Source of the DNA: Actinomycetes bacterium
GTDB lineage: Bacteria; Actinomycetota; Acidimicrobiia; Acidimicrobiales; RAAP-2
Assembly: GCA_021801235.1 (NCBI GenBank)
Contig: JAJYYG010000070.1
Location: 1-64,000 of the forward strand
Length of the DNA stretch: 64,000 nucleotides
Reading direction: 5' to 3'
Shown here: positions 1 to 64,000 of the stretch, piece by piece
Layout of the letters: each line of letters starts with the position of its first letter
Numbering within the stretch: position 1 is the first letter of the stretch
Position numbers and translations under genes: made by a program
The notes under the pieces: generated by a model
What the model saw: the letters and a program-made list of their open reading frames with translations, nothing else
What the model was told of the DNA's origin: nothing
Databases searched by the model: none

Positions 1-1
1 T

Positions 2-202
2 TACTCATACGGTATTTATATTTATGCCTATCCAGTCCAGCAGATGCTCGTGGTATGGAACGTGGAGAAATGGGGATATTGGCCGTACGCGATGATGAGC
101 TTCATGGCGGTCATTCCCTTTGCTGTAGCGAGCTGGTGGGTAGTCGAGAGGCACGCCTTACAATTGAAGACGCTGGGCTCTGCCCGTGGTCATCCGGTCT
201 GA
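2..202 (+). CDS. C-terminal fragment of an acyltransferase-3 (OafA-like) membrane protein, truncated by the window edge
   Basis: Open frame from base 2: YSYGIYIYAYPVQQMLVVWNVEKWGYWPYAMMSFMAVIPFAVASWWVVERHALQLK..., TGA at 200-202. SYGIYIYAYPVQQ and W-x-V-E-x-H/P endings are typical of acyltransferase-3 proteins. Not in the ORF track because its start lies outside the window. Confidence 0.55.
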   Translation, partial: YSYGIYIYAYPVQQMLVVWNVEKWGYWPYAMMSFMAVIPFAVASWWVVERHALQLKTLGSARGHPV

Positions 203-577
203 ACCGAACGCGATGGTCAACGTTCGTGGGACTCACCCTTCGTGAGTGGTGACGACGGGATGCCCTGAGCCGTCGTAGACCACCACCGACAGAGCTCCCA
301 CCCTCCCCCGGTAGCCGGGGTGGGCAGGGGACGATGGCTGCCAGGTGGCGACCTGAACAACCCAACTTTCGTGGCCGTTGGTGAGGGTATCCGGGACCGA
401 ATTCGGCTTTCCAGAACGAGCTGACTACCGGGTGATGGCCATCCTGGTCCAACCAGTTGACCAAGCCGATGAAAGGTTCGATATCGATGACCTGAATCCA
501 ACCAGGACCGCCGGCGGCGGCGCGGTTGTCGCCGACGAAGACGGTGCCGTTCCGCCCAACTGCCGGGGCGACCAGCG

Positions 578-587
578 CGACTAATTG
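578..587. repeat. Target-site duplication (left copy), CGACTAATTG
   Basis: Identical to 2030-2039, immediately outside the TIRs. Confidence 0.93.
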
Positions 588-2029
588 CAATACCGTTCAG
601 TTAGGACCGTAGGATCCTGGCGATGGGCGGTCCGGTCGGCTGGGGCCAGTCCTGATGGTGTGCTCGCTTCACATGCCACTTGACGTACTTGCGCTTGACG
701 AGCCTCGGGTTGGACCGGTGACGTCGGGCGGGGTTGAGGCGCCGGCAGAGCAGCGCGATGGCATGCCGCCATCCGCGTTCAGCACCCTGAGGGGGAAAAA
801 TCGCGCGCCGCGGTGATCGAGCGGCGCACGATGCGGAGTGCTGCGACGAAGCTGACCCGGTCGGGGTCGACCCGGGCTTCATCGGCGGCCTCCCACATGA
901 GGGTCCGGATGGCGAAGTGGCAGCACAGGTGGCCCCAGATCTCCTGGAGCACGAGGTCCGGTGATTTCGAGCGCAGAACGGTGCGGGGTCCCCGCTGGTG
1001 GACCTTCAACTCGTCGAAGGCGGCTTCGATCTCCCAGCGCTGCGCGTACGCGATGGCGAGCTCTTCTGCGGGTGCTTCGTCGGGATCGAGGAGCGTGGTG
1101 AAGAGCCGGTAGCTCGTGTCGTTGTCCCGACCGTCGTCGATCTCGTAGTCGATCACCCGGATGGTGAGACCGTCCGCGTGGCGTCCGGCGTTCCCCGAAG
1201 GTTTCAGCTCGGCCAGCCACGTCCCGTCCTCCAGGGTCTCGACGTGCCGGGGTTTCATCGAGCCCATGGCCCGCCAGAGGAGATCGGCTCCGGTGGCCTG
1301 TGCCCGGTTCCACAGGGGGAACCCGCAGAACCCGCGATCGGCGAGCAGCAGCATGCCCGGCTCCAGGCGGTCGATGACCTCGCGGGCGAGCGTGTTCTCC
1401 GAGGTCGTGTACGCGCCCACCGCCGCATCGACGATCGCGTGGGTGCCGCACTCGGCGAGGGCGACCACCCGCGCCTGGGGGAACGCCGCCTGTTCGCCCT
1501 TGTTGACCCCGGGACGCCCGAAGAACTCGTCGTTCTCCGCCGTATCCGCGACATCGAGGCACGTCCCGTCGATGGCCACCAGCCGTCGCCCGGCCAGATG
1601 GGCCCCGGGGGTGTTCGCACCGGCGAGCGGTCGGGCCACCCGGGAGAACAGGGCCGCCAAGGGCTTCGAGCCGAGGCGAGAGCGAGCCTGGAAGATCGCC
1701 GACTTGGACGGCAATCGCACCGGCTCGTCGCCGGTCGCCCATGACAGGCCGTCGCTCAACAGTGCGAGCACGTCCTCATAGGAGCCTTCCGAATGCAGCG
1801 CCATCCCGATCGCGAAGTAGGCCATCGTGCGGGCCGGCAACGATCGGTGGCGTTGCTCCTTCCTCCCCGTCTCGGCGATCAACTCGTCGATCAACGCTGG
1901 CGGGAAGGTCCGCATGAGCACGCCGACCGACACGAGGTCCGAGAGGCGGCGTTCCGATTCGGGCTTCGTCCATCCGGCACGGGGCATGCCCCGAAACTAC
2001 ACTCGTGTAGTACTAACTGAACGGTATTG
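588..2029 (-). mobile_element. IS4-family insertion sequence, complete (1442 bp)
   Basis: TIRs CAATACCGTTCAGTTAGGAC (588-607) and the reverse complement of 2010-2029 (CAATACCGTTCAGTTAGTAC), 19/20 identical; flanked by a 10-bp direct repeat; contains a full transposase ORF. Confidence 0.95.
779..1987 (-). CDS. IS4-family DDE transposase
   Basis: VAIDGTCLDVAD, LLLADRGFCG and YAQRWEIEAAFDELK (Y-2-R-3-E-6-K) motifs; lies between matched TIRs. Confidence 0.95.
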   Translation of the reverse strand: MPRAGWTKPESERRLSDLVSVGVLMRTFPPALIDELIAETGRKEQRHRSLPARTMAYFAIGMALHSEGSYEDVLALLSDGLSWATGDEPVRLPSKSAIFQARSRLGSKPLAALFSRVARPLAGANTPGAHLAGRRLVAIDGTCLDVADTAENDEFFGRPGVNKGEQAAFPQARVVALAECGTHAIVDAAVGAYTTSENTLAREVIDRLEPGMLLLADRGFCGFPLWNRAQATGADLLWRAMGSMKPRHVETLEDGTWLAELKPSGNAGRHADGLTIRVIDYEIDDGRDNDTSYRLFTTLLDPDEAPAEELAIAYAQRWEIEAAFDELKVHQRGPRTVLRSKSPDLVLQEIWGHLCCHFAIRTLMWEAADEARVDPDRVSFVAALRIVRRSITAARDFSPSGC

Positions 2030-2039
2030 CGACTAATTG
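2030..2039. repeat. Target-site duplication (right copy), CGACTAATTG
   Basis: Identical to 578-587. Confidence 0.93.
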
Positions 2040-3601
2040 CCCGACTTCGGGATCGGAGACTGCGCACAACGGGGGCACGGCGGCCGCCTGGACCGTGGCC
2101 AGCGCGCAGATCACCAAGGCCCCGGCGCAGAGGGCCAGTCGGAACGGAGCACTGCCGCGCTGGCCGGCCGGAGCGTGGAGCATTCCGAGGCTGATCAGCG
2201 CGGCAACGGGCAGAGCGACGGCCCAGATTATGAGGTAGCCGAACACCAGCCCGGTCACCCGGGTGGCGGACACCCCGGTGACGATGCACCCGACCAGGCC
2301 GAGGACTGCGAGGCTGGCGGCGGAGAGGTTCCTCTGGCGTGCGGCGATCACGGTCGCCGCCGTGCCGTTCACCACCACGACGACGGAGACGACCACGTCT
2401 GCGGCGGCGTGGGCAGGAGCCCCGCCCAGAACGGAGTTCATCACCTCGGCGGGTCCCTGCACGAGCATCCCGAGTGCGGCAACCACGGACCACACGCCCA
2501 CTAGGACCGACTGTCCCGGCCGGCTGGCGGTGAAGAACCGCACGAGGAGCGTGAAGTTGCCGGGGTAGTTGGTCAGCTGCTGGACCACCGGCGGGATTCA
2601 CATCAGCACGAAGGCGGCCGACCCGCGCCCGCCCACCACCAGCCGCGTTATCTGCTTCGCCCTCGGCCGGGTACGGGTCGCAGATCGGAACGGGCGCCGG
2701 CGCCCGTTCCGATCCGATTCCTCCGCGGCGTTCGGAGAGGCGAACGGCCAAGCACGCGGCGGCCGAGGCGACGAACAGCGCGGCCACCACAGGCAGGACG
2801 GAGATGTCGGTCTGGATGATGAACGAGCCGACCACGAGCGCCGCCAGAAGCGAGAGCGGGGACCGGTCCACCGCAGCTGCGCAGAGCACGGTGAAGAGGA
2901 GGAGCGGGAAGATCACGACCGTCGGGTTCCAGGGGCTGACCAGGGCGCCGAGCGTGCTCTCCGAGTAGGTGGTCGCCGACGGCCCGGCGGCGGCGACCAC
3001 GCCGGCGAGGAGGCACACCCAGGTCGCGGCCCACAGCGCGCGGGCCGGACCGGTCCTCCGGCGTACCACTGCGACCACCGCCACCGCAGCCAGCATGTTG
3101 AGGGCGGTGGCACCCACGAACATCGCCCGGGCCCCGGACCCGAGGAGGCGATAGGCGACCGAGAGCAGGTAGAAGTAGGAGGGTCCGGGGTGGTTCCATC
3201 CGTAGTGGTCGAACACTCCCAGCTGCTGTTTCCACGCCAGCGCCCGGCGGGTGTGCAGGTCGATCAACGCCAGGTCGTCCGGGAGGTAGATCCGCCCGCC
3301 ACCGGTGGCCACGAGGTGGACCAGGGCGACGAGGAACGGGAGGAGGACGACGGCGAATGCCCCCGCCGTCATCCAGGCGCCCGGGGGGAACAGGCGCGCC
3401 GCCGGCCGCACAGGCTCCGGAACGGGGGACAGGTCCTCCGCACGGTCGCTTCCCGGTGTGCTTCCCGGGTCGCCCGCCGTCGCCGCAGACCCGTCCGTCG
3501 CGACCGCCGATCCCCCCGATCCGGTGTCGCGACCCATCGGGCGGAGAGTGTACGGCACGGGCGCCGTCACGGACGGGGCCGTGCGACCCCGGCGGCGGAG
3601 G

Positions 3602-5683
3602 TCACGATCCCGGACGGGAGGACGGCGTGTCCCTCCTCCCGCGGACCTCGATCCCGAGCTGGCCGACGGTCGGAAGGAGGCGGGGCTGGAGCCACTCGCC
3701 TCCCGCGGTCGAGATGTGGATCCCGTCGTCGGGCCAGCGGACGGACACCCCGTCGACCGTCGCCGTGTAGTGGCCCTGCGGGTCGAGGATGCGATTGAGG
3801 TCGACGAGGGTCACGGTGCTCCGGTGGGTGGCCGCGACCTGGTCGAGGAGCTGGTTCCACCGATCGACTCTGTCCGGCCGGTTCTCGGGCCAGAGCGCGC
3901 CGTTCGGTTGGGCGAGCGGAGGGTCGATGTAGGGGAACGTGTAGAGCACCACCCGGGCGCCTCCCGCCGACAGGACGCTCACGGCGCGATCGAGCTTGTC
4001 TTCGAGGTGCCGGTCCCACACCGGCATGCCGAGGTGCATCCACGTCCCGTGGTAGTAGTGGTCGGCGAGCTCGAAGCGGCCGATGAGCAGGCCAACCACC
4101 TCCGGGTGCACCTTGGCGATCTGCCGGCTCCAGGTCGTCTCCCACGACCCACAGTTCACGCTGGGATCGCCGGGATAGACGACCCCGGCCAGACGATCGG
4201 GAGCCAGGCTGAGATCGCAACCGAGGATCCCGGCGTCGTACACCCTCACGCCGTACCGCTCCGTGGAGTCGATGGCGAGGCCGACCGACGCGGTCAGGGC
4301 GACCGAGTCGCCGAACAGCATGAACCGTATCGGGTGCGTCGTGAAGGCACCGGAGGCGGCCAACGCCTGGTGCTGCGAGGCCGAGAGACCCGTCGGATCG
4401 CCGGCCAGGGGAAGGGGGGAGGCATCCGAGGCGATCGGCAGGGTGACGGCGATGACGACGCCGGTCGTGGCCAGCGCGGCACCGATCCCCACCGCGAGGC
4501 CCCGCCAGGTACGGGCCAGGTGGCCCTGTCGGACAGGCTTTTCTACCAGATGGTACGAGAGGATCGCGACCGCGAACGTCACCGAGATCCTCACCGTGAA
4601 CAGGCCGGGTCCCGAGAGACCGGTGTGCGCTTCGGTGAGGGTGAGGAAGATGGGCCAGTGGTAGAGGTAGAGCCCGTAGGAGATCGTGCCGACGTAGGTG
4701 AGGGGTCGCCACGAGAGCGCGGTGGCCAGCACGGAGTGCCTCCAACTGGTGACCACCGTGATCACCGCCCCGGCGGCGAATGCCACCAGCAGAAATCCTC
4801 CCTGGTAGAGCAGCGCCTCCTGCCCGTCGAGGGCGTGCCACGCCCACAGCAGGAAGGCGGATCCGGCGACGCCGAGCACGGCGCCGGTGACGCGACCCAG
4901 CGGGCGGCGGGCCCACTCCTCGGCGATCACCCGCCAGTCGCGGGTCGACGCGAGGGCACCGAGGACCGACCCCACCAGCAGGGCCTGGGCCCGGGTGTCG
5001 GTGCCGTAGTACAGGCGGTCGATGGATGCCCCGGCGAGGTAGAGCGCGGCCATGAGCGACGCGGAGGCGACCGCTCCTGCTCCTGCCACCCAGGCCACGG
5101 CCCGCGTGCCGCCGTGCCGGAGGGCGACGAGCGCCACCAGCGGCCAGATCAGGTAGTACTGCTCCTCGACACCGAGGGACCACATCGGCAGGAGCGGCGA
5201 TGGTGCGATCGACTTCGCGAAGTACCCCTGACCGGAGAAGAGGAAGTGCCAGTTCGCGAAGTAGAGGAGCGTCGAGAGCGCATCCCCGCGGATGGAAGCC
5301 AGATCCAGGGAGCTGCGGAAGACCCAGGCGTACAGGGCGACCCCCAGGAGGAGCAGGAGGAGGGCCGGCAGCAGTCTCCGGGCCCTGTTCGCCCAGAACC
5401 TGCCCAGTGCGACCGTGCCCCTGGCGAGGAACTCGCCGCACAGGAGGTTCGTGATCAGAAAGCCGGAGAGGACGAAGAACACGTCGACACCCAGCAGGCC
5501 GCCGCCGAACCAGGTGACGCCTCCGTGGTAGAGCAGCACGGTCAGGACGGCGAAGGCCCGGAGGCCGTCCAGGGGAACCAGCCGGCGGGGCGGGCGGGTC
5601 TGCTGGGTCGTTGGCGCCCGCCCTGCGGGGACGGGAAGGCTCGGCACGTCCACGGGTGCGGGAAGGCTCGGCACGCTCGCCAT
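3602..5683 (-). CDS. Acyltransferase-3 (OafA/YrhL-like) with C-terminal SGNH-type domain
   Basis: PLDGLRAFAVLTVLLYHGG...GVDVFFVLSGFLIT...WSLGVEEQYYLIWP; later FMLFGDSVALTASV and PDDGIHIS (SGNH-like blocks). Confidence 0.9.
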   Translation of the reverse strand: MASVPSLPAPVDVPSLPVPAGRAPTTQQTRPPRRLVPLDGLRAFAVLTVLLYHGGVTWFGGGLLGVDVFFVLSGFLITNLLCGEFLARGTVALGRFWANRARRLLPALLLLLLGVALYAWVFRSSLDLASIRGDALSTLLYFANWHFLFSGQGYFAKSIAPSPLLPMWSLGVEEQYYLIWPLVALVALRHGGTRAVAWVAGAGAVASASLMAALYLAGASIDRLYYGTDTRAQALLVGSVLGALASTRDWRVIAEEWARRPLGRVTGAVLGVAGSAFLLWAWHALDGQEALLYQGGFLLVAFAAGAVITVVTSWRHSVLATALSWRPLTYVGTISYGLYLYHWPIFLTLTEAHTGLSGPGLFTVRISVTFAVAILSYHLVEKPVRQGHLARTWRGLAVGIGAALATTGVVIAVTLPIASDASPLPLAGDPTGLSASQHQALAASGAFTTHPIRFMLFGDSVALTASVGLAIDSTERYGVRVYDAGILGCDLSLAPDRLAGVVYPGDPSVNCGSWETTWSRQIAKVHPEVVGLLIGRFELADHYYHGTWMHLGMPVWDRHLEDKLDRAVSVLSAGGARVVLYTFPYIDPPLAQPNGALWPENRPDRVDRWNQLLDQVAATHRSTVTLVDLNRILDPQGHYTATVDGVSVRWPDDGIHISTAGGEWLQPRLLPTVGQLGIEVRGRRDTPSSRPGS

Positions 5684-6188
5684 CTCCTACGGCTCCCCAC
5701 TGAGGTGTGGCGGTCCGGTCGCGCTCCGCATGGCGGCGCCACCTGGGTGACGGACGGCGGGCCGTGTCCTCATCTGTCCGCACCGCTGATCGTCGCTCCG
5801 GGCGTCGGGTGTCCGCGGTGTGCCGCCGGGCACTCCCCGCCTCGCGCCCACGGAGGCCGGGGCAAGGTCGGCGAGGCACGCGGCCGTGCTCACCGTCGCG
5901 CCTGCCTTCGCTCGATGTGGTTCCGGATGACTGGACGACCTTCCTCTGTGTGGAGCGTGGGCACGGCGGCGGAGGGCTCCCCCGGACGACGGTGGGCCAC
6001 GGTGGATGACGGCCGACCACCCCCGGACGACGGCCGGCCACGGTACCCATCGTCCCGCTTCCGGGTCATACGGTAGCGAGGGAGACGGTGGCCCGGACCG
6101 CGGTCCGGGCGCCCCGGCCTGTGCCGGTCGGGGTTGCCTCCGGATGACAGGACGCAGGCCCGGCGGCCGGCGCCGGTGCCGGGCGCCC

Positions 6189-7418
6189 CTACGAACCGGT
6201 CGCAGCCCCCGTGCCGGTGCCGGCGGTCGTGACGGGGATCCCCGCCGGCACCAGCTCCTCCCAGGTGTTCCCGGGCTGGAGGGTGATCGGCGTCCCGTTC
6301 GACGCGGTGAGGGTGGCCGGAGAGGTGAGCGAGGACCGGCTCCACGTGCCGGTGATGGCGACCCCGTTGCGCAGCACGACGAGCGGACCGGTCCCCGTGG
6401 CCGTGACGAAGACCTCCCGTCCGCCCTCCGAGTTCTCGACCCACGGGCCGATGGAGGTCTGGACCGTCATGACCACCACGTTGGTGGCCGCGGTCTGCGT
6501 GCCGTCCACCAGGATGTCCGGCGTCCCCGAGTAGGAGCGCAGGTAGGTCCCGGTCGAGGGGTCCCACGTCCACGTCACGTCGGAGACCGAGGAGAACGGG
6601 ATGTGCACGCTCGCACCGGACCCGGCCACCGAACCCGCCGGCAGGGTTGTCGAGTACTTGAAGATCGGTGCCGGTGGGGTGGTGTCGGTCGGGTCGAGGG
6701 ACCACAGTGCCGCCCCGTGGGTGAAGGTGGCGTACGGGGCGTAGCGCCCGGCCTGCTGGAAGATGATCGAGGACGCCTTGCCGCCGATGGCGTTCTCGTC
6801 GATGAGGGGCGCGCTCTGGAGAAGGGCGATCACCGGGTTGATCCCGCCCATGTGGACGAACAGCGGGTCGGACAGCTGGGAGAGGATGCCGACGTCCGGC
6901 TCGCGGGCGGACCGCAGGTCACCGACGGTCGTCGGGGTCTGGCACTGGAACACGGCGACCAGACGGGTGATCGAACCCTCCACCGGCTCCTCGAAGACGA
7001 TGTCCGCCTGGTTGAGGCCCGCCGACGGCCGGTCGGCGGGGTAGTTGCCGATCTTCACCCCGACCGCGGGGCGGGGGGGGACGGTTCCCCCGGGAGCGGG
7101 CTGGCCGGTCAGCGGACAGGTGGGGGAGGCCGGCGCCGGAGGGACGGTGGTCGCCACCGCCACCGACGCGGCCTTCTGCTTGGTGGCGGTGTGCTTCGTC
7201 CCCGACGTCACCACCAGGGCGACGGCGGCGGCCACCACGACCACGGCCACGGCACCGACGGCGTACTGCCAACCGGTGGTCTTCTTCGTGCCCGCCGCCT
7301 GCTGGCGGAGCTCCTTGCGTGAGAGGACGGCCGGGGCGGGGGTGGTGGAGGCGGACCCGGACGGCGGGTCGCCGGGGCGGGCCGGTCCGGGCTGAGGGGG
7401 GAGGTGGTCGTCTGACAT
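6189..7418 (-). CDS. DUF3048 domain-containing (YerB-like) membrane-anchored protein
   Basis: N-terminal TM; CPLTGQPAPGG...RPAVGVKIGNYPADRPSAGLNQADIVFEEPVEGSITRLVAVFQ...VGDLRSAREPDVGILSQLSDPLFVHMGG. Confidence 0.85.
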   Translation of the reverse strand: MSDDHLPPQPGPARPGDPPSGSASTTPAPAVLSRKELRQQAAGTKKTTGWQYAVGAVAVVVVAAAVALVVTSGTKHTATKQKAASVAVATTVPPAPASPTCPLTGQPAPGGTVPPRPAVGVKIGNYPADRPSAGLNQADIVFEEPVEGSITRLVAVFQCQTPTTVGDLRSAREPDVGILSQLSDPLFVHMGGINPVIALLQSAPLIDENAIGGKASSIIFQQAGRYAPYATFTHGAALWSLDPTDTTPPAPIFKYSTTLPAGSVAGSGASVHIPFSSVSDVTWTWDPSTGTYLRSYSGTPDILVDGTQTAATNVVVMTVQTSIGPWVENSEGGREVFVTATGTGPLVVLRNGVAITGTWSRSSLTSPATLTASNGTPITLQPGNTWEELVPAGIPVTTAGTGTGAATGS

Positions 7419-7522
7419 GGCGCCGCGACACTACCTCCGCCCCTACCCCCAACGGCTGGACCCCCTGTCCGGGCGACCGCCGGGAACCGCGGCTTGACAG
7501 GAGGGGCAGGAGCATCCACGAT

Positions 7523-7536
7523 CGAACATGCGTTCG
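7523..7536. promoter_or_regulatory. LexA SOS box upstream of recA (CGAACATGCGTTCG)
   Basis: Perfect 14-bp palindrome matching the actinobacterial/Gram-positive CGAACnnnnGTTCG consensus, about 200 bp upstream of recA. Confidence 0.88.
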
Positions 7537-7737
7537 GGTCTACAGTGTCGGTGCAGGCCGTGCGGCCGGTCCTCCGGACCGGCAACCGGAGACAGTTCGA
7601 CAGGACCGGAGACAGGACGGCCCGACGGGACAGATGCGGGGACGGTCCGGCGTCACACCCCGTCCCTAGGGTCGGCCCGGTCGGACGAGAGCGACTGACG
7701 AGAGCGACTGACGAGAGCAACGAGGAGAGCGACGGAC

Positions 7738-8811
7738 ATGGAACGTGACAAGGCACTCGACGTGGCGCTGAGCCAGATCGAGAAGCAGTTCGGCAAGGGC
7801 TCGGTCATGCGGATGGGTGAGAACCTCCACATGAACATCGAGGCCATCCCGACCGGGGCGCTCGCGCTCGACCTCGCTCTCGGCATCGGTGGCCTGCCCC
7901 GCGGCCGCATCGTCGAGATCTTCGGTCCGGAGTCTTCCGGGAAGTCGACCCTGGCGATGCATGCGGTCGCGGAGGCGCAACGCAACGGGGGCATCTGCGC
8001 CTACATCGACGCCGAGCACGCCATGGACCCGGTCTACGCCAAGGCGATCGGCGTCAACATCGACGACTTGCTCATCTCACAGCCCGACACCGGCGAGCAG
8101 GCGTTGGAGATCGCCGACATGCTGATCCGGTCCGGGGCGCTCGACGTCCTGGTCATCGACTCGGTGGCGGCCCTCACCCCCCGGGCGGAGATCGAAGGCG
8201 AGATGGGCGACTCCCACGTCGGCCTCCAGGCCCGCCTGATGTCCCAGGCTCTGCGCAAGCTGACCGGGACGCTTTCCAAGTCGCGGACCATCGCCATCTT
8301 CATCAACCAGCTCCGCGAGAAGATCGGGGTGATGTACGGCTCGCCCGAGGTGACCCCGGGCGGCCGGGCGTTGAAGTTCTACTCTTCGATCCGTCTCGAC
8401 ATCCGCCGGATCGAGACGATCAAGGACGGGGCCGAGCAGGTGGGCAACCGTACGCGGGTCAAGGTGGTGAAGAACAAGTGCTCTCCCCCGTTCAAGCAGG
8501 CCGAGTTCGACATCGCCTTCGGGAAGGGCATCAGCCGGGAAGGATCCCTGCTCGACGTCGGCGTGGAGTTGGGCTTCGTCAAGAAGTCGGGGGCGTGGTT
8601 CACGTACGAGGGAGAGCAGCTCGGCCAGGGACGGGAGAACGTCAAGACGTTCCTCACCGAGAACCCCCAACTCATGGCCGAGATCGACGGCCGCATCCGG
8701 GACCATCTCGCCGCCCAGAACGCGGCCAAGGCCGAGCAGGCTTCCCCGACGGTCCCCGTCGACGCCGGGGAGCTGGCGGCGGACGACCTGCCGATCACGC
8801 TCAGCGAATAG
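7738..8811 (+). CDS. recA: Recombinase RecA
   Basis: [87 protein letters not shown]. Confidence 0.99.
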
Positions 8812-8875
8812 GCATCGAGGGGACCCCGGGGTGGCGGGAGCGAGCTGAACGGGACGCCGTCGGCGTCACCAGTGG

Positions 8876-10786
8876 TCAGGCTGTGTTGCTCGGCACCGGC
8901 GTGCGGATCGCTGCGCCGCCGGCTCCGTAGACGGTCTCCCCGGTCCCCTGGGAAGGGTTGGTGAGGCTGGCCGGACCCAGGGCGACCACCGCGTAGAGGT
9001 TCTCCATGACCCGCAGCAGCGGATCGGTCACCCCGGGGACCGGGTCGGGCAGTACGTTCCCGGGCACCAGCGGGAGGTCGGAGAGGGCGCCGACCCACGA
9101 GGCGTTCCCGGAGGCGAACACGCCACCGCCACCGGGGACCGTGTACCAGGTCACGTCGGAGTAGTTGCCCCCGCGGTTGGCGACGAGCGAGTGGGCGACC
9201 ACGTCGACGTTGGTCGGCCCTGGCGCGCCGGGCACGTACCGGTCGAACTCGCCCTGGACGAGCCGCGTAAGGTGCTGGCCTTGGACGAGGCCGCTCCCGG
9301 CGAAGAGCCACGAGCCCGCATCGCTCACCACCATGTCGGCGTTCGCCCCGACGTCCTGGTAGGTCGACCCGATCAGCTCGCTCTCGGGACGGGAGACCGG
9401 TGGCTGGGGCCAGTTCACGGTGACCAGTGCGTTGTCCACCCCGGTCATCGGGTCCTCGGCGGCCGACTTGTAACAGGTCTGGAGACGGTTGGCACCCAGG
9501 GACGAGGGACCCATACGGATCTGCCGGTAGCAGGCGTTGGCCCCGAGGAAGGCCAGGTTGACCCCCGACAGGAGCGCCTGCTGGGCGCCGTCCCGCATCT
9601 CGAGGGACCAGTACTCGTCGTGACCGAGGCTGAGGAGCGCTCTGTGGTTGGACAGCAACTGGGGTCGGGCGTGGAGATCGACGTCGGTCCAGTAGGTCAC
9701 GTCGAGGCCGAGCCGTTCGGCGTGGCTGATCACGGGGAGCTCGTTGCCGACGAAGTCGGCGGCGCCCGACGCCCAGTCGTGGTCGTAGGGACGGTCGAAC
9801 GAGACGATCCGGGCCCGGTTGGCGAAGCTCCCGCCACCGGGGGCATGGGTGAACGAGAGCGCCCCGCCGCTGTTCCCGTAGTACAGGCTGTACCCGCCCC
9901 ACCGGTTGTACGCCTGCCAGGTGGTGATGCTCGACTGGATGACCACGGCGGCCCGGGAGGTGTCGTCGCGGACGCACAGGGGGACGAACTGCTGCTCGCC
10001 ACCGGAGCCGACCAGCTTCAACAGGTAGGCACCGGGTGGCCAGGTGGGACCGATCGGCACGGTGATCGTCGGGTCCCAGTTGCAGACGATGGTGTTGGTC
10101 GGCGGGGTGACGGTCGGAAGGGCCTGGCGGGTGCCGCCGACTTCGTCGGACTGCCAGACCAGCCTCCCCCCGATCCCCTGGTAGTACCCCATGCGGTACG
10201 CCTCCACGTGGAAGGAGGTCGCCTTGGTGCTCACGAAGAGGGTGACCGTGTCGCCCACCGAGGCGCTGGCCTGGTCGGCGTACCCCTCGATGTCGCCGGC
10301 CTGTTGGGGGGTGGTCACCCACCAGGCGTCGCCGGTCTTGGCGTTCTCCGCCACGATGGCAGGGTTGACCGGGATGGTGACCCCGTCGGCCAGGCGGGTG
10401 TTCACCACCGCTGCGGGCGCAGGCGGCCGCGAGTCCCGCGCCGGCGCCGCCGGCGGACGGGGGGCGGCCGTCTCGGGGTGGCCGTGGGCGTCTGCCGCCA
10501 CGGCGACCGCCGCGGCCCCCAGAGCGCCGCCCGCGACGGCCAGGCCGATGAAGGCGCGGCGGTGGACCCGGCGGGACGCTGCACGCCGGGCGTCGATCCG
10601 GGACTGCGGCACCGGACCGGCGGATCGGACCGGTGCCCCGTCGGGGCCGGAAGGGCCGGCCTGCGTGCCGCCGGCCTGCGCGCCGCCGTCACCAGGCACG
10701 CCGTCACCAGGCACGCCGTCACCAGGCACGCCGTCACCAGGCACGGGAGGCTCTCCCGGCGGGGAGTGCCGGAACTCGGAGGACAC
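8876..10786 (-). CDS. Secreted (Tat-type) N,N-dimethylformamidase beta-subunit-like protein
   Basis: RRAFIGLAVAGGALGAAAVAVAA signal; IEGYADQASASVGDTVTLFVST...EAYRMGYYQGIGGRLVW...SLGHDEYWSLEMRD, typical of DMFase large-subunit-like proteins. Confidence 0.75.
   Translation of the reverse strand: MSSEFRHSPPGEPPVPGDGVPGDGVPGDGVPGDGGAQAGGTQAGPSGPDGAPVRSAGPVPQSRIDARRAASRRVHRRAFIGLAVAGGALGAAAVAVAADAHGHPETAAPRPPAAPARDSRPPAPAAVVNTRLADGVTIPVNPAIVAENAKTGDAWWVTTPQQAGDIEGYADQASASVGDTVTLFVSTKATSFHVEAYRMGYYQGIGGRLVWQSDEVGGTRQALPTVTPPTNTIVCNWDPTITVPIGPTWPPGAYLLKLVGSGGEQQFVPLCVRDDTSRAAVVIQSSITTWQAYNRWGGYSLYYGNSGGALSFTHAPGGGSFANRARIVSFDRPYDHDWASGAADFVGNELPVISHAERLGLDVTYWTDVDLHARPQLLSNHRALLSLGHDEYWSLEMRDGAQQALLSGVNLAFLGANACYRQIRMGPSSLGANRLQTCYKSAAEDPMTGVDNALVTVNWPQPPVSRPESELIGSTYQDVGANADMVVSDAGSWLFAGSGLVQGQHLTRLVQGEFDRYVPGAPGPTNVDVVAHSLVANRGGNYSDVTWYTVPGGGGVFASGNASWVGALSDLPLVPGNVLPDPVPGVTDPLLRVMENLYAVVALGPASLTNPSQGTGETVYGAGGAAIRTPVPSNTA
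10688..10745. repeat. 15-bp tandem repeat (GTCACCAGGCACGCC), ~3.9 copies, in frame
   Basis: Four consecutive units, last one partial; encodes the VPGDG repeat at the N-terminus of 8876..10786. Confidence 0.93.
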
Positions 10787-11000
10787 GGGGGAATCCTAGG
10801 ACACCGCCCCGAGAGCGGCATGGCCCCAGCCGGTCGGTCGGCAGCCCCGGGACACTCCCGGGGAACGGAGTGCTCGCTCCAGGGGATCACCCGCCCGCTC
10901 CGGGCGTCCTCGCGCCCCCATGCGCACCCTGATCCCCGCTAAGGCTTACGCTCGGCCCGGTCGCGGCGTGTCGAGGTCCCCGGACGAAAGTGGGTGGATC

Positions 11001-11957
11001 GTGCAGTTCGGAGTCATCCCTCCCGTGCGCACGGGTGTCACGGCTGATCCGGCGTGGATGCGGCGGTTCGCCCGGCACGCGGAGGAGTGCGGGTTCGAGT
11101 CCGTCGTCGTCGGGGAGCCGGCGGTGGTCGTCTCCGGGTACCAGAGCGTCTATCCCTATGCCCCGTCGGGGAAGATGCCCCTGCCGGACAGCTGTGCCAT
11201 TCCGGACCCACTCGATCTCCTCGCGTTCGTGGCTGCGTGCACCAGCCGGATCGTCCTCGCCACCGGGGTGTTGGTGCTGCCGAACCACCACCCGGTCGTG
11301 CTGGCCAAACGGGTCGCCACCGTCGACGTCCTTTCCGGGGGCAGGATGCGCCTCTGTGTCGGCGTGGGGTGGATGGACGAGGAGCTCCGTGCGACCGGCG
11401 CTGATCCTCGTACCCGCGGGCGCCGCTCCGACGAGGCGATCCGGGCCATGCGGACCCTGTGGGCGGACGCGGGGGAGGACGGCGCCTCGTTCGACGGCGA
11501 GTTCTTCTCCTTCCGGCACGCCCACAGCTTCCCGAAGCCGACGCGGCCGGCCGGTGTCCCTGTGCACATCGGAGGCCACACCAGGGCGGCGGCGCGGCGG
11601 GCGGGTCGGCTGGGCGACGGGTTCCAGCCGCTCGGCCTCGGGCACGAGCAGGTCCGCTCCCTGGTGCTCGACATGCGAGAGTCGGCGGAACAGGCGGGAC
11701 GGGATCCCGATGGCATCGAACTGACCCTGAGCGGCTACCTGCCGACGACCGACGACACGGTAGTGGGGGAGGCGGAGGCGCTCGGGGCCGACCGTCTGGT
11801 GCTCTCCACCTCGATCACCGACGACCTGGAAGTGATCTCCGACGAGATGACCGCGTTCGCCGAGCGCCGGGGTCTGGGAGGCCGGTTGCCGGGGCGGTTG
11901 CCGGAGGACGGTGTGGCGGGCGGACTCGATGCCCCGGCGGAGGGCCTGCGGGGGTGA
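11001..11957 (+). CDS. LLM-class F420-dependent oxidoreductase
   Basis: Luciferase-like fold: FARHAEECGFESVVVGEP...LATGVLVLPNHHPVVLAKRVATVDVLSGGRMRLCVGVGWMDEELRATG...PVHIGGHTRAAARRAGRLGDGFQPL. GTG start at 11001 chosen; the ORF extends upstream. Confidence 0.9.
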   Translation: MQFGVIPPVRTGVTADPAWMRRFARHAEECGFESVVVGEPAVVVSGYQSVYPYAPSGKMPLPDSCAIPDPLDLLAFVAACTSRIVLATGVLVLPNHHPVVLAKRVATVDVLSGGRMRLCVGVGWMDEELRATGADPRTRGRRSDEAIRAMRTLWADAGEDGASFDGEFFSFRHAHSFPKPTRPAGVPVHIGGHTRAAARRAGRLGDGFQPLGLGHEQVRSLVLDMRESAEQAGRDPDGIELTLSGYLPTTDDTVVGEAEALGADRLVLSTSITDDLEVISDEMTAFAERRGLGGRLPGRLPEDGVAGGLDAPAEGLRG

Positions 11958-12535
11958 CCCCTGGGTTCGCTCCGGAGGGATCGGATGGCGCCGCTCCGGA
12001 GGGAGGTGGGTCGTCCGGAGGCGGGCCGGCGGATGCGCACGTCCCGCCGGAGGTCGACCAGGCACTCCGGGGGCTGTCGAGCGCCTATGCCGAGGCGGTG
12101 GACCGCCGCGACGGAGAGGCGCTGGCCTCCCTGTTCCATCCCGAGGGGATGCTCGTCGTCCCGAGGTACCCGGACGAGCTCGCTCCGGTGGTGATCCGCC
12201 GGGGGGAGGCCGAGCTCCGGACCGTCCCCGACGGGCTCCGCCGTTTCGTGCGCACGTTTCACCGCACGACCGACCACGTGTTCACGAGCGGCGGCGAAGG
12301 AGGCCCGTCCGGCCCCCCGGGGTCGGTGCTCGGACGGGTACGGTGCGTGGCACACCACCTCCGATCGGACGGGCCGGCCGGATCGGGTCCCCCGTTCGTC
12401 GACACCGTCTGGTACCTCCGCTACGTCGACGACTACCGGAGGGACGGCGCCCGGTGGTGCTTCTGGCGGCGGGAGCTCCACCTCGAGTGGGTGGAGGAGC
12501 ATCCGGTGGCGGCCATGGGGCCCAGCGGTGGGTGA
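11954..12535 (+). CDS. SnoaL/NTF2-like protein
   Basis: LSSAYAEAVDRRDGEALASLFHPEGMLVV...RFVRTFHRTTDHVF...GARWCFWRRELHLEWVEE; GTG start overlaps the upstream stop. Confidence 0.75.
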   Translation: MTPGFAPEGSDGAAPEGGGSSGGGPADAHVPPEVDQALRGLSSAYAEAVDRRDGEALASLFHPEGMLVVPRYPDELAPVVIRRGEAELRTVPDGLRRFVRTFHRTTDHVFTSGGEGGPSGPPGSVLGRVRCVAHHLRSDGPAGSGPPFVDTVWYLRYVDDYRRDGARWCFWRRELHLEWVEEHPVAAMGPSGG

Positions 12536-12701
12536 CCAGGTCGCGGCGTCCGCTCGGGGCGGCCCGGCTCCCGTCCGCGTACCAGGCTGACCGCTCCGGT
12601 TGGGTCGCACGGCCCCGGCTCGGTCGCACGGCCCCGGTCGGGTCCGACTCCTCCGGCATGGCGGGTGTCGGCCCGGGTGGGCGCCGACCTACGCTTGGAA
12701 C

Positions 12702-13517
12702 ATGAGCCTTCCCCCTGCTGGTCCGACCCGTACCGCTCTCGTGACCGGGGCGTCGTCGGGCATCGGTGCCGAGATCGCCTCCCAGTTGGCATCGCGAGGG
12801 TACGGCGTGACCCTGGTGGCGCGCCGGATCGACCGGTTGGAGGCGCTCGCCGGGCGGCTCGCGGAGTCCCACGGGATCAGGGCCGAGGTCGTCGCCGCCG
12901 ATCTGACCGACGAGGAGGCGCGAACGGCGGTGATCTCCGAGATCGACCGCCGGGGCCTTGTGGTGAACATGCTCGTGAACAACGCCGGGTTTTCCACGGC
13001 CGGGCCTGTGGCCCGGGCGCAGGTCGCCGGCGAGCTGGCGATGGTCAGAACCGACGTCGAGGCGGTGGTCCATCTGTGCACGGCTCTGCTCCCCGGCATG
13101 GTCGAGCGTCGCAGCGGTGCCATCCTGAACGTGGCGTCGACGGCCGCCTTCCAGCCCGTCCCCGGTCAGGCGGGGTACGGGGCGTCCAAGGCGTTCGTCC
13201 TCTCGTACACGCATGCGCTGCGGGCGGAGCTGGCGGGATCGGGCGTCTCGGTGACCGCGCTCTGCCCCGGCCCCGTCGCGACCGGCTTTGCGTCCGCGGC
13301 GGGGCTGAGTGATACGGACGCGGCGGCGGCCCTGCCCAGCTTCCTCTGGGTCCCCGCGGAGCGGGTCGCGAGCGCCGCTGTCGAGGGACTGGAGACGGGC
13401 CGGGCGGTGGTGATCCCCGGGGCGGGGAACAAACTGTCGGCGGCGGCCGGCTGGCTGACTCCCCGGACGCTGCTGCTGCCGGTGCTCGCCAAACGTCACC
13501 CGGCGATGCACCCCTGA
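12702..13517 (+). CDS. Short-chain dehydrogenase/reductase
   Basis: ALVTGASSGIGAEIASQLASRG, NMLVNNAGF, YGASKAF catalytic YxxxK. Confidence 0.93.
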   Translation: MSLPPAGPTRTALVTGASSGIGAEIASQLASRGYGVTLVARRIDRLEALAGRLAESHGIRAEVVAADLTDEEARTAVISEIDRRGLVVNMLVNNAGFSTAGPVARAQVAGELAMVRTDVEAVVHLCTALLPGMVERRSGAILNVASTAAFQPVPGQAGYGASKAFVLSYTHALRAELAGSGVSVTALCPGPVATGFASAAGLSDTDAAAALPSFLWVPAERVASAAVEGLETGRAVVIPGAGNKLSAAAGWLTPRTLLLPVLAKRHPAMHP

Positions 13518-13600
13518 TCCCTGCTCCGGACCGGAGAGGTCAGTTCGTGTCGGTTCGCCCTACGGGCTGACGATCGGGCGCCACGCCCCGGACCACGCGC

Positions 13601-14596
13601 TCACCATCGTGCGGCATCGCCGGTAGTCGGGTGCGCCGCAACCCGGCGGAGATCGAGGGTCGCGGGCCGCGGCCAGCGCACGTCCGAAGCCCAGCCCCAC
13701 CGCTCGAACAGGGCGATCAGGCCGGCCGCCATGTCCACCTGACCGGAGTCCACGCCATGGCGGGCCGACCGGGGGAACGCGTGGTGGGCGTTGTGCCACG
13801 AGTCCCCGAAGCTGACCAGAGCGAGGGCCGGGAGGTTGGAGCTGCGGTCCTGCGACTCGAAGGGCCGGGACCCGAAGGAGTGGCACAGGGAGTTGGTGCC
13901 CCAGGTCACGTGGTGGAGCAGGGCGACTCGGACGACGCCGCCCCAAAGCCCGGCCATCAGCGCCCCCCAGAGGGTTCCGGTCACGACCCACCCGATGGTG
14001 AACGGGATCGCCAGGGAGAGCGCGGCCCAGATCCCGGCGGTGGAGGAGAGCGCCACCATGTCCCGATCGTCCAGCAGGTCCCGGCTCCACCGGGGGGCGT
14101 CCACTTCGTTGGGAACGAAGAGCCAACCGGCGTGTGCGTGCCAGAGGCCCCGGAGCAGGGCCCGCATCCCCGGTCCCACAGGGACCGGGGAGTGCGGATC
14201 CCCCGTCCGGTCCGAGAAGGCGTGATGTCGGCGGTGCTGGGAGACCCAGCTGATGACCGAGCCTTCGATCGCCATCGAGCCGGCGATCCCGAGCACCAGG
14301 GAGAGCCAACGGGACGGTCGGAAGCTGTGATGGGTGAACAGGCGGTGGTAGCCGACGGTGATCCCGAGCCCGGTGAACAGATAGAAGCCGATGGCGAGCC
14401 CGAGGTCGAGCCGGCTGATCCCATGGGCCCAGAACAGGGAGGCGGCTGCGATGAGCCCGACGATCGGGACGAAGACCAGCATTCCGGTGATGAAGCGCTG
14501 ACTTCCGCTGGCGCGCTCCGGGAGCGGAGCACTGGGAACGTAGGTCCGAGGGTCCGGCCGCCCGAGCCCTGGATCCCGTGTGGTCGTCGATGGCAC
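13601..14596 (-). CDS. Acyl-CoA / fatty acid desaturase
   Basis: Histidine boxes HRLFTHHSF, HRRHH, HNAHHAF with TM segments. Confidence 0.93.
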   Translation of the reverse strand: MPSTTTRDPGLGRPDPRTYVPSAPLPERASGSQRFITGMLVFVPIVGLIAAASLFWAHGISRLDLGLAIGFYLFTGLGITVGYHRLFTHHSFRPSRWLSLVLGIAGSMAIEGSVISWVSQHRRHHAFSDRTGDPHSPVPVGPGMRALLRGLWHAHAGWLFVPNEVDAPRWSRDLLDDRDMVALSSTAGIWAALSLAIPFTIGWVVTGTLWGALMAGLWGGVVRVALLHHVTWGTNSLCHSFGSRPFESQDRSSNLPALALVSFGDSWHNAHHAFPRSARHGVDSGQVDMAAGLIALFERWGWASDVRWPRPATLDLRRVAAHPTTGDAARW

Positions 14597-14720
14597 GCGC
14601 GTCGCCTTTCACAGAACATCGGGACTCTGCGGCGTCATCGAGTGCACGGAGCATCGCCTTGCACTCCCCAGGGTACTCGGCCCGGTTCGCCGGGCGGCCG
14701 CGCCCCCGGGCCCGAAGGCG

Positions 14721-14754
14721 CGAGACGGCCCCCGGAGGACCGGGGGCCGTCTCG
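14721..14754 (-). terminator. Strong hairpin, probable terminator of the minus-strand gene 14853..16106
   Basis: CGAGACGGCCCCCGG-AGGA-CCGGGGGCCGTCTCG, 15-bp perfect stem with 4-nt loop; no clear T-tract. Confidence 0.6.
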
Positions 14755-14852
14755 CTTCGGATCGTTCGACGCCCGTGCGGATTGGGTACCCGCACGGAGC
14801 TTGGCAATCAAGGGTCAGGCGATCAGGGCCGCATCGCCGTCCCCGATACCGC

Positions 14853-16106
14853 TCAGAACCCGAAGAACCCGAAGAACCCGAGCAGCAGGTTGAAGAACCA
14901 GCTGATGAACCGCTGGAAGAAGCCACCACTGCCACTGCCACTGCCACCGCCACCGCCACCGCCACCGCCACCGTCGGAGGCCGGGGCGACCGGGGTCACC
15001 GAGTTGGAGGCGGTCGACGCCGGACCCGTGCCCACCGCGTTGATGGCGGCCACCGTGAACGAGTACGGGCTGCCGTTGGTGAGCCCGGTGACGGTGTCAC
15101 TGGTGACGTCGCCGACGGTGACCGGCGAGCCGGACGACGGCGTGATGACGTAGCCGATGACGGCCGAGCCCCCGTCGGAGGCCGGGGCGCTCCAGGTGAG
15201 GGTGGCCGAGGCGTTGCCGGCGGTGGCCACCACGTTGGTGGGGGCGCCGGGGACCGCCGTCGCCGCTGTGATGGTCGTCGTGGACAGCGGCGTCACCACC
15301 GCAGGCGGCAGCGGTTGACCGCTGGCCATCTGGGCTGAGGTCAGGACCGCGGCCGGCCAGGCGTAGATCGCCGAAGAGATGGCGAGCGGGGAGGTGACGT
15401 TGGCGGTGGTGTCGAACTCCGACACCGCAGGTTGGATGGTGGAGCCCACGGCACCGGTCGCCTTCAGGACGACGGTCGTGGTGGGAAACGTCACCGTGGC
15501 GCCGGCCGGGAACTCGTCAGCGGCGATCGCGCTCGCAGTCGTCCCGGACGGGACCCCCCCGGGCGTCGAGAGCTCGAGGTAGGGAAGCGTGGTGTTGCCG
15601 TTGAACGTGGCGCTTGCGCCTCCGCCGTTGGCGGTCGCCGTGCACCCTGCCTGTCCGGCGGCCGTGCACTCGGTGACCGTCAGCGGCAACGACCCGCTGG
15701 TGGACCCGGTGAACGTCGCCGGCCCCGAGACGGAGGCGGAGACGAAGGACGCGTTCTGGGGCAGGGGGATGATCGTGGTGATCCCCTGGATCGAACCCAC
15801 GGTGGCGGAGATCGAGCCGATGGCCTCGGTCGTCGGGACCACGGTGGGGGCGGGGGTGAAGGTCGACGTGTACTGCGAGCCCTGCGTGACCGACGCCGGC
15901 GCGCCGACGGAGATCGAGAGCGACTGCTGGCCGTAGCCGCCGAAGATCGGAACGTTGAAGACCACATTGAGATTGGTCGTCGCCGCCCCTGCCGGCGAAG
16001 CCACCATCGCTGCGGCGCCGGCAGCTGACGCTACAGCTGCACCGGCCAGTGCCAGTGAGGTTCCGAGGCGGCCGACCCGCCGCCAGAAGGTTCGTTCATT
16101 GCGCAT
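14853..16106 (-). CDS. Secreted surface protein with a fibronectin type III domain, Gly-rich linker and hydrophobic aromatic C-terminal tail
   Basis: Signal-like N-terminus (LGTSLALAGAAVASAAGAAAMVASPAGA); VPGAPTNVVATAGNASATLTWSAPASDGGSAVIGYVIT...YSFTVAAINAVGTGPAS (FnIII); ends GGGGGGGGGGSGSGSGGFFQRFISWFFNLLLGFFGFFGF. Confidence 0.85.
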   Translation of the reverse strand: MRNERTFWRRVGRLGTSLALAGAAVASAAGAAAMVASPAGAATTNLNVVFNVPIFGGYGQQSLSISVGAPASVTQGSQYTSTFTPAPTVVPTTEAIGSISATVGSIQGITTIIPLPQNASFVSASVSGPATFTGSTSGSLPLTVTECTAAGQAGCTATANGGGASATFNGNTTLPYLELSTPGGVPSGTTASAIAADEFPAGATVTFPTTTVVLKATGAVGSTIQPAVSEFDTTANVTSPLAISSAIYAWPAAVLTSAQMASGQPLPPAVVTPLSTTTITAATAVPGAPTNVVATAGNASATLTWSAPASDGGSAVIGYVITPSSGSPVTVGDVTSDTVTGLTNGSPYSFTVAAINAVGTGPASTASNSVTPVAPASDGGGGGGGGGGSGSGSGGFFQRFISWFFNLLLGFFGFFGF

Positions 16107-16648
16107 TCCGACTCCGCTCCTTGTTTGTCACGTGGCCCGAGGCCGCGCTTCCCTGTCGATCCGCTCTCCCATGTCGGATGCCCGGTCACGACGGCCCGGG
16201 ACGATGGAGCACTGACCCGGACCCCATCGAACCGGCATTTCGCTCTCGGGCCATGACAGCAGCCGACCCTTGAAGCAGAAGATCCCGTGTTCCGAGCCCC
16301 GTGACTCGCCCCGTACTTCCCGGCCACGCCCGAAGCCACCGATCTGTTGGCTTGCGGGGTCCACCCCATGTGGCAAGGGTCAGGGTAACTACCTACCCGT
16401 AAGTAAACAACTGCTTTGGGAGGTTTTCTTCGGCTATACCGCACCGCGTGATCGTGTCAATGCAGAGCGTGGCAACGGGGTAGGTCGCCGCTCCGAGCCG
16501 ATGGTGGAGATCCGCTACCGGCTCCCGGCGGGGTCGCCGTGACGGTTCGGCGGGACCCGATCGGCGCCGGCGGGGTGTGGTCCCGGACGGTGGCCCGCCA
16601 CCCGCGCCCGGTATGCGTCGTCCCACGTCACCCACCTAGGATGCCCCC

Positions 16649-17425
16649 ATGGACATCAACGGAGTATCTGCAATCGTCACCGGCGGCGCTTCCGGCATCG
16701 GGGAGGCCTCCGCCCGTCAGCTGGCAGCACGGGGTGCCCACGTCGTCGTGGCCGACCTGCAGGATGACAAGGGCAACGAGGTGGCCAAGGAGATCGGCGG
16801 GGCGTTCGCCCACGTCGACGTCACCAACAGCGACGACGTCATCGCCGCCATCGAGCTGGCGAAAGACATGGGCCCGCTGCGTGTGCTGGTCAACTCCGCG
16901 GGGATCGGCTGGGCCGGAAGGGTGATCGGCAGGGACGGGACCTACGAGTCGGCGCACAACCTCGATCTCTTCCGCAAGGTCATCGAGATCAACCTGGTCG
17001 GGACCTTCAACTGCATCCGTCTTGCCGCAACCGCGATGAGCGTCACCGAGCCGCTGGCCGACGGCGAGCGCGGGGCGATCGTCAACATGGCCTCGGTGGC
17101 GGCGTTCGAGGGCCAGATCGGCCAGGACGCGTACTCGGCGTCGAAGGGCGGCGTGGTCGGCATGACCCTGCCGATCGCCCGGGACCTTTCGGTGGTGGGC
17201 ATCCGGGTGAACACCGTGGCCCCCGGCCTGATCAACACGCCGATCTACGGCGAGGGTGAGGCATCGGAGGAGTTCAAGGCCAACCTCGAAAAAGGCGTCC
17301 TCTTCCCCAAGCGCCTCGGTACTTCCGAGGAGCTGGCGTCCATGGTGCTCGAACTGGTCACGAACAGCTACGTGAACGCCCAGACGGTCCGCGTCGACGG
17401 TGGGATCAAAATGCAGCCCAAGTGA
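16649..17425 (+). CDS. SDR-family dehydrogenase (3-hydroxyacyl-CoA dehydrogenase type-2-like)
   Basis: AIVTGGASGIGEASARQLAARG, LVNSAGIGWAGRV, YSASKGGVVGMTLPIARDL, GIRVNTVAPGLINTPI. Confidence 0.92.
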   Translation: MDINGVSAIVTGGASGIGEASARQLAARGAHVVVADLQDDKGNEVAKEIGGAFAHVDVTNSDDVIAAIELAKDMGPLRVLVNSAGIGWAGRVIGRDGTYESAHNLDLFRKVIEINLVGTFNCIRLAATAMSVTEPLADGERGAIVNMASVAAFEGQIGQDAYSASKGGVVGMTLPIARDLSVVGIRVNTVAPGLINTPIYGEGEASEEFKANLEKGVLFPKRLGTSEELASMVLELVTNSYVNAQTVRVDGGIKMQPK

Positions 17426-17446
17426 CGCTGCGGCCGAAGCGACGGT

Positions 17447-17463
17447 CCGTGCGGGTCTCGATC
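17447..17463 (+). repeat. Candidate attL-like copy of the tRNA-Lys T-arm/acceptor segment
   Basis: CCGTGCGGGTCTCGATC identical to 31105-31121 in the same orientation; 22/24 when extended (GGtCCGTGCGGGTCTCGATCgCGC vs GGgCCGTGCGGGTCTCGATCcCGC). Confidence 0.6.
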
Positions 17464-17652
17464 GCGCATCGGTTGATGCGGAGCGAGGGGCTGGCAGCAT
17501 CGACGGGCAGGTTCCCGTTCGTGGGCACGCGAGTGGGTCGCGGGCCCGAGCGACACCATGGATCTTCCGCGCGCCCTCAGCCTGCAGCGCTGGTCACTTC
17601 GGACACGTAGGACGACGGCGCTGCGCGGGTCGCCACCAGTTGGACCCTGACG

Positions 17653-18201
17653 TCAGCCGTCTCCGGGGGCGCTCAACGCCCGGAGCCTCTCCACCCGCTC
17701 GTCGCGCTCACCGAGGTAGCGGACCAGCACGCCGATGGTCTGGTCCACGTTGAGCGCCCGCATCGCGATCATCTCCTCGAGATCGGCCCAGTCCTTCGTC
17801 CTGTTGAAGAACGCCTTGAAGACGGCCAGGTCGGAGCACCCGAGAAACGGGATCCGTCGGCCACCGAACTCGTGGCGCTGCCGGCGCTGTGCGGCCTCGA
17901 CGTGGAAGTCCGTCGTGTCCAAGAACACGTCGACGGGCGTCTGGCCCCAGCGCAGGCGGATCTGCCCGTCGCTCTCGAGCAGTCGGAGGTCGTCGGCGGT
18001 GTGGCCGACCTGGGCCGGTAGGGCGTCGAGCACCACACGGGCGTCGTCCCGCCCGACGAACACGTTGACGTCGATGTCGATCGTGCCCCTGGCCCGCTCG
18101 GTGCAGAAGGCGAGAGCGAGTGCCCCCCCGAAGGCGTACGGGAGCCGGCTGTCCTCGAGTGCGACGGCGAGGGCCAGGATCTTTTCAACGATCGATGTCA
18201 T
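17653..18201 (-). CDS. Nucleotidyltransferase-fold protein, putative toxin-like partner of an HTH protein
   Basis: YAFGGALALAFCTERARGTIDIDVNVFV (GG...DxD nucleotidyltransferase pattern); 4-nt overlap with the upstream HTH gene. Confidence 0.75.
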   Translation of the reverse strand: MTSIVEKILALAVALEDSRLPYAFGGALALAFCTERARGTIDIDVNVFVGRDDARVVLDALPAQVGHTADDLRLLESDGQIRLRWGQTPVDVFLDTTDFHVEAAQRRQRHEFGGRRIPFLGCSDLAVFKAFFNRTKDWADLEEMIAMRALNVDQTIGVLVRYLGERDERVERLRALSAPGDG

Positions 18202-18512
18202 GCGTGCCCGAAGCGGGGGAACTCGAGCTCAGGCGCGTGTCGTGCGGGGAACTGCTCCGCCAGCTCCAGGACGGCGACGAGCTCGTCACCGCGTGACAAC
18301 CCTTCGAACTCCCGCGGAGCCCGGAACAACGTCGCCTCCAGCGAACATCCCGCCGCCTCGACGATCCGTGAGAGCACGGCGGTGGTTGGTTCCACCCGGC
18401 CGTGCTCATACGCCGACAACGTGGCGTGGGAGGTCCCGGCCCGGCGTGCGAGGGTGCGGAGGCTCATCTGCGACCGCCCTCTCGCTGTCCGGATGATCAG
18501 TGCCGCATCCAT
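18198..18512 (-). CDS. XRE-family HTH protein, putative antitoxin/regulator
   Basis: IIRTARGRSQMSLRTLARRAGTSHATLSAYEHGRVEPTTAVLSRIVEAAG (HTH_3); upstream gene of a two-gene operon. Confidence 0.85.
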   Translation of the reverse strand: MDAALIIRTARGRSQMSLRTLARRAGTSHATLSAYEHGRVEPTTAVLSRIVEAAGCSLEATLFRAPREFEGLSRGDELVAVLELAEQFPARHAPELEFPRFGHA

Positions 18513-18519
18513 GCCTGCA

Positions 18520-18539
18520 TGGTATCAGATAAGATACCA
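18520..18539. promoter_or_regulatory. Inverted repeat immediately upstream of the HTH gene, probable autoregulatory operator
   Basis: TGGTATC-agataa-GATACCA, 7-bp perfect arms, ending 8 bp from the start codon in an otherwise GC-rich region. Confidence 0.65.
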
Positions 18540-18975
18540 CTTTCTGCCGGATCGGCAGATCTCCCAGCCTCCCGGGAGTCGGGCGTGTCTGTTGCCCTTC
18601 GATCTGCGGCGTCCGCGAGTGCACCGCTGAGGCTGACATCGCCTCCGGTCGGGCCTACGGCAACGACGAAATCCGCACCGAGATCACCGTCCCCAAGCGC
18701 AGCCGGGCGGATCGATCACCGTTCCCACCTGTACCGACAGCCCTGTCGGCGCGACATCACTCGGCAGGTCGGTGCCCCGCCCTCCGGTGGGTGCATCGAG
18801 CGCGCCACCGCAGGCAACGGGCGGATCGAGCACCATGAGCTTAACCGCAAGCTCCTCGTGACCGTGGAGACCGCCGAGGACCCGAGAGCCCGGCGCACGG
18901 CGACGACCACTGGTCGGGCCGCGGTCGCGGTCGAGCCGAAGGTCGTCGCAGCCATGCCGACCGGTCACGCCCGAG

Positions 18976-19165
18976 GTGCTCGATCTCGCCATCGAGCTCA
19001 AGCACGAGCCGGCCAGGCGAGGACAGCACGAACTGGCCGTCCCCGACCCGATCATCTCGGCCGCCGCCCGGTCTGCCGGTCTCGTCATCCCCCACGAGGA
19101 CACCCACTTCGAACGGGTCCCAGCCGTCGGCGGGGCCGGGCACGAGTGGATCAAAACTCGGGCGG
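18976..19165 (+). pseudogene. Remnant of a PIN-domain (VapC-type) protein
   Basis: Frame reads MLDLAIELKHEPARRGQHELAVPDPIISAAARSAGLVIPHEDTHFERVPAVGGAGHEWI, resembling the C-terminal half of PIN toxins (RGQHRAVPIPDLLIAAAAE.AGLVVLHYDxDFDRIA.VTGQPxEWV); no N-terminal half in frame. Confidence 0.45.
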
Positions 19166-19550
19166 CCTCTGATCCGGCACGCCTTCGGACCGATACCTGG
19201 GCCCGGTACCGCGACGCGCGGCGGACCACCACACCGCCTCTACCTTGGAGGGCGATAGCTCTACCAGGGAGGGCGATGGCACCACCTGGGGGATGTGACG
19301 CGAACGGGCACTCCATCTACCACCTCGTTCCGGACGAGGAGATCCGGCAAGACGGGGCACGATCCCTGGCGGTGGGTTCCTTTGGGAGGGCCACCGGTTC
19401 CGCACCGACCCACGCCTCAACGGGAGGAGCCAGCACCGTGCCGGTCGGGCATCCGGAGGCCGGGAGATCCTTCGGACGGGCCGAGCCGCGCCGCGCCGGC
19501 GCAAGTCGACCGCTACGGTTCGGGACCATGGCGCGAACCCCCGGCCTCCG

Positions 19551-22139
19551 GTGATGACCACCCATGCCGACGGAGGGGAGCCGCGGTCCACGGCACGAAC
19601 GTCGGTGGCACATGGTCCGGCGTTCGGAGCCGACACCAGCACCCAGCGCGATGGCGGACACGGCCGCGGTGACCCCGGCGGCCAAGACGGCGACCGGCGG
19701 GCCCTGCTCCGGGCCGCGCTCGATGCCCCCGACCCTTACCCGGCGGACCGGTTCTCCGGGCGCGGCATCGTCATCTGCGCGGGTGGGGCACGCCTGCTGG
19801 CGGGCGCCTGGGTGACGATCAACGTCCTCCGCCGCATCCTCGGCTGCACCCTCCCCATCCAGGTGTGGCACCTGGGGGCGGCCGAGCTGGGTCCGTTCGA
19901 GCGGACCCTGTTCGAGGACTTGGGGGTCGAGGTCGTCGACGCGGAAGCGGTGCGCCGGGTCCACCCGGTCCGCATGCTCGGAGGCTGGGAGCTGAAGCCC
20001 TACGCGCTGGCGCACTGCCGGTTCGCCGAGGTGCTTCTCCTCGACGCCGACAACGTCCCCGCGACCGACCCGACTCCGCTCTTCGACGCCTGGCAGCTGG
20101 ACGAGGGAGGCGGTGCCGCCTTCTGGCCCGATGTCGAGCGTCTTTCGGAGGCCAGCCCGATCTGGGAGCAGGTCGGCATCCCCTACCGCCCCGTCGCCTC
20201 GTTCGAGACGGGCCAGGTCCTGCTGCGCAAGGCGGACGTATGGCACCCGCTGATGGTCACCGTGCACCTCAACGCCCACTCCGATCATTACTACCGGTAC
20301 CTCAACGGGGACAAGGACACCTTCCTCCTCGCGTGGCTGCTCACCGGCCGCCCCTGGGCCATGACCGGCACGCCTCCTCAGGTGCTCTCCCGGACGCTGT
20401 ACCAGCACGACTTCGAGGGGCAGGTGGTCTTCCAGCACCGGACCGGTGCCAAGTGGGTGTTGCGGGGCGACAACCTTGTCGAACCCGGGTTCGCCTACGA
20501 GGCCCAGTGCGTGACGTACCTGGGGGAGCTTCGCACCTTGTGGTCGGGGCGAATGGTCCGGATCCCGCAACGGACCCAGCCACTGCTGGACGCCGAGCGG
20601 GCGCTGACCACCACCCGGTGGTTCCACTACGAGCGCCTCGGCGCCGACACCCGGTTCCTCGAGCTCCGCGCCGGCAACCGGGTCGGTCAGGGCTTCAGCC
20701 CGGACGAACGGGCCTGGTACGTGGAGCGCCATCCTGGCAGGGACACCGGCCCTGACCCGGCCACCGAGGCCGGCACCGGCGATGCCGGCGGGGAACGGGC
20801 CGGGATCCGGCTCGTCCTGGCGGGCGACGACCACAGCACGTGCCGCCTGACGCTCGGCGACGACGGCACCTGGCGAGGGACCTGGGAGCACCCACCCCAC
20901 TTCGAGGTCGAGCTGACCCCCTCGCCCGACGCGATACCGGACACCGTCGACCCCGGTGCCGCCGGCACCGCCACACGCACCGCTGAAGTTCCCGGCGCCA
21001 CCGGCCCCATCCCCGGTGCTCCCGTCGAGACCCCGTCCCCGGCCAGTCTCGGTACCGACCAGGTCAGCGACCTGCTGGCGCACCTGTCGGCCGGCGGGCG
21101 CACCGCGCCCGAGCGTGACGCCATGGTCACCACCCTCGCCACCCTGGCTGACGCGTTCCCCGGGCTCGCCCCCCTGCTACGGGACGAGCTCGCCCGGTGG
21201 GAGGACCGTGGCGACGATCTGGTGTGCGGGACCATCCGTGCCGCACTGGACTTGGTAGAGCGGGTGGACGAAGACCCCGGGAGCCCGCGCCTGGATGGGC
21301 GGCGCAACCCGGGTGCACGGCCCGAGGGCTCCCGGCCGGAGTGGCGCTACGAGCCCCTCCCGCCATCGCCGCCGACGAGCGAGCCCCAGGTGCTGGTTCT
21401 CACCCCGATGAAGGATGCCGAACCCCACCTCGACCGCTACCTCGAACTGCTCGGCCGGCTCGACTACCCGCCCGAGTGCCTGTCACTGGGGATCCTCGAA
21501 GGTGACAGCATCGACGGCACCTGGGAGGCCCTGACCGACCGCCTCGGGGAACTGCGCCGGCATTACCACCGGGTGACGCTCCTGCGTCGGGACTTCGGGT
21601 TCCGGATCCCGCCCGGCGTCCCCCGCTGGTCGCACACGTACCAGCTGGCCCGCCGGACCATTCTCGCCCGGGCCCGGAACCACCTGCTCGTCGGCGCCCT
21701 GCAGGACGAGGACTGGGTCCTCTGGCTCGACGTGGACGTGAGCGACTACCCCCGGACGATCCTCGGGGACCTGCTCGCCGTCGATCGCGACATCGTCCAA
21801 CCCCATTGCGTCGTGGAGTACGGCGGTGACACGTTCGACTGGAACGCCTGGCGGGAGCACGGACGCGTGCGGATGGACCAGTTGCGGGGCGGAGCCGACC
21901 TGGTCCGCCTCGATGCCGTGGGGGGGACCATGCTCCTCGTCCGGGCGGACGCGCACCGGAACGGGCTCGTCTTCCCCCCCATGCTCTACGGCGCCGGGAG
22001 CCGGTGGGCACGCAACCCCCACCCCGTGTTCCGTGCACCCGGTGAGGTCGAGACGGAGGGCCTCGGGGTCATGGCCAAGGACATGGGCTACGAGTGCTGG
22101 GGCATGCCCAACCTCGAGATCGTCCACCTCAACCGGTGA
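19551..22139 (+). CDS. Two-domain glycosyltransferase: N-terminal GT71-like (Mnn-type) and C-terminal Anp1/GT62-like
   Basis: N-half: GIVICAGGARLLAGAWVTINVLRRILGCTLPIQVWHLG...GGWELKPYALAHCRFAEVLLLDADNVPATDPTPLFD...FETGQVLLRK; C-half: PQVLVLTPMKDAEPHLDRYLELLGRLDYPPECLSLGILEGDSIDGT...LARARNHLLVGAL..DWVLWLDVDVSDYP...DIVQPHCVVEYGG. Confidence 0.75.
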   Translation: MMTTHADGGEPRSTARTSVAHGPAFGADTSTQRDGGHGRGDPGGQDGDRRALLRAALDAPDPYPADRFSGRGIVICAGGARLLAGAWVTINVLRRILGCTLPIQVWHLGAAELGPFERTLFEDLGVEVVDAEAVRRVHPVRMLGGWELKPYALAHCRFAEVLLLDADNVPATDPTPLFDAWQLDEGGGAAFWPDVERLSEASPIWEQVGIPYRPVASFETGQVLLRKADVWHPLMVTVHLNAHSDHYYRYLNGDKDTFLLAWLLTGRPWAMTGTPPQVLSRTLYQHDFEGQVVFQHRTGAKWVLRGDNLVEPGFAYEAQCVTYLGELRTLWSGRMVRIPQRTQPLLDAERALTTTRWFHYERLGADTRFLELRAGNRVGQGFSPDERAWYVERHPGRDTGPDPATEAGTGDAGGERAGIRLVLAGDDHSTCRLTLGDDGTWRGTWEHPPHFEVELTPSPDAIPDTVDPGAAGTATRTAEVPGATGPIPGAPVETPSPASLGTDQVSDLLAHLSAGGRTAPERDAMVTTLATLADAFPGLAPLLRDELARWEDRGDDLVCGTIRAALDLVERVDEDPGSPRLDGRRNPGARPEGSRPEWRYEPLPPSPPTSEPQVLVLTPMKDAEPHLDRYLELLGRLDYPPECLSLGILEGDSIDGTWEALTDRLGELRRHYHRVTLLRRDFGFRIPPGVPRWSHTYQLARRTILARARNHLLVGALQDEDWVLWLDVDVSDYPRTILGDLLAVDRDIVQPHCVVEYGGDTFDWNAWREHGRVRMDQLRGGADLVRLDAVGGTMLLVRADAHRNGLVFPPMLYGAGSRWARNPHPVFRAPGEVETEGLGVMAKDMGYECWGMPNLEIVHLNR

Positions 22140-22179
22140 CCGGCGTCGGCACCGCGGCACCGGGTCGAGCGGTACCGCG

Positions 22180-23580
22180 GTGACCGCCCCCCGCCTCCTC
22201 TTCCTCACCCCGGAACCGCCGTCGGCCACGGGCGGGGGACTGGCTATGCGGTCCGGGTCGACCCTCCGCGCCCTGGCCGGTGCCGGGTGGGACGTGCACG
22301 TGCTCGTCGTACCGGTCCACGGGGAGCGCTCCGGGGACGGCGGGTCCACCGTCGCCCGGTTCGCCGCCGCCTACGGCACGCTCGACCTCGACAGGCTGGC
22401 GCCGGGGAGCACGCGGCAGGCCGCGCTCGACACGCTGGGCGACCCGGACCTGCGCCGGTCGCTGGGTGCCACCTCCCCCCGCCCGGGACCGTGCCGCCGG
22501 CTCGGTGCAGGAGCCGTCCGGGCCGTGACCGATCTGGCGCTGGGAGCACCACCGGCGGTCGGCGACCGGTTCGACGCTCTTCACGTGTTGCGGTTGTACC
22601 TGGCGCCCGTACTCGACGCCCTGCTGGCGCGACCGGACCGCCCGGTGATCACCGTGGACGTGGACGAGGACGACGCCACCGTGGCTCGGGAGCTCGACGC
22701 GCTCGCGGGCGGCGGGGGCGACCTCACGCTCCCTGGACACCAGGATCTGGGCGCGGGGCCCGGCGACGCAGTGGGGGCCGGTGACGCAGGTGAAGCAGAC
22801 GTCGGGGGCGACGCTCCGGCCTACGAACGCCTGCAGCGTTGGTACCTTCCCAGAGTGGACCGGGTGGCGGTGGCCAGCGCCGGCGAGGCCAGGCGGCTCG
22901 AGGAACGTTGCGGCCTCCCATCCGGCTCGATCGTGGTGGTGCCGAACGAGGTGCCTCTCCGTTGCAGCTCCCCCGGCACCGAGGCACCGGGTCCCGGGGG
23001 GCACCCCGCGGTCGGATGCGGACCGGCCCCGGTCGTCACCGACCTGCTGCTGGTGGGGAACTTCTCCTGGCCTCCCAACGCCGATGCGGCGATGGTCCTG
23101 TGCGACCGGGTCCGGCCGGCACTGGCGGACACCCTGGGCCGTCCGGCGACCGTGGCGCTGGTCGGCAAGGATCCGCCGCCCGCGGTCCTTCGGTTGGGCG
23201 GGACCGCAGGAGTGAGGGTGACGGGATACGTGGACGACGTCGGGCCCTACTACGCTGCCGCTGGTGTGGCAGCAGTTCCCATGCGAGCCGGCGGCGGGTC
23301 CCGCATCAAGCTCCTCGAAGCCATGGACCTCGGTGTGCCGGTGGTGACGACCGATGCCGGCGCCGCCGGGCTCGACGCCATCTCCCAGCCACCGGTCGAG
23401 GTGGTCGGCTCGGTGGCCGGCTTCGCCGGCGCATGCCGCACCGCGCTGGTGGATCCCGCCTGGCGCGATCGCAGGATCCGCGACGCCAGGCGTTGGGTGC
23501 ACGACCACCACGGGCCCGTGCCGGTGGCCGGAGCGATGAATCAGCTCGTCGCCCCCCCGGAGCGAGGTGGGACGCGGTGA
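22180..23580 (+). CDS. GT4-type glycosyltransferase
   Basis: PRLLFLTPEPPSATGGGLAMRSGSTLRALAGAGWDVHVLVVP; DLLLVGNFSWPPNADAA; VPMRAGGGSRIKLLEAMDLGVPVVTTDAGAAGL. Confidence 0.88.
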   Translation: MTAPRLLFLTPEPPSATGGGLAMRSGSTLRALAGAGWDVHVLVVPVHGERSGDGGSTVARFAAAYGTLDLDRLAPGSTRQAALDTLGDPDLRRSLGATSPRPGPCRRLGAGAVRAVTDLALGAPPAVGDRFDALHVLRLYLAPVLDALLARPDRPVITVDVDEDDATVARELDALAGGGGDLTLPGHQDLGAGPGDAVGAGDAGEADVGGDAPAYERLQRWYLPRVDRVAVASAGEARRLEERCGLPSGSIVVVPNEVPLRCSSPGTEAPGPGGHPAVGCGPAPVVTDLLLVGNFSWPPNADAAMVLCDRVRPALADTLGRPATVALVGKDPPPAVLRLGGTAGVRVTGYVDDVGPYYAAAGVAAVPMRAGGGSRIKLLEAMDLGVPVVTTDAGAAGLDAISQPPVEVVGSVAGFAGACRTALVDPAWRDRRIRDARRWVHDHHGPVPVAGAMNQLVAPPERGGTR

Positions 23581-23900
23581 CCGCCGCCGCACCCAAGCGA
23601 CCCCGCCAGGTGCCCGATCTCGAGATCAGCCAGATCGTCGACGGCTACGTCGTCTACGACCCCGCCACCAACTGCGTCCACTACCTGAACCACACCGCCG
23701 CCGTGGTCCTCGAGCTATGCGACGGCGAACTGCCGGTCGACCGGATCGTCGATCTCGTCCGGAGTGCGTGGGACCTTCCCGCGCGGCCCGTCGACGAGGT
23801 CGAAGCGTGCGTGGCCCGGTTCGAGAAGGTGGGCCTGGTGGTCGACACCTCGGTGACCGCGAGCGCCGGCGGGGGTGAGCACCAGCCGGACGGCCGGTAG
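23577..23900 (+). CDS. PqqD-family protein (RRE-like fold)
   Basis: VPDLEISQIVDGYVVYDPATNCVHYLNHTAAVVLELCDGELPVDRIVDLVRSAW..PARPVDEVEACVARFEKVGLV; overlaps the upstream stop. Confidence 0.85.
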   Translation: MTAAAPKRPRQVPDLEISQIVDGYVVYDPATNCVHYLNHTAAVVLELCDGELPVDRIVDLVRSAWDLPARPVDEVEACVARFEKVGLVVDTSVTASAGGGEHQPDGR

Positions 23901-24829
23901 TGACGGGTGAGGAGGCGCCGGGTCCGGCCTCGATCGAGGTGCGGGTGCTCGGCGCGGCTTCCCGGGTGACCCTCGACCCACCGGCGGCCGGTGCCCTGGG
24001 ACCCACGCTCGGACTGGCCGCACACCACGCCCGCCAGCCCGACGCAGATCCCGAGTGGGTGGAGCTCCGGGCGCGGTCCGCCAGGCCCGGTGGCGGCGGG
24101 GCGGTCGTCCTTCCGTTGTTCGCGCTCGCAGGGGAGGAGGGCACGCCGCTCGCCACCGGCGATTCCATGACCCTCTTGCACGCACTCCTCGCGGACACCG
24201 AGGCCCGGGCCGCCGCCTTGGAGCGGTCCACGGCCACCCTCCGGGCCGGCTGCGTCCGCATCGGGGGCCGGCGCGTCGTCCTCACCGGCTGGGGGGCACC
24301 GGGGGTGACCACCGTGCTGCTCGCCCTCGGACGGCGCGGCCACGTGCTGGAGACCGACAGCCACCTGTTACTGGCGGGCGGTGGGGTCAGCGCGGTGGCC
24401 CGGCGGTTCCTGGTCCGGCGGCACGCCATCGAGGTGCTCGACTGGCTGGAGCCGGCACTGGCGTCGGTCCCATGGCTCGAGAACCGGTCCGGTGAGATCG
24501 TCCACGCTCTGGATCCGACCGAGCTCGGGATGGACTGGCACGCCGGACGGGGTCCTGTCGACACCGTCGTCGAGTTGGAGGGCAACCACGGTGGCTCCAA
24601 CCGGCTCCGCCCGGCGTCCGGACGGGAGACCGTGCGGGCCCTCGCCGAACGGGCCCGGGTGTCGACAAGTTCACCGGGCGCGTCTCCGACGCGGTGGCTC
24701 CGCGAGCTGTGCTCGGTGGTCGAACCGGCCCGTTGCCTGCGGCTCCGGGTGGGTGATCCCGACGGTGCCGCATCGCTGCTTGAGGAGGAGGTGTCCGGAC
24801 CGCAGCTGTTCTGGGGCAGTTCCGGATGA
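23900..24829 (+). CDS. HprK-like protein with degenerate P-loop
   Basis: CVRIGGRRVVLTGWGAPGVTTVLLALGRRGHVLETDSHLLLAGGG: HprK-like context but GWGAPGVTT replaces GxxGxGKS/T; adjacent to PqqD. Confidence 0.7.
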   Translation: MTGEEAPGPASIEVRVLGAASRVTLDPPAAGALGPTLGLAAHHARQPDADPEWVELRARSARPGGGGAVVLPLFALAGEEGTPLATGDSMTLLHALLADTEARAAALERSTATLRAGCVRIGGRRVVLTGWGAPGVTTVLLALGRRGHVLETDSHLLLAGGGVSAVARRFLVRRHAIEVLDWLEPALASVPWLENRSGEIVHALDPTELGMDWHAGRGPVDTVVELEGNHGGSNRLRPASGRETVRALAERARVSTSSPGASPTRWLRELCSVVEPARCLRLRVGDPDGAASLLEEEVSGPQLFWGSSG

Positions 24830-24898
24830 TCCCTCCTCCCACCCCGGCGCGACAGGGGCCGATCCACTAGCCTCCGTTCAGGCGACGAGGGGGTGTAG

Positions 24899-25174
24899 GT
24901 GTCCGACGACGAGCTCGACAGGGAAATTCTGAAACGAGTGCCGATGGACCGTAGGGCGTTCATCCGGCGCGCCGTGATCGGGGCGGCGTTTGCCGCTCCG
25001 GTGGTGGCGTCGTTCGCCGCAGGCGAGCTCGCCGGCGGCGACCGTGCATCCGCCACCTCGGAACCTGCGTTCGTGTCGAACCAGGAGATCCCTCCGGTCG
25101 ACATGCCCGTCCTCGGCCATCGGGGTTACGTGCCGTACGCGTACCACCCGTACCAGGTCGGGCTGGATGACTGA
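24899..25174 (+). CDS. 91-aa small protein with twin-arginine-like signal and Tyr/Pro/His-rich C-terminus; candidate precursor or exported peptide
   Basis: VPMDRRAFIRRAVIGAAFAAPVVASFAAGELAGG...IPPVDMPVLGHRGYVPYAYHPYQVGLDD; between the HprK-like and GT2 genes, overlapping the latter. Confidence 0.7.
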   Translation: MSDDELDREILKRVPMDRRAFIRRAVIGAAFAAPVVASFAAGELAGGDRASATSEPAFVSNQEIPPVDMPVLGHRGYVPYAYHPYQVGLDD

Positions 25175-26387
25175 ACCGGTCGGATCGGTACTGCTGAGCG
25201 CGGCGCTGATTGTCCGGGACGAGGCCGACCACCTGCGGGCCTGCCTCGACTCGCTTGACGGTCTGGTCGACGAGGTCGTCGTCGTCGACACCGGGTCGAC
25301 CGACGGATCGGCGACCATCGCCGCGTCCGCCGGCGCCCGGGTGGCCGAGCACCGCTGGCACGGCGACTTCTCCGCTGCCCGCAACGCCGCGCTCGACCTC
25401 TGCCGGGGCCGGTGGATCCTCTACGTCGACGCCGACGAGCGGGTGCGCGCCGGTACGGCTGCCGCCACGCGGGCGGTGCTCGAGACGAGCGACGCCCTCG
25501 GCCTGCTGGTCGAGTTCACCCCGGCGACCGGGTTCACCTGGTACCGGGAGTGCCGGCTGTTCCGCAACGATCCGGCCATCCGGTTCGAGCGCCCCATCCA
25601 CGAGCGCGTGGTGCCGGCCATCGAGCGTCTCGGGCGCGCCCGGTCGACCGGGGGCGCCACCGGACCGGGCAGCGTGCCGGGCACCGGCCTCACCGGCGGG
25701 GCGGTGTGGGGGCGGGTCCCCCTCCACCTCCACCATCTCGGCTACGACGACGACCGGCCGTCCCGGCACCGGCGGGACCTTCCGTTGCTCGAGGGCGAGC
25801 TGGCACGCCGGACCGGTGACGAGTCCACCTGGTACCGGCTGGGCGTGGCCCGGGCCGGGCTCGGCGACGACCGCGGTGCCGAAGAGGCATGGCGCGAGGG
25901 CGCCCGGGCGTCGGCGGCCGAGGGCGACACGCACCCGCTGGGCGGCATGAGCCTGGTCGAGCTGGTGCGGATCAGCGAGGAGCAGGGTGAGGATCCCGGC
26001 GACCTCCTGACCGGCGCGCTCGACCGGTTCCCGCGCAACCGTCTCCTGGTCTGGCACCAGGCCCGACGGCTGCTGGCAACCGGCGCTCCCCGAAGTGCGG
26101 CGGCGCTTTTCGCCGGCCTCGCCGCTACCGATCTGGAGGCGCTCGCCAACGAGGGACTCGCCTACGATGGCCGGCTGTTCGGGTCGTGGGCGCATGACGG
26201 CGCCGGTGCCGCGGCGTTCGCCCTTGGCAACTACGAGGCGGCCGCGGCTGAGTACGCCGCGGCGGAGGCGGCAGAGCCCGGGGTGCTCGGCTACCGGGTG
26301 AAGCGGGTGGCCGCGACCCGCCGGGCCGAGGGCGTCCGATCGTGCACGGAAGACGCAGCAACCGTTCCGACGAGGAGGGCAGGCTGA
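25167..26387 (+). CDS. GT2 glycosyltransferase with C-terminal TPR-like region (SunS-like architecture)
   Basis: LSAALIVRDEADHLRACLDSLDGLVDEVVVVDTGSTDGSATIAASAGA...HGDFSAARNAALDLCRGRWILYVDADERV; helical repeats follow. Confidence 0.88.
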   Translation: MTEPVGSVLLSAALIVRDEADHLRACLDSLDGLVDEVVVVDTGSTDGSATIAASAGARVAEHRWHGDFSAARNAALDLCRGRWILYVDADERVRAGTAAATRAVLETSDALGLLVEFTPATGFTWYRECRLFRNDPAIRFERPIHERVVPAIERLGRARSTGGATGPGSVPGTGLTGGAVWGRVPLHLHHLGYDDDRPSRHRRDLPLLEGELARRTGDESTWYRLGVARAGLGDDRGAEEAWREGARASAAEGDTHPLGGMSLVELVRISEEQGEDPGDLLTGALDRFPRNRLLVWHQARRLLATGAPRSAAALFAGLAATDLEALANEGLAYDGRLFGSWAHDGAGAAAFALGNYEAAAAEYAAAEAAEPGVLGYRVKRVAATRRAEGVRSCTEDAATVPTRRAG

Positions 26388-29300
26388 TGGGATCAGGTAC
26401 CGGACGCGTCCCGGAGGGCGGCGTCAGTCCGCCGTTCCTGCGCCGGGTGATGGTTGCCGCGGTGATCGGGTCGGTCGTCGGCGCCGCCGTCTTCGCCACC
26501 GTCTCCACCACGGCGCACGGCCCGGCGGCGACGGCACCCGGATCGGGCACGCCGCCGGGCGTGACCCACGCCACCACGACCAGTGTCACCACCCGCCTGG
26601 CCGCGCTCCCGCTGGCCTTCGCCCGGGGTACCACCCCGGCGCCCAGCTACGTGGCCGGAGCCCCCGGCACCGACGTGCAGGTCACGTCGGACCAGGTCGA
26701 CCTGACGATGGTCCGGGGATCCGGATCGGGCCCACGGGCGGTGGGAACCGCCTCCTCGGCGCCCACCCACGCCACCTCCTCCCGGATCGGCCTTGATCTG
26801 GTCGGGGCCGACCCGACGGCCCCGCTGTCCACCCAGGGCGCACTGCCCGGCCACGTCAACATGTTCGTGGGACCGCGCCAGTCGTGGCGGTCGGACCTCC
26901 CGACCTACCAGGCGGTCGTGGCCCACGACGCCTGGCCGGGCGTCGACGTGCGCTACGGCGGCAGGAGCGGCAGTCTCGAGTACACGCTGACGGTGGCTCC
27001 CGGCACCAACCCGTCGGTCGCCCGCCTGCGCCTTACCGGGGTTACCGGCCTGCACGTCGACAGCCGAGGCGACCTGGTGGGCCGGTCGGCAGCCGGGACC
27101 GTCTCCGAGCAGGCCCTGCGTGCTTGGCAGGTGATCGGTGGCCGCCGCCGTGCGGTGCCGGCCGCCTACCGTCTCCAGGGAACGACCGTCTCGTTCCAGG
27201 TGGGCTCCTACGACCGGAGCCGGCCCCTCGTCATCGACCCGACGGTGGTGACGGGCTACGCCACCTACCTGTCGGGCAGCCCGTTGTCCGAGGTCCTCGG
27301 CCTGGCCACCGACCAGGCCGGGAACACCTACGCCGTCGGGTTCACCGGAGGCACCGGGTTCCCGACCACCGGCTCGCCGGCCTACGGGGGCGGCCTCACC
27401 GACGCCTTCGTAACCGAGCTCAACCCGGCCGGGACCTCTGCCCTCTTCTCCACGTACCTCGGGGGCGTGGGCGAGGACGTGGCCACCGCCGTCGCCCTCG
27501 GGCCTTCGGGCTCCATCTACGTCGCCGGTTACACCGACTCCCCCGACTTCCCCATCGTCGGCGGCACGCGCAACACCAACGACAACAACACCATCTTCGG
27601 CGCCGAGAACGACGGCTTCCTCACCGTGCTGGCCACCGGCGGGGGCAGCATCAAAGCCTCCACCCTGATCGGCGGTTCAGGCGAGGACGAGATCGAGGCC
27701 CTCGCCGTCGACGCCGCCGGCAACGCCCACATCGCCGGGCTGACCACGTGGGACGACTTCCCCGGCCTGGGTGGCACGGCGGGCACGCTCCAAGACTTCG
27801 ACGAGGCGGAGCGCTACGTGAACGGCGGATACTCCAACCCGAACTCGGACGCCTTCGTGGCCACCGTGGACGACACCTCGGGCCAGCTCGTCCTCGGCCC
27901 GGTGACCTCCCTGGGCGTCGGGCAAGGCGCACAGGTCGACGCCCTCACCCTCGACAGTGCAGGCAATGCCTTCGTGGCCGGCGGGGACTCCAATCCTCTG
28001 GCGACGGTCGGGGGTGCGTATTCGGGCGAGGCCAGCTACACCGAACACGACGGCGGGTTCGTGGCCGAGGTGTCCCCCGCCGGCAGCGTCACCTGGCTGG
28101 CGTGGATGGGCTCGAACATGCAGCTCTACGGCATCGCCCTCGACGCGGCCGGCAACGTCGACGTGGTCGGGGCGGCGTACCCCGGCCTGGCCACCACCGC
28201 GGGCGTCGTCGACCCAACGGACCCCGGTGGCGGACCTCAGGCCATGGCCGCCTCGCTCTCCCCGAACGGTGCCACCCTCCGGTGGGCCACCTACCTTGGT
28301 GGCACCAATGGCACCTCCGAAGCCGACGCCGTCGCGGTGGCACCCGACGGCTCGCTCCTTGTGACCGGCGGTACGGCGTCCACCAGCGGCGTGGCCACCG
28401 CCGGGGCGCCGCAGGCCGCCTACGGCGGAGGAGCTTCCGACGCCTTCCTCGTCGACCTGGCCGCGGACGCCACCGCCGTCGACTGGGGAACCTACCTTGG
28501 CGGGCCCGGTGCGGATTGGGCCATGACGATGAGCCTCGTCCCCGGAGGGGTGGCCATCGGTGGCCTGGCCACGCCGCCGTCGTTCCCGGTCAGCGCCGGC
28601 AGCCTGCAGACGACACCCGCTGCCGCCGGCACCCAGGCCGGGTTCGTCGCCGACGTGCTGGTGGTGCCGACGGTGACCGCGGTGTCGCCGGCCTTCGGGT
28701 CGGTCGCCGGTGGCACCACCGTGACCGTGACCGGGACCGGGTTCACCGGTGCCACCGCCGTTCACGTGGGTGCGACCGCCGCTTCCTTCACGGTGGTGTC
28801 GGACTCGCAGCTGACCGTCATCACTCCCTCCGGGACACCCGGAACCGTGCACGTGACCGTCACCGGGCCCGGCGGCACCAGCGCCGCCACCACCGCGGAC
28901 CTCTTCGACTACCAGGCCACCCAGGCCGCCCTCACCATCACCTCCACCGCCGTCACCTACGGCCACGCCCTCACCCTCGCCACCTCGGGTGGCACGACGG
29001 GTGGGGCGGTCACCTACCAGGTGCCCTCGGCCGGCACCGCCGGCTGTGCCGTAAGCGGTGCGAGCCTCACCGCCACCAGTGCCGGCACCTGCACGGTCAC
29101 CGCCACCATGGCCGGCGATACCGACTACCAGGCAGTGTCGTCGGCGCCCACCGTCATCACGGTCAGCGACGGCAGTTATCTGCTGGTGGCCCCCGACGGC
29201 GGCGTGTTCGCCTTCGGGGGTGCCCGCTTCGCGGGTTCGTGCCCGGCGACGGGCTCGGTGTGCGCCGGGGTCTCCGACATCGTCGGCGCTGCGGCCACCC

Positions 29301-29962
29301 CCGACGGCAAGGGCTACTGGCTGGTCGGGGCGGACGGCTCTGTCTACCCGTTCGGCGCTGCTGTCTCCTACGGATCGATGCGGGGCACCCACCTGAGGGA
29401 GCCGGTGGTGGGCATCGCAGCCACCCCCGACGGCAAGGGCTACTGGCTGGTCGCCTCCGACGGCGGTGTGTTCGCCTTCGGCGACGCCACCTTCGCCGGA
29501 TCGATGGGCGGCACCCACCTGAGGGAGCCGGTGGTAGGTATGGCGGCCACCCCCGACGGCAAGGGCTACTGGCTGGTCGCCGCCGACGGCGGCGTGTTCG
29601 CCTTCGGAAGTGCCCGCTTCACCGGCTCGTGCCCGGTGCCCGGCTCGGTGTGCGCCGGGGTCACCGACATCGTCGGCGCCGCGGCCACCCCCGACGGCAA
29701 GGGCTACTGGCTGGTGGGGGCGGACGGCTCTGTCTACCCGTTCGGCACCGCTGTCTCCTACGGGTCGATGCGCGGCACCCACCTGAACAAGCCGGTGGTG
29801 GGCATGGCGGCCACCATCGACGGCAAGGGCTACTGGCTGGCCGGCGCCGACGGCGGCGTGTTCGCCTTCGGCGATGCCACCTTCGCCGGATCGATGGGCG
29901 GCATCCGCCTGGACGCGCCGGTGGTGGGCCTAGCCACACCAGCCGTCCGGCCCCCCGGCTGA
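26387..29962 (+). CDS. Very large secreted/anchored SBBP beta-propeller protein with IPT/TIG domain and C-terminal GYWLV-DGGVFAFGDA repeats
   Basis: N-terminal TM; NMFVGPRQSWRSDLPTYQAVVAHDAWPGVDVRYGGRSGSLEYTLTVAPG; repeated GNTYAVGFTGGTGFPTT / GSIYVAGYTDSPDFP (SBBP); VTAVSPAFGSVAGGTTVTVTGTGFTGATAVHVG (IPT); C-terminal GKGYWLV..DGGVFAFG repeats. ATG overlaps the upstream stop. Confidence 0.88.
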   Translation: MGSGTGRVPEGGVSPPFLRRVMVAAVIGSVVGAAVFATVSTTAHGPAATAPGSGTPPGVTHATTTSVTTRLAALPLAFARGTTPAPSYVAGAPGTDVQVTSDQVDLTMVRGSGSGPRAVGTASSAPTHATSSRIGLDLVGADPTAPLSTQGALPGHVNMFVGPRQSWRSDLPTYQAVVAHDAWPGVDVRYGGRSGSLEYTLTVAPGTNPSVARLRLTGVTGLHVDSRGDLVGRSAAGTVSEQALRAWQVIGGRRRAVPAAYRLQGTTVSFQVGSYDRSRPLVIDPTVVTGYATYLSGSPLSEVLGLATDQAGNTYAVGFTGGTGFPTTGSPAYGGGLTDAFVTELNPAGTSALFSTYLGGVGEDVATAVALGPSGSIYVAGYTDSPDFPIVGGTRNTNDNNTIFGAENDGFLTVLATGGGSIKASTLIGGSGEDEIEALAVDAAGNAHIAGLTTWDDFPGLGGTAGTLQDFDEAERYVNGGYSNPNSDAFVATVDDTSGQLVLGPVTSLGVGQGAQVDALTLDSAGNAFVAGGDSNPLATVGGAYSGEASYTEHDGGFVAEVSPAGSVTWLAWMGSNMQLYGIALDAAGNVDVVGAAYPGLATTAGVVDPTDPGGGPQAMAASLSPNGATLRWATYLGGTNGTSEADAVAVAPDGSLLVTGGTASTSGVATAGAPQAAYGGGASDAFLVDLAADATAVDWGTYLGGPGADWAMTMSLVPGGVAIGGLATPPSFPVSAGSLQTTPAAAGTQAGFVADVLVVPTVTAVSPAFGSVAGGTTVTVTGTGFTGATAVHVGATAASFTVVSDSQLTVITPSGTPGTVHVTVTGPGGTSAATTADLFDYQATQAALTITSTAVTYGHALTLATSGGTTGGAVTYQVPSAGTAGCAVSGASLTATSAGTCTVTATMAGDTDYQAVSSAPTVITVSDGSYLLVAPDGGVFAFGGARFAGSCPATGSVCAGVSDIVGAAATPDGKGYWLVGADGSVYPFGAAVSYGSMRGTHLREPVVGIAATPDGKGYWLVASDGGVFAFGDATFAGSMGGTHLREPVVGMAATPDGKGYWLVAADGGVFAFGSARFTGSCPVPGSVCAGVTDIVGAAATPDGKGYWLVGADGSVYPFGTAVSYGSMRGTHLNKPVVGMAATIDGKGYWLAGADGGVFAFGDATFAGSMGGIRLDAPVVGLATPAVRPPG

Positions 29963-29980
29963 GCCCGGGAGAGCTGGCGC

Positions 29981-30913
29981 GTGCCGCCACCCGACCGCAC
30001 CGGCCCGCTGCGATCGGGCGGCGCCGTGGCCGCGGTACGGAGCGGGCCGGCAACGGTCGCCGCCGCGGTGCCCATCCGTCCGTCCGACCGGACCGGTGAG
30101 CCGTTCCTCGAACCCGTCGTCGACGTCGCCACCCACGTGGGACCGCTCCTGCTCCCAGCCGGGGACCAGGTCATCACCCGCGTGCTGCAGAACGGGGGCG
30201 TGTGGGAGACCCAGGAGACCGCCTACCTGATCATGACGCTCCTGCCCGGCCAGACGTTCGTGGACATCGGAGCCCATGTCGGCTACTTCAGCGTCCTCGC
30301 CTCCAAACGGGTCGGCCCCACGGGAACGGTCATCGCCTTCGAGCCCGAGGCCCGCAACCTCGACCTGTTGGAGCGGAACCTCTGGCGCAACGGGTGCGGC
30401 AACGCGGTGGTGGTGCCACACGCGTGCTCCGACCGCTCGGAGGCACTGTCCCTCGTCCTCGACGAGGAGAACCGGGGCGCACACTATCTGGTGCCGCCGG
30501 GACACGGGGACGTCGCCGTGTCGTGCGTCCGGCCCGACCAGGTCCTCCCCGACGCGGTCGACGTGGTCAAGATCGACGCCCAGGGCTACGACCACGAGGT
30601 GGTCTCCGGACTGAGCCGGACGTGGACCGCCTGTCCGGACCTGGTCATCATGGTCGAGCTGTCCTACGGAGAGCTCGATCGGCGGGGCATCGAACCGGTG
30701 GTCGTGCTCGGCGGTTACGAGGAGATGGGGTTCGAGCTGGCAATGTTCGACGCCGGCGGCCACCTGCCGGTCATGCCGGCCGAGGCCATCGACGCCGTGT
30801 GCCGCACCCTCCAGCAGGCGGATATCACCGTCGTCCTCCACCGCAAAGACGGCGCGGTCCGAGGCGAGCGCGAGGTCGAACAGGCGCTGCCGCCTTTCGG
30901 CGGCACCCGATGA
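29981..30913 (+). CDS. FkbM-family methyltransferase
   Basis: QTFVDIGAHVGYFSVLASKRVGPTGTVIAFEPEARNLDLLERNL...VDVVKIDAQGYDHEVVSGL. Confidence 0.9.
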   Translation: MPPPDRTGPLRSGGAVAAVRSGPATVAAAVPIRPSDRTGEPFLEPVVDVATHVGPLLLPAGDQVITRVLQNGGVWETQETAYLIMTLLPGQTFVDIGAHVGYFSVLASKRVGPTGTVIAFEPEARNLDLLERNLWRNGCGNAVVVPHACSDRSEALSLVLDEENRGAHYLVPPGHGDVAVSCVRPDQVLPDAVDVVKIDAQGYDHEVVSGLSRTWTACPDLVIMVELSYGELDRRGIEPVVVLGGYEEMGFELAMFDAGGHLPVMPAEAIDAVCRTLQQADITVVLHRKDGAVRGEREVEQALPPFGGTR

Positions 30914-31097
30914 CCGGGGCCGTCGCGTTCGAGCCGGGGAACCATACGCAGTCGGCTTCGTCTGCGCGATGCGTCGAGCGCCCCGTGAGCTCCTGACCCG
31001 GGTTCACTCGCCGGTGCGGGGGACGCCTCCGCCGGTGCCTCGTCGACGCCCCGGTCAAGAAGATGGCCGGCAACATTCGCATGTACCGCCTCTGGCC

Positions 31098-31173
31098 TGG
31101 TGGGCCGTGCGGGTCTCGATCCCGCCACCTTGGGATTAAAAGTCCCCTGCTCTACCGGATGAGCTAACGGCCC
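31098..31173 (-). tRNA. tRNA-Lys (anticodon TTT), with encoded CCA
   Basis: Minus strand GGGCCGTTAGCTCATCCGGTAGAGCAGGGGACTTTTAATCCCAAGGTGGCGGGATCGAGACCCGCACGGCCCACCA folds as a cloverleaf; 7-bp acceptor stem GGGCCGT/ACGGCCC. Confidence 0.96.
31105..31121 (+). repeat. Candidate attR-like repeat within tRNA-Lys
   Basis: Same 17-mer as 17447-17463. Confidence 0.6.
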
Positions 31174-31242
31174 GGTGCGAGGATACAGGGTGCCGTCGTG
31201 TGTCCCCGGGCCCCGGCGACGGGTCAGTGGGCGCGTCAGGGT

Positions 31243-32745
31243 TCAGCGTTCGGTGCTCCCGGCCGTCGGGCGCTCGGACCGCCCGGCACCGCCGCCCGGT
31301 CCGGGCACGGGCTCCGACCGGTCGGCGTCTTCCTCCCCTGCGTCGACCGTATCCACCGTATCTACCGGCACAGCTGCCACCGCCACGGCCGGACCGCGTA
31401 CCTCGTCGGCCGGCGGGCTGTGCCGGAAGAACAGCCAGAATGTCACCGCGTTCACCAACTGGAGCACGCCGGCGATCTCGAAGGGGAGGGTGAGGCTGAC
31501 TTCGTCGAGGAGGTAGCCCGAGAGCAGCGGGCTGGCGGCCATGGTGACCTGGCTCGGGACGTTCGAGAGCGCAGCCACCGACGCCCGTTCGTCCGGATGG
31601 GCCATGGCGATGACGTACGACTGGCGGAGCGGGAGACCGGCCCGCTGGAAGATCATGCGGACCAGGTAGATCCCGCCGGCGATGACGAACGTGGGGGCCA
31701 GCACCATCGGGATCAACAGCACCGCCTGCACGGCGCGCACGACCGACACCGTCCGGACCAGACCCCACCGGCGGGCCATCCCCGCGGCCGACAGGACCGA
31801 GACCATGGTCACCAGGTTGATGACGGCGAAGAGGGCCCCGATCTGGCCCGGCGTGGCCCCGTACCGCCGGTACAGCCAGTAGGTGACGAACGGGCCGAAC
31901 ATCCCGACGGCCAGGCCGTTGAAGGAGTTGGTGATCCAGAGCTTGACGAGGAGCGGCAGGGACCGCCGGGGAAAGGCCGACCGGCGCCGTGGGGGCGCCG
32001 TCCCGACGTTCCCGGTTGCACCCTCCCCGGTCCCGGCACCGCCGACCCCGGCACCGCAGTCCGCCGGTGGCGAGCGGCGCGGCCGCGGCTCGACGATCCA
32101 GAAGGCCAGCACCCCGGCGAGCACCGCGGCGAGGCCGGTCACCACGAAGGCGGGGCGGAAGGCGGCGACCAGCCCGGCCCCTGCATGCCCACCCCCCGCG
32201 TCGGTGAGCACGGCGAGCCCGCCGCCGATCAGCGCTCCCAACGATGCGCCGAAGGCCAGTCTCCCGAACACGACATTGCGTGCGCTGTCCGGGGTCAGCT
32301 CCATCACCAGGGCGGACTCCGCCGGCTGGTACGGACCGATCGTCCCTCCACCCCCGCCGGCACCCCGGCCGAAGCTGCCGAGCGCCGCGGCGGTGAAGAG
32401 GACCCAGGTCGGCTGGTGCGCGGTGAACGCGAAGGCTGCCGCGGCGGTGAGGAACGGGAACACGATGAGGAAGGGGCGGCGGCCGATCCGGTCGGAGAGG
32501 AGGCCGACACCTGCGGACAGTGCGGCGGAGGCGATGGCGATGACCGCGAACAAGACGCCGAGCTCGAAGCCGCTGTAGCCGAGCCGTGCGAGATAGACGG
32601 GTGCCACCACCGCGGAGAGCGCCCGGGTGGCGCTCATCGCCACCCGGGCCGCCCACACGAGGACCAGCGACCGGTTGGTCCAGTCGGGGAAGACACGGCG
32701 ACGGATCCGCCGCCGCCGGCTCCCGGACGCGGAGACCGCCGTCAC
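31243..32745 (-). CDS. MFS transporter
   Basis: Multiple TM segments; GVGLLSDRIGRRPFLIVFPFLTA motif. Confidence 0.9.
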   Translation of the reverse strand: MTAVSASGSRRRRIRRRVFPDWTNRSLVLVWAARVAMSATRALSAVVAPVYLARLGYSGFELGVLFAVIAIASAALSAGVGLLSDRIGRRPFLIVFPFLTAAAAFAFTAHQPTWVLFTAAALGSFGRGAGGGGGTIGPYQPAESALVMELTPDSARNVVFGRLAFGASLGALIGGGLAVLTDAGGGHAGAGLVAAFRPAFVVTGLAAVLAGVLAFWIVEPRPRRSPPADCGAGVGGAGTGEGATGNVGTAPPRRRSAFPRRSLPLLVKLWITNSFNGLAVGMFGPFVTYWLYRRYGATPGQIGALFAVINLVTMVSVLSAAGMARRWGLVRTVSVVRAVQAVLLIPMVLAPTFVIAGGIYLVRMIFQRAGLPLRQSYVIAMAHPDERASVAALSNVPSQVTMAASPLLSGYLLDEVSLTLPFEIAGVLQLVNAVTFWLFFRHSPPADEVRGPAVAVAAVPVDTVDTVDAGEEDADRSEPVPGPGGGAGRSERPTAGSTER

Positions 32746-32802
32746 GCGTCGCGCCGACGACGGCGGGAAGGGGGTGCCCCGGTCATGCGCCGCGTCTCAG
32801 GT

Positions 32803-34242
32803 TCAACCCCCCGCGCACGAGATGCCACGCCCGTCGGCGGCGTCGCTCCAACCCGGCGCGTCGGTCACGGGATGGAAGTCGCCCGTCGCCCGGTCCTGCT
32901 GGTAGGGAACCACCGCAGGTTCCCCGCCGGCGAGGGCACCCACGGCGGCGAGGAGTGTGTCGATGTCCCCCGGTGATGTCCCCAGCCCGGCACTGGCTCT
33001 CACCGCCCCCGGCATCCCACGGTGGTCTCCGGCCATGACCTCGGTCCGGTAGGTCGCGACCGCGGCGGCGTCGAGCCCGAGCAGGCGCACGACGTAGGGG
33101 TGGGCGCAGAAGCAACCGTGGCGGACGGCGATCCCGTACTCCGCGCTGAGCCGGGCGGCGGTCAGGGCGTGGTGCATCCCGTCGACGGTGAACGCGGCCA
33201 CTGCCAGGGTGTCGGCGCCACCGGCCACCGACGGGCCGAGCAGGGTGACGCCCGGGATGGCGGCAAGGCCCTCACGCAGGCGACGGGCCAGCGTCCGCTC
33301 GTGGTCCCGGACACGGTCCCATCCAATGTCGCCGAGGACGTCGATGGCGGCATGCATCGCCACCGCCCCGAGCACGTTCGGCGAGCCCGCCTCCTCCCTC
33401 TCCGGTGGTTCGCTCCACACCACCTCGTCCAGATCGACCAGGTCCACGGCGCCTCCTCCGGCGAGGAAGGGGTCACCGGTCTCGAATGCACGGCGGGGCC
33501 CGATCAGCGCCCCCGAGCCGAACGGGGCGTAGAGCTTGTGCCCGCTGAACACGAGGAATTCGGCGTCACGGGGAAGTGGTCGGTGGGGCGCCAGCTGGGC
33601 TGCATCCACGACCACGGGCACCCCCCGCTCGTGCGCCGCGACGATCAGGTCGTCGATCGGAGGGAGCCAACCGGTCACGTTGGACGCACCGGTGACGGCC
33701 AGGAGTGCCGGCCGGGCCCCACGCTCGATGGCGGCGACGACGTCGGCGACCTCGAAGGTCCCCTCCCGGTCGCATTCGACATAGCGCCGCCGGGCCACGC
33801 GGCCCCAGGGGAGGAGGTTCGCGTGGTGCTCCACGGTCGTCGTCACCACGACGTCGGAGGGCTCGAGCCGCAGACGGTAGGCGAGGTGGTTGATGGCCTC
33901 GGTCGCGTTCCGGCACAGGATGGCGATGTCGGGACCGTCCGGGTCGCGCCCGGCGAAGCTCAGGACGGCGCGGCGGGCGTCCTCGTACGCCGCGGTGGAC
34001 CTGCGGGAGCGGAACCCCGCACCCCGGTGGACGCTCGAATACCAGGGAAGTGCCTCCGCCACCCGCGCTGCCACCTCGGGCAACGCCTGGGTGGAGGCAG
34101 CCTGGTCGAGCTCCACCGCACGCCGCTCGTTCCCGTCGACGCAGGGGACCGTGCACCCGGAGCCGACCAGGTCCGCGAGCGGGCCGTCGGCGCAAAGCGC
34201 CTCCCCGCCTCCGTCCCGCCTGCCGTCCGTGGGTGCGCTCAC
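32803..34242 (-). CDS. Class V aminotransferase / cysteine-desulfurase-like PLP enzyme
   Basis: LDQAASTQALPEVAARV, ILCRNATEAINHLAYRL, TTTVEHHANLLPWG, VVDAAQLAPHRPLPRDAEFLVFSGHKLYAPFGSGALIG (PLP Lys). Confidence 0.88.
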   Translation of the reverse strand: MSAPTDGRRDGGGEALCADGPLADLVGSGCTVPCVDGNERRAVELDQAASTQALPEVAARVAEALPWYSSVHRGAGFRSRRSTAAYEDARRAVLSFAGRDPDGPDIAILCRNATEAINHLAYRLRLEPSDVVVTTTVEHHANLLPWGRVARRRYVECDREGTFEVADVVAAIERGARPALLAVTGASNVTGWLPPIDDLIVAAHERGVPVVVDAAQLAPHRPLPRDAEFLVFSGHKLYAPFGSGALIGPRRAFETGDPFLAGGGAVDLVDLDEVVWSEPPEREEAGSPNVLGAVAMHAAIDVLGDIGWDRVRDHERTLARRLREGLAAIPGVTLLGPSVAGGADTLAVAAFTVDGMHHALTAARLSAEYGIAVRHGCFCAHPYVVRLLGLDAAAVATYRTEVMAGDHRGMPGAVRASAGLGTSPGDIDTLLAAVGALAGGEPAVVPYQQDRATGDFHPVTDAPGWSDAADGRGISCAGG

Positions 34243-34328
34243 GCCGTCAACCTTAGGGAACCTGACGGGCAGCGGACACTCCGGCCGGCTCCACCGGCCG
34301 GCCTCATCGGGAGGGCTACGATCCCGCC

Positions 34329-34649
34329 ATGGACGATCCGAGGGAGCCCGACACCGCCGGCATACCGGAAGGGACCCCCGCGGCCCCCGAACCGGCCGGC
34401 GACCGCACCCACGGCACCGATGGCACCTTCGACCTCGATGGCGTCGCGGCCGACATCGACGCCATCGAGGCCCTGCTCGACGGCGTCGACCGTGCGCTCT
34501 CGCGGATCGATGCCGCTACCTACGGCCGGTGCGGGACGTGCGGCGGTCCGATCGAGGATGCCGCGCTCGCCGAGGATCCGACCCGGGAGCACTGCGGCGG
34601 GTGCCGTCCCCTCGTCGGAGCTCCCCCATCTGCCCCCGGCGTAGGCTGA
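34329..34649 (+). CDS. DksA/TraR-type zinc-finger protein
   Basis: LSRIDAATYGRCGTCGGPIEDAALAEDPTREHCGGC. Confidence 0.82.
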   Translation: MDDPREPDTAGIPEGTPAAPEPAGDRTHGTDGTFDLDGVAADIDAIEALLDGVDRALSRIDAATYGRCGTCGGPIEDAALAEDPTREHCGGCRPLVGAPPSAPGVG

Positions 34650-34681
34650 CGGCTCCGCCGAAGGGTGCTTCTGGCCCGCCG

Positions 34682-35098
34682 TTACTTCTTGGTCGCCCAG
34701 AAGATCTCGGCGATCTCGGCGATCTCGGCCAGGAGCCGGTCGGCCACCGCGGCGTCGTTGCCCTTCTTGACCTCGCCGGCGGTCTTGGTGGCCCGCCAGA
34801 ACAGGTCGTGGAGCTGGGGGTACGTCTCGAGATGCTCCGGCTTGAAGTAGTCGGTCCACAGCACCCACAGGTGGTGCTTGACCAGCTCGGCACGCTCCTC
34901 TTTGATGATGGTCGACCGCACCCGGAACGTCTCGTCGTCGGAAGCGTTGAACTTGTCGATGATGTTCTTGATCGACTCCGCCTCGATCCGAGCCTGCGCG
35001 GGGTCGTAGACGCCGCACGGGAGATCGCAGTGGGCATGTGCCACCGGTGGGTCGGACAGCAGGTCGATGGCGGCGAACAGTCGGTCTGCGATGCGCAT
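34682..35098 (-). CDS. sodN: Nickel superoxide dismutase
   Basis: Leader then AHAHCDLPCGVYDPAQARIEAESIKNI (Ni-hook HCDLPCG); HHLWVLWTDYFKPEHLETYPQLHDLFWRATKTAGEVKKG. Confidence 0.97.
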   Translation of the reverse strand: MRIADRLFAAIDLLSDPPVAHAHCDLPCGVYDPAQARIEAESIKNIIDKFNASDDETFRVRSTIIKEERAELVKHHLWVLWTDYFKPEHLETYPQLHDLFWRATKTAGEVKKGNDAAVADRLLAEIAEIAEIFWATKK

Positions 35099-35313
35099 GG
35101 GCTGGCTCCTTGGTCGTTGTGGTCGTCCGGCACCGCGGTGACAGGGGGCGACAGTGGCCGCCGGCTGCCCGCGGCACCGGGCTCCGGTCGGGCGGTGGTT
35201 GCTGCTGGAGATGGTACCGAGTCGCCGCCGCGGGCTGCCACCGCCCCGACGGCGGACCCCATGACGACTCCCGTGACCCCTCCGACGGCGGCCCCCGTGA
35301 CGACCCACCGGCG

Positions 35314-35817
35314 ATGAGGCGGCCCTGCCGACCACGGGGGCCGGGGGTCCGCCGTCCTGGCACAAGGGAGCGGCGACGTCTGACCACCGTCGCCGCCGCC
35401 ATCGGCGTCGCGGCCCTCTGGGGGTTCGCCCCGCGGGTCCGGCGGGTGCGGGTCGACGGCGGGTCGATGGCTCCCGCCCTCCTCCCGGGGGACCGGTTGC
35501 TGGTGACCTGCCCGTCGCCCGTCGCCCGTCGCCGGGGCAGGGGTCGGGGCAGGGGCAGGGGGATCGCCCTCCGGGTCGGCCAGGTCGCGGTGGTGCGGGA
35601 CCCGCGTTCACCGGACCGGGTCCTCGTGAAACGGGTCCGGTCGGTCGACGGCGCATCGGGGGCCATCGAGGTACGCGGGGACGACCCCGGCGCCAGCACC
35701 GACAGCCGCACCTTCGGACCGGTGCCCGCCGCCCTGGTGATCGGCCACGCATGTTACCGGTACGCTCCGCCCGCCAGGGTGGGACGGGGCCCGTGGCACG
35801 GCTACGCTCCTGGTTGA
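35314..35817 (+). CDS. sodX: S26-family peptidase, Ni-SOD maturation protease (SodX-like)
   Basis: RVDGGSMAPALLPGDRLLV (Ser), RDPRSPDRVLVKRVRSVDG (Lys), EVRGDDPGASTDSRTFGPVP; adjacent and divergent to sodN. Confidence 0.85.
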   Translation: MRRPCRPRGPGVRRPGTRERRRLTTVAAAIGVAALWGFAPRVRRVRVDGGSMAPALLPGDRLLVTCPSPVARRRGRGRGRGRGIALRVGQVAVVRDPRSPDRVLVKRVRSVDGASGAIEVRGDDPGASTDSRTFGPVPAALVIGHACYRYAPPARVGRGPWHGYAPG

Positions 35818-36359
35818 TGGCGAGCCTCCGCACCGAACTCGTCCGGCTCCTCGACGAGTCCTACCTCGACGACATCGAGTCCCTCCCGCTCGAGACGATC
35901 CGCGCCAAGCGGGCGGAGTGCCAGGAGGCGGAGGTGTCGCTGTCCTACCTGCGACGCCTTGCGCAAGGTCGTCTCGACATCGTGCACGCCTACCTCGACC
36001 GCAGCGCGTCGCGCTCCCCGGACGACCTCGGGATGCTGGTGGAAGAGATGCCGGTCATCCTGTCGGCAGGTCCCGGCCGCCCGGCGGGCCCTGGTCGCCT
36101 CCCCCTGCTCCTCTCCCCGGACACGGAGGTGAGCGAGCTGACCGAGGAGATCGACAGCGTGCTCGGGGCGGAGGGGATCGGTCGGCTCGGGCAGCTCGAC
36201 GCGGACGGCCTGCGCTCCCTCGCCGCGGATCTCGAGACCGTCGAGCACCGGATCTCGCGCGAGCGACGGGCCCTCCACGTCCGGATCGACGGTCTGCAGG
36301 CCGAGCTGGTGAGCCGGTACAAGACCGGACAGGCGTCCGTCGACGGCCTGCTCTCCTAG
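35817..36359 (+). CDS. RsiG-like (c-di-GMP-responsive anti-sigma) protein
   Basis: E(3)S(2)R(3)Q(3)D motif EVSLSYLRRLAQGRLD plus second motif EHRISRERRALHVRID in a small helical protein. Confidence 0.75.
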   Translation: MASLRTELVRLLDESYLDDIESLPLETIRAKRAECQEAEVSLSYLRRLAQGRLDIVHAYLDRSASRSPDDLGMLVEEMPVILSAGPGRPAGPGRLPLLLSPDTEVSELTEEIDSVLGAEGIGRLGQLDADGLRSLAADLETVEHRISRERRALHVRIDGLQAELVSRYKTGQASVDGLLS

Positions 36360-36375
36360 CGGTCCGTCGCGAGCG

Positions 36376-36891
36376 ATGCCCAGGGACCCGCACCGACCAG
36401 GGGGGGAGCACGCCGGCTCCCACGGTGACCACCGGGACGGCGCGCACGGTGACCACCGGGACGGCGCTCAGTTCGTCAAGGAGCTGCCGGAGCGGTTCAA
36501 CGAGCTCGGTTCGTTCATCCGCGAGCAGCGTGGGAACGCCCGGCTGTCCCTCCGGCGGCTCTCCGAGCTCGCCGGCATCTCCAACCCCTACCTCAGCCAG
36601 ATCGAGCGGGGACTGCGCCGGCCGTCGGCGGAGATCCTCCAGCAGATCGCCAAGGCGCTGCGCATCTCGGCGGAGACCCTCTACGTGCAGGCGGGGATCC
36701 TGGAGAAGCCCGAGGGCGACTCCGACCTGGGGCGTTACATCCTCTCCGACCATCGCCTCACCGAGGAGCAGAAGCAGGCCCTGATGAGGATCTACCTCTC
36801 GTTCCGGCACGAGAACGACGACCGGTCCGCCGAGGCGGCCGTGGCGGAGGCCGGGGAGGTCCGGGTGCCCCCCGGGGCGGCCGCCGGGTGA
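36376..36891 (+). CDS. XRE-family regulator with His/Asp-rich N-terminal extension
   Basis: FNELGSFIREQRGNARLSLRRLSELAGISNPYLSQIERGLRRPSAEILQQIAKALRIS; N-term HRPGGEHAGSHGDHRDGAHGDHRDGA. Confidence 0.88.
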   Translation: MPRDPHRPGGEHAGSHGDHRDGAHGDHRDGAQFVKELPERFNELGSFIREQRGNARLSLRRLSELAGISNPYLSQIERGLRRPSAEILQQIAKALRISAETLYVQAGILEKPEGDSDLGRYILSDHRLTEEQKQALMRIYLSFRHENDDRSAEAAVAEAGEVRVPPGAAAG

Positions 36892-36920
36892 AGGGCCCCT
36901 CCCGGTAGGCTCTGGCCGAC

Positions 36921-38168
36921 ATGAGGCGACTCGCGGTTCTCTCGTTGCACACCTCGCCGCTCGCGCAGCCCGGCAGCGGCGACGGCGGAGGCATGAACGT
37001 CTATGTCCGCGAGCTGTCGTCCGCGCTGGCCCGGGCCGGGGTCGAATGCGACGTGTTCACCAGGGCCTCCTCCGATGTCCTCCCGGCCGTGGTCACGGTG
37101 GAGCCGGGGTTCCGTGTGCACCATGTGACCGCGGGACCCCCGGCGCCGATGGCGAAGGAGGCGCTGCCGCGGGTGGTCGACGAGTTCGCCGACGGGGTGC
37201 TGAAGGTCCTCGACTGCACGGGTGCCGACCTGCCCTACGACGCCGTCCACGCCAACTACTGGCTCAGCGGCATGGCCGGACATCACATCAAGCACCAGCT
37301 CGACATCCCCCTGGTGTCGACCTTCCACACGCTCGACCGGGTGAAGGCCGAGAGCAGCCCTGAGGAGGTCGAGGCGGACTCCGCCGTCCGGCGGGCCGAG
37401 GAGGAGGCGCGGATCATCCGCTGCTCGGACACCGTCCTCGCCTCCTGCTCGGTCGAGGCGGAGCAGATCACCGACCTCTACCAGGCGGATCCCTCCCGGA
37501 TCCGCATCGTGGCCCCCGGTGTGGACCACGCGTTCTTCGGCCCCGGTCACCGCCCGCAGGCGCGGCGCGCCTTGGGGTTGCCCGCCGACAGCCCGCTCCT
37601 GCTCTTCGTGGGGAGGATCCAACCCCTGAAAGGTGTGGACGTGGCCGTGGAGACCTTGGCCGCCCTCACGGACAGCCACCCCGACGCGCGGCTGGCCGTG
37701 GTCGGCGGGCCGAGCGGGCCCCGGGGCGCCGACGAGGTAGCCCGGACGGCGAGCCTGGTCCACGAGCTCGGTCTCGAGGGCCGGGTGGTCTGCGTCCCGC
37801 CCCGTCCCCACGAGCTGCTGTCCACCTACTACCGCGCCGCCGATGTCTGCCTGGTGCCCAGCCGCTCGGAGTCCTTCGGCCTGGTGGCCCTGGAAGCGGC
37901 GGCCTGTGGCACGCCGGTGGTGGCCTCCGACGTCGGCGGGCTGCGGACTCTCGTCGACCACGGCCGCACCGGCTACCTGGTCGACCGCTCGGACCCGGCG
38001 GCGTTCGCCGCCTGGGTGCGCCAGATCCTGGCCGAGCCGCTCCTTGCACAGCGGCTGTCGACCGGATCGGTGCTGCGGTCCCGGCGGTACACGTGGGCGC
38101 GTGCCGCCCACCTCCTGCGCGAGATCTACGAGGACCTCACCGCCGGCCGGTTGGTCGAGTGCTCCTGA
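36921..38168 (+). CDS. mshA: GT4 glycosyltransferase, MshA-like (D-inositol-3-phosphate glycosyltransferase)
   Basis: LHTSPLAQPGSGDGGGMNVYVRELSSALARAGVECDVFTR; NYWLSGMAGHHIKHQLDIPLVSTFHTLDRVKAE; PSRSESFGLVALEAAACGTPVVASDVGGL. Confidence 0.88.
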   Translation: MRRLAVLSLHTSPLAQPGSGDGGGMNVYVRELSSALARAGVECDVFTRASSDVLPAVVTVEPGFRVHHVTAGPPAPMAKEALPRVVDEFADGVLKVLDCTGADLPYDAVHANYWLSGMAGHHIKHQLDIPLVSTFHTLDRVKAESSPEEVEADSAVRRAEEEARIIRCSDTVLASCSVEAEQITDLYQADPSRIRIVAPGVDHAFFGPGHRPQARRALGLPADSPLLLFVGRIQPLKGVDVAVETLAALTDSHPDARLAVVGGPSGPRGADEVARTASLVHELGLEGRVVCVPPRPHELLSTYYRAADVCLVPSRSESFGLVALEAAACGTPVVASDVGGLRTLVDHGRTGYLVDRSDPAAFAAWVRQILAEPLLAQRLSTGSVLRSRRYTWARAAHLLREIYEDLTAGRLVECS

Positions 38169-38262
38169 CGTCCCGGCCCCATCGGACCACCCCGCCTCCG
38201 TCCGTCCCGGGTACGGCCCCGGCGCCCCGGGCGGGTCGGGCCCGATCCGGGCCCTCCGGACG

Positions 38263-38787
38263 GTGAGCGACCGGTGGTCGGGCGTTCCGACCGCTGCCGA
38301 ACGCGAGCGGCTTGTGGCGGTGCTCGACGCGTGGACGGCGGGGGCGGCCGCCTCCGCAGGGGGCACGGTCACCGCCGCCGGTCCCCAGCCGGGGGGTGAC
38401 GCGCTGAGCGGGGCCCCCGCCTGGTATGTCCGGATGCGGGGGGAGGAGAAGGACGTCATCACGGTCTGGCTCACCTTGCGGCAACGGACGCTCTTCCACC
38501 ACGCCCAGCTGATGCCGGCGCCCGAGGAGGCGGTCCGGGAGACCTGGGAGTACCTGCTCCGGCGGAACGCCGACCTGTTCGGGATGGCCTTCGCGCTGGG
38601 ACAGGAGGGCGGAGTCGAGCTGGTAGGGAGGGTCCCGGTCGAACGGGTCGACGACGCCGAGCTCGACCGGGTGGTCGGAACGACGCTGGCGTGCGTCGAG
38701 GAGTGCTTCCCGACTGCGATGGCACTCGGCTTCGGGGCGCGGTTCCGCCGGCGCCCGAGGACCCGGCCCGACACGGCCCACTGCTAG
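38263..38787 (+). CDS. YbjN-domain-like protein
   Basis: WYVRMRGEEKDVITVWLTLRQRTLFHHAQLMPAPEEAVRETWEYLLRRNADLFGMAFALGQEGGVELVGRVPVERVDDAELDRVVGTTLACVEECFP. Start codon uncertain. Confidence 0.65.
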   Translation: MSDRWSGVPTAAERERLVAVLDAWTAGAAASAGGTVTAAGPQPGGDALSGAPAWYVRMRGEEKDVITVWLTLRQRTLFHHAQLMPAPEEAVRETWEYLLRRNADLFGMAFALGQEGGVELVGRVPVERVDDAELDRVVGTTLACVEECFPTAMALGFGARFRRRPRTRPDTAHC

Positions 38788-38797
38788 CGTCGCGCCA

Positions 38798-39589
38798 ATG
38801 CCCGTAAAGCTCCTGATCGTCGGCGGTGGCGCCATGGGAACCGCCTTCCTGGCCGGCTTGGTGGAGAGCGGCTGGGCGCCGGCGGCGGACCTCGCCGTCA
38901 GCGAGCCGGACCCTTCCCGGCGGGAGGCCCTCGCCGCTTCGCATCCCGGTCTGACCGTCGGCGACGGCCCGATCGAGGCCGAGGGCGCCGTGCTGGCGGT
39001 GAAGCCGGACGTGGCCGAAGGGGCGTGCCGGACCCTCGGGGCGGCGGGGATCCGACGGGTGCTCTCCATCGTGGCCGGACTTGCATCCGAACGGCTCGAG
39101 GCGACCCTCCCGCCCGGTTCGGTGGTGGTGCGGGCGATGCCCAACACGCCCTCGCTGGTGGGTGCGGGGGTAGCCGCCATGGCCGGCGGAGTTCATGCGT
39201 CGGCTGCCGACCTCGACTGGGCCGAGGGCATCCTGGCCGCGGTGGGCACGGTGGTCCGGCTGCCCGAACGCCAGCTCGACGCAGTGACCGGTCTGTCGGG
39301 CTCGGGGCCGGCGTACGTGTTCCTCATGGCCGAGGCGATGATCGAGGCCGGCGTGATGGCCGGGTTGACCCGTGAGGTGAGCCGGACCCTGGTGGTCGGC
39401 ACCCTCCTCGGCTCGGCTCGCCTGCTCGACGAGACGGGCCAAGACCCTGCGACCCTGCGGGCGTCGGTGACCTCCCCGGGCGGGACCACGGCGGCCGGGC
39501 TCCGCTCCCTCGAGTTCAAGGCGGTGCGGTCGGCGTTCATCGAGGCGGTGGCGGCTGCGGTCGAGCGCTCGAGGCAGCTCGGGCGCTGA
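38798..39589 (+). CDS. proC: Pyrroline-5-carboxylate reductase
   Basis: LLIVGGGAMGTAFLAGL, VRAMPNTPSLVGAGVAAM, DAVTGLSGSGPAYVFLMAEAMIEAGVMAGL, VTSPGGTTAAGLRSLE. Confidence 0.97.
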   Translation: MPVKLLIVGGGAMGTAFLAGLVESGWAPAADLAVSEPDPSRREALAASHPGLTVGDGPIEAEGAVLAVKPDVAEGACRTLGAAGIRRVLSIVAGLASERLEATLPPGSVVVRAMPNTPSLVGAGVAAMAGGVHASAADLDWAEGILAAVGTVVRLPERQLDAVTGLSGSGPAYVFLMAEAMIEAGVMAGLTREVSRTLVVGTLLGSARLLDETGQDPATLRASVTSPGGTTAAGLRSLEFKAVRSAFIEAVAAAVERSRQLGR

Positions 39590-39687
39590 CTCCGGGTCGG
39601 CCCGGCGCGGGCGCACCGGGTCGCCAAGGCCACTTTCCCGGCCGTCTGCCGTGACCTACGCTCCTCCCGAGGGGAGGATGCAGACGG

Positions 39688-39882
39688 ATGACGGACGGAT
39701 ACGACGAGTCGCGGTTCCTGACGGTGATCGAGGTGGCGGCCACGCTGCGGGTCTCCACCATGACGGTGTACCGCCTGATCAACTCGGGCACGCTGGCCGC
39801 GGTGCGGATCGGCAAGTCGCTCAGGATCCGCGAGGACGACCTGGCGAGCTACCTGGCGGACCGCTACACCAAGGCCGGCTGA
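39688..39882 (+). CDS. Small excisionase-type HTH protein (proC-linked)
   Basis: FLTVIEVAATLRVSTMTVYRLINSGTLAAVRIGKSLRIREDDLASYL; proC linkage is known in actinobacteria. Confidence 0.88.
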   Translation: MTDGYDESRFLTVIEVAATLRVSTMTVYRLINSGTLAAVRIGKSLRIREDDLASYLADRYTKAG

Positions 39883-39918
39883 GCCCGGCAGCTGCGCCCG
39901 ACGACAGGGGTACCCACG

Positions 39919-40812
39919 GTGGGTGAGCGGGCCTCCCCGGCTGTCTACTTCCTTTCCGACTACGGGACGGAGGACGAGTTCGTCGGGGTCGTCCACGCGG
40001 TGCTCCACCGGCTCGCACCGGGGGTATCGGTGATCGACATCACCCACGCCGTGACCCCGTTCGACGTGGGTGAGGGGGCGGCGACCCTGGTACGGAGCGT
40101 GCCGCACCTCGGTCGAGGTGTGGTGCTGGCAGTGGTGGACCCCGGAGTCGGCACCGCCCGTCGAGGTCTGGCCGTGGAGGTCCGCTCCACCGCCGGCTCC
40201 GCCGCCCCATCACGTCCCGGCCCCACCGGTGCCGACCGGGGAGACCGCGGAGACGGCCCCGCGTGGTTCGTCGGCCCCGACAACGGGCTGCTCGTGCCAC
40301 CGGTGACGGCCGTCGGCGGCCCGGTGCAGGCGTTCGCCCTCCGGATCCCGGCCGGGGCCGGACGGTGGGGTCCCACCTTCGACGGCCGGGACCTGTTCGC
40401 CCCGGTCGCGGCCCACCTCGCCCTCGGCCGTGATCCCGCCGAGGTGGGCGCTCGCATCGACCCCGGTTCGCTCGTCCCCGCACCCGAGGTGCCCACCGCC
40501 ACGGTCGACGGGCACATCCTCCGGACCGAGTCGGCCCGCGTCGACCGGTTCGGGAACGTGGCCCTGCGCGCCGGGCGGGGCGAGCTCGACGCACTCGGAA
40601 TGGCGGTGGGCGGGGCGGCGTCGGTCGAGATCGGTGGGTCGTCCCGTCCGGCCCGCCGGGTGGTCGGCTTTGCCGACCTCCGCCCCGGCGAGCTCGGCCT
40701 GCTCGTCGACGGAGCCGGCCAGGTGGCGCTCGTGCTCGATCGCGCCCCGGCGAGCGCGCTCGTGGGGATCGAGACGGCCGGCCGGCCGGTCACCATCGCC
40801 CGACCGACCTGA
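39919..40812 (+). CDS. SAM hydroxide adenosyltransferase (DUF62 / chlorinase-fluorinase superfamily)
   Basis: VYFLSDYGTEDEFVGVVHAVL, VIDITHAVTPFDVGEGA, VVDPGVGTARRGLAVE, FVGPDNGLL, TFDGRDLFAPVAAHLA, RVDRFGNVALRA. Confidence 0.93.
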   Translation: MGERASPAVYFLSDYGTEDEFVGVVHAVLHRLAPGVSVIDITHAVTPFDVGEGAATLVRSVPHLGRGVVLAVVDPGVGTARRGLAVEVRSTAGSAAPSRPGPTGADRGDRGDGPAWFVGPDNGLLVPPVTAVGGPVQAFALRIPAGAGRWGPTFDGRDLFAPVAAHLALGRDPAEVGARIDPGSLVPAPEVPTATVDGHILRTESARVDRFGNVALRAGRGELDALGMAVGGAASVEIGGSSRPARRVVGFADLRPGELGLLVDGAGQVALVLDRAPASALVGIETAGRPVTIARPT

Positions 40813-40824
40813 ACCGGGTTTCCC

Positions 40825-41586
40825 TTGGGTCGCGGGAAGGTCCTACGATCCGTCCCGGTGCCGACGCCCTCGCCCTCCGAACCCGGTCTTCCCCCCCATC
40901 GGCGCATCCCGGAAGCGACCGTGGGCCGCCTGCCGGTCTACCAACGGATCCTCGAGGAGGTGCTGCGGGCGGGGACGACGACCGTCTCGTCGGAGCTGCT
41001 CGGGTCGCTGGCCCGGGTCAATGCGGCCAAGGTCCGCAAGGACCTCTCGATGCTCGGCTCGTTCGGGACCCGGGGGGCCGGGTACGACACCGCGTTCCTG
41101 ATCGAGCAGATCGACCGCGAGCTGGGCCTCAACCACGTATGGCCGGTCGTGATCGTCGGCATCGGGAACCTGGGCCGCGCCCTGGCGCACTCCCAGGGGT
41201 TCGCCGCCCGGGGGTTCCGGGTGGTCGCGCTCCTCGACACCGACGCCGCCATCGTCGGCGAGTCGGTCGGCGACGTCACGGTCCGGCACCTCGACGACCT
41301 GGAGGCCATCGTCTCCGAGCAGCCGCTGGCCATCGGCGTGATCGCCACGCCCGCCTCGGCCGCCCAGCGGGTCGCAGACCTGTTGATCGAGGCCGGTGTC
41401 CGGTCGCTCCTCAACTTCGCGCCCAAGGTGCTCACCGTCGGCCCCGAGATCCTGCTCCGCTACGTCGACCTCAGCATCGAGCTCCAGATCATGAGCTTCT
41501 ACCAGTCGAGGATGGTCGCTCCCGGAGGGGACGGTTCGATGCCGGTCATCCGCTCGATCGGTCTCACCTCCACCGGCGTCGACTGA
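40825..41586 (+). CDS. rex: Redox-sensing transcriptional repressor Rex
   Basis: RLPVYQRILEEVLRAGTTTVSSELLGSLARVNAAKVRKDLSMLGSFGTRGAGYD; VIVGIGNLGRALAHSQGFAARGFRVVALLD. Confidence 0.95.
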   Translation: MGRGKVLRSVPVPTPSPSEPGLPPHRRIPEATVGRLPVYQRILEEVLRAGTTTVSSELLGSLARVNAAKVRKDLSMLGSFGTRGAGYDTAFLIEQIDRELGLNHVWPVVIVGIGNLGRALAHSQGFAARGFRVVALLDTDAAIVGESVGDVTVRHLDDLEAIVSEQPLAIGVIATPASAAQRVADLLIEAGVRSLLNFAPKVLTVGPEILLRYVDLSIELQIMSFYQSRMVAPGGDGSMPVIRSIGLTSTGVD

Positions 41587-41623
41587 GGCAGGGCGCCGGC
41601 GTCCCTCCGGCGCAGTCGTGCCG

Positions 41624-41654
41624 ACCGGGAGCGCCGGAAGACACCGCTCCCGGT
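41624..41654 (+). terminator. Hairpin downstream of rex
   Basis: ACCGGGAGCG-ccggaagacac-CGCTCCCGGT, 10-bp perfect stem 38 bp after the rex stop; no T-tract. Confidence 0.4.
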
Positions 41655-41775
41655 GCCGCGACTGGCGGGACATGCCCCGGACCGGCATGCTTGATGGTCC
41701 GGGCTGCACCGATTCGAAGAGGTTGACCACGCGTGGTGAGGCTGTGAGCGATCGAGAGGTGGGTGGGGCGACCCC

Positions 41776-43059
41776 GTGTCCGTCGTCGTCGTAGGGATCG
41801 ACCAGGCCACGGCGCCGTTGCACCTGCTCGAACAGGTGTCGGTGGCCGACGACCAGCTCCCCAAGGCCCTGGCGTCCCTCCGCGACCAGTCCAACCTCTC
41901 CGAGGCGGTGATCCTCTCGACCTGCCTGCGGACCGAGGTCTACGCGGTGGTGGAGCGCTTCCACGACGGTGTCGAGGAGATCGAGGAGTTCCTGGCCGGG
42001 CTGGGGGGCTCCAGCGCGGACGGGCTGGCCGGTCATCTCACCGTCCGGTTCGACGACGACGTGGTCGAGCACCTGTTCTCGGTCGCCTCCGGCCTCGCCT
42101 CGGCCGTGCTCGGCGAGTCCGAGGTGCTCGGACAGGTCCGGCGCGCCTGGGAGCGGGCCCAGCGCGAGCGGGCGTCCGGGCCGGTGCTCGGGACCCTGTT
42201 CCGCCATGCGGTGGGTACCGGGCGCCGGGTGCGCTCGGAGACGGCGATCGCCCGGGGCATCACCTCCCTCTCCCACGGAGCGGTGGCGCTGGCCGCGGAG
42301 CGGTTCGGCGGCCGTCTGACGGGCTCCCGGGTCCTGGTGGTCGGGGCGGGTGAGATGGGGGACGGGGTGGCGCGGGCACTCGACGCCCACGACCCGTCGT
42401 CCGTGGTGGTCGCCAACCGGACCGCCCAACGCGCCCGGACGCTGGTGGGGAGCCTGACCGGTCCGCTGGCGGAGCGGGCCAGGGCGACCGACCTGTCCCG
42501 ACTGGGCGACGATCTGGTCGCGGCCGACGTGGTGTTCACCTCGGTGGCGTCCACGCAGCCGGTCGTCGACCGCGACCTGCTCGCCACGGTGGCGTCGCGA
42601 CGGGAGGGACGCCCGCCGCTGCTGGTGGTCGACCTCGGGATGCCGCGCAACGTGGAGCCGGGGGCCGCCGACCTGGCGGGCGTGACGTTGCTCGACATGG
42701 ACGCCCTCCGCCGCGCGGTGGAGGCCGCCTTGACCGGCCGCCAGGGCGAGGTGGAGCACGCCCGCGAGATCATCGCCGACGAGCTCGAGCGCTACCGCTC
42801 GGCCATCCGGGCCCGAGGGGCCGCACCGGTGATCGCCGCCCTCCGGGCGCGGGCAGAGGACGCCCGCCGGCGCGAGCTGGACCGCCAGCGGGCCAGGCAC
42901 GCCGATCTGACCGAGGCGCAGTGGGACCAGGTCGACCGGGTGACCCGGGCCACGATGGCGACGCTCCTCCACCAGCCGACCGTGGCCCTGAAGGATGCCG
43001 CCGGGACGTCGCGCGGCGAACGCCTGGTCGAATCGTTGCGCTCGTTGTTCGACCTCTGA
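41776..43059 (+). CDS. hemA: Glutamyl-tRNA reductase
   Basis: ILSTCLRTEVYAVVERFHDG, SGLASAVLGESEVLGQVRRAWE, VLVVGAGEMGDGVARAL. Confidence 0.95.
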   Translation: MSVVVVGIDQATAPLHLLEQVSVADDQLPKALASLRDQSNLSEAVILSTCLRTEVYAVVERFHDGVEEIEEFLAGLGGSSADGLAGHLTVRFDDDVVEHLFSVASGLASAVLGESEVLGQVRRAWERAQRERASGPVLGTLFRHAVGTGRRVRSETAIARGITSLSHGAVALAAERFGGRLTGSRVLVVGAGEMGDGVARALDAHDPSSVVVANRTAQRARTLVGSLTGPLAERARATDLSRLGDDLVAADVVFTSVASTQPVVDRDLLATVASRREGRPPLLVVDLGMPRNVEPGAADLAGVTLLDMDALRRAVEAALTGRQGEVEHAREIIADELERYRSAIRARGAAPVIAALRARAEDARRRELDRQRARHADLTEAQWDQVDRVTRATMATLLHQPTVALKDAAGTSRGERLVESLRSLFDL

Positions 43060-43072
43060 GGTCCGGAGCCGG

Positions 43073-44059
43073 ATGAAGCCAGCCGGAACGCCGCTGCGGC
43101 TGGCTACCCGTGGGTCCCCCCTCGCCCGCTGGCAGACCCACCGGGTGGCGGAGCTCCTCGGGCGCAAGGGGACGCCGACCACGGTGGTGGTGGTGGACAC
43201 CGAGGGGGACCGGCGGGCGGATGTGCCCCTGCGCTCCATCGGAGGCCAAGGGGTCTTCGTCAAGGAGGTGCAGGCCGCGGTGGTGCGGGGCGAGGCCGAT
43301 GCGGCGGTGCACTCGGCCAAGGACCTCCCTTCCGCGCCGGAGCTGCTGGTCCCGGGCCTGGTGCTGGCCGCGTTCCCGGAACGGGCCGATCCGCACGACC
43401 TCCTGGTGGGGGCCACCCTCGACACCCTGGGGAGCGGGGCCCTGGTCGCCACGGGCTCCGCCCGCCGGCGGGTGCAGCTGGCCAACCTCCGGGCCGACCT
43501 CGTGTTCGCCGACCTGCGGGGGAACCTAGCCACCCGCCTGGCCGCGGTGGGCACGGCGGGCGTCGGCGCCGTGGTGGTGGCCGTGGCCGGCGTGGAGCGG
43601 CTGGGCTGGGAGAACGAGGCCGGGCTCCCGGTGGAGCGGCTGGGTCCGCTGACCATGGTGCCCCAGGTGGGCCAAGGTGCGATCGCCGTCGAGTGCCGGG
43701 AAGACGACCATGCGGTCCGCGAGGCGCTGGCGGCCATCGACGACCCGTGGGTGCGGAGGCCGGTGGAGGCGGAGCGGGCCTACCTGGCCGAGCTCGGGGG
43801 CGGCTGCACCCAGCCAGTCGGCGCGCTGGCCGTCGCCTGCGAGGACGCCGGGGTGCCGGCCGGCTCGCTCACCGTGACCGGGATGCTGGCCAGCGAGGAC
43901 GGCCACGTGGTGCTCCGCCGGATGGGGACCGGTACCGATCCGGGGCACCTGGGCCGGTCGGTGGCCCGGGCCCTCCTGGACCGCTCGGGTGGACGGTCCC
44001 TCGGGGCGTGGGGCGCGGGTGACGAGGCCGTTCGTCCAGGAGGCCGACCGCAGCCATGA
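43073..44059 (+). CDS. hemC: Hydroxymethylbilane synthase
   Basis: LRLATRGSPLARWQTHRVAELL, FVKEVQAAVVRGEADAAVHSAKDLP, VPQVGQGAIAVECRE, LGGGCTQPVGALA. Confidence 0.96.
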   Translation: MKPAGTPLRLATRGSPLARWQTHRVAELLGRKGTPTTVVVVDTEGDRRADVPLRSIGGQGVFVKEVQAAVVRGEADAAVHSAKDLPSAPELLVPGLVLAAFPERADPHDLLVGATLDTLGSGALVATGSARRRVQLANLRADLVFADLRGNLATRLAAVGTAGVGAVVVAVAGVERLGWENEAGLPVERLGPLTMVPQVGQGAIAVECREDDHAVREALAAIDDPWVRRPVEAERAYLAELGGGCTQPVGALAVACEDAGVPAGSLTVTGMLASEDGHVVLRRMGTGTDPGHLGRSVARALLDRSGGRSLGAWGAGDEAVRPGGRPQP

Positions 44060-44805
44060 CGGTCTACCTGGTCGGGGCCGGACCGGGTGATCCCGGCCTC
44101 TTGACCGTCCGCGGTGCCGGGCTCCTCGGTTCGGCGGACGTCGTCGTCCACGACCGGCTGATCGGACGCGAGCTCCTCGATCTCGCCCCGGCGTCGGCGT
44201 CCGTGATCGACGTCGGCAAGGTCCCCGGCCAGCCGATCCGTCAGCACGACATCAACCGGTTGCTGGTGGAGCAGGGCCGCACCGGTCGCCTGGTGGTCCG
44301 ACTCAAGGGGGGTGACCCGTTCGTCTTCGGACGCGGAGGGGAGGAGGCCGAGGCGTTGGCGGCCGCCGGGGTCCGGTTCGAGGTCGTGCCCGGTGTGACG
44401 TCCGCCTTCGCCGCCCCCGCTGCGGCAGGCATCCCGGTGACCCACCGGGGGGTCTCGGCGTCGGTGACGGTCGTCACCGGCCACGCCGGTACCCCGCAGG
44501 AGCCCGGCGGCGTGCCGGGGGCCGCGGACTGGGCGGCCCTGGCGGTCACCGGGGGCACCCTCGTGGTGCTGATGGGGATGGCCCACCGCGGGGCCATCGC
44601 CGAGGCGTTGCTGGCCGCCGGGCGCTCCGCGGGCACCCCGGTGGCGGTGGTCCACTGGGGGACCACCGACCGGCAGCGGGTGGTGCGGACCTCGTTGGCC
44701 GGCCTGGCTGCCGTGGACCTGCCTGCGCCGGCGACCATCGTGATCGGCCCGGTAGCCGCCCTCGACGTCCATGTCCGGGGGACGGCGCCCACCGGCGCCC
44801 CGTGA
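44056..44805 (+). CDS. cobA: Uroporphyrinogen-III C-methyltransferase
   Basis: VYLVGAGPGDPGLLTVRGAGLLGSADVVVHDRLI, RLKGGDPFVFGRGGEEAEAL, PVTHRGVSASVTVVTGH. Confidence 0.95.
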   Translation: MTVYLVGAGPGDPGLLTVRGAGLLGSADVVVHDRLIGRELLDLAPASASVIDVGKVPGQPIRQHDINRLLVEQGRTGRLVVRLKGGDPFVFGRGGEEAEALAAAGVRFEVVPGVTSAFAAPAAAGIPVTHRGVSASVTVVTGHAGTPQEPGGVPGAADWAALAVTGGTLVVLMGMAHRGAIAEALLAAGRSAGTPVAVVHWGTTDRQRVVRTSLAGLAAVDLPAPATIVIGPVAALDVHVRGTAPTGAP

Positions 44806-45019
44806 CGGCGCGCGGGAGCGCCCACCGCGTCCCGTTGCCGTCGACGAACAGGGCCTCGGCGTGGCCGGCGCCGGACCGATCCGCCGTCCTCCGTCCCGGG
44901 CGACCGGAGCGGGAAGGTCGCACGGGACCTCGCGGCGCGTCGTCCCGTGGGTCCGGTGCACCGTGGGCTCCGACTGTTACCATCCTCGGGTCAGGGTGGA
45001 GACAGGCGGGGAGAAGTCC

Positions 45020-46387
45020 ATGGTGCATCGGCCGGAGGTCGCAGGGCGGTTGCGGATCGGAGGTCCGCGCGGATGGTCCGTGGCGGCCACCGTGCTCGGG
45101 ATGGTCGCCGGGATGGTCGTCCCCGCGGTCTTCGGTGCCGGTCCGGTCGGGGCCTCGGCCGTCGGCGCCCGCCCGCTTCCCACGCCGGCGGCGGTCCTGG
45201 CCCGTGCCGCATGGCCGGTGCCCGACGGGTCCGCGCCCAGCTCCGGACGGACGCCGTCCGGGGAGCCCCGTCCCCACGCGGTGACTGCGTCCTGTACCTT
45301 CAACGGGCAGTCCACCCTGGTCCCGAACGTCAGCCCCGGGTCGACGGTGGCCATCGCCTGCACGGGATGGGCCCCGGGCGACACCGTCTACGCCGCCGAA
45401 GTGAGCCCGCTGTTCTTCAGCTCGGGTTCGGCCAACGACGTCGACCCCAATGTGGCCACCTTCACCGCCAACGGTGCCGGGCAGCTCGACGGGACGTTCT
45501 CCGTCCCCGATCCGTTCGCCGCCCCTGATCCCGCGGCCGTCTGCCCTCCGACCGCGTCCCAGGTGGCGCAGGGCTACCTCCGGTGCTCGTTGGTGCTGGG
45601 CGACGCGAGCGGGACGAACCTCGCCCTGGTCGCCCTCAACTACGCCCCGGCACCGGTAGCCGTCGGCATCGCCTCGACGCCCGACGGCGGCGGCTACTGG
45701 GTGGCGTGGTCGAACGGCGCGGTCACCCCCCACGGCGACGCCCAGGACTACGGGAACGCGTCGGGCCTCAACCTGGTCGCCCCCATCAGCCACATCGTCG
45801 GGACCACCGACGGGCGCGGCTACTGGCTGGTCGCAGCCGACGGCGGCACGTTCGCCTTCGGGGATGCCGGGTTCTACGGCTCGATGGGGGGGATGGCCCT
45901 CAACGCCCCGGTGGTGGACCTCGCACCCACCCGGGACGGCAAGGGCTACTGGCTGGTGGCCAGCGACGGCGGCATCTTCGCCTTCGGGGATGCCGTCTTC
46001 CACGGCTCGATGGGGGGTAGGCCCCTGAACCAGCCGGTTGTCGGCATCGCTGCGGACCTGGCGACCGGGGGCTACTGGCTGGTGGCCAGCGACGGCGGGA
46101 TCTTCGCCATCGACGCCCCGTTCTTCGGCTCGACCGGGTCGATCCGCCTGAACCGGCCGGTCAACGGCATGGCGGCGACCGCCACCAGCGGCGGCTACTG
46201 GTTCGTGGCCTCTGACGGCGGCATCTTCGCCTTCGGCGATGCGGCGTTCCACGGGTCGCTGGGGAACCTGACGCTCAACAAGCCCATCGTGGGGATGTCC
46301 GCGGACCTGGCGACCGGCGGGTACTGGCTGGTCGGTGGCGACGGAGGCGTCTTCGCGGTGGACGCCCCGTTCTTCGGCGCGGGCTGA
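45020..46387 (+). CDS. Secreted protein with GYWLV-DGGxFAFGDA repeats
   Basis: N-terminal hydrophobic signal; C-terminal half of repeated GYWLVASDGGIFAFGDAVFHGSMGGRPLNQPVVGIAAD units, same family as the end of 26387..29962. Confidence 0.88.
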   Translation: MVHRPEVAGRLRIGGPRGWSVAATVLGMVAGMVVPAVFGAGPVGASAVGARPLPTPAAVLARAAWPVPDGSAPSSGRTPSGEPRPHAVTASCTFNGQSTLVPNVSPGSTVAIACTGWAPGDTVYAAEVSPLFFSSGSANDVDPNVATFTANGAGQLDGTFSVPDPFAAPDPAAVCPPTASQVAQGYLRCSLVLGDASGTNLALVALNYAPAPVAVGIASTPDGGGYWVAWSNGAVTPHGDAQDYGNASGLNLVAPISHIVGTTDGRGYWLVAADGGTFAFGDAGFYGSMGGMALNAPVVDLAPTRDGKGYWLVASDGGIFAFGDAVFHGSMGGRPLNQPVVGIAADLATGGYWLVASDGGIFAIDAPFFGSTGSIRLNRPVNGMAATATSGGYWFVASDGGIFAFGDAAFHGSLGNLTLNKPIVGMSADLATGGYWLVGGDGGVFAVDAPFFGAG

Positions 46388-46474
46388 CCGGGCACCCGGT
46401 CGTCGGCGACCCCTCGCCGCGGCGAGGCGGCCCGCCATTCCCTCCCATCCCCTCCCGCGCTCTAGGCTCGCTCA

Positions 46475-47311
46475 ATGCCGCGCTCACGACTCCCGCTCGC
46501 CGGGAGGCGTGTGGTGGTGACCCGGGCGCGGACGCAGGCGTCGACGCTGGTGGACCGCCTGGTGGCGCTGGGCGCCGACGTGGTCGAGCTCCCGGTCATC
46601 GCCATCGGGACCCCCGCCGATGGAGGGGAGGCACTGGGGGAACGCGCCCGCCGGGCCGCGGGCGGGGAGTACGAATGGGTGGTGTTCACCTCGGCCAACG
46701 CGGTGGACCCGTTCTTCGATGCCTTCGACGCGGCGGCCGGCACGGCCGGTGCTCCCCTGTCGGTGCCCCGTTGGGCGGCCGTCGGCCCGGCCACGGCGCG
46801 GGCCCTGGCCGGACGCGGCCGCCCGGCCGACCTGGTGCCGTCCTCCGCGGTGGCCGAGGCGCTGGCCGACGAGTTCCCCGCAGCAGGCGCGTCGGCGCGC
46901 CCGGTGTTGTTCCCCAGGGCCGAGACGGTGCGTGACGTGCTCGCCCGCGGGCTGCGGGCGAAGGGCTGGGTGGTCGACGAGGTGGTCGCCTACCGCACGG
47001 TCGGGTCCGAGCCGACCCCGGAGGCGCTGGCGGAAGCCCGCACCGCCGAGGCCATCGCCTTCACCTCCACGTCGACGGTGGAGCGGACGGTCGGGCTCCT
47101 CGGCGCCGACGGGCTCCCCCCTGTGGTGGTCACCATCGGACCGGTCACGTCCGCGGCGGTGCGCGGCGCCGGGTCCCATGTCGACCGCGAGGCGGGTGTG
47201 CACGACGTGGCGGGCCTGGTCGACGCGGTGGTGGCGGCGGTGGCCGACCGTCGCGGCGCGACCGACCGTGGACGGCGGCGGCAGCAGCGGGAGCACCAGC
47301 AGGAGCCGTGA
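46475..47311 (+). CDS. hemD: Uroporphyrinogen-III synthase
   Basis: LAGRRVVVTRARTQASTLVDRLVALGADVVELPVIAI, WVVFTSANAV, AIAFTSTSTVERTVGLLG, VVTIGPVTSAAVRGAG. Confidence 0.9.
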   Translation: MPRSRLPLAGRRVVVTRARTQASTLVDRLVALGADVVELPVIAIGTPADGGEALGERARRAAGGEYEWVVFTSANAVDPFFDAFDAAAGTAGAPLSVPRWAAVGPATARALAGRGRPADLVPSSAVAEALADEFPAAGASARPVLFPRAETVRDVLARGLRAKGWVVDEVVAYRTVGSEPTPEALAEARTAEAIAFTSTSTVERTVGLLGADGLPPVVVTIGPVTSAAVRGAGSHVDREAGVHDVAGLVDAVVAAVADRRGATDRGRRRQQREHQQEP

Positions 47312-49128
47312 CGCCCCCCGTCGACGGCAGGCGGCCGCCGCACACCCCGCCGCCACGGGGGCAGGGCCGTGACGCCCTCCCGCGGACCGGCACGGGGATC
47401 CGCAGCGGCGGGGGAGGGGACACCACATCGGCGGACACCGCCCCGGGAGACAGTCCCTCGGAAGACGGTGCGGGAGCTCCGGTACCACCGGCGACCGGGG
47501 ACTCCCGCGGCGCCGGGGTACGCGCCCGTTGGCGCTCGTTGGCGGCCCGCGGGATGCGGCCGTTCTGGGTGGCCACCGTGGTGGTGCTGGGGGTGCAGGT
47601 GGCCGGCCTCCTCGCCTACAGCGCCTTCCTCTACCACCGGTTCGACCTGACCGACGACTTCGGCACGTACGCCCAGGCCTGGTGGCTCATCGGGCACGGC
47701 CATCTCAACCCGGTCGACACCATCCAGTCGCCTCCCTACCCGTTCTGGCAGAGCCACTTCGAGCTGGCGATGTGGCCGATCGCCCTGGTCGGCCGGCTGT
47801 GGCCCTCCTCCCTCCAGCTCGTGTGGCTCCAGGACGTCGCCGTCGTGGCCACGGAGGCGACCGCCCTGGTCTGGGCGGCCCGCGTCATCGAGGAGCGGAT
47901 GGAAAGCCGCCGTTCGCTCGCGGGCGTGGCCGCCCTGGTGGCGCTGGTGTGGAACCCCTGGTGGTACCAGGTGGCGTCGTTCGACGTGCACTTCGAGGTC
48001 CTCGGGCTGCCGTTCGTGGTCTGGTCCGCCTACGCGCTGTGGCGGGGCCGTCCCCGGGTGGCCCTGGTCGCCGGAGCGGTGGCCCTGCTCTTCGGGGACG
48101 TGGTGACCGTGATCGTGGCCTGCGTGGCGATCGCCGGGCTGGTGTCGCGCCGGGTCCGCAAGGACGGCGGGCTCCGCTGGCCGGTGGCGCTCGGGGCACT
48201 GGCGCTCGGGTGGTTGGCACTGATCGCGCTGGCGGGCGGAAACCGGGGTAGCGGCATCGTCACCAACTACGGGTACCTGGTGGGTGCCGGGCCGCGGGCG
48301 GGAAGCCTCTCCGTCCTGCGGGCGCTGGTGCTCCACCCCGCGCGTGCCCTGCAGCGGCTGTTCGACCGGCGGGCGGGCATGGGCAGGGTGGTGGCGTCCG
48401 GCGGACTGCTCGGGGTGGTGACGCCCTGGGGGTTCCTGGTGGCGCTCGGGGTGCTCGGTCCGGCCGCGCTCAACGCCAACCCGGCCTTCCTCACGCCGAC
48501 GATCGCGTTCCAGACCGTCGCCGTCGTCCCGTTCGTGTTCGTGGGAACGGTGATGGTGCTGCTGCGGGTCGCCCCTGGTCCTGACCGCCGTGCCCGGTTG
48601 CGGCACGGTCCTGACCGCCGTGCCCGGTTGCGGCACGGTCCTGACCGCCGTGCCCGGTTGCGGCACGGTCCTGAGACGGCGCGGCGTCGGCGGACCGCGC
48701 TGGCCGTCACCCTGGCACTGGGGGTGGCCGCCTTGAGCCTCGTCCAGAGCGTCCCGGTATACGCGTCGATCAGGGGCGACTGGTGGCGGGTCGACGCCGC
48801 CACCGCCGCGGCGCTGCGAACCGTTCTCCCGCTGGTGCCGCCGGACGCCGAGGTGGTCGCCTCGCAGGGCGTGATCGGCCGGTTCGCCGAGCGGCGTTCG
48901 GTCTACCCGTACCTGGCGGCGCCCCAGGCGTTCCCGGTGACTGAGCCGGAGGTCTACTTCGTCGTCGTCCCGGACCAGGGGATCGAATCCGTGCCACCGG
49001 CTTCGGCGCTGGCCGCGGTGTCCACCTTGACGTCCCGGGACCGTGCCCGGGTCGTCCTCGACCGTTCGGGCGTGTTCGTCGTCGCCTGGCACCCGCCGCC
49101 CGGCGTGCACGCGATCGTGCTGCCGTAG
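47308..49128 (+). CDS. DUF2079-type polytopic membrane protein
   Basis: YSAFLYHRFDLTDDFGTYAQAWWLIGHGHLNPVDTIQSPPYPFWQSHFELAMWPIALVGRLWPSSLQLVWLQDVAVVATE, WYQVASFDVHFEVLGLPFV. Confidence 0.85.
   Translation: MTPPVDGRRPPHTPPPRGQGRDALPRTGTGIRSGGGGDTTSADTAPGDSPSEDGAGAPVPPATGDSRGAGVRARWRSLAARGMRPFWVATVVVLGVQVAGLLAYSAFLYHRFDLTDDFGTYAQAWWLIGHGHLNPVDTIQSPPYPFWQSHFELAMWPIALVGRLWPSSLQLVWLQDVAVVATEATALVWAARVIEERMESRRSLAGVAALVALVWNPWWYQVASFDVHFEVLGLPFVVWSAYALWRGRPRVALVAGAVALLFGDVVTVIVACVAIAGLVSRRVRKDGGLRWPVALGALALGWLALIALAGGNRGSGIVTNYGYLVGAGPRAGSLSVLRALVLHPARALQRLFDRRAGMGRVVASGGLLGVVTPWGFLVALGVLGPAALNANPAFLTPTIAFQTVAVVPFVFVGTVMVLLRVAPGPDRRARLRHGPDRRARLRHGPDRRARLRHGPETARRRRTALAVTLALGVAALSLVQSVPVYASIRGDWWRVDAATAAALRTVLPLVPPDAEVVASQGVIGRFAERRSVYPYLAAPQAFPVTEPEVYFVVVPDQGIESVPPASALAAVSTLTSRDRARVVLDRSGVFVVAWHPPPGVHAIVLP
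48577..48674. repeat. 30-bp tandem repeat (GGTCCTGACCGCCGTGCCCGGTTGCGGCAC), 3 exact copies plus 8-bp partial, in frame
   Basis: Units 48577-48606, 48607-48636, 48637-48666; encodes (GPDRRARLRH)3. Confidence 0.96.
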
Positions 49129-49140
49129 GCTGAGGGGACC

Positions 49141-50157
49141 GTGTCGTCCGCCCCCCCGCCCCCGCGGCCCCTGACCAGGAGGCCCCGCCGCCTGCGCCGC
49201 ACGCCGGCGATGCGCCGTCTGGTGGCGGAGACGGTGCTCACCGTCGACGACCTGGTGGCGCCGCTGTTCGTGGCCGACGGGATCGCGGAGCCCCGGTCCG
49301 TGCCCTCGCTCCCGGGCGTGGTGCAGCACACGGTGGGCTCGCTGGTCGCCGAGGTGGAGCGTCTGGCCGGCCTGGGTGTGCCCGGGGTCATCCTCTTCGG
49401 GCTCCCCCGCCCGGAGGACAAGGACGCCGCGGGCACCCAGGCGTACGCTCCCGGCGGGATCACCCAGCGGGCCCTGGCCGCGGTTCGCGACCGGGTGGGG
49501 GAGTCCGTCGTCCTCATGGCCGACTGCTGCCTCGACGAGTTCACCTCCCACGGCCACTGCGGGATCGTCGACCCCCGGTCCGGGGAGGTCGACAACGACG
49601 CCACGCTTCCCCTCTACGGCGAGATCGCCGTGTCCCAGGCGCGTGCCGGGGCTGACGTGGTCGCACCCAGCGGGATGATGGACGGCCAGGTCGCTGCGAT
49701 CCGGAAGGCTCTGGACGGCGCCGGGCTCACGTCCGCGGCGGTGATGGCCTACGCCGCCAAGTACGCGTCCGCTCTGTACGGACCGTTCCGCGACGCCGCA
49801 CAGGTGTCGATCGCCGGAGGGGGGGACCGTCGCGCCTACCAGCAGGACGTGCGGAACCGCCGTGAGTCCCTGGTCGAGGTCCTCCTCGATGTCGACGAAG
49901 GTGCCGACGTCGTGATGGTGAAGCCGGCGCTCACCTCCCTCGACGTCATCGCCGACGTCCGGGCCGCGGTCGACATCCCGGTGGCCGCCTACCACGTGAG
50001 CGGCGAGTACGCCATGGTGCAGGCCGCTGCGGAGCGAGGGTGGATCGACGGTGACGCCGTGGCGGTCGAGCAGATCACCGCGGTCAAGAGGGCGGGGGCG
50101 GACCTGGTGCTCACCTACTTCGCAGGCCACCTGGCCGCACTGCTGGCGGATGGCTGA
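49141..50157 (+). CDS. hemB: Delta-aminolevulinic acid dehydratase
   Basis: RPRRLRRTPAMRRLVAETVLTVDDLVAPLFVADG, LMADCCLDEFTSHGHCGI, VAPSGMMDGQVAAIRKAL, VMVKPALTSLDVIADVR. Confidence 0.97.
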   Translation: MSSAPPPPRPLTRRPRRLRRTPAMRRLVAETVLTVDDLVAPLFVADGIAEPRSVPSLPGVVQHTVGSLVAEVERLAGLGVPGVILFGLPRPEDKDAAGTQAYAPGGITQRALAAVRDRVGESVVLMADCCLDEFTSHGHCGIVDPRSGEVDNDATLPLYGEIAVSQARAGADVVAPSGMMDGQVAAIRKALDGAGLTSAAVMAYAAKYASALYGPFRDAAQVSIAGGGDRRAYQQDVRNRRESLVEVLLDVDEGADVVMVKPALTSLDVIADVRAAVDIPVAAYHVSGEYAMVQAAAERGWIDGDAVAVEQITAVKRAGADLVLTYFAGHLAALLADG

Positions 50158-51484
50158 GCGCGACCGCTCCGAGCGGTGGTTCGAGCGGGCGGTCGCCGTC
50201 ATCCCGGGGGGTGTGAACTCCCCGGTCCGTTCGTTCCGCTCTGTCGGGGGGCATCCCTACTTCGTCGAGCGGGGCGAGGGCGCCTACGTCTGGGACGCCG
50301 ACGGGAACCGGCTGGTCGATTTCGTCCAGTCCTACGGAGCGTCCCTCCTCGGCCATGCGGACCCCGCCGTGGTGCGCGCGGTGGTCGAGGCGGCCGGGCG
50401 CGGGACGACCTACGGCGCGCCGACCCCTGGCGAGGTGCTGCTGGCCGAGGCCATCTGCGATCGAGTGCCCGGCTGCGAGCAGGTACGCCTGGTGTCGTCG
50501 GGGACCGAGGCGGCCATGAGTGCCATCCGGGTGGCCCGCGGCGCCACCGGACGGTCACGGATCGTGAAATTCGCCGGCTGCTACCACGGGCACTCCGACG
50601 GCCTGCTGGCCGGAGGCGGGAGCGGGGTGGCCACCCTCGGGTTGGCAGACTCGGCCGGCGTCCCCCCCGGAGCGGTGGCGGACACGCTGGTCGTCCCGTA
50701 CAACGTCGTCCCGGCGATCGGCGACGACGTGGCCTGCGTGATTGTCGAGCCGGTCGCCGCCAACATGGGGCTGGTCGCCCCGGTGGAGGAGTTCCTCCCC
50801 GGCCTCCGGCGGGCCTGTGACGAGAGCGGTGCGCTGTTGATCTTCGACGAGGTCATCACCGGGTTCCGGCTGGGACCGGCCGGGGCGTCGGGATGGTCCG
50901 GGGTGACGCCGGACCTGTGGTGCTTCGGCAAGGTGATCGGCGGCGGCCTCCCGGTCGGGGCGTTCGGCGGGCGGCGCGACGTGTTGGCGGTGCTTGCGCC
51001 TGAAGGGCCTGTGTACCAGGCCGGGACGCTCTCGGGCAATCCCCTGGCGACCGCGGCGGGACTCGCCGTCCTCGAAGCGATGGACCCCGACAGGTACCGC
51101 CGGCTGTCCGACCGGGTGGGCTCGTTCGCCGCCCGCCTGGAAGAGAGCCTCAACGACGGGCTCGGCCGGTCGGGCCGAGCCGGGCTGGTGGAGGCTCGCG
51201 TCCCCTCGGTGGGACCGCTCGTCGGTGTGTCCTTCGTCCCCGCCGGGTCCGACCCGATCGTGAACTTCGACGGAGCCACGCGCGCGGCCGCCACCGGGAG
51301 GTACGCACGGTTCTTCCGGGGGATGCTGGAGCGCGGGATCGCATTCGCCCCCGGGCCCTACGAAGCCGCGTTCCCTTCGGTCGCCCACAGCGACGCCGAC
51401 CTGGCGTGGACGGTGGAGGTTGCGGGGGAGGTGGCGGAGGGTATGGCGGCGGAGATTGCGGCGGAGGACGAGGCGGGCCGGTGA
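50150..51484 (+). CDS. hemL: Glutamate-1-semialdehyde 2,1-aminomutase
   Basis: VIPGGVNSPVRSFRSVGGHPYFVERGEGAYVWDADG, VSSGTEAAMSAIRVARGATGR, FDEVITGFR, GKVIGGGLPVGAFGGRRD. Confidence 0.97.
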   Translation: MAERDRSERWFERAVAVIPGGVNSPVRSFRSVGGHPYFVERGEGAYVWDADGNRLVDFVQSYGASLLGHADPAVVRAVVEAAGRGTTYGAPTPGEVLLAEAICDRVPGCEQVRLVSSGTEAAMSAIRVARGATGRSRIVKFAGCYHGHSDGLLAGGGSGVATLGLADSAGVPPGAVADTLVVPYNVVPAIGDDVACVIVEPVAANMGLVAPVEEFLPGLRRACDESGALLIFDEVITGFRLGPAGASGWSGVTPDLWCFGKVIGGGLPVGAFGGRRDVLAVLAPEGPVYQAGTLSGNPLATAAGLAVLEAMDPDRYRRLSDRVGSFAARLEESLNDGLGRSGRAGLVEARVPSVGPLVGVSFVPAGSDPIVNFDGATRAAATGRYARFFRGMLERGIAFAPGPYEAAFPSVAHSDADLAWTVEVAGEVAEGMAAEIAAEDEAGR

Positions 51485-52458
51485 CCGCTACCGACCCGTC
51501 CGGTGGGCCGGCCCCCGGAGCGGTCCCTGGCGCGTCCGACCGGGCCGTCGCACCGCCCGTCGGACCCCCACCGCTGCCGTCCGGGTTCGGGGGGATCACC
51601 CCTGAAGCCGGTCGCCCGTGGCTCCGCCGCCGTAGACGGTGGTCGTTGCTGGCCGGGGCGTTGGTGTTCTTGAGCGGCAGCGTTGCGCTGGCGGTGGCGC
51701 TCTCCCACCCCGACCGGTCCTCCCGGATGGCCGCACCGTCGGCGGCCACCGTGGCGCCCGACCAGCAGCTGGCCCAGGGACTGCTCCTGACCCAGAGCGA
51801 CCTCCCGGCGGGCTGGCAGCCCGGGACCGGCGGCGCTCCGGCGGGCCAGTCGGCGCACAACGCCCAGTTGGGGATCGAGCTGACCTTCACACAGTGCATG
51901 GGGATCGACCAGAGCCAGGCCAGCGTGCTCCTCGGGGGCCAGGCCACCGACCAGACCGCGCAGGCGGTGTCGCCGGTGTTCGTCGGCCCGACCGCACCCG
52001 GGGGGGAGGCGGGAAGTCCCGCAGCCGGCACCGTCCTCGAGCTCCAGACCGTGGCAGCGGTGGTCCGTACCCAGGCTGACGCGCAGGGTGATCTCGCCCT
52101 GTTCGGGTTGCCCCGCTACCCGTCGTGCCTCGCCGCCCTCTCCGCCGCCGAGCTGCAGCTCGGGATCGACCAGGCATCCGGAGGCACCGCCCTTCCGGGA
52201 TCCGCCACGGCAGCGGTGGTGCCGTTGTCGGCGCCGGCCGGCACGACCGTGCTCGGGATCGCCATGTCGTTCACCGTGATGGACGCCGGGAGCACCGTCC
52301 CGGTGGTGATGGACCAGGTGGTCGTGGGCCATGACCGGGTCGAGGCGCAACTTCAGGCGTTCGCCATCGGGAGCCCGTTCCCGTCCGGCGTCCTCGCCTC
52401 CTCGATCGCCAGGTTCGAGAGCCTCGTCACCGCGCCGGGCGGGCCGATCGCCGTATGA
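51481..52458 (+). CDS. Membrane-anchored extracellular protein, paralogue of 52667..54148
   Basis: Single TM after a basic cluster (PWLRRRRRWSLLAGALVFLSGSVALAVAL); LLLTQSDLPAGW...FTQCMGIDQSQASVLLGG...AVSPVF...YPSCLAAL. Confidence 0.7.
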   Translation: MTATDPSGGPAPGAVPGASDRAVAPPVGPPPLPSGFGGITPEAGRPWLRRRRRWSLLAGALVFLSGSVALAVALSHPDRSSRMAAPSAATVAPDQQLAQGLLLTQSDLPAGWQPGTGGAPAGQSAHNAQLGIELTFTQCMGIDQSQASVLLGGQATDQTAQAVSPVFVGPTAPGGEAGSPAAGTVLELQTVAAVVRTQADAQGDLALFGLPRYPSCLAALSAAELQLGIDQASGGTALPGSATAAVVPLSAPAGTTVLGIAMSFTVMDAGSTVPVVMDQVVVGHDRVEAQLQAFAIGSPFPSGVLASSIARFESLVTAPGGPIAV

Positions 52459-52666
52459 GCGGCGACCGCCGTCGGCTGGACGCCGGGGCCGTCCTGTCGG
52501 ACCTTCGGTCCCTCATCCCTGCCTCCTGCGGCAGTATGGTCGTCCAACGCCGGTCGGGGGCCCCGCACCAGCCGCCCGGCCGGGTCCGACAGGTGACGGT
52601 CAGGATCCCCGGTGGTGGGATGGGGCAGGCGACCCCTCCGGGTCGGAGGACGAGAAGGAGACGCAC

Positions 52667-54148
52667 ATGACGATCGGAGCGATGGACCTGCCTCCCGAGG
52701 GGATGCTGCTCGGCGGGGTGGCGCTGGCGGGCGACCCGGAGCGCGGCACCGCCACCACCGAAGGCCTGAGCCTCCTGTTCACCGCGGACGGGATCACCGT
52801 GCAGGGTCCGCCCCCCCAGGCCGATCGGCTCCTCCCTTGGGCGGGGCTGGACTCGGCGACCTGTCACGACCAGGTGCAGCTTCCCAACGGCGCGATGGCG
52901 GCGGTCCTGGTGCTCACGTCCGGCAGCCAGGCCATCCGATTCCTGCTCTCGTCGGAGAACGTCTCGCCGGGCCAGGCCGCCTACCTCGACCAGGCGCTGC
53001 CCGCGTGGCTGGCCCACTACCGGGGCACCCCCGCGCCCGCCGGACCGGAGACCGCATCAGCCGGTGCAGCCGCAGCAGCCGCAGCAGCCGGTGCCGCCGG
53101 ACCGGAGACGGCCGCGGCCGCCCCCGTCGGTGCCGGTACCCCTCCCCCCGGGGCCGTTTCCCCCGGACCGCCGACCCAGCCCATTGGGCCGACGCCGCCC
53201 CCGCCGACCCAGCCCATTGGGGCGACGCCGCCCCCGCCGACCGGCCCCGAGATCGACCCGGTCACCGGGGCGGCGCAGTGGTTGGATCCTGCGGGCGCCG
53301 TCGGGGCGCCGGCCCCCGGGTCCGAGCCGCTCTCACCGCTGCCCGCCGAGGGGGAGCAGAAGAAGCCGGACAACCGCCGTACCCTGATCCTGCTCGTCGT
53401 GCTGATTGTCGTGGTGGTCGGGGCCGGAATCTTCTTCCTCGTCCACCGGAGCTCCACCACGACCGCTCCGCCGGCCACCACGGTCACCCCACCCACCTCC
53501 GGGGTGGCGGCGGACCATGCCCTGGCGGTGAGCATCAACCTGCGCCTGGCCGACCTCCCACCCGGGTGGACGGTGGCGCGTCCCACCTCGACATCCACCC
53601 CGACGTCGCCTTCCGCCCGAACAGCCCAGACCCAGGCGGTTGCGGCCTTCGCCGGCTGCCTCGGGATGCCGGTGCCCACGATCTCGCAGCTCTTCGGCGA
53701 CACCCCGCAGGCCGACGTCGTCGCCTCGGCCAGCTCGCCGGTGTTCCAGAGCCCGACGGACCCGAACATCCAGATGCAGTCGAGCACCAACGTGGTGCGG
53801 ACCCCTGCCGATGCCGTCGCCGACGCCGCTCCGTTCACCAAGCCGAACTTCGTGCCGTGCTTCCAGGCGTTCGAGACGGCCGCCGCCTCCGCCTCCGCCC
53901 CGGGCACGACCGCCCAGGTGACCGCGGTGCCGCTGGCGCCACCGACCGGTGGCCAGGCGTTCGGCTACCTGACGACCCTCACCATCCCCGGCCAGGGGAC
54001 AGCGGTCGTGGGGAGTGCCTTCATCATCGGGGGACGGATCGAGGCGACGCTCCAGCCGTCGACCAACGGGCCGGCTGTGCCCTCCGCCGCCTTCAGCTCC
54101 GCCTACGACGCCATGATCACCCGGATCTCGGCCGCCTCCAACCGATAG
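52667..54148 (+). CDS. Membrane protein with cytosolic domain, Pro/Ala linker, TM and extracellular paralogous domain
   Basis: N-domain, PTQPIGPTPPP repeats, TM TLILLVVLIVVVVGAGIFFLV; LRLADLPPGWTV...FAGCLGMPVPTISQLFGD...SASSPVF...FVPCFQAF. Confidence 0.7.
   Translation: MTIGAMDLPPEGMLLGGVALAGDPERGTATTEGLSLLFTADGITVQGPPPQADRLLPWAGLDSATCHDQVQLPNGAMAAVLVLTSGSQAIRFLLSSENVSPGQAAYLDQALPAWLAHYRGTPAPAGPETASAGAAAAAAAAGAAGPETAAAAPVGAGTPPPGAVSPGPPTQPIGPTPPPPTQPIGATPPPPTGPEIDPVTGAAQWLDPAGAVGAPAPGSEPLSPLPAEGEQKKPDNRRTLILLVVLIVVVVGAGIFFLVHRSSTTTAPPATTVTPPTSGVAADHALAVSINLRLADLPPGWTVARPTSTSTPTSPSARTAQTQAVAAFAGCLGMPVPTISQLFGDTPQADVVASASSPVFQSPTDPNIQMQSSTNVVRTPADAVADAAPFTKPNFVPCFQAFETAAASASAPGTTAQVTAVPLAPPTGGQAFGYLTTLTIPGQGTAVVGSAFIIGGRIEATLQPSTNGPAVPSAAFSSAYDAMITRISAASNR
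53171..53236. repeat. 33-bp tandem repeat, 2 copies plus partial
   Basis: CCGACCCAGCCCATTGGGsCGACGCCGCCCCCG at 53171-53203 and 53204-53236; encodes PTQPIG(P/A)TPPP. Confidence 0.9.
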
Positions 54149-54203
54149 GGGAGGGTTCGGGGACGAGCGTCTCCCCGGCCCCGACAGCTCGGACGGCCTG
54201 GAT

Positions 54204-55584
54204 TCAGGGGGCGAGCCGGAGCGTCCCGGTCGGGTTCGTCTCCGGGACGAGGGAGGCGATGACCGCCAACGCCCGGTAGGCGGCCTCCGCGGGCCCGATC
54301 TCGTCCGGGCGGAGGAGGTTGGCCATGATCCGCAGGATCCACGACATCAGCGACTCCGAGTGCATGCCCGTGCCGACGCACAGCTTCATCAGCTCGGGCC
54401 GGCTGATGATCCGGACGAATGCCCGCGCCACCCGGTAGTAGAGCCCGTAGGCCTCCTCGAGGCGCTCCTCGTAGCGGGCCAACGCCGTCTCGGCGTCGTC
54501 GCCCCGGTCGCCCGCGGCGCGCAGCGCCTCGCCGAGGGAGGCGGCAGCCAGCCGCCCCGTCTCGTAGCCGTACGCGATGCCCTCCCCGTTGAAGGGGTTG
54601 ATCGAGCCGGCCGCGTCGCCGACCACCAGGGTGGTGGCGCCGATGCGGGGCCCCACCGAGAGGCCCATGGGGAGCTTCCCCCCGGTGGGCGGGCCGAGGC
54701 AGGTGGCCGGGGACAGCTCCCACTCCGCCGGCGCCCAGGCGACGAAGTGCTCCATCAGGGTCGAGGTGTTGATCCCCTTCCAGCGCTGGTCGGTGGAGAG
54801 CAGGCCGACCCCCACGTTCACCCGACCGTCCCCCAGGGGGAAGATCCACCCGTAGCCGGGCACCACGTTCCCCTCCCCGTCGCGGATGTCGAGGTGGGAC
54901 TCGATGAAGGTGCGGTCGTGCCCGGGCGACGCGTAGTAGCCGCGCAGGGCCATGCCCATCGGCCGGGTCCGGTCCCGGGCGGTCCCGAGGGCACGGCCGA
55001 ACCTCGAGTTGGCGCCGTCGGCCACGACGACGTAGCGGGCCCGCACCTCCCGGGTGACACCCCCGTCCTTCTCCCGGACGACGGCACCCACGCAGGCGGG
55101 CAGACCGGCGGACGACCTCGGCCCCGGGGGCGCGGGGGACACGATCGGCTCGACGGCCTCGGTGCCCTGCCACACGGTGGCGCCCGCCTTGGCGGCCCGC
55201 TCGTTGACGATGGCGTCGAGGTCGTGACGGGTGATCACGTACCCGTAGGAGGGGAAGCTCGGGTGCTCCGGCCAGGGGAGGTCGAGGACCCGACCGTAGG
55301 CGTGCGCCCGGAGGCCCCCGTAGCGGTGGGCACCGACGAGCGACCCCTCGACGCCCATGTCCGCCAGTTGCCGGACCGACCGGGGGGTGAGGCCGTCTCC
55401 GCAGGTCTTCTCGCGGGGGAAGACCTTTTTCTCCACCACGGCGACGTCCCAGCCGGCGTCGGCCAGCCAGTAGGCGCACGACGAGCCCGCGGGTCCCCCT
55501 CCCACCACCAGTACGTCGTGGAGGTGGTCGCCGCTCCGGAGGTCGTCGGACGGGGCGGATGCGCTCGGGCGGGGTGTGCTCACG
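54204..55584 (-). CDS. Geranylgeranyl reductase-family FAD oxidoreductase
   Basis: VLVVGGGPAGSSCAYWLADAGWDVAVVEKKVFPREKTCGDGLTPRSVRQL; VVADGANSRFGRAL; VVGDAAGSINPFNGEGIAYGYETGRLAA. ORF extends to 55724; start near 55584 chosen. Confidence 0.88.
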
Positions 55585-55705
55585 CTCCCCGATGGTACGC
55601 GCCGCGGCGGCGTCCCGGGGCGCCCGGGCGCGGTGGCCTCCGGGGGGCCGGCCCGATGCGGCTCGATGTGCCTCAGGGCGCGTCTGCGTGGTAGAACGAC
55701 CCCCG

Positions 55706-56251
55706 GTGGACGCCTATCTCCCAATCCTCGTGCTGATCGTCCTCGGGTTCCTCTTCGCCGCGCTCTCGTTCGTCGGGTCGGCCATGCTGGCCCCGAAGAA
55801 GCGGCCGACAGCGGCGAAGATCGCCCCGTACGAGTGCGGCATCGTCCCCACCATCGAGCCCCCGACGCGGTTCCCGGTGCGCTTCTACCTGGTGGCGATG
55901 ATCTTCATCATCTTCGACATCGAGATCGTCTTCCTCTACCCGTGGGCGGTGATCTTCCACCAGCTCAATTCGTTCGGGCTCATCGAGATCCTGGTGTTCG
56001 CCGGCGTGGTCTTCGTCTCCTTCCTGTACCTCGTGAGCAACGGGGCCCTGACCTGGGGCCCGGCCAAGCGGTTGGCGCGGGCCATGCCCTCGCGGACGTC
56101 CGAGTCGACCATTGCCCGTATCGCCGCCGGTCCGGGGGGCACCGGCGGATCCCGTCCACCGACGGGGCCGAGGGGCGCCCCGATGGGCGATCCCGTCCCC
56201 CCGATCCCCGGCGATCCGGTCTCCCCGACCGGACCGGTCCGGGCCGCGTAG
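55706..56251 (+). CDS. nuoA: NADH-quinone oxidoreductase subunit A
   Basis: KIAPYECGIVPTIEPPTRFPVRFYLVAMIFIIFDIEIVFLYPWAV. Confidence 0.95.
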   Translation: MDAYLPILVLIVLGFLFAALSFVGSAMLAPKKRPTAAKIAPYECGIVPTIEPPTRFPVRFYLVAMIFIIFDIEIVFLYPWAVIFHQLNSFGLIEILVFAGVVFVSFLYLVSNGALTWGPAKRLARAMPSRTSESTIARIAAGPGGTGGSRPPTGPRGAPMGDPVPPIPGDPVSPTGPVRAA

Positions 56252-56266
56252 AGCGGAGACCCCCGC

Positions 56267-56938
56267 ATGGGCCTCGAGGACCTCGAGCACAACTTCCTGA
56301 CCGGCCGTCTCGAAGACCTGGTGAAGTGGGCACGGACCTACTCGATGTGGCCGGCCACCTTCGGGTTGGCCTGCTGCGCCATCGAGATGATGTCGGTGGG
56401 CGCCGCCGACTTCGACCTCGCGCGCTTCGGCATGGAGGTCTTCCGGGCGTCCCCCAGGCAGGCGGACCTGATGATCGTGGCGGGCCGGGTCTCCCAGAAG
56501 ATGGCCCCGGTGCTCCGTCAGGTCTACGACCAGATGATGGAGCCCAAGTGGGTGCTGTCGATGGGGGTGTGCGCCAGCACCGGCGGCATGTTCAACAACT
56601 ACGCCATCGTCCAGGGCGTCGACCAGATCGTCCCGGTGGACGTCTACGCACCCGGGTGCCCGCCGACCCCCGAGACCCTGATGCACGCGATCCTCACCCT
56701 CCACGAGAAGGTCCGGACCGCAGACATCACCGAACGCCGCCAGGGCGGTCGCCCGGGGCAGGCCGAGATCCGTGGCGGCCACATCCGCTCGAACGAGCAG
56801 GGGGCCGACACCGAGGACGCCCGCACCGCGTCGGAGGAGGAGACCTCGGGGTGGACCCCCGAGCGCCCGGATGCCGTCCATCTCGGCACCCCCCGGCGCA
56901 ATCCGGTGATCGCCCGTAGCGTGGGCGAGCCGCTGTGA
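56267..56938 (+). CDS. nuoB: NADH-quinone oxidoreductase subunit B
   Basis: [106 protein letters not shown]. Confidence 0.98.
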
Positions 56939-57456
56939 CCACCGCCGTCCAACCGACCCCCGCCCCGGCGGGGGGAAGCGACTCCGGGGGCGCCAGCTCG
57001 CGGGCGCCGGGTCGCCCCGTCCAGGAGGTGGTGCACCCGACCCGCGCCCAGTACCTCGCCGAGGTCGGGCGGTACCGGTCGAACGGGTTCGAGATGTGCG
57101 CCGACCTGTGCGCGGTGGACTACCTGACCCACCCGGACCGGCGCCTCCCCGACGGCGTCCCCCACGAGCGGTTCGAGGTGGTGGTCAACCTGCTGTCGCT
57201 GAGCGCGGCGCGCCGGGTGCGGCTCCGGGTCCAGGTCCCCGAGTCGGACCCGGTGGTGCCGTCGCTGTTCGACCTCTACCCGGGGGTCGAGGCCATGGAG
57301 CGGGAGGCCTTCGACCTGTTCGGCATCGTCTTCGACGGGCACCCGGACCTCACCCGCATCCTGATGCCCGAGGACTGGGAGGGCCACCCGCTCCGGAAGG
57401 ACTACGGCGTCGGGCGGGTGCCGGTGCAGTTCAAGGGCGCCCCGGGGCCCAGGTGA
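56935..57456 (+). CDS. nuoC: NADH-quinone oxidoreductase subunit C
   Basis: [11 protein letters not shown]...[11 protein letters not shown]...[43 protein letters not shown]. Confidence 0.96.
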
Positions 57457-58955
57457 GCGATCCGATGGAGCCCACCCCCGAGGAGGGGACCGCTGCCGGG
57501 ACGGACGCCGTGGAGGGTGCGACCGGGACGCCACCGCCGCGGCCGGACCGGAGTGGCGAGGTCCGCACCGACTCCGATCTCGCCCCGCCGCTCAGCGGCG
57601 AGACCTACTTCGCCCCCGGGCCGGACGGAGAGCCGGCCGGGCTGGTGGCCGAGACGTCGGAGGGGAGCCAGGAGCTGACCCGGCGCGGCACGACCGGGGC
57701 CGGTGAGCTCCGTCGTGAGGTGGGGGCGGTGCTCCGCCTCCCCGAAGGCGTGGTGGTGGACCCGTCCAACATCGACGTCGAGCAGTCGGACGACAACACC
57801 ATGATCATCAACATGGGTCCGCAGCACCCGTCGACCCACGGCGTGCTCCGGCTGATGTTCGAGCTGGACGGCGAGACGGTCCTGCGCACCAAGCCGGTGA
57901 TCGGCTACCTCCACACGGGGATGGAGAAGACCGCCGAGGAGCTCACCTACGTCCAGGGCTCGACCAATGTCACGCGCATGGACTATCTGTCGCCCCTCCA
58001 CAACGAGCTGGTCCTGTCCCTGGCGGTGGAGGCGCTCCTCGGGATCGAGATGCCGCCCCGCTCCGACTGGATCCGGATGCTGCTCACCGAGCTCAACCGG
58101 GTGTCGTCCCACCTGATGTGGATGGCGACCAACGGGATGGACCTGGGCTCCACCTCCATGATGATCTACGGCTTCCGTGAGCGGGAGATGATCCTGGCCT
58201 TCTTCGAGAAGACGACCGGGTTGCGCATGAACCACAACTTCATCCGTCCCGGAGGGACGGCAGCCGACCTGCCCGACGGATGGGAGGACGATGTCACCGT
58301 CATCTGCGACACCGTGCTGCCCCGCACCGACGAGTACGACGAGCTGCTGACCGGCCAACCCGTCTTCCGCCAGCGCACCGAGTCGATCGGGACGATCTCG
58401 GCGGAGGAGGCCCTGGCCCTCAGTCTCACCGGCCCCATCCTGCGGTCCACCGGCGTGCCCTGGGACCTCCGTCGGTCGATGCCCTACCTCCGCTACGACG
58501 AGGTCGACTTCGACGTCATCGTCGGTACCTACGGGGACAACTTCGACCGGTACTCGGTCCGGCTCAACGAGATCCGCGAGTCCATCCGGATCATCCGCCA
58601 GATCGTCGAGAAGATGCCGGCGGGCGACTACCGGGTGCAGGACAAAAAGGTGACGCCGCCGCCACGGGCCCGGATCGACGAGTCGATGGAGGCGCTGATC
58701 CACCACTTCAAGGTGTTCACCGAGGGCTTCAAGGTCCCCGAAGGGGAGGTCTACGTGGCGATCGAGTCACCCCGCGGCGAGCTGGGCTGCTACCTGGTGG
58801 CCGACGGCTCCTCCAAGGCCTACCGGATGCATATCCGGGGGCCGAGCTTCGTCAACCTGCAGGGGCTCCCCCTCATGATGCGCGGAGGCCTGGTGGCGGA
58901 CGCCGTCGCCGTCTGCTCGTCGGTGGACCCGGTGATGGGGGAGGTGGACCGGTGA
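57453..58955 (+). CDS. nuoD: NADH-quinone oxidoreductase subunit D
   Basis: MGPQHPSTHGVLRLMFELDGETV, GYLHTGMEKTAEELTY, SPRGELGCYLVADGSSKAYRMHIRGPSFVNLQ. Confidence 0.98.
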   Translation: MSDPMEPTPEEGTAAGTDAVEGATGTPPPRPDRSGEVRTDSDLAPPLSGETYFAPGPDGEPAGLVAETSEGSQELTRRGTTGAGELRREVGAVLRLPEGVVVDPSNIDVEQSDDNTMIINMGPQHPSTHGVLRLMFELDGETVLRTKPVIGYLHTGMEKTAEELTYVQGSTNVTRMDYLSPLHNELVLSLAVEALLGIEMPPRSDWIRMLLTELNRVSSHLMWMATNGMDLGSTSMMIYGFREREMILAFFEKTTGLRMNHNFIRPGGTAADLPDGWEDDVTVICDTVLPRTDEYDELLTGQPVFRQRTESIGTISAEEALALSLTGPILRSTGVPWDLRRSMPYLRYDEVDFDVIVGTYGDNFDRYSVRLNEIRESIRIIRQIVEKMPAGDYRVQDKKVTPPPRARIDESMEALIHHFKVFTEGFKVPEGEVYVAIESPRGELGCYLVADGSSKAYRMHIRGPSFVNLQGLPLMMRGGLVADAVAVCSSVDPVMGEVDR

Positions 58956-59665
58956 GCGGGCCGCCTTCGCCGTCCCCGGGACCCGCTCCGCGCCGCGCCG
59001 GCGCCCCGCCGGCGCCCTCCCATCTCTCGGCGGAGACCGTCGAGCGGGCCCGCGAGCTGATCGCGCTCTATCCCGAGGCCCGTTCCGCCCTCATCCCCCT
59101 GTGCCATCTCGCCCAGGAGCAGGACGGCTGGCTCCGCCCCGAGGCGATGGCCGACATCGCCGCCCTGGTCGGGGTGACGCCGGCCGAGGTGTACGGCACC
59201 GCCAGCTTCTACGACATGCTGCACACCGAGCCGGTAGGGACCCACCTGGTGTCGGTGTGCACCAACATCGCCTGCCTGCTCGGGGGGGCGGCCGAGCTCC
59301 TCGAGCACGCGGAGACCTCGCTCGGGGTGAACGTCGGCGGGACGACCGTCGACGGTGCCATCACGCTCGAGGAGGCCGAGTGCCTGGCCGACTGCGACCG
59401 CGCTCCCTGCGTGCAGGTCAACCACCGGTACGTGGGCGCCCAGACCCCCGAGTCGTTCGACCGGCTGGTCGCCGACCTGCGCACCGGGGCGCGCGCCGAC
59501 GAGATCCCGAGGCACGGCACGCTGGTCCGGGTGCGCCGCTCGGTCGGTCTCCGGGCCGGCCGCGACCGGGTGGTCGCCGAGCGGGCCGCCATGGCCGCCG
59601 CCCAGGCGGCCCGGGCCGAGGAGGCCGCCGCGGCCGCGGCCGGGCGTAAGGAGGGCTCCGCCTGA
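58952..59665 (+). CDS. nuoE: NADH-quinone oxidoreductase subunit E
   Basis: ALIPLCHLAQEQDGWL, YGTASFYDMLHTEPVG, VCTNIACLLGGAAELLEH, EAECLADCDRAPCVQVN. Confidence 0.96.
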   Translation: MSGPPSPSPGPAPRRAGAPPAPSHLSAETVERARELIALYPEARSALIPLCHLAQEQDGWLRPEAMADIAALVGVTPAEVYGTASFYDMLHTEPVGTHLVSVCTNIACLLGGAAELLEHAETSLGVNVGGTTVDGAITLEEAECLADCDRAPCVQVNHRYVGAQTPESFDRLVADLRTGARADEIPRHGTLVRVRRSVGLRAGRDRVVAERAAMAAAQAARAEEAAAAAAGRKEGSA

Positions 59666-60969
59666 TGGCCGTGACCGACGCCCCCAGGATCGTCACCAGC
59701 CGCATCGGGTTCGACGACTCCCACACGCTGGAGCGCTTCCTGGCCACCGGGGGGTACGAAGGCCTGCGCAAGGCGCTGACCATGACGCCCGAGGCGGTGG
59801 CCCACGAGGTGGACGCCGCGAGCCTGCTCGGCCGCGGCGGCGCCGGGTTCCCCGCCGGCCGCAAGTGGTCCATGCTCCGCAAGAACCCGGTCAGCTATCT
59901 GGTGGTGAACGGGGACGAGAGCGAGCCGGCCACCTTCAAGGACCATCTGCTGGTCGAACGCGACCCGCACCAGCTGGTCGAAGGCGTCCTCATCGCCGCC
60001 TACGCGCTCCAGGTCTCCCAGGTGTTCGTCTTCCTGCGCGGCGAGTTCGCGCTCGGGCTCGAGCGGGTCCAGGCCGCACTGAACGACGCCTACGCCCACG
60101 GTGCCGTGGGGGAGGACATCTTCGGGTCGGGGTTCTCGGTGGACGTCGTGCTCCACCCGGGTGCCGGGGCCTACATCTGCGGCGAGGAGACCGCCCTGCT
60201 CGAGTCGCTCGAGGGCAAGCGCGGCTTCCCGCGTATCAAGCCCCCGTTCTTCCCGGCGGCGATCGGCCTCTACGGCGAGCCCACGGTGGTAAACAACGTC
60301 GAGACCATGTCCAACCTGCCGTGGATCATCCGGCACGGCGGAGCCGCCTTCGCCGCCCTGGGGGAGGGCCGCTCCACCGGGACCCGCCTGTTCGCCCTGG
60401 CCGGCCACGTGCGCAACCCCGGCGTCTTCGAGATCGAGATGGTCAAGACGACGTTCGCCGACCTCATCCACGCCCCGGTGCTCGGCGGGGGCATCCCGCA
60501 CGGCCGGGAGCTGAAGGCGTTCATCCCCGGAGGGGTCTCCGCTCCCTGGTTCGGACCGGACCAGATCGACCTCCCCCTGGGCCAGGACGAGGTCGCCGCG
60601 GCGGGGTCGATGCTCGGTTCGGGCTCGGTGGTCGTCATGGACGACCACACCTGCGCAGTCCGGGCGGCGTGGCGGATCACCAAGTTCTTCTCCCGGGAGT
60701 CCTGCGGTCAGTGCACCCCGTGCCGGGAGGGATCCGGCTGGCTCGAGCGGATCATGGAGCGCATCGAGACGGGGAGCGGGCGCGAGGAGGACCTCGACCT
60801 CCTCCTCGACGTCTGCGACAACATCGCCCCCGGATTGACGTGGCCGCCCCAGCAGACCACCATCTGCGTGCTCGGCCCGTCGATCCCGTCGTCGATCGGT
60901 TCGGCCATCCAGATGTTCCGTGACGAGTTCCTCGTCCATATCAAGGAAGGGGGCTGTCCCTATGGCTGA
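59665..60969 (+). CDS. nuoF: NADH-quinone oxidoreductase subunit F
   Basis: LLGRGGAGFPAGRKWSMLRK, VNGDESEPATFKDHLLVERDPHQLVEG, YICGEETALLESLEGKRG, SCGQCTPCREGSGWLERIM. Confidence 0.98.
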   Translation: MAVTDAPRIVTSRIGFDDSHTLERFLATGGYEGLRKALTMTPEAVAHEVDAASLLGRGGAGFPAGRKWSMLRKNPVSYLVVNGDESEPATFKDHLLVERDPHQLVEGVLIAAYALQVSQVFVFLRGEFALGLERVQAALNDAYAHGAVGEDIFGSGFSVDVVLHPGAGAYICGEETALLESLEGKRGFPRIKPPFFPAAIGLYGEPTVVNNVETMSNLPWIIRHGGAAFAALGEGRSTGTRLFALAGHVRNPGVFEIEMVKTTFADLIHAPVLGGGIPHGRELKAFIPGGVSAPWFGPDQIDLPLGQDEVAAAGSMLGSGSVVVMDDHTCAVRAAWRITKFFSRESCGQCTPCREGSGWLERIMERIETGSGREEDLDLLLDVCDNIAPGLTWPPQQTTICVLGPSIPSSIGSAIQMFRDEFLVHIKEGGCPYG

Positions 60970-63742
60970 CCGGGACGCCGCCCGACCCGGGGCGGGACAG
61001 GATGCCGCGGAGGCGACGGTGACGTTCACCCTCGACGGACGTGAGGTCACCGCCCGCAAGGGCGAGATGCTCATCGCGGCGGCGGAGCGCGCCGGGACGT
61101 TCATCCCCCGCTTCTGCTACCACCCCCGGATGTCGTCGGTGGGGGTGTGCCGGATGTGCCTGGTGGAGGTGAGCGGCCCCCGGGGCGCCACCCTCCAGCC
61201 CAGCTGCTTCATCGAGGCGACCGAAGGCGCGGTGGTCGACACCCTGTCGGACAAGGTCAAGAAGGCCCAGGACGGCGTCCTCGAGTTCCTGCTGGTCAAC
61301 CACCCCCTGGACTGCCCCGTGTGCGACAAGGGTGGGGAGTGCCCCCTCCAGGACCAGACGCTCGCGTACGGGCCGGGCGAGTCCCGGTTCGTCGAGGAGA
61401 AGCGCCACTTCGAGAAGCCGATCCCCGTGTCGGAGCTGGTGCTGCTCGACCGCGAGCGCTGCATCCAGTGCAGCCGGTGCACCCGGTTCGCGTCCGAAGT
61501 GGCGGGCGAGGCGCAGATCGACTTCATCGGTCGTGGCGAGGAGATCGAGGTCAACACCTTCCCCGACCTCCCGTTCTCCTCGTACTTCTCGGGCAACACC
61601 GTCCAGATCTGCCCGGTCGGGGCGCTCACCGCCGCCCCCTACCGGTTCGCCGCCCGGCCGTGGGACCTCGACCAGGTCGAGTCCACCTGCACCACCTGTG
61701 CGGTCGGGTGCCGGGTGGCGGTCCAGTCGTCGGCCAACCGGGTCACCCGCCTGCTCGGCATCGACTCCGACCCCGTCAACCACGGCTGGCTGTGCGACAA
61801 GGGGCGGTTCGCCTTCGAGGCGGTCAACGACGGGGACCGGGTCACCGAGCCCATGGTCCGCATCGACGGCGAGCTGACGCCGGTCACCTGGCACGAGGCC
61901 CTGGAGCGGGTGGCCGACGGCCTGCGGTCCGCCGCTGCCGACGGTCCGGAGGGGATCGGGTTCATCGGGGGAGCCCGATTGACCAACGAGGGCGCCTACG
62001 CCTGGACGAAGCTGGCCAAGGGGGTCCTCGGTACCGACTCGGTCGATGCCCAGCTGGGGGACGGGCTCCCGGCGGCCGCGGTCCTCGGCCTGCCCCGCGC
62101 CACCATCGACCAGGCCGCGACGGCCGCCACGGTGGTGCTGCTGGCGGGTGACCTCCGCGAGGAGCTCCCGGTGCTCTACCTCCGGCTGCGCTCCCGCGTG
62201 GTGGGCGGCGACCTCTCGCTGGTCGAGCTGTCGCCGCAGGCGACGGCGTCCACGCCCTTCGCCTCGGTCTCGCTCCGGTACCGGCCGGGGGATGCCGCCG
62301 GCCTGGCCCGCGCCATGGTCGACGACACCGCGTCGCTCCCTGCCGGCACCGACCCGGCGGCACTTGCCGAGGCGCGCCGCCTGACGGGCTCCGGCCCGGT
62401 CGTCGTGGTGATCGGCCGTCCCTCGTTGGCCGAGGACGGCAGGCTCGTCGCCGAGGCGGCCCGGATCCTGGCGGAGGCCCGGCCCGACTGCCGGTTCCTC
62501 CCCGCCCTCCGGCGCGGGAACGTGCTCGGTGCCCTTGACATGGGGATGGCCCCGGGGGTGCTGCCGGGCCGGGTCGACCTCGACGACGCTCGGGCCTGGT
62601 TCGCGCGGGAGTGGGACACGGTGCCCGAGCGGGCCGGACGCGACACGGTGGGCATGCTGCGCTCCGCCGCCGGACCGGCGGCAGGGGGTTCCGGGGACCC
62701 GGACCCCACCGTGCGGGTGCGGGCGTTGGTCCTGCTGGGGGCGGACCCGACCGGCGACCTGCCCGATGCCCGACTGGCCGGGGAAGGGCTCGACGGCGCC
62801 GAGTTCGTCGTGCAGGTGGCGTCGTCGACGGCGGCGCTGTCCACCCGGGCGGACGTGGTGCTTCCCGCGGCGGAGGCCCACGAGCGTCCGGGGACCACCA
62901 CCAACATCGAGGGCCGGGTCACCCGGCTCGGCCAGAAGCTCGTCCCGCCCGGGCAGGCCTGGCCGGACTGGATGATCGCCGCGGAGCTGGCCTCCCACCT
63001 CGACGCCGACCTCGGCCTGGACTCGCTGCACGGGGTCTGGGACGAGGTCGAACGGCTGGCACCGGCCTACCGCGGGATCACCCGCTCGGTGCTCGAGGCG
63101 GCGGGTGGCGACGGGGTCGTCGCTCCGCTGGCGACCTCCGGGGTCGGCATCTCCCGCCGCTCCGTCCCGGGCCCGCTGGACCCGATCGCCTTCCCCGGGG
63201 TCGAGTCGGTGGAGCGCCAGGGTGCCCCGCCCCGTGCCGGGTTCGCGGAATCCCCGACGGCGGTGACGACGGCGGCCGTCGCCACCGGGGGGGAGGGTGG
63301 GGCCGCCGACGCGTCCGGCCGGGAGGACGGGGGCACCGAGGGCGACGGTCCTCCGGCCCGCCCGCCGCTCCTCGGCGTCCCGGCCGACCTGGGCGCGCCG
63401 CGGGTGCCTCCGACGGACAGCTACACCTCGCGGCTGGTCGCCTCCCGTCGTCTCTACGACCGGGGTGCGGCGGTGGCGGCGTCCCCGGCGCTCGCCGCCC
63501 TGGTCCCCGAGCCACCGGTGCGGGTCAACCCCCACGACCTCGACGACCTCGGTGTGGCTCCGGGCGGGGACGTCCTGGTGAGGACGGCCACCGCGTCGCT
63601 GGTGGCGCCGGCCGTCGCCGACCCCTCGCTCCCCCGGAAGGTGGTGGCGGCCGACTTCAACCTCCCCCTCGCCGGGGGGAGCATCGCCGACCTGATCGAC
63701 GCCACCGCCCCGGTGACCGAGCTCCGGCTGGAGACACCGTGA
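60962..63742 (+). CDS. nuoG: NADH-quinone oxidoreductase subunit G
   Basis: [89 protein letters not shown]. Confidence 0.98.
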
Positions 63743-64000
63743 GCCCCGTCGCGACGTCCCTCGGCCTGCTGGGTGCCGGCGACCCCCTCTACAACCACGG
63801 GGTGGACTGGGTGGTCCTCCTGATCGTCCTCGTGAAGGTCGTGGTGGTGTTCGCCGCGCTCATGGTGTCGGTGATGCTGATGATCTGGTTCGAGCGCAAG
63901 GTGATCTCGGACATGCAGAGCCGGATCGGCCCGAACCGGGCGGGACCGTTCGGGATCATGCAGACCCTCGCCGACGGGATCAAGCTCTTCTTCAAGGAGG
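63739..64000 (+). CDS. nuoH: NADH-quinone oxidoreductase subunit H, N-terminal part (truncated by window end)
   Basis: GTG start; [54 protein letters not shown]. Confidence 0.95.

Follow-up and report, generated by a model that had tools for sequence, protein, structure and literature searches.

A bacterial GT71-GT62 fusion glycosyltransferase encoded in an operon with a PqqD-like protein and a candidate leader peptide

The fusion gene and its operon

The window, a stretch of 64,000 nucleotides from a metagenome-assembled genome (MAG) of the order Acidimicrobiales (contig JAJYYG010000070.1), contains a gene for a glycosyltransferase in which a GT71 domain is followed by a GT62 domain (Table 1). 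Its open reading frame (19551-22139, forward strand) is uninterrupted, and the ATG at 19554 is the start conserved among relatives, which gives a protein of 861 residues. Downstream and in the same direction lie genes for a GT4 glycosyltransferase, a PqqD-like protein, an HprK-like protein, a 91-residue peptide, a GT2-TPR glycosyltransferase, a DUF7948/SBBP protein and an FkbM-type methyltransferase. This gene order is kept in two other actinobacterial MAGs, L005 and L006 (three MAGs in all). The peptide gene was found by inspecting the gap between the HprK-like and GT2-TPR genes in three frames.

Table 1. Positions in the window of the fusion gene, its domains and the operon genes
Feature	Position	Strand	Remarks
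GT71-GT62 fusion glycosyltransferase	19554..22139	+	861 aa, without membrane anchor
GT71 domain (Mannosyl_trans3, PF11051)	19761..20396	+	residues 70-281; DAD motif D164-D166
Accessory beta-domain after GT71	20616..20921	+	about residues 355-456
Helical segment	21054..21263	+	about residues 501-570
GT62 domain (Anp1, PF03452)	21378..22130	+	residues 609-859; DVD motif D726-D728
GT4 glycosyltransferase (start uncertain)	22180..23580	+	profile matches
PqqD-like protein (RiPP recognition element fold)	23577..23900	+	PF05402, E 8.8e-8
HprK-like protein	23900..24829	+	Walker A lysine lost (GWGAPGVTT) in window clade
Gene for the 91-aa leader peptide, a candidate precursor or substrate of glycosylation	24899..25174	+	absent from ORF list
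GT2-TPR glycosyltransferase, distant SunS relative	25167..26387	+	profile matches
Secreted DUF7948/SBBP beta-propeller protein with TIG domain	26387..29962	+	alternative candidate glycosylation target
FkbM-type methyltransferase	29981..30913	+	follows the beta-propeller gene

Several of the operon proteins are distant members of their families. The best NCBIfam match of the GT2-TPR protein is SunS (TIGR04195), at 46.2 bits against a cut-off of 350, and the HprK-like protein scores 12.1 against the HprK-related kinase A model (TIGR04352), whose cut-off is 200. The altered Walker A motif of the HprK-like proteins in the window clade, where relatives in two other genomes (G516 and G038) retain GKTT, suggests that this protein may be without kinase activity. 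A copy of the window's HprK-like gene that is 100% identical occurs on a small contig of another genome (L026, G036:C86:164-1090), which also has an HprK-like copy of its own at 77%; cross-contamination between MAGs is possible.

Two glycosyltransferase domains in one protein

The sequence-only reading had assigned the N-terminal half to GT71 and the C-terminal half to GT62, and both assignments held in profile searches. The GT71 half matches PF11051 with 81 bits against a Pfam cut-off of 22 (E 1.3e-22). A 16-sequence alignment used as a profile against the PDB recovered the alpha-1,3-mannosyltransferase MNT2 of yeast (7xjv; E 2.7e-9) and no other significant match. A structure model of this half built from 16 sequences (pLDDT 74, pTM 0.67) likewise has MNT2 as its best PDB match, with a Foldseek E-value of 4e-12 against 3e-8 for the runner-up, a lead of about four orders of magnitude. 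The TM-score is about 0.4 by query length, so this is a match of fold family and not a close superposition. Full-length AlphaFold2 prediction with 3 close sequences gave a mean pLDDT of only 34, and our structural claims therefore rest on the 16-sequence model of the half. The model predicts a GT-A fold like that of MNT2 carrying a DxD motif, and the DAD motif is invariant in the GT71 alignment.

The closest sequences found to the GT71 half lie in IMG/VR viral contigs (32-45% identity), and several of these were confirmed as PF11051. No match to the window protein was found in phages and none to its GT71 half in plasmids; a viral-contig GT71 relative used as query also found no match in phages or plasmids. 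In some viral contigs (L085-L090) the GT71 protein is fused to a methyltransferase domain. With the yeast GT71 enzymes MNT2, Mnn1, Mnn2 and Mnn5, the window domain shares the Pfam domain, an MNT2-like predicted structure and the DAD motif; it differs from them in lacking a membrane anchor and in having a small beta-domain behind it.

The GT62 half matches PF03452 at residues 610-859 (151 bits, cut-off 28.8; E 5.8e-44), and the match to the yeast enzymes Mnn9, Van1 and Anp1 spans nearly the entire length of the domain. Mnn9 (3zf8) is recovered with the single sequence as query (E 5e-14) and with a profile of 8 bacterial GT62 domains searched against the PDB (E 8.6e-35). Seven Mnn9 residues are kept: R209, R210, D236, D238, D280, T365 and H389 correspond to R700, R701, D726, D728, D762, T834 and H858 of the window protein. 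Mutation of R209, D236, D280 or H389 abolishes Mnn9 activity (PMC3787745), and these four are invariant in all 8 bacterial GT62 domains compared. A DxD motif is thus present in each half.

Mnn9 requires Mn2+ and GDP-mannose, and by analogy the GT62 half plausibly transfers mannose from GDP-mannose in the same manner; that the GT71 half is a mannosyltransferase is plausible on similar grounds. Since the catalytic residues are conserved in both halves, the earlier proposal of a bifunctional enzyme is well supported at the level of sequence, with both active sites predicted to be intact. It is very improbable that one domain is catalytically dead and supports the other allosterically or as a scaffold, in the way that Van1 activity depends on the Mnn9 protein even when Mnn9 is inactive (PMC3787745), because the DxD motifs and other essential residues of the fusion are intact and strongly constrained.

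The region between the domains, previously taken for a linker of about 200 residues, is in fact about 320 residues long and holds the beta-domain and the helical segment between low-complexity stretches. The accessory beta-domain also stands behind GT71 in a viral contig (L070). No transmembrane-like segment was found in the fusion, whose hydropathy maximum of 1.66 falls within the first core beta-strand, and the protein is probably cytosolic.

Full-length orthologues occur in L005 and L006, at 84% and 78% identity, and are fused in both. Two genes joined by a sequencing error or assembly artefact are therefore ruled out, and the single fused frame first proposed from the sequence stands. Among the fusion orthologues, dN/dS is 0.15-0.16 for the GT71 part and 0.18-0.29 for the GT62 part and exceeds both across most of the inter-domain region; both halves are under purifying selection. 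The fusion is rare and patchy in its distribution: PF03452 exceeded its cut-off in 3 of the 398 sampled genomes of the phylum, PF11051 was found in the window's own genome only among 298 sampled genomes, and the fusion is missing from four further genomes in the genus. A GT71 profile run on 296 genomes of the class also matched the window's own genome only, in a sample that evidently left out the two orthologue-bearing genomes.

In yeast, PF11051/GT71 comprises Mnn1, Mnn2 and Mnn5, and PF03452/GT62 comprises Mnn9, Van1 and Anp1 (PMC5225481). The bacterial GT62 domains appear from their sequences to form a set of their own, with 43-61% identity to the window's domain among the more distant ones and 25-31% to Mnn9; the window domain is itself about 31% identical to Mnn9. 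No GT62 relatives were found in viral contigs. While the membership of yeast-type families noted earlier is borne out, the special link to yeast that it implied is weak, because the bacterial GT62 domains stand apart and GT71 relatives occur in viral contigs; neither family is restricted to fungi. Recent acquisition from a fungus finds no support in the identity levels. The fungal mannan polymerase enzymes have a type II Golgi membrane anchor, which is missing from the window fusion, and unlike the yeast GT62 enzymes its GT62 domain is bacterial and fused to GT71.

Other bacterial GT62 domains also form the C-terminus of proteins with several glycosyltransferase modules, as GT32-GT2-GT62 in Azospirillum and GT32-GT62 in Gemmobacter, both on plasmids, and as GT4-like-GT62 in one genome of our set (G173). 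Joining GT62 to a second glycosyltransferase is thus a recurring design. The partners in those proteins are GT32, GT2 or GT4, in contrast to GT71 in the window, and GT71 as a partner is the new element among the fusions seen. No bacterial GT71-GT62 fusion was described in the open-licence literature searched, and the pairing is a new combination of already known kinds of enzyme. The literature treats GT71 and GT62 almost wholly as enzymes of mannan synthesis in fungi. A soluble bacterial protein with both domains and with the catalytic residues kept offers a tractable way to study their specificity without the Golgi.

A leader-peptide family linked to PqqD and glycosyltransferases

The dN/dS of the 91-residue peptide gene is about 0.1-0.16, which argues that the peptide is very probably translated and under constraint. 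A leader model was built from the first 53 residues of four peptides (those of the three MAGs and of G173) and used to search 199 genomes from the order. With the window's own genome excluded, all six loci at E <= 8.4e-6 have a homologue of PqqD, HprK, GT2 or GT4 within 1.5 kb, and none of the next 23 loci (E 9.1e-6 to 0.037) has such neighbors. As G173 supplied a seed sequence, five of the six loci are independent of the model. In wider neighborhoods, a leader peptide occurs with PqqD and/or GT2-TPR in G503, G516, G528, G040, G038 and G173, and in G151, where a contig end intervenes, the leader gene adjoins GT2-TPR and PqqD genes. Matches to the HprK-like protein in G516 and G038, obtained with a separate query, adjoin the leader-peptide matches. 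GT4-PqqD fusions and GT2-TPR genes adjoin leader peptides in several genomes (L062-L067), one of which (L066) additionally has sulfotransferase-like and GT61-like genes, recognized by eye only.

The leaders share the pattern (D/S)RRxF(I/L)...A.P(V/I)(V/I)xSF, and their tails vary, often as Gly/Asn/Thr-rich repeats. The leader of the window peptide contains a DELDREILKRVP..RRAFIRR region, and on visual inspection the leader resembles a twin-arginine signal; a TatC gene is present in the window's genome. The core of the window peptide has few Ser/Thr residues, no Asn sequon and no Cys. Asn-glycosylation of the cores was considered and dropped, because N-x-S/T sequons are enriched in only 2 of 8 cores and missing from the window's.

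Two marks of a RiPP cluster are found at these loci, namely an RRE/PqqD protein and a precursor with a conserved leader that is linked to the RRE across genomes. An earlier study (PMC7470986) put forward RRE-glycosyltransferase fusions as potentially new clusters of the RiPP type. With PqqD/HprK-type RiPP systems and the glycocins of the SunS family, the window operon shares a leader peptide, PqqD-like and HprK-like proteins and a GT2 enzyme whose best match is SunS. It differs from these systems in its several extra glycosyltransferases, in the degraded P-loop of the clade's HprK-like protein, in the low SunS score of its GT2 enzyme (46 bits against 350) and in a peptide without Cys; in addition, no dedicated ABC/peptidase exporter was seen. 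The literature search, limited to open-licence sources, found no description of the leader-peptide family. The family is apparently undescribed and, within this order, associated with PqqD and glycosyltransferases; it offers a starting point for direct tests of peptide glycosylation in bacteria.

Possible role of the fusion

We favor, at a probability of roughly 0.5, the reading that the fusion is a cytosolic two-module glycosyltransferase which carries out elongation in an operon for glycosylating a peptide or protein. We infer the sugar, the order of action, the acceptor and the route of export as follows. The PqqD-like protein would bind the leader of the 91-residue peptide, and the GT2-TPR enzyme would attach the first sugar. 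The GT4 enzyme and the fusion would then extend the glycan and introduce branches; the sugar added is probably mannose, donated by GDP-mannose, and the product would be exported via the Tat or the Sec route. The sequence-only reading had envisaged a short mannan-like chain on a surface target. Such a chain is plausible by analogy, because both of the closest solved enzymes, MNT2 and Mnn9, are mannosyltransferases that use GDP-mannose, while the sugar and linkage themselves lie beyond what sequence can tell. The target is narrowed by the operon, with its PqqD-like protein, leader peptide, SunS-like GT2-TPR enzyme and secreted beta-propeller protein. Most genomes with the leader-peptide cassette have neither GT62 nor GT71, which makes the fusion an optional addition that could have a different target. 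More tentatively, the cassettes may represent a new, PqqD-guided, glyco-RiPP-like class of this order for glycosylating small secreted leader peptides, in which one clade recruited the fusion for a cytosolic mannan-like oligosaccharide.

The fusion might instead be an ordinary bifunctional enzyme of a surface glycan or exopolysaccharide, with the peptide and PqqD genes as unrelated neighbors, which we consider rather unlikely. The GT62 fusions of Azospirillum and Gemmobacter, with GT32 or GT2 partners, lie near other glycosyltransferase genes whose annotation includes no PqqD or leader peptides, and the GT4 neighbor in the window resembles the PEP-CTERM/XrtA exopolysaccharide glycosyltransferases (TIGR03087, 94.8 bits, under its cut-off). 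However, no polymerase, flippase or priming gene is among the operon genes scanned, and the peptide, PqqD and GT2-TPR genes remain linked in genomes without the fusion.

A less probable acceptor than the small peptide is the large DUF7948/SBBP beta-propeller protein, which would be glycosylated in the cytosol ahead of its export. Its conserved gene comes directly after the GT2 gene in all three MAGs, and the protein has 19% Ser+Thr and a strong hydrophobic segment at its N-terminus. We regard this as unlikely, as the gene was not seen adjoining the cassette outside the window clade and such an acceptor leaves no role for either the small peptide or the PqqD-like protein.

As a check on GDP-mannose supply, a ManC beta-helix HMM was searched against the window's genome and found nothing, a result that says little because this HMM gives no match in the Corynebacterium glutamicum control either. 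Elsewhere in the window, on the reverse strand, an HTH protein and a DUF6036-like nucleotidyltransferase (17653-18512) resemble a pair of the toxin-antitoxin type, and a gene at 14853-16106 encodes a secreted fn3 protein with a poly-Gly stretch and a hydrophobic C-terminus.
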